From: Argopecten irradians
Lineage: Eukaryota > Mollusca > Bivalvia > Pectinida > Pectinidae
DNA length: 64,000 nt
NCBI RefSeq assembly: GCF_041381155.1
Contig: NC_091135.1
Coordinates: 8,547,620-8,611,619 of the forward strand
Direction of reading: 5' to 3'
Within the stretch, counting starts at the first letter, position 1. Every line of letters starts with the position of its first letter. This document shows positions 1 to 64,000 of the stretch, one piece after another. The notes under the pieces are model-generated. The model saw only the letters and a program-made list of their open reading frames with translations, did no database searches and was not told where the DNA came from. A program made the translations under genes and the position numbers.

Positions 1-297
1 ATCTTGAAGTTAAATAAGAATCTCAAACTTTACAATGATTTGTAACCTTTAGGACTGGAGAAAAATACTAATTCACCTGTTCCTGATTTCGATTGAGAAC
101 AAATACCATTTATCAGCGATGGAGCATCTTAAAGGTATAATATAATAAAGTATGAGTATCACACAAAAAAGTTTAGATTGTTTGAATGTGTTTGGCTGTT
201 GAAAAGATAAGGGAAAATGCTCATTTTTTTTTTACTTTTTATTAGCTGTATTTTTGACAGCTGCTGTCTGTCATGCATGTGAACGTAGATTTGCCTC

Positions 298-360
298 TAT
301 ATAAGCAGTGCACATCATTGTCCCAACCTAGCCGTCTGCAAGCAGTAACATTGGTAGAAG
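298..360 (+). promoter_or_regulatory. TATA promoter and non-coding leader exon of a secreted-protein gene
   Basis: A clear TATA box (TATATAAG, 298-305) is followed, at the usual distance, by a probable start site near 325-330 and a short leader exon ending at a good donor (GAAG|GTAAGC, GT at 361). The intron 361-1319 would join it to the signal-peptide exon at 1320. The same layout is found at 57441-57503, with exactly 63 bases from the first T of the TATA box to the donor GT in both and roughly half of the leader bases identical. That agreement supports this being a real core promoter. The exact start site is inferred. Confidence 0.6.
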
Positions 361-1319
361 GTAAGCTAAGGATTATGAACGTTTTAGTATACTTTTCTAT
401 CAACAGTTTTGTTTATCAAGACATATATTTAGGGATTGGGTTTCCGCATGTATTTAAATTAATACATTTTCTTAATATCGTTTGTCTCATAAGATTTCTT
501 TAAGAATTTGAAATAAAGCAATAGCGTTATTCGTATAATTTTTAATGTATTTACATTGATGATTTGATATAATTTACTTCCGAAAAGGAAGTATTATTCC
601 TTAACGATTGTTTTTTCAAAGCAAACATTTATTAACAACTGGTGTCACATAAACACTTTGAAATTCTCATCGATTACCTTCATGTTATCAAGTTTTGATA
701 TGTCTTTAATATATTATTTCGGTGACATGGTTGCTATTGATATAACTTAATATTGCAGCATTTTTGTGATGTAAAGGAACTTTTTTGCGATTTAGTTTTA
801 TTGCCAAATAACAGGAAAATAAATACGTTACAACTATATTTTTCATGGTTTCGTTTTGAAATGACACAATTAGTTGGCGAATTAAACGCCATGATACGAT
901 GTCGAATGTGTACTTACTCAAAAAGGGACAGGAAAAGGATTTATTCATCATATAAATCATAATATCATCCTAGATAGATTGAACCCTTTCATTCACATTG
1001 TTTTATGTAAATCAAGTACATCTGTAGATATGGTTTTAAAAACAAAAAGTGCGTTATAGATATAAGTTATAAGTATTTTCATTAATGATAGCTTGACTTT
1101 TATCCGTAAAAAACGCGAAACAGATGATATTGGGGGAAAAATAGTCATATCTTCACATCGAAACATGATACTGAAATTAAAAGGAAACATAAGCATAATT
1201 CGAAAAGACCGAAATGAGAATATGCAGCTGTTTTCTGTACACGCACGAATTATAATTCTAACTGCGATTCTTAATTTATTCCAATTTAATTACAACACGA
1301 ATGTTTGCTTGTTAAACAG

Positions 1320-1452
1320 GTCAATAGCCTGTTCACTCTACACATCATCATGAAGTTCGCTCTTTTCCTCGTTATTGCATTGCCTTTGGTAATGACAGCA
1401 CCCAATAAGAAGGCTTTAGATCTCAGCTCGAACCCGATCGTGAACAGTCTAT
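1320..1452 (+). CDS. Signal-peptide exon of a small secreted protein (partial gene, paralogue of the 57987 gene)
   Basis: The exon starts after an acceptor (TTAAACAG, AG at 1318-1319). The ATG is at 1350 and the donor AT|GTGAGT has its GT at 1453. The coding part is 34 codons plus one base (phase 1). It begins MKFALFLVIALPLVMTAP, a typical signal peptide with likely cleavage after the hydrophobic core near VMT|AP. A short Lys-rich stretch (APNKKALDL) follows, then SSNPIVNSL. The paralogous exon at 57987 has the same order: signal peptide, AP plus basic pair, NP, and a phase-1 donor. No following exon with the four-cysteine module was found downstream before 58938. This may be a gene with a very long intron, an alternative first exon for the 58 kb gene, or a promoter-plus-exon duplicate that lost its body. 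Function unknown. Confidence 0.6.
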
Positions 1453-2298
1453 GTGAGTACAATGTGTTTGTGTAAAGTATACTTCGTTTTTACTTAGTTA
1501 TATATGCCGTATTTTTCATACTCACGAATCAAAAAGAGATTTTTAAAATAAATATATTATTTGCCACCAACAAGTACCATTACTTTTGCAAATTACAATA
1601 CTTACAATGCATTGGTTTTAATTTTAGTACAAATAAGAGCTAAAAAATATTTTTGACAATAATGCAAAAAAATGAAATGAATTATTGTTAACATCTACAA
1701 TGCAATGATATGAAAACATACGGTCCAACCATGAAGCCAAATCATTGTTTATATACATTGCCTATAGACTGTCAAGGTTGATATTACACTTATCAGTGTA
1801 ACCTTTGTATTTGATGGTCGTGTGTTCAACCCTGAAATGTGCTATAGATAACCGGTTGTTCAGTATATCATATTGATAATACTTTATCATTGACACATGC
1901 TTGTTAAGGACAAACGATAATCCTAAGCCTAGCATATGTTCATTTCTAATTCGGTAATCCCTTTTTATGATACATTAACTTCAGCACCATTCATATTCAC
2001 TCCATGTGATATTCTGTCAATAGCAAATGAAGTTCAGCTAAATCGGTCCTTGTAGCTTGGAGCTACTGAAAAAATATATTAATGGGTTATCAATACATTA
2101 CTTGCATAGTGTACATATGTATATTGTAACCACCGCACAACTAATATTGTATATTAATCAGCCCGTAAATGTATTTACTTCGCCAAATGCATTGGAATCA
2201 TACATTGCAATCATTCACACAAAAGTTACATACGTTATATTACGCCACTTCCGTCCAGAATTACTGATGTCACAAAGGCCATAATCATAAATCACTCC
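1453..2298. other. Non-coding gap between convergent transcription units
   Basis: It lies between the donor of the plus-strand signal exon and the stop codon of the minus-strand DUF1295 gene. I looked for an exon encoding the four-cysteine module of the 58 kb gene and for any other spliced coding segment and saw none. The bases are AT-rich, with no tandem repeat of note. Confidence 0.5.
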
Positions 2299-2574
2299 TC
2301 ACCAAATGAAAGGTATAAGTTTTGGTGTTGACTTGAGATATTCTAGATAGGCCGGATCTGATCCATATCTCTTCATGGCTGAGCGTTGTTGTAGAGGAAT
2401 ACCGCTGACGTTGGTTAGGAGGTAAGTCACAAAGATAGGGGACAGTACACCCACGTGTTCCCAGCCCTTTAGGACGGTTGAGGAGGACAGGTAAAGTCCG
2501 GACCACATCATGATCTCTCCGAGGTAGTTAGGGTACTGGACCATCCGCCATAGTCCTTGGTTAATAAAAGTCTT
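2299..2574 (-). CDS. DUF1295 gene exon 5 (C-terminal reductase-like motif and stop)
   Basis: The exon is 276 nt with acceptor TTGTAG and stop TGA at 2301-2299. It encodes KTFINQGLWRMVQYPNYLGE, then two hydrophobic segments, and ends with KRYGSDPAYLEYLKSTPKLI followed by PFIW. The RxxxYPNYxGE signature and the terminal Y-x-x-Y-x-x-x-T-P-x-L-I-P pattern are typical of DUF1295 and related steroid-reductase-like proteins. Confidence 0.9.
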   Translation of the reverse strand, partial: KTFINQGLWRMVQYPNYLGEIMMWSGLYLSSSTVLKGWEHVGVLSPIFVTYLLTNVSGIPLQQRSAMKRYGSDPAYLEYLKSTPKLIPFIW

Positions 2575-5500
2575 CTACAACACAAAGGTAGGAAATGTAA
2601 GCATAGTTGTAGCCCGTCCCTTACAAATTGTTATTTCTGTTTGGTACGTTTTCACTATGTTTTTAACTGCATTTTGGATTCATTTGCATCACATCAATAT
2701 TTTGAACATCAACTCCACTGCCATATATTACGGATTAGTTATGTTATTAAGCGAATAGCGAACGGATATATGTGTAAATAATTGAGAATGAAAAACGTGT
2801 CAATTAATTTCCAGCACCTGTTCATTTAGACCACAGTACATGTTCATTGCGCAAACATTGTTATATATCTGTAACAACCGAACAGTATTTGATTATTTAA
2901 GGTTCAATTTCCTCTCTTATGAATTGAAAAAGACTTAGAGATAATTGAATTAAGAATGGAATTTTTAAAATCTTCATTTTGTCTCTAATCACTTACATGA
3001 TTGTCTGGGTTACTTCTAAATTGGGACTTCTGGTAGTCCGCTATGGTCTCCAGTAGGAATCCGACAGTCCACATGCCATATCCGATGTAGTCCCGGCGTG
3101 TTAAGGGTTTATCTTCCTTCTTATTATTGAGGATCAGAGTGGGCAGAAGGGTGGCAAATACCCAAACACCTAAAACCAAAACAATGAACATACAAAAAAA
3201 TGTACAATAAATAATAATGTATACACCGTACGTCTTAAATCAAAGTTCTGTCCCTTGGACAAGAAAATCAAGAGAGTATCGAAGGGGTACTTTCTGCTCA
3301 GAGCTCAACATAAATGGAGTGGAACGACTGGTTTCACTGTCAATATAATGCGACAGGGTGGCATATGCTTTGTCTGTATCTCAGGCAGCATAATGCAGTG
3401 AGATAACACTATAAAAAGCGTAACAGTTCCACTATTGCAAAGGGTCACATCACTTAGCACTTCAACACATGTATATATGACGGTAACAAATATCCAAATT
3501 TTCTTTTAACACTAATCAATCCACTAATATCACCTGGAAATACACACACACATTCAATAAATCATAAATTACTAACCATTATAACTTTAACTTACGTGGA
3601 AAGGAAGTCGATATAGAGCATTTGTTTCGGATGTGTGAACCACATTGCCCAAACAATAGGTTCTTCAGGGTGGTGCTCTATGGCCATCGTTTTCCCGTAA
3701 GTAATATGCACATCAAATCATCATTTTTAAGCGCATTTTTTAAGCAACTCCATAACCAATACAAACAAGATAGCGACATAGCGACCTGGTAAAATCTTAT
3801 ATAAGTGTTTAATTCTACCAGAGCAGTATTACACCAAATTCAGCTCAACAAAGGTCCAAAAGTTTAACGGATGGTTATACCTATAAATCAACTTACCTTG
3901 TATGGTCCAATAGACAAAGAAGGTGCTAGGCTTATTTCTGACTTTGTTAAAACGGCGATCTTGTCCTTCCTTAAGTATCCGTGAGAACAAGAATAATCCC
4001 AACCTGCATTAAATCATTAAAGGTTTTCTTTTATTTTATATTTAAAATGAATATATGCATAATTTGTAATGCTATATAGCATTTTCAACAATATACAATA
4101 TTGGTTTAAGAAAATATTGTTGATACTAAGGATTTAAATCATTTCTAGTTCTGACAAGATATATGACTGCAGGTTTTGAATACCACACTTAGAAATCAGG
4201 TATGAACGAACCGGTACTGTATACCGTTGTGATTTTTTTTCTTGTGTCGAGATCCTTTTATTTTATATATGTTTTTCTTTGCAACTTGTAGGGCAATGAT
4301 TTTCTGAGGAAATGACCGTTATGTCCTGACATGTTAAAGAGTAACTGGATATTTAGCTTCATTACTTCACTCATAATTGCATTAAAATTATATTGAGAAG
4401 GGAATGCTTTCCCAGGAGATATCATATTTTTTTAAGAATACCTTTTACAATTTAGTACAAAACACAACTACATGTACGTGTCGTTGTGATTTTTTTTCTT
4501 GTGTCGAGATCCTTTTATTTTTATATGTTTTTCTTTGCAACTTGTAGGGCAGTGATTTACTGAGGAAATGACCGTTATGTCCTGACATGTTAAAGAGTAA
4601 CTGGATATTTAGCTTCATTACTTCACTCATAATTGCATTTGACCATATTGAGAAGGGAATGCTTTCCCAGGAGATATCATTATATTTTTTTTAAGAATAC
4701 CTTTTACAATTTAGTACAAAACACAACTACATGTACGTGTATGTATAAAGTGACATTGTCTTATATGGTAAGGGATATTTCTATGAAGTTCAAGCCTATC
4801 ACCAGTACAACGTATTCGAATCATGCGTGGAAATGAATTAGCTGCTGAGACCTTGCCTTTCGAATTTTGACCTGAAGGCAGCGTTCGGATTTGCTGAAGG
4901 GAATTTATTATTCGCAAGTAATAGAGTTCTACGCCGCATGTAAAGTTCTGTACGGACGACAACGTCACTTCCACCGCAGTCACTTTTAATTTAGTGACAT
5001 CTATAAGTGATGCCTTCTTGTACAGACGATATAGAATTTGAGGTGACAGGAAAAGTGACCACATTTACAATTTCATTTCAATATCATTCGAAATTGTGGG
5101 AAATATTTCAGTGATATTTCAATTGTGTGCCAGGAGCTATCACGAACCATACCTAAATCCCCATGTGGCCGCTAGCCACGACACGATACGCTGTCGTTTG
5201 TAGTAGGTTTTGTTCCATTTCAGAGAGAGCAGAGCGAGATACAGTATAGTACCAGAACCTATCGGAGCCTCTACCAAGAACGCTGCACAGAAACAGAAGG
5301 AAAACATACTTATTTCCTTAAGCTTTACAATATATCAGCAGAATTAAAGTACCCGAGTCCGCTTAGGTTGGCCCTGAAATAATAAATCATACGAGTGCAA
5401 GCTTCATTATTCAGGTTTCCGCTCTGAGATATTGGTTATGAAATTAAAAATCGAGTTCATTTTTGTTGTTATGGATTTCACTTTAAACCGAATTCACCGA

Positions 5501-7988
5501 TATGGCGTTCTGAATCTATAAAAGGAAGAAAATTTGAGATTATGTTTCCGATAAATCTTTACACAAACTTATTTGAAGAATGTATACTAAATAGCTCAAA
5601 ATTTTACAGCAATTGCTTGCAGTATCTCTACAGTGACTCTTTAACCCACAAACAATATTTGGAAACGGAAACCTGAAAAGATAACCTAGTGTGGTATTAG
5701 TTTAAGTTGGTTAGAAATCGTGATGTCCAAAATTGACCAGTACACACCTGGCTGACCAGGTCATGACCATGCCCGTGTTGATCTTCTGTCGGGGGTAATA
5801 GGTGTTGTTCCATCGCAAACTCTGTAGTGCCAGGTAGAAAAATGTGCTTGATCCTGTAAATAATCACATTTTTTGTAATAAACACTTAAGTGATACGTGC
5901 TGGTAAAGGTTGTGGCATAGCATAAAAACGTCCTTAAAAATGCTCCATCGAATTGTTTCTAAATAAAAAAGGGCAGACGACGACAAATTATCATTTTTCT
6001 TCAGTTATTAAAGTTACTTGCATCATTGAAAAGTTTGAGCTTCAAATTTTCTTTCAAATAAAAAATATTTAAAATAATTAATTGCATTCATCCCGAAAAC
6101 AATTCGTTGCACTGACTATGTTCTATATGGAATGAAGTACTGATTGCGCATTTACCAACAGTAAAATAAATTATTTTCCATGTATATTATTTGTTGTGTT
6201 ATTTAGACACATATTTACACAATTAAACACCAATTATTGTTTAAATGATGAGTATCATTTATGCTCTGTCGGCAGTGGAGCATTATTAAATGATATTAGT
6301 TTTTAATATGACATTAACCCTAATCAACCCTATCAAATAACAGGATATTCTAAAAGATATTACAAACTATATTCGCGAAAAGTCTTCATCGGAATATTTC
6401 GGACTTTACCCTATGAGCTTGATGTTGTGACGACGTAAAATACGAAACGTAAACCAATCTAATCACATTGTCATTAAATGAGTAGCACAGTTGTAAAGTT
6501 TGACATTTTTCAATCAACTCCTGACATCCTCTGTACTCCTGGGGTTATTTTCACAGTACTGTGAATACTACGACAAGTGATGGTAACCCTTGGAATATCG
6601 AGGATGAACCTCAGCAGACTCGTAATTAAATTTGCACCTGATCTTTTCTTTAACCACGGTATATAATCAATAAAAATATATTATATGTACAACGTTGAGA
6701 AACGTGTGCTGTTAGATACGAGGCACTGGCGTAGGACGATGAAACGTAATGGGGGGTGGGTGGGCAAAGGTCCTGAATATTAAATATTTCGTAACACCCC
6801 CCTCCCTCGCGCGCCCGCACCTACAGGGGTTAATTGAGAAAAAAAATCATATATTAATTATTATATATAATCCTTGTATACATCTATTAGACAGTGGCGT
6901 TGAAAACAGGGAAATTAATGAATACGCAAATTAGTGTGCGAGTTAGGGGGTCCTGGGTATCCCCTGGAAAAAAATTCGATTAAGAATGACTTGGGTGATT
7001 TGATGATTTTGCGAGCGCTAAAGGCGCGAGATTTCGGTGTTTGGGGGGTCTCCCGGGAAAAATTGTACGATTTAAAATGGCAGAGATGAAAATAATAATG
7101 AATTGATTGTCTTGCTAAGACATATGAACAAATTAATCTTTTAAGAAGATTTTTTTTTTTTGAAAAAGTATAATCCCTTGATGGACATTTTTAGCCTAGT
7201 TCGTGTGCATTGAATTTTCATTATTAAAAGTTTGAACATTACGTGCTTGAACGTTTTAGGAAACGCGCCGCGCAGAGGAAAATTTTCTGAATTGAAGTAC
7301 AAAAATGTGCAAAAGGACGCTTTTTTCTTACAAATGTGCACTTTAAGAACATTTTACTCGGCGAAAATTGGGGGGGGGGCAAAAAGACAGGTTCCATTAC
7401 TAAATAGAATACATGGGGACACAATATTGATAAAGTCTCATAGTATAGTCTCTATATGAAAAATAGAGACTATACATGGCCCTGTGGTACAACATTGGCA
7501 ACATTTGGACAGAGATTCGCAAAACCGCTATCTAAAAATGTATGTCGCATACCATTAGTGCGTTTGCACTAAAGAAAATAAAATGTTTTTTTTTTGTTAC
7601 TTGTACTTGTAGGTTATATGTAAGAGTTATCGTACTTTCGTCATAGCCAGATTCTGTACCAGTATGCTAACTTCCAGCATTCCGGTAGATATATAGACTG
7701 TAAGATATTTCGATATTATTGTAAATAAAGCAGCCTGCAATTGCAATATAATTCATGAAAATTCTATAAATAGTCTATGTAACTTATATCAAGATATCCT
7801 TCTTGCAATAAGTGTACTGTAAATATCTTGGACGCTAATTATAAGCATTTACCATATATTGTGCACTGACCTGCTAGATCGTAGAATTTTTCCGTTTGTA
7901 GCGCTGCGGCCACCGCCCAGCACGCCCATTGAATGCCAAAGTCTACCGCCGCAGCTTTCGCTAGAGAATTCCCCATGTCGAATAGCAT
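2299..7988 (-). CDS. DUF1295 / steroid 5-alpha-reductase-like membrane protein, five exons plus an alternative exon 2
   Basis: Minus-strand exons, all with GT-AG borders: E1 7871-7988, E2a 5748-5853 or E2b 5153-5258, E4 3897-4003, E5 2997-3169, E6 2299-2574. With one version of exon 2 the coding sequence is 780 nt (259 residues plus stop), a usual length for DUF1295 proteins. Family signatures seen: AVDFGIQWACWAVAAAL near the N-terminus; a basic loop LKEGQDRRFNKVR; ETIADYQKSQFRSNPDN (residues 151-167), ahead of the C-terminal reductase-like motif; and GLWRMVQYPNYLGEI (175-189), the family's R-x-P-N-Y-x-G-E signature. Several hydrophobic segments point to a multipass membrane protein. Related steroid-reductase and isoprenylcysteine methyltransferase folds bind cofactor around this C-terminal motif; the substrate of DUF1295 proteins is not settled. 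The ATG at 7988 was chosen because the frame upstream offers only non-ATG starts. Introns 3 and 4 carry repeats (3232-3450, 3620-3865, 4225-4741). Confidence 0.9.
2997..3169 (-). CDS. DUF1295 gene exon 4
   Basis: The exon is 173 nt with acceptor GGTTTTAG and donor CAT|GTAAGT, leaving in phase 0. It encodes residues 111-168: two hydrophobic segments separated by a charged loop (NNKKEDKPLTRRDY), ending in ETIADYQKSQFRSNPDNH. That ending is a recognisable family block ahead of the catalytic-like C-terminal region. Confidence 0.88.
3232..3450 (-). repeat. Dispersed foldback-type element in DUF1295 intron 4
   Basis: Read on the minus strand it contains GCTTTTTATAGTGTTATCTC, then CACTGCATTATGCTGCC and CACCCTGTCGCATTATATTG followed by ACAGTGAAACCAG. 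The same ordered blocks flank the 26-bp minisatellite (36015-36085 and 38205-38240) and occur in part at 59330-59385 and 60893-60970. This copy has the minisatellite-like segment only once, so it represents the unexpanded form. Its outer ends are approximate. Confidence 0.55.
3620..3865. repeat. Dispersed repeat family R, copy 1
   Basis: Shared ordered blocks with 12430-12660 and 12895-13165 are: ATTGCCCAAACA, TTCTTCAGGGTG, CTATGGCC, a central CATCA tract, and near the end CTACCAG..ATTACACC..CTCAACAAAGGT. It lies inside an intron of the DUF1295 gene. No coding capacity was seen. The boundaries are approximate. Confidence 0.5.
3897..4003 (-). CDS. DUF1295 gene exon 3
   Basis: The exon is 107 nt with acceptor AATGCAG and donor CAAG|GTAAGT. 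It encodes (R)LGLFLFSRILKEGQDRRFNK and then VRNKPSTFFVYWTIQ: a short membrane segment, a strongly basic cytosolic-type loop and the beginning of the next hydrophobic segment. This basic loop is characteristic of DUF1295 proteins. Confidence 0.85.
4225..4741. repeat. Tandem duplication of a ~257-bp segment
   Basis: The stretch beginning GTTGTGATTTTTTTTCTTGT and ending ACAACTACATGTACGTGT occurs twice in a row, offset by about 257-260 bases (roughly 4225-4482 and 4484-4741), with only scattered differences. It lies wholly within the DUF1295 intron between exons 2b and 3. Short open frames over it are not gene-like. Confidence 0.8.
5153..5258 (-). CDS. DUF1295 gene exon 2, version b (probably mutually exclusive)
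   Basis: The exon is exactly 106 nt, like version a, with the same entry and exit phases. The acceptor is CCGATAG and the donor TTAG|GTATGG. It encodes GSGTILYLALLSLKWNKTYY at the front and TWGF(R) at the end. The conserved core YLALxSLxWNxTYYxRQ is shared with version a, while the C-terminal third differs. Because each copy goes from phase 1 to phase 2, using both would shift the frame, so the spliced message should carry one or the other. TWGFR looks closer to the usual family pattern than TWSAR, but I cannot tell which is the main form. Confidence 0.8.
5748..5853 (-). CDS. DUF1295 gene exon 2, version a
   Basis: The exon is 106 nt, enters in phase 1 and leaves in phase 2. The acceptor is TTTACAG and the donor CAG|GTGTGT. 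It encodes a segment beginning GSSTFFYLALQSLRWNNTYY and ending TWSA(R). It is homologous, residue by residue, to version b at 5153-5258, about 490 bases further along the gene, and fits the same slot between exon 1 and the exon at 3897. Confidence 0.8.
6525..6606. mobile_element. Short foldback element (deleted MITE, family F)
   Basis: The left end CATCCTCTGTACTCCTGGGG pairs with the right end CCCTTGGAATATCGAGGATG as an imperfect inverted repeat, with little in between (82 bp). The termini match the larger elements at 9325-9628 and 34778-35102. It is therefore an internally deleted member sitting in DUF1295 intron 1. Confidence 0.6.
6718..7430. repeat. G-rich dispersed repeat-like segment in DUF1295 intron 1
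   Basis: This stretch stands out from its AT-rich surroundings. It has repeated motifs of the form GGGGGGT..TCCTGGG/TCCCGGG..AAAAATT (6946-6976 and 7044-7068), runs of G and C, and ACTGGCGTAGGACG near its beginning. Such periodic G-rich tracts are typical of degraded animal transposons. I could not define ends or class, and the small open frames across it are not convincing genes. Confidence 0.35.
7871..7988 (-). CDS. DUF1295 gene exon 1 (start codon)
   Basis: The exon has 39 codons plus one base, running from MLFDMGNSL to KFYDLA|G. The donor is CAG|GTCAGT. It encodes the first membrane segment, with the family-like AVDFGIQW stretch. It leaves phase 1, which both exon-2 versions accept. Confidence 0.85.
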
Positions 7989-8080
7989 AACAGCCTTAAC
8001 TGGGAGATAATGACGAGTGGTCAAAGGTTATGTTTACCGGTCTTGTTTGTGCTCAGTTTCGTGTGTTGTATAACATGTAA

Positions 8081-8088
8081 ACTTCCGG
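8081..8088 (-). promoter_or_regulatory. Candidate ETS-type promoter site upstream of the DUF1295 gene
   Basis: Read on the minus strand this is CCGGAAGT, the classic ETS core, about 95 bases upstream of the DUF1295 start codon. No TATA box is seen there, which fits a housekeeping-type promoter. The motif is short, so it may be chance. Confidence 0.3.
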
Positions 8089-8580
8089 TTTACTATATCT
8101 GGCTAAATATATTAGAGTTATCTCTCTTGGCACATTAAAGAAAGATCTGATAAAAAATCTCGCGTACGAACCTTTGACTTGACTAAAACAAGTGAAACAA
8201 TATTAATGTAATCTAGGCCTACCATAATATCTGTTTCTTCTAATCGGCATTGATGAAGTTTTTAATCAAACACTGTATATTACATGTCTACAATGTAGAA
8301 TTTAAGCACGCGCACTGATTCGACTAATCTTATTTTTGAGTCAAATATATTTGTGAAAGAAGAGCATATTTGAAACATTTTGACAGCTCTTAATTTAAAC
8401 ACACTGTGTTTTTTCTATTAATTTGGCAGATAGACGAAGCAGGTTTTTTTCTTCAAATTTGTGATAATCGTTATGTTAATTTAAGAGTCTTTAAAACTGG
8501 GCGTATTAAAATATAAAATACAAAGAGTAAAATTAAATGGCTCTTTTTTAAGAGACAGTCGATGCTCCATTCTGAAATAT

Positions 8581-9205
8581 TACCCAGTAATAAGATAAAA
8601 TAAGATAAGATAAGATAAGATTTATTCTGGTTCAGGACAATCATGAGTCCTCTATACCAGACTCGTATAGATACATATTACATAAGTCATAAATGCATTT
8701 ATAATCTGTACACATCATACAAAATTGTGGTATTATGATATTGTTGCTTCGTAATTGAAAAAAAGTTCCTGATTCTTCCAGTGATTATCCAACTTATTCT
8801 TAAACGAATTTACATTAATTGCTGATACTACATGTTTTGACAGTTCATTCTAAATATTTACAGTTCTTATAGCGAAATACATGTAGTTCTTTTTGACTAA
8901 TGTTGTTGATCGTTTTGGGAATATTTTTTCGTATGTCCTCTAGTACTATTGCGGTCTGATGCATCTTTTCAAAGAAATATGGCATTGAAACATTCTTTAT
9001 CTTAGAAATGACTTGTTATCTTATATAGTTCGATCATATCTCCCCTGATTCTCCTGAAGGCTAGCGTTGGTAAATTTAGTTTCTTCAACCTGTCTTGATA
9101 GGTCATGTTTTCCATTTCTGGGAGACATCTAGTTGCTCTTCTGATAAGTATATGTATATAAGCAACCGTAATTTTGCAGGAAGAAGAAATTATCACTTTT
9201 TATAT
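8581..9205 (-). pseudogene. LINE reverse-transcriptase 3' end (jockey/CR1/L2-like), degenerate
   Basis: On the minus strand, 9196-9002 encodes RRATRCLPEMENMTYQDRLK and then KLNLPTLAFRRIRGDMIELY, the conserved C-terminal tail of jockey/CR1-type LINE reverse transcriptases. It continues in another frame as FAIRTVNI*NEL and VNSFKNKLDNHWKNQ, the family's usual final block, with a TGG-to-TAG type stop in the middle. At the 3' end (8587-8626) it stops in a microsatellite of the form (ATCTT)n, as expected for LINEs that end in a short simple repeat. It is truncated at its 5' end and broken by frameshifts and stops, so it is dead. Confidence 0.85.
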
Positions 9206-9324
9206 TGACTATGTCACAGAAAGAACCCAGAACCTTCCTCACAAGGCCGAGTGCTCCACTGAAGGTCAAAATTGATTCGGTGTCAATAGAGCCGCTAGTG
9301 AGATTAAAGTCGCATAATTAGAAG

Positions 9325-9628
9325 CATCCTCGATACTCCAGGGGTTACTATTACTGCGTTTTCTCCACCGCTGAACTGTCTTATAGTTAAACTGCAAATT
9401 AAAGATACAAATCTGACAAACCACAGGCCTGCACAGACTTCCTTTGAAGACAACAGATATTGCGACGCCCAACTTCAAAGCCACACGGCCAAGTAAAGTG
9501 AACTATTTTACGATTGTACATCAAAGGTCTAAATTTCCTGTTCTTTTCTGTTGCCTCCAGTTTTACTATGAAATAGTCCAGAGATGAATATAACGTCAGT
9601 AATAGTAACCCCTTGAGTATTGAAGATG
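9325..9628. mobile_element. Foldback MITE, family F, 304 bp
   Basis: Left end CATCCTCGATACTCCAGGGG; right end CCCCTTGAGTATTGAAGATG, forming an imperfect terminal inverted repeat. Interior blocks (CAGGCCTGCACAG, ACTTCAAAGCCACAC) occur in reverse complement inside the copy at 34778-35102, so the two are inserted in opposite directions. No transposase is encoded, so it would be non-autonomous. Confidence 0.75.
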
Positions 9629-12429
9629 AGGAAGAAAAACTCAAAAGATAAAATCCTAAATTTAGTCGCCTTATACGATTAAAATTCTAACGTCTTCTTT
9701 ATTGTTTACCTATTTATTACATGTAAGTATTAATTTACACATGTTCATGAAATGCAGCAAATGCAATGTACTGCACTTATACATGCGCTTAAAACGAACG
9801 CTGGTGATAGAATATTGGCATTTTATATAAAGGAAAAACAATCATTCGAAATGACATGTTTTATGTTTATTTGTCAATATTTTGTATGCACCATTAATTA
9901 TTATATATCAAACAATAAAAAGATAAAATATAATTAGGTAGTTAAACATACAATTTGTAATATAACTTACGCTTAACACAAAAGTAACTGACCATAAAAA
10001 AGAAATAATTTAAAGAGAGTTTACCTACTTGTCATATGAATATTACTTCATTAGTATCGCTCTGTATCATATCATTGGAAGACCAGTGATAAGGATAGAT
10101 GTTTCATATATACAGTATCTTATAGCACGGGGAGCATTCTTAGACATCACATGTGTTATACAATCTATCAGAACTATAAACCGCTGCTGCTTCTAGACCG
10201 AAGGATACAGCGATATACATGCACCTAATCTGCTAAAGAATATGTTTACTGTACAACGTATTTCATTACCATTTTTGTTCTAGAAGATAAGAAATGTCAC
10301 TGTATCGATCACTAAGCATAACTCTTAACGGATTAAAATGTATCACGTCCCTCCCCGTGTAAAGTATATAATTTATTTTGGACAAATTACAGATAATCAC
10401 ATCAATTGAATGAACATATAAATGAAAATCAAAAACAGGTTACAAAAGAATTCTAGTTGAGAAAATAGCACAACAAAAGAACAAACAATTATAAAAGAAA
10501 AGATGATATCAATGTGTTACATCAGCTTTTGACACAGAGATAACATTAGAGATACATGTATAATCATCCTTGTTTTGTTCAGTATTTACTTTATTCGATA
10601 TAAATAAAATTTGTACATATACATACTGTACATATATAAATCACGCAGTGTCTTATTTGGTCACTTAATCATATGTGATTTAAAAATGCGTCATCTTTTT
10701 AACGATAAGAAAATCATGTAATATAACATAAACTCGACAATTGCTGTCTGCATTTGCACAAATGATTTTACAGTTGATTTCCTTCTGTGCAAGAGGTTTT
10801 GAATTATTTCCAAAATAAATTGTAAGAAGTTTTAAAGATGACTGGATCCAAATACATGTAATTGTCAATGGATTCGATATTGATACCCTCTGTAGACTCA
10901 TAAGCACATCAAAGCTATAATCTTTTTAAATGAAATGATGGAAAGTGGAAATTTCACTGTTTGTTTTAAGACGTTGACAGCCAAACCTATGCTCCAAAAC
11001 CAAATCGTATCTCAACATTTATCATGATGCATGCTTTGCCAATATTCCGGGGAGTCAGCTATTTTCAAAACATCTTCAATGGACTTTAATAATTGACGAA
11101 GTCAACACTGAGGTTAAATTGCTATTGATAATGCCTAACTTTACACCTGCTTCTAAATGCCTCCAGCCTTCACACGGGTAGATTACATGAACATGTCCAC
11201 GAAGTTATTGTTCGTAAACAATAGATCGGTTGTATTATACTGTAGTCTGGACATGCAACTCACCACTTAAAAGTCAACAAAGAAAATTAATGTAAACAAA
11301 TTTTCCACCAATATTTTGCCATTCAAAACAAGAAAAAAATACGAAAAGGTGTCTGTAAATAAGAGGTTACCTCCACAAAGGGTTGCTTGTTTTGTACCTA
11401 AATTGTCAAATAGATTACTAGATCAATACATCATCGGATATGAATCGAACCACTTATCGGATAACAAAGCCACCGAATGCATGTACGGGAAACTGTTCAC
11501 TATGCGAATATTTATGTATTATGTGTTTAAATGGTAAGAGCTGTCTACAGATAATCAAAGATAATATACACAGTGTTTGTTTACACGCACTGGTTAAATG
11601 GAATGCATATTATAAAAACTTTAAATAAAATACATATATAAATCACCATTTAACATGATAAATCCTGTAATTACGATGAGATGCTTTTCATGAAACGCCA
11701 ATGTATTTTAGCTATGTAAATATCCTTTCTATATGTGTTCCATTTTTAGACATGATTGTAGGTCACCTGTAAAATTGATAGAGTTTACAGAATTCATATA
11801 AGTCGGTGATGATATTTATTAAGTGGATAAAATTTACAGAGGATTTAAAATACATAGATTCGTATGTGCATTTTACCGCGACAGGAACTTTTATGCTTAG
11901 CCAATGTCTACGATATATGGACATTTAGAACGTTTTTGAGGCCATGATGATCTGAAAATATCATAGAATGACGTGGTCGTGTCAGTTAACGGAATGAAAT
12001 ATGTGAATGAGATAATCAAAATATTCATCTTTATGACAGTTATCCGAAGGTCTCCTAAATGAAAGTTGAATAAATAGTTAGTGCTGTGAATAAATAAATA
12101 GATAAATAAATAAATAAATCAATAAATAGCAGAAAGAGTATATTTACAAGTCGGCTCATAGGTCAAAATAACATTACATATGAAGCATTTGAGTCATTTT
12201 GAATTTTGCGTCTATTGTTCCTGATGTCATAAGTTTATAAGAATTGAACTGATCTCAATCGTTTTAAAGGAGGATGCCGTCTGGACAACAGCAAATACTT
12301 CACGAATAGCTGACGTACTCTTATTTCGACTTTTCCAACTGGCTTATATACGGTCATAATTCATATCAAATCAGTGTATCCATTTTTAGAAACATTGAGT
12401 CAATATTTCTTTGTGAACTTAAACCGTTG
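9629..12429. other. Intergenic stretch without recognisable genes
   Basis: It is AT-rich, and only short chance open frames are present on both strands. The single clear structure is a degenerate (AAAT)n microsatellite at about 12088-12128. I see no splice-bounded coding exon. Confidence 0.5.
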
Positions 12430-12660
12430 CGTTCTTCGTGGTGGCGATCTATGGCCAACGTTTTTCTTGTTATTAACATGTACATCAGATTTTTTTTACA
12501 TTTATCAAAAAAAAACCGACATATCTAATATAAAAATAAAGGACTTTTGTATTGTTTCAAATCGTGTTATGCTGCCCTGGTATAATTTAAACTTACTAAA
12601 ATTACACGTGCAATTCTACCAGGGCGATATAAGACCATATGAACCGATACAAAGATCCAT
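12430..12660. repeat. Dispersed repeat family R, copy 2
   Basis: It shares ordered motifs (GTTCTTC.TGGTGG.GATCTATGGCC near the start, CTACCAGGGCGATATAAGACC and GAACC.ATACAAAG near the end) with the copies at 3620-3865 and 12895-13165. It is more diverged than copy 3. A long open frame crosses it and the adjoining AT microsatellite, but its composition is not gene-like. Confidence 0.45.
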
Positions 12661-12709
12661 AGTTGATATACTGTGTACATATATATATAAATATTGTATC
12701 AGTAAGGCA

Positions 12710-12712
<3 letters not shown>

Positions 12713-12742
<30 letters not shown>
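12713..12742. repeat. (AT)n microsatellite
   Basis: About fifteen uninterrupted AT dinucleotides between two copies of repeat family R. Confidence 0.9.
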
Positions 12743-12745
<3 letters not shown>

Positions 12746-12894
12746 GTACATGCTCTGATTTTCAACTATTCTCATTGGCTGATTCATGATCACGCGAAGT
12801 TCGATATCGCGGTGTTTCCATTTACAGATTTACAGGTACCAGTTTACAATGTAATGTTCATTTGGTGAAGTCACATACGGGTTAAAAAAATTTT

Positions 12895-13165
12895 GTGTTC
12901 GTAAGTTATATTGCCCAAACATTGAGTTCTTCAGGGTGCCGTCATATGCCTATTGTTCTTTTTGACATGAACATGAACATCAGATAATAATTTTGGCATT
13001 TGTCAATGAAACTACATATCTAATGTACATATGTAAAATTAGATACAGTATCCTATATTGTAGTAAAAAAAGTAATGACCTCTGGAGTCTGGCTACTCCT
13101 TTTATTATTATTTGAATCTACCAGGGAAATATTACACCGTATGAACCTCAACAAAGGTTCATATT
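12895..13165. repeat. Dispersed repeat family R, copy 3
   Basis: ATTGCCCAAACATTGAGTTC and TTCAGGGTGCCGTCATATGCC near the start, and CTACCAGGGAAATATTACAC and CTCAACAAAGGTTC near the end, match copy 1 at 3620-3865 in the same order and at similar spacing. The boundaries are approximate. Confidence 0.5.
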
Positions 13166-13929
13166 TTATTATTTTGTCAAGAAATGGTATATAGTACATT
13201 GTATATCAGAAATGCCTATAATTTATGATGCGCTGTATCTAGGTAACTGGTCGACTAACAGTTGTTATATATATTCCTCAAAGAAAATACGTTCTTCTAC
13301 TCGGTAGGGGTACACTAAATATTTAAGTGCATTTTAAATTTAACACAATTCGGTAAAAATAAACAATTGAACAAACAAACAAAAATCTCCAAAATAATTT
13401 TCATTATGTAAAATTTGAACTACCAGAAACTCAAATAATATTTTTGTTCAAGCAAAATTATTCAAATTAAATATGTTGTGTTAAAATAAACACAAAACCA
13501 ACGAAAGAATAAGTACTGGTAACTGGACCGTCTATATTGTACATGTACAGTGTAATTCTACAGCAATCTAATATATTAGTGTGTTCATTAAAATTGTTTA
13601 TAAGTGTAGTATATATAATTTGTATACGATGACGCTATCCTTTATGTTGTGTTCGTTTTTATGTGATATTGAAGTCTTGTTCGGTATCATTAAAGCGAAA
13701 ACAATAAGTACTGGCTATCACGCCTTTTGCTTCTGCGGCTGTTGCCTTCTGCGGGATAATATAACTCTTTCCTCTAGGTTACCTCAGCACATATTTCTTT
13801 CAGTTATGATCCTACATTCATACAATGTGCAATGATATAACAGACAGCTACGTCCAATGTTATTCTTTTTTGCAACAACCATTTGTTTGGTGCTTAAACA
13901 CAACGAAATGATAAACCATTCTCCAATGA

Positions 13930-15886
13930 TTATCCGAAATCGTTTACAGTTGTGAATCCTTCGTGCAGTTTCGCAGGATATGTTCGTCCGTGTTCGATAG
14001 ATCGAATATATTTGGCATTCGTTGTTTGTTTTATCGGCCGCGTGCCAACATATTCGGTAACATAGTTATTCTGGATAGGAGACGGGACAACACTTCCATT
14101 GTCATGTAGCCTTTCCGTCAACATTTCCTTGTCTCTTACTACGGGCAATAAAGCAGCCTGCAATGTCCGTTTCTCCTTCTTTTCACGTTCCAGTAATTTC
14201 TCCAGCTCTTCACAGCGATCCTGGACATCGTTTGTGAAGTGGATGAGGTCAGGTTTTACCTCGAGTTCGATGTGCATGTCTTTTTGTACAAGATTCTGAT
14301 GGAATTTCACAGTAGCAATCTGCCTCTCAAGCGCGTAACGTTGTAGCCTATTCCTCTCGTACATCGTTCTCATTTGTTTGTAATCTGATTGTTTCCGATA
14401 CCGAACGGCGGATTGGATATTTTTGGCAAGTTCAGTCTTCTCGGATTCAAGCTTTTCAAGACTGGCTTCAAGCTTAATCCGTCTATCTTCTGTCTCATGG
14501 ATTGCGAGATGGAGTTCATTTGAACGTTCCTCGCGTTTCATTAGTCGTTGGAGTTCGGTTAGATCCTTGTCTAATTCCTGTTGTCGGCGAGATATGTCCT
14601 TTGATAACACTGATAGACGCCGAGACAGTTGTTCTTCTATTGCGGCTAGCTTGTCTAACTTTTCATTAACGTCTTTGGTTTTCTTGTCGTCAAGTCTAAG
14701 CCATCGTCTTGCCAACCATGCCGCCTTTTGGAATTTGACCAGAACATCTGGCAATACACGCAACAAACAATGGGTCTTTACATTCTTCAATTTCAAATGA
14801 TGAACGGCTTGTTCACTGTCTTGGCTAAACATTTCATGGTTTATAGTTGTTTCGTTGTCGAGCAGAAAGTCAATTCGTTCTTTTAGGAGAGATAGTCTTT
14901 GTGCAATGTTTTCAATTTCAGTATTGTCGTACAGATTCTTGATGTCCCGGAATTCGCGTCCGAGTAAAAGAAGAGCTGCACGTGACAACATTCGTTTGCG
15001 GGTCTCATGAATGTCCTCAGACGAACCCTCACTTTCGGCGTCCGACATAGCAAACGAACTCCAGCCGGATAATCCGGTTAGACCACTTAGACCACTGTCA
15101 AAGGAACCATAAGACACTAGACTTAGGTTTGATACGGACATTGCTGAGTCAACTGACCTCTCCCTGTCCGGAGCTGCAGTGGCCACTTCCAGAAAATATT
15201 TAAACAACGGATTAAATATCCTATCAACGAAATTCGCTCTTAATTCCCGTAAATATTTCAAATAATCGAAGAACCAAGCGAAGTATTGCATCATTGTGTC
15301 CGGTGCGATGTTTGTCTGAAATCCAGGTTTACGGCTTCTATTGCGCATATGTATGCGTCTGGCTTCCGCTTTGAATGCTTGACGGAGCCCAGCAATGGTT
15401 TGTATGTCCTTTGATCCTTTTATCCTTTTCGACAATTCCTTGTACATTTTGTACATTAAATCGGAGTTGAAGTTATCATGGCACCTATAGATTTTATCTT
15501 CGAACGCTTCGATTTGATTGTAGAGTACATTGCTTCTGTACTTATCGTCTGAGGTGAGCAGCTTCAGCTGTGGAATAAAGCAGATACAAGGTTAATGTGA
15601 CATATCAGTATACTTTGTAACAGTTCAACGCTATCAAACAATCATAAATGTGAAGCAAAAGAATAAAGTACAAAATATGTAACAAAATACTCCAAGTTTA
15701 AATTCCATATTTATCAATGCCCTCAAATTCCAATTACTTGTATCAATAAGTTTAGACATGATTATGATATTTGTTTGTTTGTTTGAGTCAGATATAATTA
15801 TAAGAGCAGCATCATTTATTCGACTGGTAATTACCTGTATTTTTTCTGCTGCCCAATGCCGATTGGAGTCCTGGTTGTCTGGCGAC
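13930..15886 (-). CDS. Coiled-coil protein of unknown function (3' part of gene, two exons seen)
   Basis: Two spliced minus-strand exons were found: 15835-15886 (acceptor TTATAG, donor ACAG|GTAATT) and the terminal exon 13930-15567 (acceptor CCACAG, stop TAA at 13932-13930). They join in frame as AAEKIQ|LKLLTSDD and give 562 visible residues. The order is: an N-terminal helical part rich in aromatic and basic residues (about 1-150); a Ser-rich low-complexity linker (YGSFDSGLSGLTGLSGWSSF, then acidic Ser/Glu); and a long charged region with heptad-like Leu spacing (LSLLKERIDFLL; LDKLAAIEEQLSRRLSVLSK; CEELEKLLEREKKEKRTL) predicted to be coiled coil. The tail is short and polar. No enzyme motif, signal peptide or membrane segment is seen, so it is probably cytoplasmic. 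The first visible exon enters in phase 2, so more exons lie upstream; I could not find them with confidence. I do not recognise the family. Confidence 0.85.
15835..15886 (-). CDS. Coiled-coil gene, penultimate exon
   Basis: The exon is 52 nt and encodes SPDNQDSNRHWAAEKIQ after one shared base. Both splice sites fit the consensus, and the reading frame continues directly into the terminal exon. It is separated from that exon by a 267-bp intron. Confidence 0.75.
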
Positions 15887-18800
15887 CTATAACATAAAAC
15901 AGATTTTAAGACATTGCGGCTAGCTTCACAAAGTGCGTTAACACGTATGTATGTATACGTTGACAAATGCAATGGCACAATCCTTCTTTGTGATGCGAAA
16001 GGACTATGTAATCTATTACTAAAACAACCGAACATAAAACTCAATCTGTAATATGTAATTATATTCTGTAATTAAATTAGCTCTATATGAAAATTACATT
16101 AAATATGTTGTTTTCTGATCTCGTACTTGGGATTCTTTTTTTTTTTTATAAATTTCTATAGGCAGCCAAGGATTTTAAACAACATATGATGCGTAGGTGG
16201 TGGATGAAAGTCAGCGTATCACATTAAAATCACAGTCTATGCTCAGTGTGAGATTCAAACTCAACAGACCACCATAGCAACTTGACAACCTCAGCCCATT
16301 TTTGGTATCGTATGTAACCTGCATCACTTACATATGGTAAAGAAACACACGATAAAACTACACTCGAAAGTATATTTCAGGGTCAATTATTTTTTATAAA
16401 CGTCGGAATTTTATTTTATATAATTTATCGTTTGGTACGTATACTGGAAAACACAAGCAGCTAGCGTCAATAATTCTCGTGTCCAAAACTCTTTTGATTT
16501 GAAGTCGACAACGTTCACTGTTCATCTGTACCGACATATCATACATACTCACACGTATAATAAATGTTAGCTATCGAAATAGGCAACTTTATATCGATTT
16601 TTAAAATATATTAATACAAACCCATAACCATCACTACAATATGAATGTTTTAAAAGGCATATACTATCAACGTTGAAGTATTATGTTCTATCGGGTCACG
16701 TAATATGTTTTTACAGTTCATGTAACCTTCATGGAGATTACAATGCACATTGTTATTCTTTTATGACTGCAAGCAATATCCTGGCCTTTGAAATATATTT
16801 CTATACTAGAAATTTAACTCTTGGCATGGGAATTATATGTAATCCATTAATCGATTCAACAACGTATTACTGAAACCAAGTCGTAATAATACAATTCATG
16901 TCATAACAACCGGTTTTATTATTGTAATTCTTTGCTGTACAGTCACTGAACGTTTGATTTATTTCATTTTTTATAATAGCAACAGTGATACAATATGATT
17001 TGTTAGCATTATAACCGATCATGGGAAATATATCAGTGCATGCATTTCATTGAAGCGCCTGACGTAGTATAATGGTATGATACATTTCATCCTTCGGAAC
17101 CTAACAGCATCAATACAGGTGAATATAACTAAACAAACGATCGATGGAGTCGCATGATTAAGTGAAATTGTACCCCTCACACATTTTGTTTTCAAAGTTC
17201 ATGCGATGTGAACATTCAGATCGTAACCTTCCCAAATGGATTTGCATAATGTTTTGTCCGTGTTAAAAAAGATATTTAGTGCATTGTTCACTAAATATTT
17301 ATACAACTTAAAAAGGAATTTAAAGCTTTCCTGTCATTTTAGTAAGATTATAGATGTGTAACAAAATAATGACACTGCACATATCACTGTGCAAACACCG
17401 AGGGTCATGCTTTGCATGTTAGAATGAGAATCAAGATAATTTAAAGGTAGGTTTCGCCCAACCAAATAAATATTTTTTGTAAAATCCGATAAACGGAAGA
17501 AATGATGAAAAAACATATTGAAAACATCTCAATTTAATTTCTTTATGCGTTTGAGATTAAACAAATGTGTCTTGAATACAAAATTGAAGGAAATCCTTGA
17601 TTTATTACGCACTTAAAGTAAACAAAATGGCTGAACGAAAGTGTGTGAGATACAAAAAAAAATCTGAATCGGCAACAAATTTGATGAAATTATAATGGGA
17701 TAGGTAGCACCCTAGGATATCTACAGCGAATTAAATTCAGAGATGATATGTAGCAATAGAAAAAAACAGAAGCCACATCTCAAGCGGAAACTTGTTGGGA
17801 TTCGTGTAACAGCGTTGCACGTGGCGATTTAAATTTCAACACATCTATATATATATGCCAGCGCACATACAGCCGCAGACTAACTACATGTATGTTTGGT
17901 GTACTAAGCTAGCGAGCTTACGTAAGTCACATGAAGTGTTTTTTAGATTAAGTCCATCATACAATGTACTTCGATTTGTTGTTGTTGTTTTTTTAACTAC
18001 ACATGCCGTGGCAAACTGTCACTGCCATCTGACTTTTGTTGCACGCTTCCGTTTGTTGCTGCAGCCTCGTTTTGGAAAAAATACGTCATGTTCTATGTAA
18101 AACTTGACTTCGCTCTATTTTTAGAGGAGTATTTTCCTGGTCAAGCTAGGCAACTGACCATCCATATTGTTCGCTGTATGCATTGAAAATGATCTGAATA
18201 TATTATATCTATGTACAGGTAATTCAATTTCGTAGTCTTTATATTTCATTGGGCGAAACCTACCTTTAAAGAGGCATTTACAAGAACAGAGCTTAATAGG
18301 CATATCTGCATCATATAGATACTTGTTGATTGATTAAGTCCACCGTGTTGATACGTCATTTAAGGACAACCTATTCTGTATGAAATTTGCTTTATCTGTG
18401 AATATCTTTAGTCTTTAGAAACTGCGGTATATGTATATAGAGAAAGTAAACGCAGTGATTGTTTGACCAGAATTTCGAATTCGCTATCGAATCTATTTCA
18501 TTTCTAAAATGGTAAAAATATATATCATTTTACGAACTTACAGTAAATGTATATAGTAAAATTAGATGACTTTCAAATAGCTATGCTTGAAGTTTTCGGT
18601 GAATCAATGACAATACTAAAATGTCAAACTTTTTACACTCAGTCTGTGTCATTACATCAAGTCCAAATAGGTCATAACAATTTATTACCTCTGTAGGACA
18701 CGTTTATAGAATGTATGCGATCTATTATAGTAGAATATATTCACAATGTTGGTCAAAACTATTATTCCATTGATACCTTTATAAATACAATTACTCATTG

Positions 18801-21800
18801 TATGTATTTGACTTTTTCCTAACCGATATGCATTGTGAACAAGTATAAATATAGGCCGCTGGAACATGTAGGTAATTGGGAACGAAAATATAGTAAAAGT
18901 TATTTAAATAGTAAGTGATTTGGCAGTTATAAACTTACACTACACCGACCTTTTTAAATAAATATTTATTTTCCATGTTTCATTTGATCAAGGAACTTTC
19001 CTGCCCTCTGAATTGAACAAAAAAATATAAACGCTTTTTATAGTTGTAGAATGAAAGTCACTTCGTGTTTGATCATTACACATGTTTCGTATGTATGCAT
19101 TAATGATTTCAAAAAGTTGGCAAAGAACGATGAATGAAAAAATACTGTTTATACATGGATAACACAAATTTCGGGTCATTCCAGTACTAATATGTTTCCA
19201 AAGACTTATAAACAAATCCGATTTGGACAACAATCCTTAATATATAGTATACTATACTAGTATGTTAAATAATAACTCGAATGACCTCAACCTGTTTTGA
19301 TAAACAAGCAAATAAATCTTAAAGGATAAAAGAAAATAGATACTGACCATCTAGGAGATTATGATACGACTTTATATTCAATTTCCGGTGTACTATATAC
19401 GATCTTCCCCTAGACTACACAGCATTCATGGATTCTAACTAATATACGTCATTAAATGAATAGATACAGCACCGAACAAAGCATACAGACTTTGTATACT
19501 TCATACGAATGATATGCCAATATTTTCCTTTCCAAATGATAATTCTCGGATAACATTTCAGCACACATTTGTTTATTTGTTAACATACAAGTCCGTAAAA
19601 TCTCTATATCAAATAAACTTTAGGTAAATGTACCATGAATATGGATCCCACTTATGAACGAGGTATGCTTTAAATTTCACTCGTAAGCAGTAAGATGAAT
19701 GAATTTCGGTGCATTATAGATAGTGTTATGTGGAGATAAAATTCTGGGTAAATGAAGTGAATGTCCCCGTGGACATTAAATTCTGCTCGTAAGCAAGCGT
19801 TTCCAGTGTATTAACTTTACAGAAAGAGTGCGAGGGAACTCCTAGCAAGGCGACACGATGTATTCATGTCATTTCACTGATACCAACGACAGTTCTGACA
19901 AACGTTACATGACCCATATGAAATTGACACCCAGCAAAATAAATAAACATGGACATGTTATTGACGTTTGGTAAATTCATAATCTACCTGAATGCTTATC
20001 GGGAAACGTATGGTTACCTTTATACATAAAGTTAAGTTTTATTTAATGTAATGATTTATTTGTTCTGAACTTCAGTAAAAAAAACGCCTATATTTAGTAG
20101 TTATCCGTATGTCACATTTTCAATTAAATTAAATAATGACGAATGCGATCCATCATACTTTTATTACTGTTTACATACACTTTGTATGTTTTCTCTTCAA
20201 TCTTAACTTACATAATATGTAATATATATTTGTAGAGTAGAATGAAGACAACTTGAACATAGATCTTGTCTGCCGGGGAGAAAACACGTCACCAAATGCA
20301 CTACAGGAACTGTCATCAAATTCTTCAAAAAGTACTCCAGGGGTAGTGTGTTTTTTTTTCTTTTCTATCTATCATTAATCTATCTGTCAGGTAACGTAGT
20401 GTGACTCGGGTGTCATTTATGACGTATGCACATGGATGAGACATGCAAAAACCTATGCAAAAAGTGGTCAACTTTCATATAGTACGCTTATACTTAAGTT
20501 TAATGAAATAAAAAACTTGGCACATGGAATCTATAAGTTTTTGTCATATCATTTTGGATTTTTGAAAGCAACCTTGAAAAACAACCAGCGTTAATACCCA
20601 GCTCAGAGTATAGGGAGAGAATTCCACAAGAACGAGACGTGTTAAATATCTTATACGTATATGACCCTTTCTTGATCAGCTTCTTTATAAAATTGCATTA
20701 TTTATATCGTCTGTATGTTATGTCATGATGTTCAGCACTCGATGCCTTTTTATACCCCTCTTTCCATACTGCACTAATGACCAGTAATTTATCAGAAGAC
20801 ATATACAATATACCACTATATGCCTTTTATATTATCATGTAATGCGCGAATAGACGGGTTTTGGAAATGCTGAATCATTTGAAAATAGAAATGACCCGAT
20901 CAATTACCAGTAATTTGTTCAGCTATAAGGCAGAAAATTATACTTAAAACATCTATTCATTGCACATGAATGCACACGACTTAAGAAAATATTCTATTGC
21001 CATCATAATTCAAGACTATAATTAATTACATTAATCACGATTCATGGAATTTAATGGGGTTTTTATTAATACGTTTAGTGTTTTAGATTACCAACATATT
21101 TCTAAGAGTAAACATCATCTTGTCGTGAATGGATAAATGTCATACATTATATATTACATAATTATTAGATCATCAGACAGAATCTGTTTTCAACTGGTTG
21201 GACAGACATCAATACTTGATTATGATAATCTAAAATTGAAAAAATGATTTACATCACGTGTAGCTAATTACACAAATCTGTAAAGTGCACACTAATGACC
21301 TGTGTGTTTAGGAATTATCATTTTTACTTGGCGACACATTTTGTACTTGTGTGTCTTGTAAGTCTATCATATGAAATGCCACATCGTCATTAACGTATTG
21401 TGCTCATAGTTAAAACTATCTGGTGGTTATTTAATTTGTGATGTTTAAAGGCTAAAATAAAGGGCACATTGAAATCAATTGGTTATCAGTATATGACCAT
21501 GTCATCGCGTTCATTAACACCACCAAGATAGACCGCGTGCAGCCGACAGTTCTGCCTTCTTAAGCCTCCCTGATCCCTAAATCAATTCGCCTGTCTGTAT
21601 GATATGACTAGGATCTATTAATCAATTTCGGTGTCAGTCAAACTAACAACTTAACTTTCGGTATAACGAGGTATCGTCTCAGAGACACCTGGTATACAGA
21701 CGGCATTGGTTGAGGATTCCTTCTCAGCAAGGCACAAACTGAGATATACTTGAAATATTTTATGCAATCCATTCGCTTGTACATACTAAAATACAATGTC

Positions 21801-24800
21801 TGGCATAACTTCTATGTTATTTTTTTTAATTTGATAAGACTTTAATAAATATAGCAAAATTCCAACGGTAGCTTTATTACGATATCCTAAAACTGTGTTT
21901 AAATATGTATAATCAAGTTTAGTTTAACGTTAAATGTCACATCATCAATACTTATTATGACGTCACCATGAATCGATACTGACGATATGACTGCAGTCAC
22001 AGATCTATGAATGTCAATTTATAAGTAACAATACCGTATGTTGAATATAATTACGGATTGACCGTGACATCTTCGACATGAATATGTATAAAACATACAA
22101 TAGTCTGCTAAGATACAAATGTATACATGTACCTAAAACAGCATGTGAAGAATTCGGGATTTCAAACGGCATTAAAGATATCTATATATATCACATTGTA
22201 TCCCTGGCTATAAAAGGTATTACTTTATGTAACAAAATGTGTTCATAATGTTTGAAAATTAATTGCATGTCATGAAATGTCTTTAAATTCAAAGGTTTAG
22301 AAATTAATTGGCATTTATGAAATATGTTTAACGACATATGTCTCTACAAAGTAATGGAGTCGGTTACGAATTGATACTGCATACATATATGATTTATGTA
22401 TGGTTCAGACTGTGCTAAAAAGTATATAAGGATAATGCGTGAAAAAGTTCACTCAAACTGCGTTGCATTTTCAACACTACCTAGGAAATGTTCCATGTCA
22501 TGATGAACACTACATTATTTCTGACACTGATTACATAGGAGATTCCTTTGATGAAATTCTTACAAAAGAGGACAGCCTGCTTAAGTGGCAAATTCTTAAG
22601 ATGTCACCTAAAAGGTTTTAAATGGATCTAAATAGGTATAGATGGCAATAATGCAGCCTTTATCGTAATCGCCCATTGGAATATCAGTATCAAATACTGA
22701 TATGAATTAATTAGTTCTGGGCAATTAATTTTAAACGAGGAAGCATTATGTTAGTGAGGTGACATGAAAAAATATTTAGGTAACTATTCAATATTTACAC
22801 CACAACCGAGATATTTGGACTACTAAGCATCACAGTTACGTTAAACAATATCAATATTCCTTCGCTTTCATTTTAATACCAAGAAAAACATACACTGTAT
22901 ATACTAAGCGTATGGTAGATTCTAGAATCAAACGTTGGGTTTTATTCTATGTATTCCAAACCGTTGACGAGGTAAATGGCGGGTGCCATGGTACATAAAA
23001 TAGAAACAAACCACTCTTAGTCATGTACACTATGCTCAAGGTGTCCTCTGCTTTTTAGGATCAAATAATTAATCATTACTATTTAATAACGAATCCATAG
23101 GAATCGATTATAAATCTAGAGAAAGGTTGGGTAGCTGTTTTTGTGTTTGCTTGATGATTAAATCCCGTCCCAAACACACACCTTATTGGTACATGTATAA
23201 GTGGCCCATAAAGATCCTGTCACTCACAAACAATAAGATGTAGACAAATACAGACAACACAGTTTGGAATATTTAATATAGCCGTATATTGTTTCAAAAC
23301 AAGCAGAAACAAAGAAGAACTAAACGACTTAACTTCATATAATTGTTGTTTTTTCTTCAAAGAGTTCTCAACGATAAAAAGCATAAGTACAACAAGTGTT
23401 CTGTCTCTCAAGAAACTATTTGACGGTATATGAATATATAATCACATCACATCAATAAGGATTTTAAACTTCAAACTTTTTCAAAAGGATAGTGAAATAT
23501 GAAAAAAGAAAATAGGAAAATCCTGAAAACCAATCAGAGAGAGATATAAAAATGTATATCCCAATTATTCATGGAACTCGGGATGGTTTTGTTTTCGAGA
23601 ATGAGTGGTTAAGGAATTGTGAGTATCTGCTCTTGACGTTTTCGAGCCATCACACATAATTGTATATAATTTACATGATAGTTTTCACCATTTTGTATAA
23701 CAGTTCTGATATTATGCTGTTATATGTGCAATTGTAAATATTATAGAATACATGCATATACAATATGTATATAATCTATGTATATAATGTATCGTTGTTA
23801 AGTTAAAATTTGAGGACGAAAAGACGATGTTATCGGTAAAGGATTACTTATAGAATACATTAACACATATATCAAAGAAATAAGAACTATTAAGACCTAT
23901 AACATTTACAATTAAAGAGGCGAAAGGCTTTGGTACAGTTAAAAACATTTACAAACCCAGGAAATAAGTAAACTTAAAAAATCATACATCATTACTTCAA
24001 ACTATATCACACGTTCTTTGTAGCGTTAAGTGCCCCTTTTGTCATGAATATTCATGCATAAATATTATCAATGGATATAATTGATTTAGCTTTTTAAAGG
24101 AAATACTCTTTGTGTAAGTTAGTTATCTAAAATAGTAATATTTGATAATGATCTCCATTGCAATGGTAGAGAAATAGTTTGATCAACCGGGTAATTTTTT
24201 ACATTGCTCAAAGGTCACCATTATCAGTTAAACATCACAAGGGGGTTATGAGGGAAAAGGGCAATACCACTGGTAAGCATCAATCATTATAACATAAATA
24301 TACACATATATCAAAATCTAAGGAATGGCCTTGTTCGTGTTAATAATAGTTATATATAATATATAGATAAATGAGATTTTACTCACAATGTGACCTTTGT
24401 TGACTGAGAGGAATATTTGTCACCATATAATTATATACTGATCACATTCAAATGTGTCGCCAATGTTAATTACAAAAACTGGGTGATAAAAGATACGGCG
24501 ATAAGAATTATTGACAGAGGTCAAAATTCTTTTATTATTAGCAAAGAATTCTAGAACAAGTTCTGAACCTGAAACGTTTGAATTTATCCCTTATAAATAA
24601 TTACAGTATTTATGGAATATGATAACATTTGGTAATGTGGAGAAGTTTATATTATCTCGAATTAAATGTGACAAAGAAATATATTCAAAAAACATCTAAA
24701 TCTGTCTTAACTCCCCTTCATGTTTGTTTGTTTGTTTGATTATTTTAACGTCCCCTTCAAGTGTAATTCGTTTGCTATCTAAGAAAGTTTGACTGTTGAA

Positions 24801-25880
24801 AGGCATCCAACCTCATTAACTTTTTTAAAAATCTGATTAAAAACGATGTCAATTTGCTTTGTTCAATTATTGAAGAACGTTAACCCCATATCTATTTTGA
24901 TATGGACACTTTTTGTAGCACTATCGTGACGTCATAGGTACATCACATATACACATTACGTCACAACGTTACATCTAGTATGGATGTTGACAGTGTTTAT
25001 TCATGTAAACTCGATAACGTTCATGTTACATAACAACTCATGTAAGACCATCAATTCACGAAACATTGACACAACAAATACTACCTGATGTTACGAAAGA
25101 AATGTTTTTAAGCACCGAATGCATGTCAAAAGATATAGTATTGATAGACTTAAGACAAGAAAAGACATTCAACTACGCGTAACCTTTAGCTTATCGGAGA
25201 CGATAGGACTGTGGATAAGATTCCTGGTGACAACATACGGATTTTGAGTGGAATTTTGATTTACAACCAAGAAGACAGATATCATTATGGTTAAAACGCA
25301 AATCCTCGTCTTCACTTTAAAATATATTACATGTTTATCAAAGGATGTTACTTAATCTCATAAGTTAATATTATATCTCTCAAACAACGTTTTGATCCAA
25401 TTCTTTCACCAAAACATACACATCCATCCTCTTCAAAATCTACCCACAATGCGTGCATTGCCAAGATTATGAATATTTCAATTTCCAATTACCTTGAGAC
25501 ATAAAATAATGACACGAAGTTTGATATACAATATAGGAGGAGCTTTTACTAAAAGTCAACCCTGCTCTGCCAGGGAAATGACTGCTTATTACGCTGCACT
25601 TTTCAAACCAAATGATTCGCACTGCTGCCAATATTCCATAAAATGATATTCCATCAACAAAGGATTGTTATTAGGGCCAAATTTCATAAATATTCTCTAT
25701 TTTAAGGATTCCTTTAATTTAAATTATCCCATGAAAACTGGGCTCATGCCGACACGATGGTACGGTTCAGTAGCAAATTGGACAATGAGTTACATTTGGA
25801 GATTTGCTAAATACTTTCACCATGGAAGCGATGTTATTGTTTAATTATTAACTTTATACTTTACATACCTTGTGATAACA
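15887..25880. other. ~10 kb without supportable genes; may be intron of the coiled-coil gene
   Basis: No splice-bounded coding segment stands out on either strand. Because the coiled-coil gene lacks its 5' exons, part of this stretch is probably its intron. A weak candidate minus-strand exon around 16450-16540 (MSVQMNSERCRLQ...) has only a poor donor. A TATA-like tract with a good donor sits at 17847-17922 on the plus strand. Neither is strong enough to call. Confidence 0.4.
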
Positions 25881-25961
25881 ATGGACGGTAGTGGTTTGAC
25901 ACCACCACCGGATTCAACTGTGGTCCCTTCACCCATTACGACAGAAGCTGCCATCAACTAG
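25881..25961 (+). CDS. Possible first coding exon or broken N-terminus (MDGSGLTPPPDST...)
   Basis: An ATG opens 26 codons whose product looks protein-like rather than random: MDGSGLTPPPDSTVVPSPIT followed by TEAAIN, then TAG. It is Pro/Thr/Ser-rich, like the extracellular N-terminus of a receptor. The sequence just after the stop reads on as YPVH in a shifted frame, up to a good donor (CACAG|GTAAAT, GT at 25976). It could be a first exon using the weak donor CTA|GTATCC at 25961, a frame-broken exon, or chance. No downstream exons were recognised, so this is weak. Confidence 0.2.
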   Translation: MDGSGLTPPPDSTVVPSPITTEAAIN

Positions 25962-25975
25962 TATCCCGTTCACAG

Positions 25976-28900
25976 GTAAATGAATATCATCTTTAAGAGA
26001 CGAGTTTATGTAGCTAACATTAAAGTCACAATGGCAATATAAGAGTTTTCGTCTGCTTCATGCGCTGATCAAGTCTATATTGTGATATCAAATTATATGA
26101 TCAGGTATTGCCACCTAAAATTTATCTCCACATTCTTCTAATGCTTCAGTAATGTTCCAATGGAAGTCTTCATTCGTGGAAATTCTAGATTTATACTGCT
26201 ACCACATGAGTCTTGTATTTGCAACACTGATACAATATACGAGATCCAATTGATGAACTGAATAAATAGTCATTTTCACCTGCGCGGCGTATTAAATTTA
26301 AATCGAATATCTCACTGTCGATTTAAAGGCAGCGAGTCAACGTCTTACGCGGTGGGCTGCGATATATACAAATGATCCCTGTCGATCATTGTATCTATAC
26401 ATAAAGGGTATCTCATATCGTCAAACGTCTTTTATCATACCCACTGGTGCATAAAATGGTCCCTTTCATTGACATCTAGTAAACTCTCTCATCATATCAT
26501 GTACATACGTGTATGGAGTATATTATGCATTTTTCCTCATATTGTTTTTTATAGAAAATATAGTCTTTGAAATCTCTACCGTGCGTGCGTGTTGTGAGAA
26601 CAGTTCACCTGCGTAAATTTAATTTATTTTTAATTTAATTTTAATAAGTCTTAACTTAAAATAATTAAACTTTAATAAATTGATTCGTAGATTTCGTTGT
26701 CTATTGAAATCAGATAAGTACATCTTTTTGGTAACTTACAGCTTTCAAAAAACAACGCAATTCGTACTATTTAATATCTTTACTTATATTCTTACATACA
26801 TTTTAATCATACGTTTTGTTCCATGTGATAGGAGATATTTTTCAAAAACGTATATTCCTTACCATAGTATCACATAGCAATATGAGTGAGTGTGACTAAC
26901 ACTGGTCCATTATGCTTCACTCCCAACATATATTGCACAAAGTGTAATGTATAATAGTACCGAATCGCAATGCAACTCTCGTACATGTCATCTATATATG
27001 ATATCATATAGCAAATTGTTCCTAGATTCCTCATCCAGTTGCGACTTTCTTACCGTGGACTATATTTGACTTCGTCTTTAATCTTTAGTCAGAGAGCACA
27101 CATTTGAGGTTAAAATCACTGGCATAACTTTGTGTACTCAATCGGTAAACATGAGTGCTTTGTTGTGGCCATGGAAGTATGTAGCTTCCGTACATTAGAG
27201 ACTGGCTAACAGGTGAAATTGATTCTATTATATAGATACATATCTAACACATTACAACACGATCGAATCGATTACGGAACATTGAAATAAAAACAACATT
27301 AAGAATTACGGCAAAATATTGACATTATCTGTTTGTAATGTAATTATTGTGTGTTTGAATGTTTGACTTTGTTAGTAATTTTGACGCCAAACTACTACAG
27401 TTGTGTGACATGTTCTTGTAACAGGTTTGGTATGCCCTCACACTGTCCTGTTTTCATTGTAAACAAAGAGTAAAATTCCATTGGATAGTCTTTGCACTCA
27501 GATTCAGAGTTTGTTTGATGTTGACTTTGTTTAATGCATGTTTATCACATTGTGTAATTTCATTTTTAATGATCTTGTTCCTTGTTGATTTTGTCAACCC
27601 CTTGGAAATATGCACTTCCCTGTATATGACGTAGAAGTATTAAAACATTGGGACATTGGAAGAAATCATGTTATTGGATTTAGTCAAGCTACTATGACCA
27701 TTAAGTATATACTAAGCTATGTAGTACTTAAGTAATTTTTAGCAACATTTTTTGCAAACATTTCGACTTGGTTATATTAATGATTAGTGATGTGCGTTAA
27801 CTTGCTTGACAATTTAATTGATCATTCATCTCCATGAGCAAACTTCATTCATGTATTTCAAATTCAACGAATTTTATTCCAAAACGCAAATGGCGAACTT
27901 ATCGTAGTCATCGTCATCAAAGTATACCGTTAAATTGTTATAAATAGTCCGAAATATCTAATTGTCAACACTGAAATTATGCTTTCAAATATCAAAGTAC
28001 AAACTCTTGTTTCCCAGATAAATATGTAACTAAATAGTCAATTAGATAATAATCGGATGAAACATTATTTATAAAAGATGCTTAACGAGAGCTATGTTGA
28101 TTCCCGCATAGCTTGGATTTCTTATTTTTTTAGCATTTATTATGATATATCTAAAATAAAAAACACCATCCTATTCCGGTTTGTTTATTAACAAATATTA
28201 CTAAACATTATAAAGTATATGTCGTTCACAAGTATGGAATGCATTTATAAAGTTTGATAGATATACTACAGAATTTAATTATCTTACAAAACATAAATGG
28301 ATAGTCCTATCTCTGATACTTCCTCAAACTTAAAAAAGAAGGCATGATTTATTTCATTTTCCATAATGCCACGCACTTTCAAAAATAAACCTACGCGTGA
28401 AAGCATTTTATAAATATGATTAAAATTTCAAATGCACGCATGAATAGAATTGAAGGAAATATTTAAAATTACGGTACTCTATCAACTACATTTGTATGAT
28501 AGATTTACAGCTATTTCATTTTATCATAAGAATATATCGGAGATTTATCAGACACAAAGGTATTGCAGATTTTTAATTGCATTATCCTTTAATAAATACT
28601 TCTGAAAAAAATAACACAAACGTGCCTGATCATTTTGTCTTGTTTTCTATGGCTGTTGTGCGACTCGTCCATGCAGTAAATATGATGAGGATATAATTAT
28701 ATTCAATAACGTTAACTTATTTTTTCAGCTTTACTGACCCGTTATGGCAGTAAAAATGATTTTCAATTATATGTAATTTATTGGCCTTTAATGTGTTGTC
28801 CACGATATATCTGAAAACCGCATTGGAGATATCTAAAAACGCTTGTGTATTTTATATTTGATTTTATGTAATCCGCAAGGCTCTTTAAACTAAACTTTTG

Positions 28901-30633
28901 AACTTTCTATTTAAAATCCTTCTGGAAATGTTCCAAATGTGTCAACAGGATATCGGTCAAGTTCATTTAATCTTGATAAGTTTTTGATGATAACTTAACC
29001 GATTAATTAAGCATTATTGCATGACTGCACACCACATGTGACATAAAGAAATGAACGCATATTAATTTGAATGGATTCTCTCTTGGAATAGCTATGAAAT
29101 TGTTGACGTGAATATCCTATTAATGGTCTTTTTTATTCGAAAAACATTTAGTCAGCATGAAGAAAAGTATTATTTAAATGCAATCGTGAAACAAAAATTA
29201 TTGACATGAGTTATCGAAGATTGTACCGCAAAGTATGCATTAAATCTTTTGAATAACTTTCCTATGAACTAGAAAAGCCACTTAAATGCAGCGACATCCT
29301 AGGAAAATTGTGAAATTTATAGTTTATTATTTGGTTTTAAACTTGTTCATTCTAACGCATTTTAATTTAAATCAGGAATACGCTTTGCTATCAACACAAT
29401 GTAGAAGGCTACTTCAGAATATTGATTGCATTTTGCACTGCAGATTTCTCCAACTTAAACTATGTCAGAATATACTTAATGAAACTTTTGAGAGATGAAC
29501 CGCGGAAATAACAAAACAAATTGATAATAATAAATAATTAAGAAAATCCTAGACCGAATAGGACGATCATCGATTAATTTAATGCTGATAAACATTCACT
29601 AAATCAAAACAAGATCGTCTTTTGCTATTTGACAAATGACATCGCTGAACATGTTATACAATGTATGTTACTTGTTGCTCTAAAATAACATTGTAAAAAA
29701 TCAATCAGTCACATGGACAATCAACGATAAGTTAACTCCAAACAAAAAGGGAATAAAGTGAACCAACTCAAAATTGACAAAGTACAATGTGTTGATAGAA
29801 ACACCAGACAAAGAGGATCACTTACATCCTGGGGTTTTTTAGAATAGGAAACATAAAAATGATAGACCAGGAAACCGATAAATCAATAAACGATTAACTA
29901 TGAAACCGATTAACAAGAGTTAATAAAAAAAAACTTTTTTTCAAGTACTAATGTACTTCGTTTTCATATTAAATCTTTATGGGGAAAAATATTTATCCGA
30001 AATTTATGTTTACAAAAAAAAAAAAAAAAAAAAAAACAAAAACACATGGACATAACACTATTGACAGGTTTATATCTCTTTAACTGTAAGATACCTCATG
30101 ACATCACGTGATTCACTATCAGTGACGCGGCAATCAGACGTGAAAATCAACTGAATAAACGTTATTCAATGAGAAACGTGTACGAATAAACTAACAAACC
30201 AAATGTTGTAACATATGTCTTAATCCAGTCATTACGCCTGATATGCGATAATCCTCAACATATAAACGGGGGTCCTTATGACGCATGTGAAACCTGATCT
30301 ACAATGACATCTAAATGTAACTGATCATGACGTATGTGTTATAAACGCGTTGAGATGTGTTATGCTTTAAACATGCTGTGATAGGTCGTCAGTCGTTTAT
30401 TTCATAATCATATATCTTGTGATTTGAACAAGGATGTTTTTGCTACTCTATATTTGAAATATATATACTGGTACATATTCTTTGTTGGTAACAGATGGAT
30501 TGGGGTGACTGGATTATGTTTCTGTCGCCAAAAATGTTATTTATATTGCCTATATTACACAAAACCAGATTATGGTTTATATTTACTTTGAAATGTAGAA
30601 GTAAAGCTGCAACAAAATACCATCACAGACACG
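25976..30633. other. Intergenic or intronic AT-rich stretch
   Basis: No gene, RNA gene or ordered repeat was recognised. A few short AT-rich inverted and simple tracts are present, and a 23-base poly-A run lies just upstream of the next foldback element at 30014-30036. All open frames are short and unsupported. Confidence 0.45.
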
Positions 30634-30819
30634 AATATTCCGATTTTGCATATTACAGAGATATTACAGAGGTAGGTATTGATTGTGACGTCATATGTTT
30701 GCGAGCATAACGTCATACGTTTCGGAGAAAACGACGTGAATTGTGCTCACAAAATAATGACGTAACAATCGATACCTACCGGCAAGGGAGCTAACTCTGT
30801 AATATGCAAAGACGGAATA
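30634..30819. mobile_element. Foldback MITE with cAMP-response-like palindromes, ~185 bp
   Basis: The left arm (30636-30693: TATTCCG, TTTGCATATTACAGAG, GGTAGGTATTGATTGTGACG) is the reverse complement, with few mismatches, of the right arm (30756-30819). The right arm has an extra stretch CCGGCAAGGGAGCTAAC. The loop holds further ACGTCA-type motifs. There is no coding capacity. It is a non-autonomous terminal-inverted-repeat element or its remnant. Confidence 0.75.
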
Positions 30820-33252
30820 CTACACAACACTAGGGATCATCACATGGACTTTGCATTACTTTCACTGTTGGTAAGAAAATCGACAACTTCAATTGATTCT
30901 TTTAAATATATCTACGATGCTTCCAAATTCTTGGCAAGAAATGTATCGACACATTGCTATAGACAGGCCGTTGCATGAATAACTTCGTCTTAAATGTATC
31001 AACTTTGAGGGGGGACAAGACTGGCATATATCGTTTGTTTGATTATTGAAGTTTTAATTAATACATACAATATAACTCCAACACTTTTTGGTAATCATGA
31101 TTTCGGCAGTCATTTTGAGTCCAGCACACCACGTAGAACGTTTGATTTCCCACAATCTGAGCATGTCCTCTGCGTGACACTGGACAAACTGAGATGAGTA
31201 GGTTTATTCAAGCCTGCTCACAATTCATGAAAGTGAAAGTTGATTAAGAGATATTTATATTAATAAAAAGGATTTCAACGTGCTCTTCCCAAACAAAGCT
31301 TGGTGTTGAAAAATTAAAAGCAATCAATCTGTTCAATATTGTCTGAGCTTAATGTATTAAGTTGCTATCACGATTCTATTTCTAATACCCCATGCGTTGT
31401 AGGTGAAAATAGTGAATAATATACTCAATAACAAAAAAAAAAGATAATTTGAATTGATATCTATTATAAATACGGGTATTGAATTTGTAGAAAAATCATT
31501 GTAATATTTTGAGTTACGTTTACAAACACAGACGGGAGTTGAAGTATTGAAAATATTTCAAAACAATAACTCATCTTAATTTCGATAATTAATTGAAGTT
31601 GTCAGTGAGAGGAAAAGAATCAATATCAAGCATGTGTCGTCGTCATTGAAAAGAAATTGATTACCCCTAATACAGATAATTGAGTCCAAGTTGCATGAAC
31701 GGTTCCGTTACAACCAATTGAGTTAGATAGACGGGAATCCATTTACAGATCTAACCATTCATGCCATATAACATAAGAAAGATAATTTCAAACTCTTGAT
31801 TTTCTATGTTGCACAATGCGTGGAGAATTATGCATTTAATTATTGATGTCGCTCTCACTTACCATGATCATTTGTACGTATATGGTCAATATTGTTTAGA
31901 CGGTTATGATATACGGCATTCGAATTGTGACTCGGCGTAATATTTCTGAGTAAATAATATGGCGCTGCCTTGCTGTATCTTTTCTCTAGCGATATTTGGT
32001 AGAGCTAACCATATAGAGTGACGAATACATAAGCACAATTGTATTTCAATTAATTACCATGAAAGTTGTTTTTTCTGTTTTGTAACGAAAATCTTGAAAA
32101 TAGTAGCCGCGAAAGAAAGTCATTTTATAGTAATTAGTCTCTGCTTATTCTTTCATACTTTTACCGTTATATTAACGTGTATACAATGCATACAAAGCTG
32201 GAAATATCAATCAGATGATAAAACAATTTTTTTATGTGTAATTTAACTCGTGAAATATGAATTGCAAGAGTATATTAATTTAACGCTTTTTAGGAAATCA
32301 ATAAAAGTTATATTTATCATTACATTATAACGTTAACATAAATCATTGTTAATTTGATTTTTTGTTCGCTGTCATACTTGATGTTTCAAGCAACGGTCGA
32401 GTGATCAAAGGGTCTTCTATTTTGCGATGTTCAAAGTCAACAACAGACAAAATTCATTAATCATTTTTGTGTCAACATTTCACATTATAATGATTTAACT
32501 GATAGTTTGGTTTAACATAGAGAAACTACTCTTTTTGCCCCTGCTTTTTAATGAATAAAAGTGGGTTAATAGGACCGATGTACACGGAAAGAAAAGTGAC
32601 TTCACCATCATTTACATACATTTTAAAAACAATTCGAATTTGGTTGCATACAAATTGTTAAACTTTCGAAGAAAAGTCCATATTTTCATTCCTGTCAATC
32701 GAAACACAGTGTCTCGTGCACCTTATGATAATTTCTTTTACAATTTTTTGATCAGTATTTTGTATTGCAATATGGAAAATCTATGGAAGTGGCTTATTTA
32801 TATTCTGATATGCAATTGGCATTAACAAAATATTATAACTAACAATGAATGTTTATAAATAGATACTACAGAACATAACAAAACAGTATAATGTGGGTAA
32901 ACATATACTTAGGGGATACAATCACAGAATCGAAGTATATTTCATAATTTAGCAAGTTTAAATCACAAATGGACATGTATAGACACCTTACCAAATAGTC
33001 TTCATGTGGAGGATATCTATAGCATCGATAGGCTGGAGATTGGGCGCTCTGGTCATCAGACACGTTGTTAATTATTTGTTTATTTATCCTGCAACTGTCC
33101 CACATACTGACCGATAACTACTGCCGGATAAACTTGTGCTTTATCCGTCAATACGATATGCTTTATCCGTCAATACGATCATGTGAATTTGTTCCATATC
33201 TAACGGAACTTTTTCTAACTTGACCCAGAACTTGAACCTTCCGGTGAATGAA
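30820..33252. other. Intergenic stretch without recognisable genes
   Basis: AT-rich, with only short unsupported open frames. I see no tandem array or transposon end here. Confidence 0.45.
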
Positions 33253-33304
33253 ACGTCATTCAGTCCCGCTAAAACGTGACGTCACATTCATCGAAATGAC
33301 GTCA
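33253..33304. promoter_or_regulatory. Cluster of CRE-like TGACGTCA sites
   Basis: Two perfect palindromic TGACGTCA sites (33277-33284 and 33297-33304) lie exactly 20 bases apart, with a further half site (AACGTCAT) at 33252-33259. They sit 25-75 bases upstream of an ATG with a good first-exon donor. Such sites bind CREB/ATF factors in animals. The spacing of two DNA turns and the nearby exon suggest a promoter. However, the foldback element at 30634 also carries this motif, so a repeat origin is possible. Confidence 0.4.
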
Positions 33305-33328
33305 TTTTTACGATATCGAAAATCTCGT

Positions 33329-33364
33329 ATGGCGGTGTCGTCTTTTTCTTGGCTCATGACAAAG
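33329..33364 (+). CDS. Candidate first coding exon (MAVSSFSWLMTK)
   Basis: ATGGCGGTG opens a 12-codon phase-0 segment that ends exactly at a strong donor, AAAG|GTATGT. It lies just downstream of the CRE-like cluster. The bases here are more GC-rich than the surroundings. No matching downstream exon was recognised on the plus strand, so the product cannot be named and the call rests on promoter-like context plus donor quality. Confidence 0.25.
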
Positions 33365-33638
33365 GTATGTATTGTTAAGTAATTCTTTAATGGGTATTTA
33401 TTGCTATTTGAGTATTTTCATTTCCTTTCAGTGATATATCACCCTGAATAGAATTACGGTTACTGTTTGTGAATGCGCTTATTTATTTCCCACGGCAGTA
33501 AAAAGGAGTACACTCTCATTCGGTTAAGTGAATGAATCTTTACCTCCGCATCAAAGAAGCGTCTCGCTTCGAGCGAAACAAAGTAAGGAAGTGTCAATTT
33601 GCTTTCGTTTTGAAAGCCATAATGGTTGCAGGATAAAC

Positions 33639-33788
33639 AGAATACACGGTTAGTATCTTACAATACAAGTTTTATTTTGGTGCTCGACACGGAAAGCCGA
33701 GATGACTCGGCAAAGCCTCGTCATCTCGGCTTTCCTAAGTCTCGCACCAAAATAAACCTTATATTGTAAGATACTAACCGTGTATTCT
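33639..33788. mobile_element. 150-bp near-perfect foldback element
   Basis: The left arm starts AGAATACACGGTTAGTATCT and the right arm ends AGATACTAACCGTGTATTCT. The pairing continues inward through TTTATTTTGGTG / CACCAAAATAAA to a GC-rich centre (GCCGAGATGAC / GTCATCTCGGC), with a loop of only about 12 bases. It would form a long hairpin and has no coding capacity. It is probably a MITE. Confidence 0.8.
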
Positions 33789-34777
33789 CTATATATCATG
33801 TGCTATAAACTGATTGGATGACAAGATAAACTTTAACTGAACTACTTTTTCCTTAAGGTCACGTCACTATTTGTCAACAGTACTATTAGATATTTTAAAG
33901 TTACACAAAGCGAGTGTCTCGCATAACATTCAAAACATAAAATCTAGTGTAAATACCATACTCGTATACTTTCTATGTAATTACATGTACAACAACTCTG
34001 GAGAGATTTGTTAACCGTTAACTGTTGAACAGACTTTTTCTGCATATTTGACAATCTTGAGACATTACATTTCATCCATTGTGGTTGTTATGCACTGAGG
34101 TCGTATTCAAAGTAACAAAATAAATTCAAAATAAATCCTTGCAAATCTTTCATATTCGATGATAGACTTGGTACGTTGAACCATAAACGAAAACATATAT
34201 GTCGCACTAAATGTCAACGTCTTTGATGTAAGTTATACTGCGCCATCGTCATAAAAAAATTGTATAACCAATAAAGTTTTTGATGGTTGTAAACTTTCAT
34301 TTCAACATACGAAATGTACCTATTTTATTGGTGTTGAACGTTTTTTTTTTTCTTTTCAAGCACACGGGCGCAAAAACTAAAATAAATTTTATAGGACGAA
34401 TTCTTTCATTGTGTACAATCTACAAACGTATTGCCTGTAACATTCATTCATTTGTATCTATCATAGTTCTGGTTCTTATGTTTAAATGTCCAACCCGCCT
34501 TTGACGTTGCAACAATTACAGTTACTCTGACAGGATGTTTAACAATAGAAACACGATGTAGACAAACTACAGTTAGCATTACCCAACATTCCTTATGGTT
34601 ATAAGAAAATGGGTATTGACTGGCAAGCGTGACCTCACATCAACACTTGGAGCTTAACAAGAAATATAGGACAAAATCACCATTATCATTATCAATATCA
34701 TAATCATAAAATTTATTATTGACCTTCTGAGACCACGATTGCAGAGTCTAGATTAATTCTGCAAATTACCTCATGAT
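33789..34777. other. Intergenic stretch
   Basis: No supported feature; AT-rich with short open frames only. Confidence 0.45.
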
Positions 34778-35102
34778 CGTCCTTGATAATCAAGGGGTTA
34801 CTTTCACTGTCATTATATCCACTCTTAAACTATTTCATAGCAAAATGGAATCTTCTATGTTTGACAGCAAATAAGAAGGTATAGTTCAGTACTTTGATGA
34901 AATGATGAATTGAATAATGATATACTGTGGATGACTGTGTGGCTTTGAAGTTGACCGTCGCTTTCTTTGTAATATTGAAGGTAATCTCTGCAGGCCTATG
35001 GTTGGGCATGCTTTTTCTCCAGAACTGACTTCACTTTTACAATGAGACAGTCCCGGGGTGGATATAACGACAGTGAAAGTAACCCCTGGACAATCGAGGA
35101 TG
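34778..35102. mobile_element. Foldback MITE, family F, 325 bp
   Basis: The left end CGTCCTTGATAATCAAGGGG plus TTACTTTCACTGTCATTATA pairs with the right end, GATATAACGACAGTGAAAGT plus AACCCCTGGACAATCGAGGA. The interior matches the reverse complement of the 9325-9628 element (GTGTGGCTTTGAAGTTG, CTGCAGGCCTATGGTT). It is non-autonomous. Confidence 0.8.
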
Positions 35103-36014
35103 TCTCACTACATTAGCTGTTAATATTTTGCATTGCAATATTTCTTTTATATCCTTGCTTTCATTTTACCCACTTGCTCATTTCCGAAATAACCGTTATC
35201 AAACGAGGACATTTAAACAAGCAGTTTGTAATAGGTAGTGAACTAGTGAACTTACACATCTTAAAAGTACAAGTATACTTCCAGTGAGGAGATTAAACCA
35301 ATCTTTGAAAATTCCAAGGGTCAGCTTTTAATGACAGTGTTGTTCAATCATACAGTCTAGGGGACATTGACACTTTTCAAACATTGCACTCAGCGATGTA
35401 TATATATTATATCTAGTTATATATTACTAGCATTGTGGTGAATGTATGATAAATTGAAATGTATGACCTTGTAGGATAACAATAAAGGTCTACAAAGGTG
35501 ATACGGTACAGTATTGGAAAAAAAACATTGTAAAATATTCATATTGTGAATTCTTAAATTAGCTTCGTGACTCTCTTTGAAAGATGTTTTGTGAAATGAA
35601 TAATATCCTCATGTATTTCTATTATTTGTCGTGCAAACATGTTGATATTCATTCTTCAATTAAAATTGTTGTTTCTAACAATGATGTTTTCCTAATACAT
35701 TATTCAATATTTGAAATGAAACATATAACTCATATCATTTTTATCTTTATAGTGTGTGTGTGTGTGTTTTTTTTCTTCTTCTCGTTTTGTTTTGTTTCTT
35801 TGTTCCAAGGATACGTGTAAGACTACGATGTCTGATAATAGCCATTGATCGCCAGATCTTTTGTGATTAAACTAAAAATGAAAATGATTATATATTAAAC
35901 GGAAATCTTATAGAATTTCTTGTCTACCCGGTTTATCTGGTTATTGCTTAGAAGAGTGTATCATCCTATTAACGACCACGGCCATTTAAGGACCGTGTGT
36001 CTTGATGTCCCTTT

Positions 36015-38240
36015 GTGATAGTGTTACTCTTGCCCTTTTTATAGTGCTATCTCACTGAAACATTCGGTCAAAGATACTGAGCAACACATCCATCCAGTCA
36101 TTTTATACAACACTCCCATTCAGTCACTTTATACAACACATCCATCCAATCACTACATTAAACAACACATCCATCCAGCATTTTATACACCACATCCATT
36201 CTGTAACTTCCAACAACACATCCATTCGGTCACTTTATACAACACACCCATCCAGTCACCACTTTAAACAACACATCCATCGAGTCACTTTATACAACAC
36301 ATCCATTCAGTCACTTTATACAACACATCCATCAGTCACTTTATACAACACATCCATCAGTCACTTAACAACACATCCATTCAGTCACTTTATACAACAC
36401 ATCCATTCAGTCACGTTATACAACACACATCCATCCATCCAGTCACTTTATACAACACATCCATTCAGTCATTTATAACACACATCATCATCAACCACTT
36501 TATACAACATCACTTACCACACTTCAGTCACTTTATCATACATACATACACACATCCATTATACAACATCAGTCACTCACACTATTATATACAAACAACC
36601 ATCAGTCACTTATACAACACCATCCATCCACCATCACTTTATCATTTATACAACACCCATCCATCACTTATACAACACACATCCATCACTTTATTATACA
36701 ACACCCATCAGTCACTTCATACAACACATCATACACATCCATCAGTCTACATCTTATACAACACCATCCATCACTATACACACATATACATCACACATCC
36801 ATTCCATCAGTCTACTAAACACACACCATCAGCCTTATACAACACATCCATCATCATTATACAACACACATCACACATCAACCATCCATCCCACTTAACA
36901 ACCACCATCATCACTTAACAACCACCATCCAGTCATTATACAACACCATCATCATTTAACAACACACACATCATCATTTATACAACACACATAACATTCA
37001 CTTATACATCACACACAACCATCCATCCGCGTTATACAACACATCCATTCAGTCACTTTATACAGCACATTTATCCAGTCACTTTATACAACACAACCAT
37101 CCAGTCACTTTATACAACACACCCATCCAGTCACTTCATACAACACATCCATTTAATCAATTTATACAACACACCCATCCAGTCACTTCATACAACACAT
37201 CCATTCAATCAATTTTAATCAATTTATACAACACATCCATCCAGTCACTTCATACAACACATCCATTCAATCAATTTATACAACACACCCATCCAGTCAC
37301 TTCATACAACACATCCATCCAGTCACTTTATACAACACATCTATTTAGCCACTTTATACAACACATCCGTTCAGTCACTTTATACAACACATCCATCCAG
37401 CCACTTTATACAACACATCCATCCAGTCAATTCATACAACACATCCATTCAATCAATTTATACAACACACCCATCCAGTCAATCTATACAACACATCCAT
37501 CCAGTCACTTCATACAACACATCTATCCAGTCACCTCATACAACACACCCATCCAGTCACTTCATACAACACATCCATCCAGTCACTTTATACAACACAG
37601 CCATCCACTCACTTCTTACAACACACCCATCCAGTCACTTTATACAACACATCCATTCAGTCAATTCATACAACACATCCATCCAGTCACTTCATACAAC
37701 ACATCCATCCAGTCACTTTATACAACACATCCATCCAGTCACTTCATACAACACATCCATTCAATCAAGTTATACAACACACCCATCCAGTCACTTTATA
37801 CAACACATCCATTCAATCAAGTTATACAACACACCCATCCAGTCACTTTATACAACACATTCATCCAGTCACTTTATACAACACATCCATCCACTCACTT
37901 TATACAACACATCCATCCAGTCAATTCATACAACACATCCATTCAATCAAGTTATACAACACACCCATCCAGTCACTTTATACAACACATCCATTCAATC
38001 AAGTTATACAACACACCCATCCAGTCACTTTATACAACACATCCATTCAATCAAGTTATACAACACACCCATCCAGTCACTTTATACAACACATCCATCC
38101 AGTCACTTTATACAACACATCCATCCAGTCACTTCATACAACACATCCATTCACTCACTTTATACAACACACCCATCCACTCATTTTATACAACACGTCC
38201 ATCCAGTCACGTTATACTGACAGCATACGAACCTGTAACA
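36015..38240. repeat. 26-bp minisatellite (~80 copies) inside a dispersed element
   Basis: The array runs from about 36084 to 38216. The unit is CAACACATCCATCCAGTCAC plus TTTATA (26 bp), with common variants TTCATA, TTCAATCA and CACCC. The left flank (36015-36083: CCTTTTTATAGTGCTATCTC ACTGAAACATTCGG) and right flank (TTATACTGACAGC..GAACC) are the two halves of the element seen unexpanded at 3232-3450. Units are clean at both sides, but from about 36470 to 37030 they are ragged and shortened. No open frame through it is meaningful. Confidence 0.92.
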
Positions 38241-41164
38241 CCAAACCCGGTACATTATGTGGTAAGCAGAGGAAGACAAACTGTGGCGTGTACTAGCTTG
38301 GGGGCAAAACTCTGATTCTTCCTCAAAGGGATGTGCGACCACATCATAACTAATAATGAGACGGGGGTATGTAGGGACTCTAAGTAGGTAAAAGAAAACA
38401 TTGTGTGATACAGAATATCGCCCACTGTTAACGTCAGAGAACAACAGACCTATACAAACAATGAATCCATTTATTGTTTTCGTGAAATGAAAATTTTTGA
38501 ACAAATGTCAACAAAATAATATTAATTTAAACCGAATTCATAATACATAAACGATAAGGGGGGATTTTTACTTTATATGAATCGGCCTTCACGTCTTTTC
38601 AGCATGTCTAAGTAAAAAAAAGCCTTATAAAATAGAGGTGACTTTTCAAGGGATTTCTAAAGATCAGTGGAACAAAGAGACGTATGATAATTGTAAATGA
38701 TGAATGATGTGATTATATGCAGTAAGTAGCCCTGAAGTAATTAGACAGTCCCACAATTTACCTCCACAACTTACACGGTTATATGTGTAATCAGCTGATA
38801 TCACGCCAGGACATTTGTGTTTCCAAGGGTGAATTTGTCACCCTATAATTATGATCAGATGTATTCACATGACTTTCATTATATATGGTTTAAATCATAT
38901 CACAAACGTTTATTGCACAGGTGATAATTAATAATTATACTATGAATAATTATATGTTTCAATATTTACAGTGCATGCGTCCTGTAATATTTGATACAAA
39001 GAATGACTGTCTCAAAATTAAAAAAGAAGATATTTTTTCTTCATTTGCAGTATCCAAACATCAAGTCATGTGCCACTGTTTATGGTAAATGTCACAAGTG
39101 TCAGAAATGCAATCACGTTAGATGACAGTACACCAAAGAGGACACACACTTTACCTGGTTTGAATATCTTTTAGACACTTTCTTCTATTAGGTGTCTTTG
39201 TAGAAGTCGAATTATGACAATACACACTTTCAAAAAAGCCCAAAAATTAATTAATTTATCTATATAAGAGCTAAAGTTCTTTGTATCATATGCAGATATC
39301 CAAAATACATGATTATTTCAATATCAAAATATGTGGACATGAAAAAAGGCTTGTTGGATTGGATTTTATTTAAAAAATATATATAATCCTCATCATTTCA
39401 TTGCAATTTGAAAAAAACTAACTTTTGTAATAAGTTTCAAGAGAACCGCAAGTTACGCAATTCCGTTTCCTGCATATCTTTATAGTACAACCGGACTATT
39501 TTCTGAAAACAAGTTAACATTTTAAGGGAAAAAATATTAATTTTGACCGCCGCAGCGACGTTACAAGTCTGCATGGGTAGCAATTGTATCCTACCTTAGA
39601 ATACACGAGTGTATTGCATATGGTACACTAGTATTATACTCATCACATCGTGGTACACACGACATCGTTCTGAGGCATTTTGAATCATTCATTGGGTAGC
39701 TTTGTTGTACCACATGCAACCTACATGCCATCCTTTAATCAGTTTGAATAATGACTCGACAGAATACACGCATGTTTGTAAAGAATCTTCGATGAAACAT
39801 ATACTTAAGCTTCAAATACATATTTTCTGGTTTATTTTTCATTTTTATTCATGGTTGGGTTTTATTCGTCTCCCACATGTATCGTCAAAAATTATTATAA
39901 TAAACTCACTTACGTGACCTAACATTCACTGATTAGAGCCATATAATGTGTAGTAAAATGTGTTTTACATATATAAGTTAATTGTAAAGCAATAATATAG
40001 ATGTATGGTGGAAAACTATTTGAATATGATTTATACACGTAGCTTATATTTTAGATAACTATCGATTGGCTGTTTATGATGACTAGGCGAATATTATTAT
40101 TTCTTGTACATTTAGTATTTAAGAGTCACAATTTCATGACCGATTATAGGTTGATAGCGATTTAGAGTCATGTAATTCTACTGTACATTTGCTTAAAACT
40201 TTTCCGCGGCGAATTTCGGACGCAAAATACGCGAAATTTATTGCACGCTATAACGATATGGTCTCCTCTGTTATCGTTCAGTATCATCCATTCCTCTGTT
40301 GTTGATATCTGATATTGATTTATAGTGCCATCCACAAATAACATTGATGTATATAAAAAAAATATCGTTGATAAATGAAGGAACGCGTTTTCCTCTGGAA
40401 CATCTTATTTTATTTTCTAAATAAATTCTTCCATATGATTTTTTCTTTCTATTTACCCTTCATTTTCGGTTGGATTTAATTCATTTTTTGTGTGTGGGTT
40501 CGTATGTGTGATACCTGACTACATTTTACATGTTTACTGAGTTTATTGTAACTGCCATTGTAGCGGTAGTTGAATAGATACCATTGTGAATTGGATTTAT
40601 GTGATCCAAATACTAAAATATTAAAACAAATATGACTAATACTAAAACCATAACAACAACGAACACGACAGAGAGATTATAAATTATTCATTGTTCGTGA
40701 TGATCATGAACGATATAATATATTGATTGATGGATAATATTGATTATATTTGATTTTTTTTAGATTAGCAGTTTTATGATGCGTAAAGAATCATTTATTA
40801 TGCAACATTACCATTTATATATTTAGTATTTATTATTAATCTAGAGCATCATCGCGACATAAACTGTTCACACGTCTGAAAGGTAAAAACTATGATTTAC
40901 GTCCGTGCCTGATTAGACCATGTGATAACGAGTTTGCAAGGAAAAGATAAATAATTGATTCGGAGTAAAGATACATTATATACTAACAACATTGTCGTGT
41001 GTAAATGTCGTCAGGTTTACAGTTTTCAATTGAAATGAATTCGTTATAAAAATCTGTTAAACCATTTCCACAATATTGATATCCTTTCAATAGAAATTCA
41101 TATACATATGTATATGGGTACAGGTGTTGATACGGTCTGTTTAAAATGTCGACAGTTTCATTTT
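38241..41164. other. Right flank of the minisatellite element and intergenic DNA
   Basis: 38241-38410 continues as moderately GC-rich unique-looking sequence (GGTACATTATGTGGTAAGCAG and on) and is probably the rest of the mobile element around the array. A 107-codon minus-strand open frame over it starts in AT-rich flank and runs into the array, so I do not take it as a gene. The rest is AT-rich with nothing recognised. Confidence 0.4.
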
Positions 41165-41400
41165 ACATTTATAGGTTCTTACAATTTAGGTTTTATTAGT
41201 TTAACGACCTATTGACAGCCAGAGTCATGTAAGGACGTACCAGGTTTGTTGGTGGATGTATCCAGACAAAAACCACCGACCAGCGGTCAGTACCTGGCAA
41301 CTGCCCCACATGGGATACGGACTCGCATCCCAGAGGTGGAGGGCTTGTGGTAATATGACGTGACATTTTAACCACTCGGCCTCCGCAGCCACAGATTAAT
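41165..41400 (-). mobile_element. tRNA-derived SINE
   Basis: On the minus strand it reads GCGGAGGCCGAGTGGTTAAA (A-box-like), then GATGCGAGTCCGTATCCC (B-box-like) and CATGTGGGGCAGTTGCC. A body follows, and the 3' end CTCTGGCTGTCAATAGGTCG TTAAACTAATAAAACC. The head resembles a tRNA of the Ser/Leu type, and the tail matches the plus-strand copy at 52246-52420. The open frame across it is incidental. Confidence 0.7.
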
Positions 41401-44400
41401 TCATACAAGCATAAAAAAAATTCGAAATGGTATCTGGTGACGTGTGGTATTTTGTAGTTATGTGAACATTCTGTGTAAGCGGCATTTCAAATCCATGCCT
41501 AAATGTAGTTTGTGTGGTATATATATTAATGGGCCTATCACAAATAGTACTTAATGCATCCTTAAACATGCATTGTCAATTGCTTTGAAGGACCAGTGAT
41601 TTGATGATTTTAAATATATATAGTTGACAATCATTATCTATTCGATAAAACGACAAAAGATACTGTTCCGGCTTTACAACCAGAACCCAAAGACTATTGT
41701 GATTTACTTTTAATTTAAAATTCAGATAAAAAATACATAATTCAATCACGGCTGAAATATCAGAACACCGTCATAATTTTAAATCCTGTGAATATAATTT
41801 TCATCTTTGAATCAAAGGAAATATTAATTTATCTACTTTATTTTCTTTTATAACTTATTGCTTTGCAGAATCTATACTACGGTGACTGGGAACTGACTGA
41901 CAAATATATATTGCGGTCAAAAACAATAGTATTGCTTAATTAATAACACAATATGTTAAAAGTGAACAAATTCAGTATGCAGTCAGGAAACCATTTCATT
42001 TGCGGGTTTTGTGGCGGAGTTTGGCAACCTCCCCATACAGTATTTTTTTTTAACTTGTATAATTGTTATTTTCGGATACATGCTTTTATTTCCTTATGTG
42101 TTATAAGGTTTTGTTATGCTATGGCTATGTAATTCGTATGTTGACATTTATATATTTATAGATTAACATATTGTGGTCATGTACATTATTTTTTTTTTTT
42201 TTTTTGTGACAGGACTGAAAATGCATAAATATAAGAATATAGTGTAGCTTGTCTAAACAGGAAGTCATCGGAACCAGGATAGTTGGCCAGCGAAATACAC
42301 AGGAATCAGGATTATACTGTAATACATTAATTTCCATGTCCGTTCCCAGCCACCATCAAGTCACAGACAAATAAAATGAAGATATACGGTCTGTTCTGTC
42401 TTCACTACACATATATTTACGAGGTTTTTGTTAACCCTTTAAGCAACCTGTGCCTAAGTCTAAATTCACAAACGTTTTAAGTACTGAAAGGTCAATACAA
42501 TGATCGATAGAGGTATTAGTGTCTTTGTTCTCCATCACAAAGATACCTAATTACAAGCCAAACTCTTCATTCGTTACCTACTTCAGTCCCGAATGACAAA
42601 GGTCTACCTAGTTTACCGTATACCTACACACGTTTTGTTTTAAGTCTCAATCATGTGACAACAGCTTTTGAATCTCTGGTATACTATCGTTTACCTTTTG
42701 ATTGTTTGCCTTAATAGAGTTTATGAATGGACCAATTTGCTACATTTGTCCACGGTTTTGCCCTTTCGTAAGTCTCTCAGTACGGAGGATTATCCCCCAG
42801 ATAACGGAGCGTCGATACACACAGGCTTTATTGACACATGCTATTTATAGACCGCGAGGAAGATATTGGTAAATATTGGTCTGTTTGCCTTTTGTGGGTT
42901 TGTTCAAATATGATATGAAGGTGTGAAAAAGGCAATAAATGTGATCACTTTAGTCTTCTTTAGAAATCTGTACAACATTTAAGAGAGCTTTTAATTACAT
43001 ATATGGTAACTGAGGTTAATGTCACAAAATGGGTGCAAATACTGATTTCATACCCAAAAGAAATTGCCAGTACTTTAGGCCAACTTATAGATCTCAATAC
43101 GTTTTTAATTCAGTTTATAAAATTGTTTGTTTTGTTGATATCAAAATGTTATTTGTGTTTTAAACCTGTCGTTTATATTCTGCATGTTGAATTTCACAGG
43201 CTTTTATTGCAAATTTCCATCGTACTTAATATGCTGTTTTGATGATATTTGTTTACATTTTATTTGAAGGGATAATGAGCAACACGCACTTACGTATAAT
43301 GAATTACTTTTAAGTGGGCCATGAAATATATTTAAAAAACCATCAACAATAAGCACAATGGTTCTAAAACAATAACAGAATTAAAAGGAATCTTCGACTA
43401 GAATTATGAATGATTTTAGATATATATACATGATAAAGTAAACTCCATGACCACACAAACGCACATGAACCATATACTATTTCAAACAAATTCCGGAAAA
43501 GGTTTTCAAAACAAAGAACTTTTTTTATAATGTTTCAGTTACATTTTCTATGTATTCAGACAACCCTGGTCTGTCCTCGTTAGATAATTTAAAGTAACTT
43601 TTTCTGCAACAGTTGTAAAAAAAAGTAATTAAAAAAAATCCCATTCCTTTCTGTTTGTATACATATTACTGTTCAAATGGGGCATATAAGTAATTCCACC
43701 AGAGTGGACAGAGTATTTTCAAATTAATGAGTCGATCTGCCCCTTTATCAAGACACAAAAAGTATCAGATTTATATGGAAAAGATGGTCTCAAAACATTT
43801 ACATAATATAAAATACATAGAAGTGACAAAAGACAATACACAGTATAAACGAAAGGGACAAAACAGGACAATATGGAAAAATTCCGGATCATAAATTACC
43901 CAGTAGTAGTTTAAATGTTGGTGATTCGACAGTTTAAGTTTACTTAGCATCGGAAATAACAAGTGTTAAAACGATTGAAATATAACAATATAAAAAGTCA
44001 AATACCATTTAACGCAGATTATTAAACAAAGTAGAGATTACGAGAGACCAAGGTGCTCAGGACTGTCAAGCGTTTTCTGCTACATTACATAATGCTCTAT
44101 ACTGACGTAAAGGGCTATCGCAGTAATCAAATAAAAACTTCACGAAAAAGATCAAACAGTTATTAATATCAAATGATTAGAAGTTCTTAGGGTCATGATG
44201 GAAACTAAAAGACATATATTTTAATCAACATTCTTTTCATAAACACCCGAGTTATGTACTTCTTTTTAAATAGTAAAAAAATTCCTTAAACTAATAAGAC
44301 AAGAAACATGCCCTTTGGAGCCAAATGTAAAATGGGACGTAACTTTAATCAACATGTAGGTATAGGATATAACTAGTATTCTATAAATAGTGGACCTTCC

Positions 44401-47400
44401 ATTAACCAGACTTTCTCTTTTTCTTATAAAACCGTCGTCCAGATTGCGGATATGACGAACAACTCAGTTTTACGTTTTCAAGTGCTCAGGTCCTTTGATC
44501 ACTGGTTTTGGAATCCAAATTGTTTTACCAATGTTGGTTGACTATTTTTTTCCTTAATGTTTTTGGCATAATTAATTTCTATTTGCTTTTTTGGGTTTTT
44601 TTCAAATTGAGATCAATGTAAATCTTATGAATATTTTAAAGTGCTTATCCCCGGTATTAAATGTATGGGGATTTGCCCTTAAAATATCAAAAAGATCCAC
44701 ATTTAACGTTACCGATTGCAGACAATATGTTGTATCTAAAAGTGAAATTAACCTTTGCAAAGTGATTTGCAGTCGTCTTCCGAGTCTTTCTAAAACAGAA
44801 GGATCTTAGGATCATTGAAAATATTTTTTAAAAGTTTATATGAATGTAAAAATTCGATGAAAGGCACAGTGACTTAATATTTCCTGTGTCGTATTTATAA
44901 TATTAACTGTGTAGGTTTGTTCCTAGACCAATATGATAAAATTGGTAAAGGACTTTTTCATACGACGAAAAATATCAATGCATTTATATGCGTATGGTTT
45001 TGCTATATTTGTGTTTTCAAACATCAACAATTTTAAATGAAGTGGAAAATGCATTGTTCTTACCTGTACTTGGTTGGAATTCGTCTAGCTGTCATGTTGA
45101 GATGAAAGAAATCCTAAAGGCTTAAAAATGACTCCATTGTTACGTTTGGAATATCAGCATTTGTGCAATATGCATGAATTAAGTTGTGTATGAGCTAAGT
45201 GCAACTTCCGTTATTTTGCATACAGGAATGCATTGTCAAGTACTATCATTCCGGCCGTTCGGGATAACGTGTTGTGGCCCTAGTAAACTCGTTACCATAC
45301 CTATGGATGATGATGTTAGCCGATACAATCTGATCCTGACAGCGAAAGTGAATTATATCACCTCGTAATTAGTTAGCATTACATCGTCACGGTTTACTGT
45401 TCACCATAAAAGTAGAAAATCAATATCTACAAAAATAAATCAGTAATCAACACATTCATGACGTCTTGTTTGCTGTCAATACATTCAGGCCAATTTATGA
45501 CAATCCTTGTTAATCCATCAGTGACTTTATAACAACAACAGACGTTAAGGAAAAATGTGCAAACAACACTGTAATTCTTCCCGATAGATTTTCAGTTAAT
45601 TCCTTTCATATGTCAGACATATCTTCTACACTAAGTAATTCATAAGTCAACGTCAATCGATACAACGATTGTTTCTTTGAGTTATTGATATCTCAGTAAC
45701 GTTTTACAAATCCCTGACAGTGTTGCGTAATCCAACCCAATATGTTCAAGACGTTGTTGCAAAAGGCGTTCAATAAACACCCTAAAACACAAATTATAGA
45801 TACTTAAAATGCTGTCAAATGTACATGGCCAATCCGATGTCATTGGAATACTTCATCAGGACATACTGTGACCAGTCTTCTAAGAAACGTTTCAAACAGC
45901 AAAAACATCTTCCAAATCTAAATTCATTCCTGCTATGGCCATTTCACATATACGGAATGTTAATCTAATGTTTGATGTCCGGGACGAGCCCAATAATACC
46001 TGTCTGTTATATATGGCTGAGAGTTTAAATCGACTCCTATTGCAATAAGTGTACACAATATACTTGATCGGCTATGACAAAGAGACTGGGGCATGATCTA
46101 TTGGCTATCTCCCTTTATCGATAACAACTGTCCACAGCTCTTTAGAAACCACCTATTCTCTCTTCCACTGTTCATCGGATTGTGTGGGCCATTCAATACA
46201 AATAAAGGAGGGTACACTCGGCTCCAGACTTTTAAAAACACAAATAGTTTGGGTAATTCTATATGCTACCATTGTTTTCATCCTTACTTTATAATAATTA
46301 GGATAGAATGTATTTTTAAATTCGTTTCAAAATCAATTATTTACTGTTGATAAATATATTTCTAGTTTAAATTATGACGTGATAATTGATATTTTGGATT
46401 TATAAACATGTGTGTAATTGACAATTAAAAAAAGGACTGGGGAAATTAAATTCAATGACCAGGTTTCAATTACGATAGTAAATGAACAATTGGTATAATT
46501 ATTAATAGTACATCTGTAATTATGCTTTTGTCGAAAATCCAATTGTGACTCAAAGAAAAGGAATCACCGCATGCAATTACCATTGCAGGAATTGGTAGCA
46601 GTACAAACAATTCCATGGATGGTACACAATCATATCTTAGACAATTATGTTTGATAATCAAGCTTGTTTGTGTATTAAAAGAAGACCGTGGTGTATATAT
46701 ATATATCAATGTATTGCATAAGCAATACTTTCAAGGCACATTCAGACCTAAGTAATCGCTGAAATGGTTAATCAGAGATGAATCACCTCCGGCTGTAGTC
46801 TTTATAACTACTAACTCTTACTAATATCACCATGTTCATATACTTTGGTAGGTTGTTTTAATTATATTCTATATCTTGTGTGAAATAAATAAACATATAT
46901 CTGTATACAGTTGCTGTCTTTGGATAACATTCATACAGCGTATAATCAACTCTAAAACAACTCAAATATTAGCTTCCCAAAAAACCTAAGTGGGCTACCT
47001 ACGCGTAAACTAAACCCTAACGATACTACTTTTAGTACGTGCTGAAATTCCCCGTTCCGCATTTTAGTGTGTTTAGTATTACACCACTATAGATATATTT
47101 GTTCCACATGTAAATGGAACCAGAGTTAATTAAAAATGTCAGAGTAATTACTAGAGAATCGTAATTCAGCATACTTTTACCACGAATGCGTGTTCTACAC
47201 TGAAATTTGAACGGATGCAACATCTGTGTGACTATGATTTATCAGGAAGATGGCGTCCGAATCCGGACAGATTCAAGTCTGTTTCCGTAATTAGTTTTAA
47301 TATTGCTTCGACAGGTAGTGCTTGTAACACACGAATTAACCTCTGGTTCAAGCGTTCTTGCTACACGACTATCCTGCAAAATGGCGTGAATTGCTTATGA

Positions 47401-48213
47401 AATTAATTGCTACGCCTCAGGCAGCGTAGCAATAACGACCGATTCAAGAGACCTCCTGTTAAGCACTCAATCATATGGAATCTGTCACGTTCAACATAGA
47501 GAAAAATGGTGTTTATTTTAATTTTTGCTACATACTAAGGGAAAAACACTGGAAAATTGAGTTTTATTACAATAAAGTGAGATACAACTAGCATACCACA
47601 GTCTCTCAAATCTATCACACACTCACCACATGCAATACAGCCTGTAGAGTGGAACCCGGTAATGAAATGCAAATACGACATTAACAAAAATAAATAAAAC
47701 ATCCAACAGCCGCTCTACTTAAAATTGAATTTTTCAAAATTCATTTGGGAGTTTCTTTGAATTAACGGACCACCATCATTTAATATTCAACGAGTGATTA
47801 CCTCTTTGGAACTGATGTTTGCAGATTGTCTGTTTCAACCTTTGAATTTTTAATATAGTGTTCGATGTTATGAATAAATAAACAGAATGATGTATATTAG
47901 TTATGCGTATTTTCAATCGCGTATTGTACTTAAATACACAGTATTACATAATGCACAAGTGGCTTGTAAATCAAAGACCGTAACATGCCACTACATTATC
48001 CTATCTGATATAATGTATGTTTGCCAATGAATCCGTACATGCAAAATTAAATACCAGTTTACCTCTAAAAGAATTGCATTTTTTTGGAATTAAAATTGTG
48101 AAATTCATTTTTTCTTTGTCTATTTAGAGTACACTCAGATTATTGTGTTATATATGTATAACATGACAAAAAGTTTAAAGTTTATCCTCAAAACAAAGGA
48201 TCAACGTGAAAAA
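41401..48213. other. Long stretch without supportable genes
   Basis: AT-rich on both strands, with no splice-bounded exon that I trust. A perfect 10-bp hairpin (ATTGCTACGC, 8-base loop, GCGTAGCAAT) occurs at 47406-47433, next to a GC-richer patch (47214-47400) containing ATGGCGTCCGAATCCGGACA. This may be a decayed element or an isolated first exon. Nothing else stands out. Confidence 0.4.
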
Positions 48214-49598
48214 GAATACAAAACAAAAACAAAATAGCATCGACTAAATATTACATTGTATAAGGTGTAACAGAACACAAAACTAAAACAAAATTACACG
48301 GACTAAATATTACATTGTATAAGGTGTAACAGAATACAAAACTAAAACAAATGTACACGGACTAAATATTACATTGTATAAGGTGTAACAGAATACAAAA
48401 CTAAAACAAAATAACATCGACTAAATATTACATTGTATAAAGGTGTAACAGAACACAAAACTAAAACAAAATAACATCGACTAAATATTACATTGTATAA
48501 GGTGTAACAGAACACAAAACTAAAACAAAATTACACGGACTAAATATTACATTGTATAAGGTGTAACAGAATACAAAACGAAAACAAAATTACACGGACT
48601 AAATATTACATTGTATAAGGTGTAACAGAATACAAAACTAAAACAAAATTACACGGACTAAATTTTACATTGTATCAGGTGTAACAGAATACAAAACTAA
48701 AACAAAATAACAAGGACTAAATATTACATTGTATAAGGTGTAACAGAACACAAAACTAAAACAAAATTACACGGACTAAATATTACATTGTATAAGGTGT
48801 AACAGAATACAAAACGAAAACAAAATTACACGGACTAAATATGACATTGTATAAGGTGTAACAGAACACAAAACTAAAACAAAATTACACGGACTAAATA
48901 TTACATTGTATAAGGTGTAACAGAATACAAAACGAAAACAAAATTACACGGACTAAATATTACATTGTATCAGGTGTAACAGAATACAAAACTAAAACAA
49001 AATTACACGGACTAAATTTTACATTGTATAAGGTGAACACAAAACTAAAACAAAATTACACGGACTAAATATTACATTGTATAAGGTGTAACAGAATACA
49101 AAACTAAAACAAAATTACACGGACTAAATATTACATTGTATAAGGTGTAACAGAATACAAAACTAAAACAAAATAACATTGACTAAATATTACATTGTAT
49201 AAGGTGTAACAGAATACAAAACTAAAACAAAATTACACGGACTAAATATTACATTGTATAAGGTGTAACAGAATACAAAACTAAAACAAAATTACATCGA
49301 CTAAATATTACATTGTATAAGGTGTAACAGAACACAAAACTAAAACAAAATTACACGGACTAAATATTACATTGTATAAGGTGTAACAGAACACAAAACT
49401 AAAACAAAATTACACGGACTAAATATTACATTGTATAAGGTGTAACAGAACACAAAACTAAAACAAAATAACAAGGACTAAATATTACATTGTATAAGGT
49501 GTAACAGAACACAAAACTAAAACAAAATAACATCGACTAGATATTACATTGTATAAGGTGTAACAGAATACAAAACGAAAAGAAAACATCGACGTAGA
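48214..49598. repeat. 59-bp minisatellite, ~23 copies
   Basis: The unit is ACTAAATATTACATTGTATA AGGTGTAACAGAATACAAAA CTAAAACAAAATTACACGG (59 bp). Copies are highly alike. Variation is confined to a few positions: TTACACGG, TAACATCG or TAACAAGG; GAATAC or GAACAC; ACTAAA or ACGAAA. One unit near 49035 has an 8-base deletion. Each unit contains TTACAC and its inverse GTGTAA. The array sits in otherwise featureless AT-rich DNA. Confidence 0.93.
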
Positions 49599-52245
49599 TA
49601 TTGTATATTGTCTGCATACTGAGCCGGAAAGCTGGTATATTATATAGACTAGGCAATAGATCTGACAGGTGATATATCTTGCCTGTATTAATATCCCCTA
49701 AAGTCCCATCCAATACAGAAATCAATACTGGACACTACCGTTCATAAACTATATATATACCCGTTAATCAGACATGATGGCTGAAATTTAGATGATAATG
49801 ATTTCAATTAGTTGAGTCCAGTGCTGTTATCAATCATTTCCCCACTACGCTTGTAATATTGGGCTAGGATAGAGCCCTGACAGAGGATACTTGGATATCC
49901 CACGTAGACATGCTATCGATATACGCGTTCATAATGTTATCACGAATCAATATTCCCACATTATAAACTGTAATTTCTTAAAATGAATCTCATATTGCCC
50001 TGTTCTGGCACTGACAAAGATTTGAAGAATCTCAAATACATAAAGCCATCTATGTAGTCGGGGTTGAGATGATATACTTAAAGTTGAAACGTGTAAGGTG
50101 GTCATTCAAAACAGAATTCCGAATCAACGTAAATCGTTGGTCACACAAAGAAGCATTGGGTAAAATTTCTCTCATACCTTACAGGGTTATCCCGCGGATG
50201 CTAGGGAAAAGAAAACTGTCTTTTATCGGGGTTGGGAAAAGACAACTAACACGCACTTAATAATGAAGTCATCGACACATGCGGATATAATTGTCGAGAA
50301 CGCCATTAATTCTGCTTTTGACTTCATTGATATGAAGTACAGATTTGTACCTGTGTTTAAAATCCTACAAGGAATGGCTTGAAGTGGATAAATATACGCA
50401 TTAAAACAGGTTGAAATATACAAATGAAAATGCATAAATATGTGATATTGTATTGTCACTGCAAATATAGCAATGTTTACTTTCCTTGTTTTTGGCAAAT
50501 AAACAGAAAATACCCTGGAGTATATCAACCATTTGGGTTTTTTTCATCCCAAAAAAGGAGACAGCTGATCTATTTCCAACTGATATCCAAGACTGGAGTC
50601 GATATCAAAACATTAAAAGTCTTTCATTCTTTAAAAGTTATTCGCAGACAATATTGCTAAGATGTTACATTGTATATTCGACTACATGTTCATGTAAATC
50701 AAAACAAACATAAATCTTACCATGCTTTGTCGGCAAAATGTATCTGGTCACGGGACGTGAAGTCACATAGAATACTTATTTTTATACAAGAACATTCACA
50801 TATTTTAATATGAAGTTGTATATGAGTTATTTGTATATGCCTTTTTTGGTTGAAACAGTGAAGAAGGCAAAAAAACAAATCAAAAATACATTAATCAGGA
50901 AAAATACTGATGTTTTAGTATGTCTTTTGATGATGTAAAAACATTTACTTTAACAGTTAGTGTATGGTACCAACAAATGACCGACACCCTGTACATTACA
51001 CTCTGTCATATTATGATTTATTGTCTTGTGCTATGATAGTACACCTGCACGCTAAACTGGCTAATTGTTTCATGCTACACGTTATCGCAGATCGGATCTG
51101 TCACTTATCGATCTCTGTCCACTTATTGTATGGAAACATACACCTGCCAGTTACATTCCAGTCTTCTTCCAGTGAGTAATCGTCTAGAATATGTCTTTAG
51201 ATTTTATCTCCTGTTGTAACCAGTGATATTACATACCTATAAATCACTTCTTATTTGCGGTTGAACATGTACAGAATCAAGTTTTGTAACGGTTCTGGAT
51301 CAGGTCGATTGCTGGTGATGAATGAACGGAGAGTCTCATATTCGAACTCTAATTTGCATTATATTTCCGCCCCTACCACATTTGATGCATGTGAGTATGC
51401 CTTGTAGGGGATACCTGAATCCGGATTGTGTTTTGCGTATTAGGGCTAAAAACTATAAAAATGGAAGAGTATAACAGTTCTCGGAATTCAGTAAATTTGT
51501 TTCACCCCATGTATATTTTTAGACATAGATAGACAAAAATCAACTAAAGAGGCCATTTAACGGCAACAAAAAAGATTCAAATATTAAGTGTCATTTTCTA
51601 AGTGAATCTCATTGATATATTTGTTATGCATGTGAACTATGTTACAGTAAAAGGTATGTCATTATCAATAAAATTGCGTTTGCTAGACAGTATAGCCATT
51701 ATATCAATGCGAAGCTATGGATATCGCACAAATATGTATGGGATCCTTCCGTTTCTCTCCATCTCAAGTACGCTGTCTAATGCATTGAAATCAATTGTCG
51801 TCGGTTGAGGTTATTTCTCCATGGTATTCCGAGCTGAAAAAAACATCTGTTCTCGTGACGTTTAGCAGAAACTTAGCTTAGTTATGTGAAGAAATGTTCT
51901 TTGGTCTGCTCATTTTAGTTTTTAGCTTGTTTTCAATAACTGCACACCTATCGTAAAGTTACAAGAACACTATTTATACACTGATACTGCCCTGGTTCCG
52001 TATATTGATGTTACCTCGCTCTCGCTCTAATGTTTTATTTTTCTGTAAGCTTTGTGGTCGATACTGCGACAAATTATCATCTGCAGAGGCTAAGCTAATT
52101 GATCGGAAGCGATACCAGTATTTTGCGTGATTACTTACTAGCTACGTTTTCATCATAACTTCCTTATCCTTTTAGGGGTGTACTTAATTCAACCTGTGCG
52201 GTGTTGTATGATTATTGAATGCTTAACTATCAGTAGTTAAAATGT
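49599..52245. other. Intergenic stretch
   Basis: No gene recognised. Short open frames at 50069-50260 and 51602-51808 lack splice context or family motifs. Confidence 0.4.
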
Positions 52246-52420
52246 ACCGACATAATACCACCACCTTTGAGTCGTGTGTTCGAATCCCAAGTGGGGCAGT
52301 TGGATGGCAGGTGACCGCTGGTTGGTGATTTTTCTCCGGTTACTCCAGTTGTCTTTCACCAACAAACATGGCACATCCTTAAATCACTCTGGCTGTTAAT
52401 AGGACGTTACTTTAATATAA
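52246..52420 (+). mobile_element. tRNA-derived SINE, 5'-truncated
   Basis: It begins near GAGTCGTGTGTTCGAATCCC, a near-perfect tRNA B-box, followed by AAGTGGGGCAGTTGG. The body contains TTTTTCTCCGGTTACTCC and TTTCACCAACAAACATGGCA. The tail CACTCTGGCTGTTAATAGGACGTTA is shared with the copy at 41165-41400. The A-box half is diverged or missing. Confidence 0.7.
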
Positions 52421-55400
52421 GCAAATACATCCAGTCTTACCTATGTATGTCTTGGAATGGAGACCATTTGAAGAAAAATCATCGCAGCAGCGCATTTCTC
52501 TCATATGTTTTATACTATAACACTAAATCACTTTGACAACTTCAAATGCATTTTATCTCCTGGTTGTATCAACCTGTTCTAACGTACATTACCATTTGAC
52601 ACGCTTATGTACCGATTAATTCCTATTGCAGAAGTTATTATCTACGTCGATTGCCAAATCCATACCCATCATCACGTATATTTATCAATATAATGCTAGT
52701 TTCACATATTTCCAGGAATGCTTTCGTTCTTTCTATCTCAGAGATATTGTTTTTATACTTATATGTTGTGAAATATTATTGATCGTTGACACCAGAACGA
52801 TGTACAAACCCACACGTTTTGTTCTGAAAAGTGTTTGGGGGTAACAATACAGATGGTTGGGATTTCTTTGTTAAAAATGAAAACGAGGTCACTGAAAAGG
52901 TGTGCTTCGTTGCTCATGTAATGAACACCTGGTTAGATAGTTGACTTTTACCAGTGAGATTATGTTGTTCCTTTATCGACGTGTTAGGCAAACATATATT
53001 TCAACAATGACAACAAAGTAACCAATGCCTTCTAAGACATAGTGAACTAACTCTCAAGGTATGAATGAAGAATGTCTTTGGTGGAAGGGAGACAACTACG
53101 AGACAGATATAAAAGTTAAATGTAAAATGTCCATATCTTTAACATAATTTTCATTTTTAACCTAAAGACATAACATTATTTAAAAACAAAATCATATCTG
53201 TTTAACATGTCTATCGATCCGATGTGTTATGATGCATTACTCTGAAATAACAAAATGATAAGAGAATACAGCAAAATTTATGTACAGCTTAAATACCAAT
53301 TTGCTGACAGATTTGTTGAATGTTTATACCATCTAACGAGCAACAGAAGGCTTCATCTACATATACCTAGTTTATCTATGTCTAGTTGATATATGTTTTA
53401 ACCGTCCTTAAGATGTTATTTTTGTTTGTTACCTTTTGTGAGGCAAATCGCCTCGAAAATGTGAAAATATTTTCATCCACATTGGTAGCATTGTTCCCAT
53501 TCATTAACAACTTCGTAAGTCTTGTCATACAGACATATATTTGTAAGTATTTAGTGATGAATAGAGGACAACCATTGTTATTACTTCTTCGACCCTTATA
53601 CATTTTTTGTAGTTATTACGTAGATCCAAACAGTCAAAAATGTTGCAAATTAGTGTAAGGATCTCGGAGTGAACAACACTCCTTATGTGTATGTGTTGCA
53701 ATTACGTTTTTGAATAAAGTAATGTGAAAAATGCAATTGTCTTTGAATTGTGTATTAATAATGAAATGCCACTGAAAACGTATTGATAGGATATGGCAGT
53801 AATTCGACAGACAGTAGAATTTCAAACAATTATCGTTGCAAACTTAAAAGTAATTAAAATACATATTTATATGTACTATAGTTCTATTAAAAAAACTCTA
53901 TTCACAGTGATATACCAATAGTATAAGTGGAATTGGTAAAGGTCATCGATTATCAAAAAAGTCTTATCTAACATTTGACATATAACCCAACCAGGGCATT
54001 CACTGATAATATCCAAAGGAGATTTCAGATATAGTTTGGTCGTTTACCTTATCGAATGTCAAATCGCTGTTACAAGAGAGCTGAAGTGGGGTTCGTGAAA
54101 TGAACTGTTTTGTGTATTAGAGAAAACAATAATCGACGCATACCAAAAAGCCAGAGTAGACAACAGAAGAAAAATACATATTTGTAGTTATATTAATGAA
54201 TGCGGTGCTCAGAAAAAATCCAGGTTCTTTCAATCAGCATTTTACACGCTATCTGTACGCATTATGGTATGTTGTGTAATTCAATATAAGTGGATGTTCA
54301 CGTAAAAATAGCTCCATCGTTTACTTTCATAAGGCTTCAATCAGAATAAAAAACACTTATATTCAAAGTTGTATGTGACATCACTGGACGAATATTTTGA
54401 TATGTTATTTTTTCTTAAGTAATATATTGAAAACGATAAGGTTTGATGAATGAAGCTGTGAAAATCATTCAAATGGACAGATAAACATGTATGATGCCTT
54501 ACAAACGTTTGTTAAAACAGAGTTAAAATTACTGTTGTTGAGCGCCTTTTGTATGTTTTGATGGAAATCTACCTGCAGAAATCACTTTACAATTACTATT
54601 TAAATACTGTAAAATGTGAAAAGAAATTGTAGGCCACACATTTTCCTCATGGTCAGACCATGTGTAATTATAATGATTTTTGGCAGTGTCAAAAAATTAA
54701 AGTATGGAATCTTGAACTTCCTATGACAATTTCCGGGTAAGAGATTAATGTTATGTCTCATCGAGAGTTCACGACTGATAATATGACAATGACCTGGGCT
54801 TTATAGAATGCGGTGACTTATAATGTAATCAAGATACAAAGATATAATTGTGACGAATATGTGCACAGCTTTAAAATATTGGCAGAAACTTTTTTCAATA
54901 TCTACCTTAGATACATGACAAAAAATAAGGATTAGATTAACATCTTACATGCAAATGGGAATATTATGATTCCAGGATCAATTAAACATTTTGTCTGAAA
55001 CGGACACTTTTCAATAAATTTTGTCGTCGAAATATGTTAACAACCTAATTAATATAGTCTCTGCTTAACAACCGGCAAATAGCTAACCGCCAAATTTGAA
55101 AAGTGGTGAAAGATCCAGCTTGGTGAGAAAACAAAGATAATTTATTTAAAAAAATGCTAACAATTGTATGTTGAAACAGAATGACGAAGAAATTATGCTT
55201 TTAAACTTATGTGTTACTGCATGTTGTTGTGTTATTTTTTGTGAAATATCAATTTTACTACAATGTCATCCTTATTGTATATTACTTAACTGTCCATCAT
55301 GGAGGTCGATCGTGACAAGGTGATAAGAAGGAATCGTCAGATGACAACTTAACCAGATGTTATTTTTCAGTAGGTGTGTTTTAATATTTCTATGTTCACA

Positions 55401-57440
55401 TAGGCCTATCTATAGCAACTCTATAGATTATATTGATCACCGAAGAAGGATGGTATTTAGATTTATTATAAAAATCTCAATATGTGGATGAAAACATGAA
55501 ATGAAGATTAGAAATTCTATCTTAATCTATTTTTAAGTTTAAATGGTATCAATTTTAAATAATTTTTTTATATTTTTAATTTTAATTTTTTTTTATGTTA
55601 CCATAACCAATTTAGATAATTATCATTTGATATCAATACTTTGTATTATTTTTTAATTTCCACAATCAACCTTAAACCATCCATCATATATGTTCAAACT
55701 ATTTTGGCCTCTTTATCGGATAATTGCTCTTTTAAACTTTACATTTTAAACCATATATTACATCAGACAAGTCGGAAATTTTTAATCTTATGCCGTTTAA
55801 GGATATTTTATTAAGTATCATATTTAAGCACAAAGTTATTCATTACTGATGTAATCGAAGCGAATTCAAACCTAGAGGTAAAAATATATAATATGTGTAT
55901 ACTCATTGATATTGATAATTGTCTTTAGAACTGCAGACTATTTCACAAACGGCGTAAGATGTAAACGCTTGACTTGACCGAGTTATTATCAGGTTGTAAT
56001 GTTGCTTAAACCACTTTTTCTTAACACTTTCAACACTAACCATTCAGTATATATCAGAAACACATTCAGGTTAAAAATGGTAACGAGATTATTTGCATGT
56101 TTCTTTAGCGGATAATAATTATAAAAAAACGTATTTTATTTTTGTCATTTTGGCCTGTTTATTAGTGAAATAAGACATCAATTAAAAAATATTTGTGTAT
56201 TACGTAAGGTTTAAGCGAACAAATATAATACAGCAGTATGTTTTAAAAAACGACATTATCTTTTACCAATCCATCTGCCCCAGTGCAATTTTGCTTTAAT
56301 TTTGCTTAGAAAATACAATTCTGGGCTGAGATGTCGGATCTTTCCTGTATTTAACGTTTTCCCTGCATAGTTTTCATGGACACAGGAGCACATATCATTG
56401 CCGAAATTTGACAGAAATAAATAACTTTCGATACTCATATATTATTTCGATCCAATTCAAACAAATCAGGGTTATATTATTCGAAAATGATGTGCATAAA
56501 TGTAATCGGTTTTACACATAGAAAATAGCAATTTAATTTAATGAGCCGTTTGCATTCATCCACAATTAGAATACATGCTACTTCAAACTTCGAACCTAGC
56601 AAAATAAACCAATATTTTCATCGTTTTTGTCGAATTTCACGCTCCATAAAAAAAGGTATTTATTTAAATTAACTTTGCATATTTATTTTCGGAAACATAT
56701 GCCACCGTTATTGTGGTTACCTTTTTGTCTCATCATTATACTTGTTATTGTTGCTATTTTTCATATATGTGAAGCAAAAAAAAAAAAAAAAAAAATTCTC
56801 AATCTATTTTTTAAATCAAAAATAAAAAGCAAGAAAACAAAATCTAATTTTCCTCTATTATCCGCATTTCTTGCTTACAAAATGAACAGATGCACAGCAC
56901 CAATTAACAAGATACAGAAGTATGACTTTACAACTATGATTAAAAAGAGAAAATACAATTTCTTAAACTTATATGAAAAACCTCATGGTTTGACTAGTGT
57001 ACAGAATAATGAGAATGAGAATACAGTATAATTACTATTCATGACATTTGATAGATAAAACAGCAGTAAACAACATCTATGAATACGTGTTTATCTAAAG
57101 CTGAAATGTCTGATAATATATAATTAATTGAAATAATATAAGGTTTAACAAATGATAGAATGCGTCTATACTAGGGATAAACCACTAAAAATGTCATGTT
57201 GATAAGTTTTGAAGAAAAATATACGAAAAAATATATGAAGCCTGATAATCCATTGAATCAGAACGGATAACGAAATAATATTCGAAATAGGTACCATTTT
57301 ACAATAAGATTCAAATAAGCTGTCTTTGTGAAATAATCCTGGGTTACACTGAAGTATTGTATTCCTTGACAGCTGTTTTCTTATCAAAAGGAGTGCGTTG
57401 ACCTTTTTGACACCTATAACATGTGATGCATACTGAATTC
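52421..57440. other. Intergenic stretch upstream of the precursor gene
   Basis: AT-rich, with no gene recognised. Poly-A and AT-rich runs around 56770-56790 and 55550-55600 give chance open frames. Confidence 0.4.
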
Positions 57441-57503
57441 TTTATAAACTGGACAATCGATCCTCTCGACCTATCCATTTACTAATAGTCAGATAGCTCA
57501 GAG
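57441..57503 (+). promoter_or_regulatory. TATA promoter and leader exon of the tandem-repeat precursor gene
   Basis: TTTATAAA (57441-57448) lies 63 bases before a good donor (AGAG|GTAAGC, GT at 57504). This is the same distance and donor type as at 298-361, and the leader shares blocks such as ACCTAtCC / ACCTAgCC. The leader would be spliced across a 477-bp intron to the signal-peptide exon at 57981. The start site is inferred to lie near 57468-57475. Confidence 0.55.
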
Positions 57504-57980
57504 GTAAGCTCAGATAGGTTTTCTTTAAGTTTCCCAATTTAAGTTTTTTTTTTATACTTTCTTTGTTAGTTTATAGACTTTTCAGGTTTTCTACAAACTG
57601 TTGGTGCCTTCAACTAAGAACGTAGATGAAACTTCTAAATCCTTGCTTTGACTTTTCAAGCAATTCGACGAATAGTTACATACTTTATATCACATAATTC
57701 ACTCTATTTAAAAACAAGTTAAATTGTCTTTTTGTCATAGTAAAACATACGTATTTTTCTCCACCTCTCTTAAGTTTTCAAGTTTAAAACTTTCCGTATT
57801 TATCGACTTTTGTAAAGTTCGTATTCATCAACTTATTCCGTATACATATTTTTTAGTGGACACGTTTACAATAAATAGTTCGGAAGTACATTGTATCCGA
57901 ATATTCAACTTCGCTGACTACATTTACATTTACGTCATTATGATTTTTAGCAATGCATACTGTATACTTATATTTTACAG

Positions 57981-58071
57981 CGCAAAATGCAGTGGTTTGG
58001 AATACTCTTGCTAGCAGTGGTCATGGCTGCTCCCGAAAGGAAGTCCTCGAATCCTTTATTAGGTGCAATCT
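57981..58071 (+). CDS. Precursor gene, signal-peptide exon
   Basis: Acceptor TTTTACAG, ATG at 57987, donor T|GTAAGT at 58072. It encodes 28 residues: a hydrophobic signal peptide, probable cleavage at VVMA|AP, then APERKSSNPLLGAI. The last part is homologous to the end of every C exon (APAKRALNPFLQSI), including the phase-1 donor. Confidence 0.85.
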
Positions 58072-61000
58072 GTAAGTGGAGTATAGGTAGTAAGAATTAC
58101 CAATTACAAGTCGGAAATATGTGCATCAAGGTAAAATTATTGGGATCCACTGTTTTACGTAGGTTTTTATTTTTACAAAGATAAATAATGCATAACGACG
58201 TTTTCTGATTAAGGAAACTCGACAAAAAATAATTATTGTTGAAGATATAGAGTACAGATGATAAGTTTTGTTTAAATGACATGTCTTTAAAGCATATTCT
58301 ATCAAAAGCTCTTTTGAGCTTTAATTCAAAGGAAAACGTAATTAAATCTTTATATATTTCCTGGGAAAAGATTCTACTTTTCTTTTACGTATGTCCATAA
58401 CTAACTCGACTTGACACATGGTTCAAACCTGAAATAAATTCGCGAGCAAATATATTCCGGGTTTGAATCATGTATTGAGTCGAGTTAATTAAGGACATAT
58501 GTAATAGAAAAGTAGCAGCTTTTCCCTCGAAATGGTGAAATATGATTTTATCGTACAACTATGCAAATTAAAAAACGATACATTTGATTCCTATTAATCG
58601 TTTTGTGTCTTCTAATGAGGTAAAAAACATTATACATAAGCTTTGTCTTCATCTCTAAACGAACAAGTAGGATTATACTATCGAGATGTATAAAAGTTTT
58701 GTAGTTGCGTAGATATATAGAGTTGCACAACGAGTGGTTGTTGGATTTGTTTATATTTCACACGAGTGAGTTATTTTTAAAAAGTTACAAAAGATACGAG
58801 CTTTAGTAATAGCTTACGATTGTACTTACAATCACTTCCCTTTTCTCTTTAATTATTGTTGCTCTTTAAATTTTGAGTTCAGCGCTCGCACCACCATTCA
58901 TTTTACATATAGTGTGTACTCATTCTTTTGTAACCAGTGAATGTATTCCACGCTGACGAGGTCAAGATGCTCGTCACAAATCTGCACCACTCCTTGGAAT
59001 CTGATGACAATTTAGCCCTGTGCACGAAAGAGTGTGACACACTTGTCGATGGTCAGACCTCTGGCTCCATCAACGTCCTAGGCCACTCGGGTTGTCCTTT
59101 GATCTGTCACTCGTAAGTAATGATGGTTTAAAGGGATTGTGTGAGCTGGTTGTATGGACTTAACATCCAATTGGGTATCCAAGGACGTATCCCCCTGTAT
59201 GTCGTCAGTAGCGTATTTGAATGTCTATAAGATTTTAGGAACTGCAGTATATTCGAGTATCTCTTTGCAAAAGTGCAATCATCTGCCAATTTAATATTGC
59301 TTTCTAAGTAAATTACTCAGAGATACCGGACAGAACACCCCACCTAATCGCATTATACTGACAAAGGGATAACCAGTCTCGCTTCTCGTCATGCGAGCGC
59401 TAATCAGGAGCAGACATGCAATATATGCTATTGTTTTGACAAAAATAACATCGCAGTGTCATATTTATACATATTCCAATTTAAAGTACAATGTAGTTAT
59501 TTGTCTCTATGTATATATTGATCTTTCGACATATATTAGTCACAATGACGTTTTAGGTGCTAACATATTTGTTTTACAATGAAAGCATTGACACAACAAC
59601 AAATATTTTGTTTTCAAAGGAGAATACACGTCAGAAAAGTCTTGAATTATATCCTGTTGTTTTGTATGGTATTTAAAAATAATGCGCTATAGCCTCAAAA
59701 CTGGAACCGATTTTTTGTATATGTTTTTTCTTGTGTTTTGTTGTTGTCTTTGGTTTTATATTTTGTTGTTTTGTTTTTGGCTTTTTTCTTTTCTTTATTT
59801 TCTATTGTAATAACTGAATATATATGTATAGTAAAACGTTTGGGACTAATGGTTTGATTTCAATTTATTTTCATTTTACACAAATTCGATATCTTACAAC
59901 GGAATAACATCAAACTACGTAACACATTAAAGCCATGCCATTACATATAATGATATCATAACGTTCTCTTTCACAATTTGTTCTTCAAACATTCAAAACA
60001 GATGACGTACGCGGTTTTTATCTCCATTGACAGATTCCAGGAATTTGTACATTATTTCGATATCACCCCACAAACCACCACTGTCGCTCCAGCCAAGAGG
60101 GCTTTGAATCCCTTTCTGCAATCAATCTGTAAGTATCCGCTTATAAAATCGTATCATTTAATTTGGCGATAACCACTTTAGAGAAAATTCCTAAATGATG
60201 CATTACCAAATATTGCCGAAAGAAAGAAGAATACTGTTTCAAGTACAGTATCAAAGATAACTAATTTAACAGATCGTCCTAGATATAAACATAAAGTTCA
60301 CATCTAAAACTGAGACTAGTAAAGAGCTAAGAGTAATAAGAATGTGTAGTTGTAGTTTGCTTGATTTATATCGCATACAGATATCGAAAACGTTATCCAT
60401 GTGGTCTTCTGGCTTTGCATGCCCATTACCATTACCATTTAGTTTGCATACCGTGCTTATTTTTGTATTTATTTTTTTTGATAAGTGAACGTGTTCCACG
60501 CTGATGAGGTCAAGATGCTCGTCACAAATCTGTACCACAAATTGGGATCTGATGATAATGTAGCCCTGTGCACGAATGAGTGTAACACACTAGTCGATGG
60601 TCAGACCTCTGGCTCCATTAACGTCCTAGGCCACTCGGGTTGTCCTTTGATCTGCAACTCGTAAGTAATGTTGGTTTAAAGGGATGTTGTTTGCTGGTTG
60701 TATGGACTTTACATCTAATTGGTTTTACTTTACCTTTTAATAAAGGTTAATTTAGGAAGGCTTCTCCTGCATGTGGTCCGTAGCGTGTGAGAATGTCTAC
60801 ACGACTTTTGGAACTGGAGTATATTCGAATGTCTCTTTGCAAAAGTGCAATCTCCAGCTGCCAATTAAATGCTGCTGTAAATTATTAAGGGACACCGGAC
60901 AGCACACCCCATCTGGTCTTGTTATCATGTTCTTGCCATAATGGAACTTTTGCCCTTTTTAGTGATATTTGTAGCATGCTTTGTCATCTAAAATAGTTAA

Positions 61001-64000
61001 TTCTGGGATTTTATTGTGTATTCTCACTATGATGACTGTGTAATGTTAATATTATCTTTTCTTTTAATGTACAGATTCCAGGCATTTGTTCAGCATTTCG
61101 ACGTTACCCCACAAACCACCACTGTCGCTCCAGCCAAGAGGGCTTTGAATCCCTTTCTGCAATCAATCTGTAAGTATCTGCTTATAAAATCGTATCATTT
61201 AATTTGGCGATAACCACTTTAGAGAAAATTCCTAAATGATGCATTACCAAATATTGCCGAAAGAAAGAAGAATACTGTTTCAAGTACAGTATCAAAAATA
61301 ACTAATTTAACAGATCGTCCTAGATATAAACATAAAGTTCACATCTAAAACTGAGACTAGTAAAGAGCTAAGAGTAATAAGAATGTGTAGTTGTAGTTTG
61401 CTTGATTTATATCGCATACAGATATCGAAAACGTTATCCGTGTGGTCTTCTGGCTTTGCATGCCCATTACCATTACCATTCAGTTTGCATACCGTGCTTA
61501 TTTTTGTATTTTTTTTTTTTTGATAAGTGAACGTGTTCCACGCTGACGAGGTCAAGATGCTCGTCACAAACCTGTACCACAAATTGGGATCTGATGATAA
61601 TGTAGCCCTGTGCACGAATGAGTGTAACACACTAGTCGATGGTCAGACCTCTGGCTCCATTAACGTCCTAGGCCACTCGGGTTGTCCTTTGATCTGCAAC
61701 TCGTAAGTAATGTTGGTTTAAAGGGATGTTGTTTGCTGGTTGTATGGACTTTACATCTAATTGGTTTTACTTTACCTTTTAATAAAGGTTAATTTAGGAA
61801 GGCTTCTCCTGCATGTGGTCCGTAGCGTGTGAGAAAGTCTACACGACTTTAGGAACTGGAGTATATTCGAATGTCTCTTTGCAAAAGTGCAATCTCCAGC
61901 TGCCAATTAAATGCTGCTGTAAATTATTAAGGGACACCGGACAGCACACCCCATCTGGTCTTGTTATCATGTTCTTGCCATAATGGAACTTTTGCCCTTT
62001 TTAGTGATATTTGTAGCATGCTTTGTCATCTAAAATAGTTAATTCTGGGATTTTATTGTGTATTCTCACTATGATGACTGTGTAATGTTAATATTATCTT
62101 TTCTTTCAATGTACAGATTCCAGGCATTTGTTCAGCATTTCGACGTTACCCCACAAACCACCACTGTCGCTCCAGCCAAGAGGGCTTTGAATCCCTTTCT
62201 GCAATCAATCTGTAAGTATCTGCTTATAAAATCGTATCATTTAATTTGGCGATAACCACTTTAGAGAAAATTCCTAAATGATGCATTACCAAATATTGCC
62301 GAAAGAAAGAAGAATACTGTTTCAAGTACAGTATCAAAGATAACTAATTTAACAGATCGTCCTAGATATAAACATAAAGTTCACATCTAAAACTGAGACT
62401 AGTAAAGAGCTAAGAGTAATAAGAATGTGTAGTTGTAGTTTGCTTGATTTATATCGCATACAGATATCGAAAACGTTATCCATGTGGTCTTCTGGCTTTG
62501 CATGCCCATTACCATTACCATTCAGTTTGCATACCGTGCTTATTTTTGTATTTATTTTTTTTGATAAGTGAACGTGTTCCACGCTGATGAGGTCAAGATG
62601 CTCGTCACAAATCTGTACCACAAATTGGGATCTGATGATAATGTAGCCCTGTGCACGAATGAGTGTAACACACTAGTCGATGGTCAGACCTCTGGCTCCA
62701 TTAACGTCCTAGGCCACTCGGGTTGTCCTTTGATCTGCAACTCGTAAGTAATGTTGGTTTAAAGGGATGTTGTTTGCTGGTTGTATGGACTTTACATCTA
62801 ATTGGTTTTACTTTACCTTTTAATAAAGGTTAATTTAGGAAGGCTTCTCCTGCATGTGGTCCGTAGCGTGTGAGAAAGTCTACACGACTTTAGGAACTGG
62901 AGTATATTCGAATGTCTCTTTGCAAAAGTGCAATCTCCAGCTGCCAATTAAATGCTGCTGTAAATTATTAAAGGACACCGGACAGCACACCCCATCTGGT
63001 CTTGTTATCATGTTCTTGCCATAATGGAACTTTTGCCCTTTTTAGGTGATATTTGTAGCATGCTTTGTCATCTAAAATAGTTAATTCTGGGATTTTATTG
63101 TGTATTCTCACTATGATGACTGTGTAATGTTAATATTATCTTTTTCTTTCAATGTACAGATTCCAGGCATTTGTTCAGCATTTCGACGTTACCCCACAAA
63201 CCACCACTGTCGCTCCAGCCAAGAGGGCTTTGAATCCCTTTCTGCAATCAATCTGTAAGTATCTGCTTATAAAAATCGTATCATTTAATTTGGCGATAAC
63301 CACTTTAGAGCAAATTCTTAAATGATGCATTACCAAATATTGCCGAAAGAAAGAAGAATACTGTTTCAAGTACAGTATCAAAAATAACTAATTTAACAGA
63401 TCGTCCTAGATATAAACATAAAGTTCACATCTAAAACTGAGACTAGTAAAGAGCTAAGAGTAATAAGAATGTGTAGTTGTAGTTTGCTTGATTTATATCG
63501 CATACAGATATCGAAAACGTTATCCATGTGGTCTTCTGGCTTTGCATGCCCATTACCATTACCATTCAGTTTGCATACCGTGCTTATTTTTGTATTTATT
63601 TTTTTTGATAAGTGAACGTGTTCCACGCTGACGAGGTCAAGATGCTCGTCACAAATCTGTACCACAAATTGGGATCTGATGATAATGTAGCCCTGTGCAC
63701 GAATGAGTGTAACACACTAGTCGATGGTCAGACCTCTGGCTCCATTAACGTCCTAGGCCACTCGGGTTGTCCTTTGATCTGCAACTCGTAAGTAATGTTG
63801 GTTTAAAGGGATGTTGTTTGCTGGTTGTATGGACTTTACATCTAATTGGTTTTACTTTACCTTTTAATAAAGGTTAATTTAGGAAGGCTTCTCCTGCATG
63901 TGGTCCGTAGCTTGTGAGAATGTCTACACGACTTTAGGAACTGGAGTATATTCGAATGTCTCTTTGCAAAAGTGCAATCTCCAGCTGCCAATTAAATGCT
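57981..64000 (+). CDS. Secreted tandem-repeat precursor with four-Cys modules (continues past the window end)
   Basis: Exons: signal exon 57981-58071 (ATG 57987), then alternating B and C exons: B1 58938-59112, C1 60034-60128, B2 60486-60660, C2 61075-61169, B3 61528-61702, C3 62117-62211, B4 62569-62743, C4 63160-63254, B5 63613-63787. All introns are GT-AG. B exons are 175 nt (phase 1 to 2) and C exons 95 nt (phase 2 to 1), so each pair adds exactly 90 residues in frame. The protein starts MQWFGILLLAVVMAAPERKS (signal peptide). Each module has a helix-like part (NPFLQSILNVFHADEVKMLV), four cysteines in the pattern C-x3-C-x19-C-x3-C (ALCTNEC ... SGCPLIC), FQAFVQHFDVTPQTTT, and APAKR. The KR pair looks like a proprotein-convertase site, so identical ~90-residue proteins could be released. 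Modules from B2 on are almost identical; B1/C1 are diverged. Family not recognised. Confidence 0.85.
58938..59112 (+). CDS. Precursor gene, exon B1 (first, diverged four-Cys exon)
   Basis: It encodes LNVFHADEVKMLVTNLHHSL, then ESDDNLALCTKECDTLVDG and onward to CPLICHS. It differs from B2-B5 at several residues (HHSLE for YHKLG, L for V, K and D for two N, H for N). This marks it as the older copy, outside the recent amplification. Confidence 0.85.
59330..59390 (+). repeat. Fragment of the minisatellite-bearing element in precursor intron
   Basis: ACCGGACAGAACACCCCACC followed by TAATCGCATTATACTGACA and GGGATAACCAGTC aligns with the unexpanded element at 3232-3450 and with the borders of the 26-bp array. 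A related piece (GACACCGGACAGCACACCCC ATCTGGTC) recurs at 60893, 61934 and 62976 within each tandem unit. Confidence 0.5.
60034..60128 (+). CDS. Precursor gene, exon C1
   Basis: It encodes (S)FQEFVHYFDITPQTTTVAPAK and then RALNPFLQSI. Four residues differ from C2-C4 (E/A, H/Q, Y/H, I/V). The preceding intron is 921 bp, against 414 bp in later units, so the recent tandem amplification starts after or within this unit. Confidence 0.85.
60486..60660 (+). CDS. Precursor gene, exon B2
   Basis: It encodes (L)NVFHADEVKMLVTNLYHKL, GSDDNVALCTNECNTLVDG and the second CX3C. It is the same protein as B3-B5. The acceptor is unusual, being GATAAG after a T-rich run. Confidence 0.85.
61075..61169 (+). CDS. 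Precursor gene, exon C2
   Basis: Acceptor TGTACAG; 95 nt; it encodes (S)FQAFVQHFDVTPQTTTVAP and AKRALNPFLQSI. It carries the dibasic KR site and joins to B3. Confidence 0.85.
61528..61702 (+). CDS. Precursor gene, exon B3
   Basis: 175 nt; the protein is identical to B2. The base differences noticed (GAT/GAC, AAT/AAC) are silent. Confidence 0.85.
62117..62211 (+). CDS. Precursor gene, exon C3
   Basis: 95 nt; the same product as C2, with the same splice sites. Confidence 0.85.
62569..62743 (+). CDS. Precursor gene, exon B4
   Basis: 175 nt; the protein is identical to B2 and B3. Confidence 0.85.
63160..63254 (+). CDS. Precursor gene, exon C4
   Basis: 95 nt; the same product as C2 and C3. The following intron carries small indels (for example one extra A after CTTATAAAA) relative to earlier units. 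Confidence 0.85.
63613..63787 (+). CDS. Precursor gene, exon B5 (last in window)
   Basis: 175 nt; the same protein as B2-B4. Its donor TC|GTAAGT is intact and the unit's intron continues to the window end, so at least one more C exon, or a terminal exon, lies beyond 64000. Confidence 0.85.

Follow-up and report, generated by a model that had tools for sequence, protein, structure and literature searches.

A cluster of genes for a putative secreted four-cysteine module in Argopecten irradians, comprising single-module genes and two probable tandem polyprotein genes

The window, which is the whole 64,000-nt stretch of A. irradians DNA analysed here (base 1 = 8547620 of contig NC_091135.1), contained the first part of a gene, gene 1, with modules 1–4 and, of module 5, exon A only. 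The window was extended by 15 adjoining 10-kb stretches, and a 214-kb stretch was examined in total; coordinates that are negative or exceed 64000 are given in window numbering and lie outside the window. Gene 1 was complete in the extended stretch, and its features were as follows.

57987..58071, + strand: signal exon, 28 codons plus 1 nt, MQWFGILLLAVVMAAPERKSSNPLLGAI
58938..59112, + strand: module 1 exon A, with both C-x3-C pairs
60034..60128, + strand: module 1 exon B, with the last helix, the Thr/Pro/Ala tail, AKR, and the first residues of module 2
60486..60660, + strand: module 2 exon A
61075..61169, + strand: module 2 exon B
61528..61702, + strand: module 3 exon A
62117..62211, + strand: module 3 exon B
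62569..62743, + strand: module 4 exon A
63160..63254, + strand: module 4 exon B
63613..63787, + strand: module 5 exon A; the gene continues past the window (modules 5B to 9)
68367-68462 (outside the window), + strand: stop exon

Gene 1 consisted of a signal exon followed by nine A/B exon pairs, the last exon B of which carried the stop codon (68460-68462, outside the window), and encoded 837 amino acids. All 18 introns were of the GT-AG type, with phases alternating 1, 2, 1, 2. Every exon A was 175 nt and every exon B 95 nt in length, except for the last exon B of 96 nt with the stop; the exon lengths and the 1/2/1 phases given in a preliminary description of this DNA therefore held through the full gene. 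That description had placed the start at 57981, which is indeed where the first coding exon begins, but the ATG itself lies at 57987. As this exon is preceded by AG, a non-coding 5' exon is probably located upstream. A comparison of the upstream regions of gene 1 and gene 2 (described below) did not locate the 5' exon of gene 1, and the two regions were alike only around the signal exon (83% over 153 nt) and in one 36-nt inverted match. The signal peptide was called from the hydrophobic stretch following the ATG. Each repeat of gene 1 measured about 1042 nt and included two introns, which accounted for about 772 nt (about 74%). Modules 2–6 and 8 read almost alike, as did module 7 except for one Leu-to-Ile change, whereas the first module and the final part of the ninth deviated from the remaining modules.

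Searching the 214-kb stretch with a profile revealed a second polyprotein gene, gene 2, about 120 kb upstream of gene 1. In addition, there were five intact single-module genes on the + strand, at about −22, −14.6, −3.9, +79, and +89 kb in window numbering, each consisting of a signal exon, an exon A, and an exon B that carries the stop, and there were two damaged copies.

-63545 to -46837 at most, + strand: gene 2, one signal exon and ten modules, 942 amino acids
-37969 to -37044 (about −37.5 kb), + strand: damaged single-module copy, the frame of exon A lost before the second C-x3-C pair
98903 to 99820 (about +99 kb), + strand: damaged single-module copy, with stops in exon A

All module genes of this cluster were on the + strand, in a region of about 163 kb. 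When the whole genome (846 Mb, 1508 contigs) was searched three times with protein queries, convincing relatives were found only in the cluster, with 32/32, 32/32, and 44/47 of the matches among the best candidates; only these best candidates were scored, and farther relatives may have been missed. The three matches outside the cluster, all from the third search, had E-values of 0.06, 0.65, and 1.3 and were on contigs C6, C5, and C9, respectively. The match on C6 (34338087-34338233) was a weak one to a gene 2 module and contained three internal stops. Other features of the surroundings were a 26-nt satellite of about 81 copies (window 36082-38217), a 59-nt tandem repeat of 23.5 copies with 94% matches (window 48206-49586), and a 553-amino-acid open frame on the minus strand (window 13933-15591), which appeared coiled-coil-like by eye and matched nothing in Pfam up to E 0.01. 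Downstream of gene 1, at 113236-114582 on the minus strand and outside the window, a 449-amino-acid frame contained the ligand-binding domain of neurotransmitter-gated channels (Pfam E 1.6e-47); this Cys-loop receptor frame was apparently a single exon. Elsewhere in the genome, C1q gave at least 150 matches, all that were scored out of 241 candidates, which were distributed over contigs C1–C6 and C8–C16 and some small contigs. COX1 gave no match, and big defensin gave none either, though the control genomes were equally negative for it. Large C1q and receptor families are typical of bivalves; the receptor expansion in lophotrochozoans is the title subject of PMC6896357. Neither a tRNA nor an Rfam match at the gathering score was found in window 1-64000.

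Seven units of gene 1, units 2–8, were 98.5–99.4% alike and differed at 6–16 of 1048 aligned columns over the 21 pairs, which confirms the recent amplification proposed in the preliminary description. Such similarity could also arise if the near-identical repeats were an artefact of the assembly, or could be found in units that are separate genes, and both readings are very improbable here. Every pair of units differed by its own pattern of substitutions, which argues against an artefact, and gene 2, which has diverged, has the same plan. A scan for a second signal-like exon, which recovered the real signal exon as a positive control, found none in the 17 introns between the module exons of gene 1, indicating that none of the units could by itself begin a secreted protein. 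Polyadenylation-like hexamers were present in the module introns as well, and shorter transcripts are therefore possible. From this sequence evidence, gene 1 is probably a secreted tandem polyprotein, encoded in one reading frame and built from a new domain.

The cysteine pattern C-x3-C-x19-C-x3-C, described earlier from the modules in the window, was present in 9/9 modules of gene 1. In gene 2, the middle spacing was x19 in five of the ten modules and x20 in the other five. Two CXXXC motifs were conserved in all nine gene 1 modules, all ten gene 2 modules, and the proteins of all five intact single genes. The computed mature module had 88 amino acids, a mass of 9.4 kDa, or 9447.6 Da for the main module in reduced form, a pI of 4.9, and a net charge of −5, and the modules were acidic in general, with net charges of −5 to −9. 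Crude calculations of helix propensities and hydrophobic moments favoured helices close to the N-terminus and downstream of the second C-x3-C pair; around the cysteines themselves, helices were weakly supported in gene 1.

Pfam searches with two proteins of the cluster gave no match, and NCBIfam gave none to the module proteins. In the PDB sequences, one search found no match and the best of a second was one designed protein at E 2.1. A wider Pfam search was conducted with 11 family members and hits up to E 10. In this search, zf-TAZ (TAZ zinc finger) matched one member (E 0.0076) and none of the other ten, PAN_4 (PAN domain) two (best E 0.063), Snf7 three (best E 0.11), and TEBP_beta one (E 0.15); we attribute all four to chance. 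One single-gene protein, in a query with one wrong residue, had matched PAN_4 at E 0.032 with 14.7 bits, below the 27-bit cut-off; this match and the designed protein are likewise attributed to chance. Pattern searches for the module yielded seven stretches in prokaryote genomes and 13 in viral contigs, none of which was confirmed. In the literature, searches with peptide strings of the module and with "repetitive polyprotein" plus "mollus" found no paper, and nothing similar appeared in the titles and abstract openings returned by further searches. The module family thus appears to be new, in the sense of being absent from Pfam, NCBIfam, the PDB sequences, the scanned prokaryote and viral collections, and the papers searched, and the view of the module as undescribed was borne out by the profile searches, which gave no convincing known family. 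This family may well include uncharacterised proteins from other bivalves. We give about even odds to the broader proposal of a previously undescribed family of secreted domains that occupies one cluster only in this genome and in which two intron-rich tandem polyprotein genes arose from single-module genes.

Of the dibasic sites, 9/9 in gene 1 and 10/10 in gene 2 were at signal/module or module/module borders, and none occurred within the modules. Every module had been expected to end in APAKR; this sequence closes eight of the nine gene 1 modules, whereas the ninth, beyond the window, ends in the stop exon without KR. The borders of gene 2 read AKR, VRR, or NKR, with the dibasic codons AAGAGG, AAACGC, AGGCGA, and AAACGG, and the dibasic residues persisted while the surrounding linker changed. 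In the five single-gene proteins, KK after the signal part was followed by A..SNPF, and in most polyprotein modules KR was followed by ALNPF. The single-gene proteins ended in TTTAAPAV, TTTTTAPAV, or TTTTATPSV, and the gene 1 modules had TTTVAPA ahead of KR. These matching start and end sequences suggested that the single genes and the polyprotein genes encode almost identical mature ends in different ways. The resemblance of the single-gene termini to the ends expected from cutting at KR is the best evidence that acidic four-cysteine proteins of about 88 residues may be released.

Kexin/PC-type convertases cut after KR, and carboxypeptidases trim the exposed ends; on these modules, such processing would give 88-residue proteins of 9.4 kDa. 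Furin is not the obvious enzyme, because the KR sites lack Arg at P4. In the predicted pathway, the signal peptide would route the polyprotein chain into the secretory pathway, where two disulphides might form in each module and the two C-x3-C pairs staple two helices. A kexin/PC-type convertase would then cleave after each KR or RR, and a carboxypeptidase would remove the basic residues left behind, so that the cell would secrete roughly nine copies of a single helical protein, acidic, 9.4 kDa in mass, and ending in a Thr/Pro/Ala tail. More tentatively, the point of the array may be dose, with many equal copies from each transcript, and unequal crossing-over or gene conversion may keep the copies alike. 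If the modules instead remained joined, the product would be a long beads-on-a-string secreted protein, for example of an adhesive, mucus, or matrix, in which the KR linkers act as flexible hinges. The near-identical repeats, the Thr/Pro/Ala linkers, and the last module without KR would suit such a structural chain, but we consider it quite improbable, as all 19 dibasic sites lie exactly at the borders and are retained though the linkers change, and the neighbouring genes encode the module alone with a signal exon. We therefore favour secretion followed by cleavage into single modules, to which we assign, on sequence grounds, a probability of about 0.75. The earlier reading of a secreted, dibasic-bounded polyprotein was upheld, as far as sequence can show, by the introns, none of the 17 having a signal exon, and the single-module neighbours lend independent support to the release of single modules.

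The modules resembled others from the gene to which they belong, a pattern that unequal crossing-over or gene conversion would produce. In a module tree of 21 distinct rows, from which three identical rows had been dropped, the single genes grouped with support of 100/100, gene 1 with 95/91, and gene 2 weakly with 50/74. The stop exon of gene 1 was 80% alike to an internal exon B of gene 2 of the GTSAKR type, which suggested that gene 1 may have descended from a gene 2-like array. Values of dN/dS were calculated by NG86 for 13 distinct modules out of 24. They were 0.04–0.13 in 11 of the 15 pairs within gene 2, with dS saturated in the other four, 0.08–0.35 in nine of the ten pairs among single genes, with one pair undefined, and 0.31 between modules 1 and 2 of gene 1. 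Comparisons of gene 1 with gene 2 gave higher values (0.17–0.59 in 10 of 12 pairs), and pairs of polyprotein and single-gene modules were mostly saturated. The low dN/dS indicated purifying selection on the module domain. The GC content at third positions was 0.57 in one polyprotein gene and 0.55 in the other, versus 0.44 in two neighbouring open frames, a small comparison that is a hint at most. Within units 2–8 of gene 1, four of 270 exon columns and 13 of 778 intron columns were variable, with no excess of constraint in the exons; since exons and introns vary alike, the recent burst, in which too little time has passed, gives no independent proof of function.

An exon A and an exon B together form a symmetrical 270-nt cassette with phase 1 at both ends, so that adding or skipping one preserves the frame. 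Dose might then not be the point of the array: alternative splicing of the A+B pairs could yield chains that vary in length, or the array could be a recent neutral expansion. The frame-preserving phases and the near identity of units 2–8 in their introns too would be compatible with these readings, which nevertheless seem unlikely to us, because gene 2, with its ten diverged modules, is an older array and strongly constrained, indicating that multi-module genes have been retained.

For the released module, our first guess, offered tentatively and with the odds against it, is a protein abundant outside cells that carries or sequesters a small ligand, which is probably hydrophobic; the near-identical copies favour dose. 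We rank a defence protein second and a component of matrix or mucus third. The defence reading takes the module as a host-defence peptide produced in many copies, a disulphide-stapled helical hairpin like the plant alpha-hairpinins or the scorpion kappa-KTx. Each module has two C-x3-C pairs, and alpha-hairpinin precursors are likewise described as multi-module in PMC7191063. We regard this role as doubtful, given the loop of 19–20 residues between the pairs, the length of about 88 residues, the net charge of −5 to −9, the lack of a Pfam or PDB match, and the low dN/dS. The acidity is mild evidence against a cationic antimicrobial peptide, as is the low dN/dS against an arms-race reproductive protein.

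Among known systems, the best analogue in cysteine pattern is provided by the alpha-hairpinins and kappa-KTx, which share with the modules two CXXXC motifs in two helices (PMC7191063, PMC11722136), and the alpha-hairpinins also share modular precursors (PMC7191063). Their helices form an antiparallel pair with Cys1-Cys4 and Cys2-Cys3 linkages; by comparison, the modules described here are longer in loop and overall length, acidic, of animal origin, and without a sequence match to them. The mCRP-I/sCRP-I family of the bivalve Mytilus resembles the present cluster in having single- and multiple-array members and dibasic sites, but is described in PMC10138031 as having six-cysteine knottin-like arrays, with multiple arrays within one exon. 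Its C-C-CC-C-C pattern differs from that of the modules, which have four cysteines and no CC. Fungal KEX2-processed repeat proteins and neuropeptide precursors likewise combine a signal peptide with repeated cores between KR, RR, or KK sites (PMC9769878). Those cores are short peptides, whereas the cores here are domain-sized, are encoded by two exons each, and have cysteines that presumably form disulphides.

The best analogue in working is the nematode polyprotein allergens (NPA, ABA-1), in which the small, near-identical helical units of a secreted tandem array are cleaved at basic motifs set at regular intervals, giving equal copies; in PMC3079579, the units are described as having a seven-helix fold in which one disulphide is conserved, with furin-like K/R-x-K/R-R sites. 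The modules here differ in having 88 residues, four cysteines, KR sites, and introns in about 74% of the repeat, and the NPA Pfam profile gave no match among hits up to E 10. Binding of fatty acids and retinol is a trait of the NPA family. By arrangement, with repeated units between regularly spaced sites and with no homology meant, genes 1 and 2 fit the class of tandemly repetitive polyproteins. This class is characterised in the same paper by a repeat region whose introns are tiny or absent (PMC3079579), unlike the repeats here, in which about 772 of 1042 nt are intron; we regard small or absent introns as a usual rather than a defining trait. Tandemly repetitive polyproteins are also called rare there, and their adaptive value "mysterious" (PMC3079579). 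The cluster contains the same domain as the product of single genes, in a mixed ten-module array, and in a nine-module array that is nearly uniform, each repeat having two introns, and it allows array size, homogenisation of repeats, and dose to be compared across adjacent genes within a single animal. The module would also be a new domain for structural work. If the broader proposal of a new family is true, it offers a natural comparison between the same protein produced from single genes and from arrays, by which the reason for the existence of arrays could be tested.
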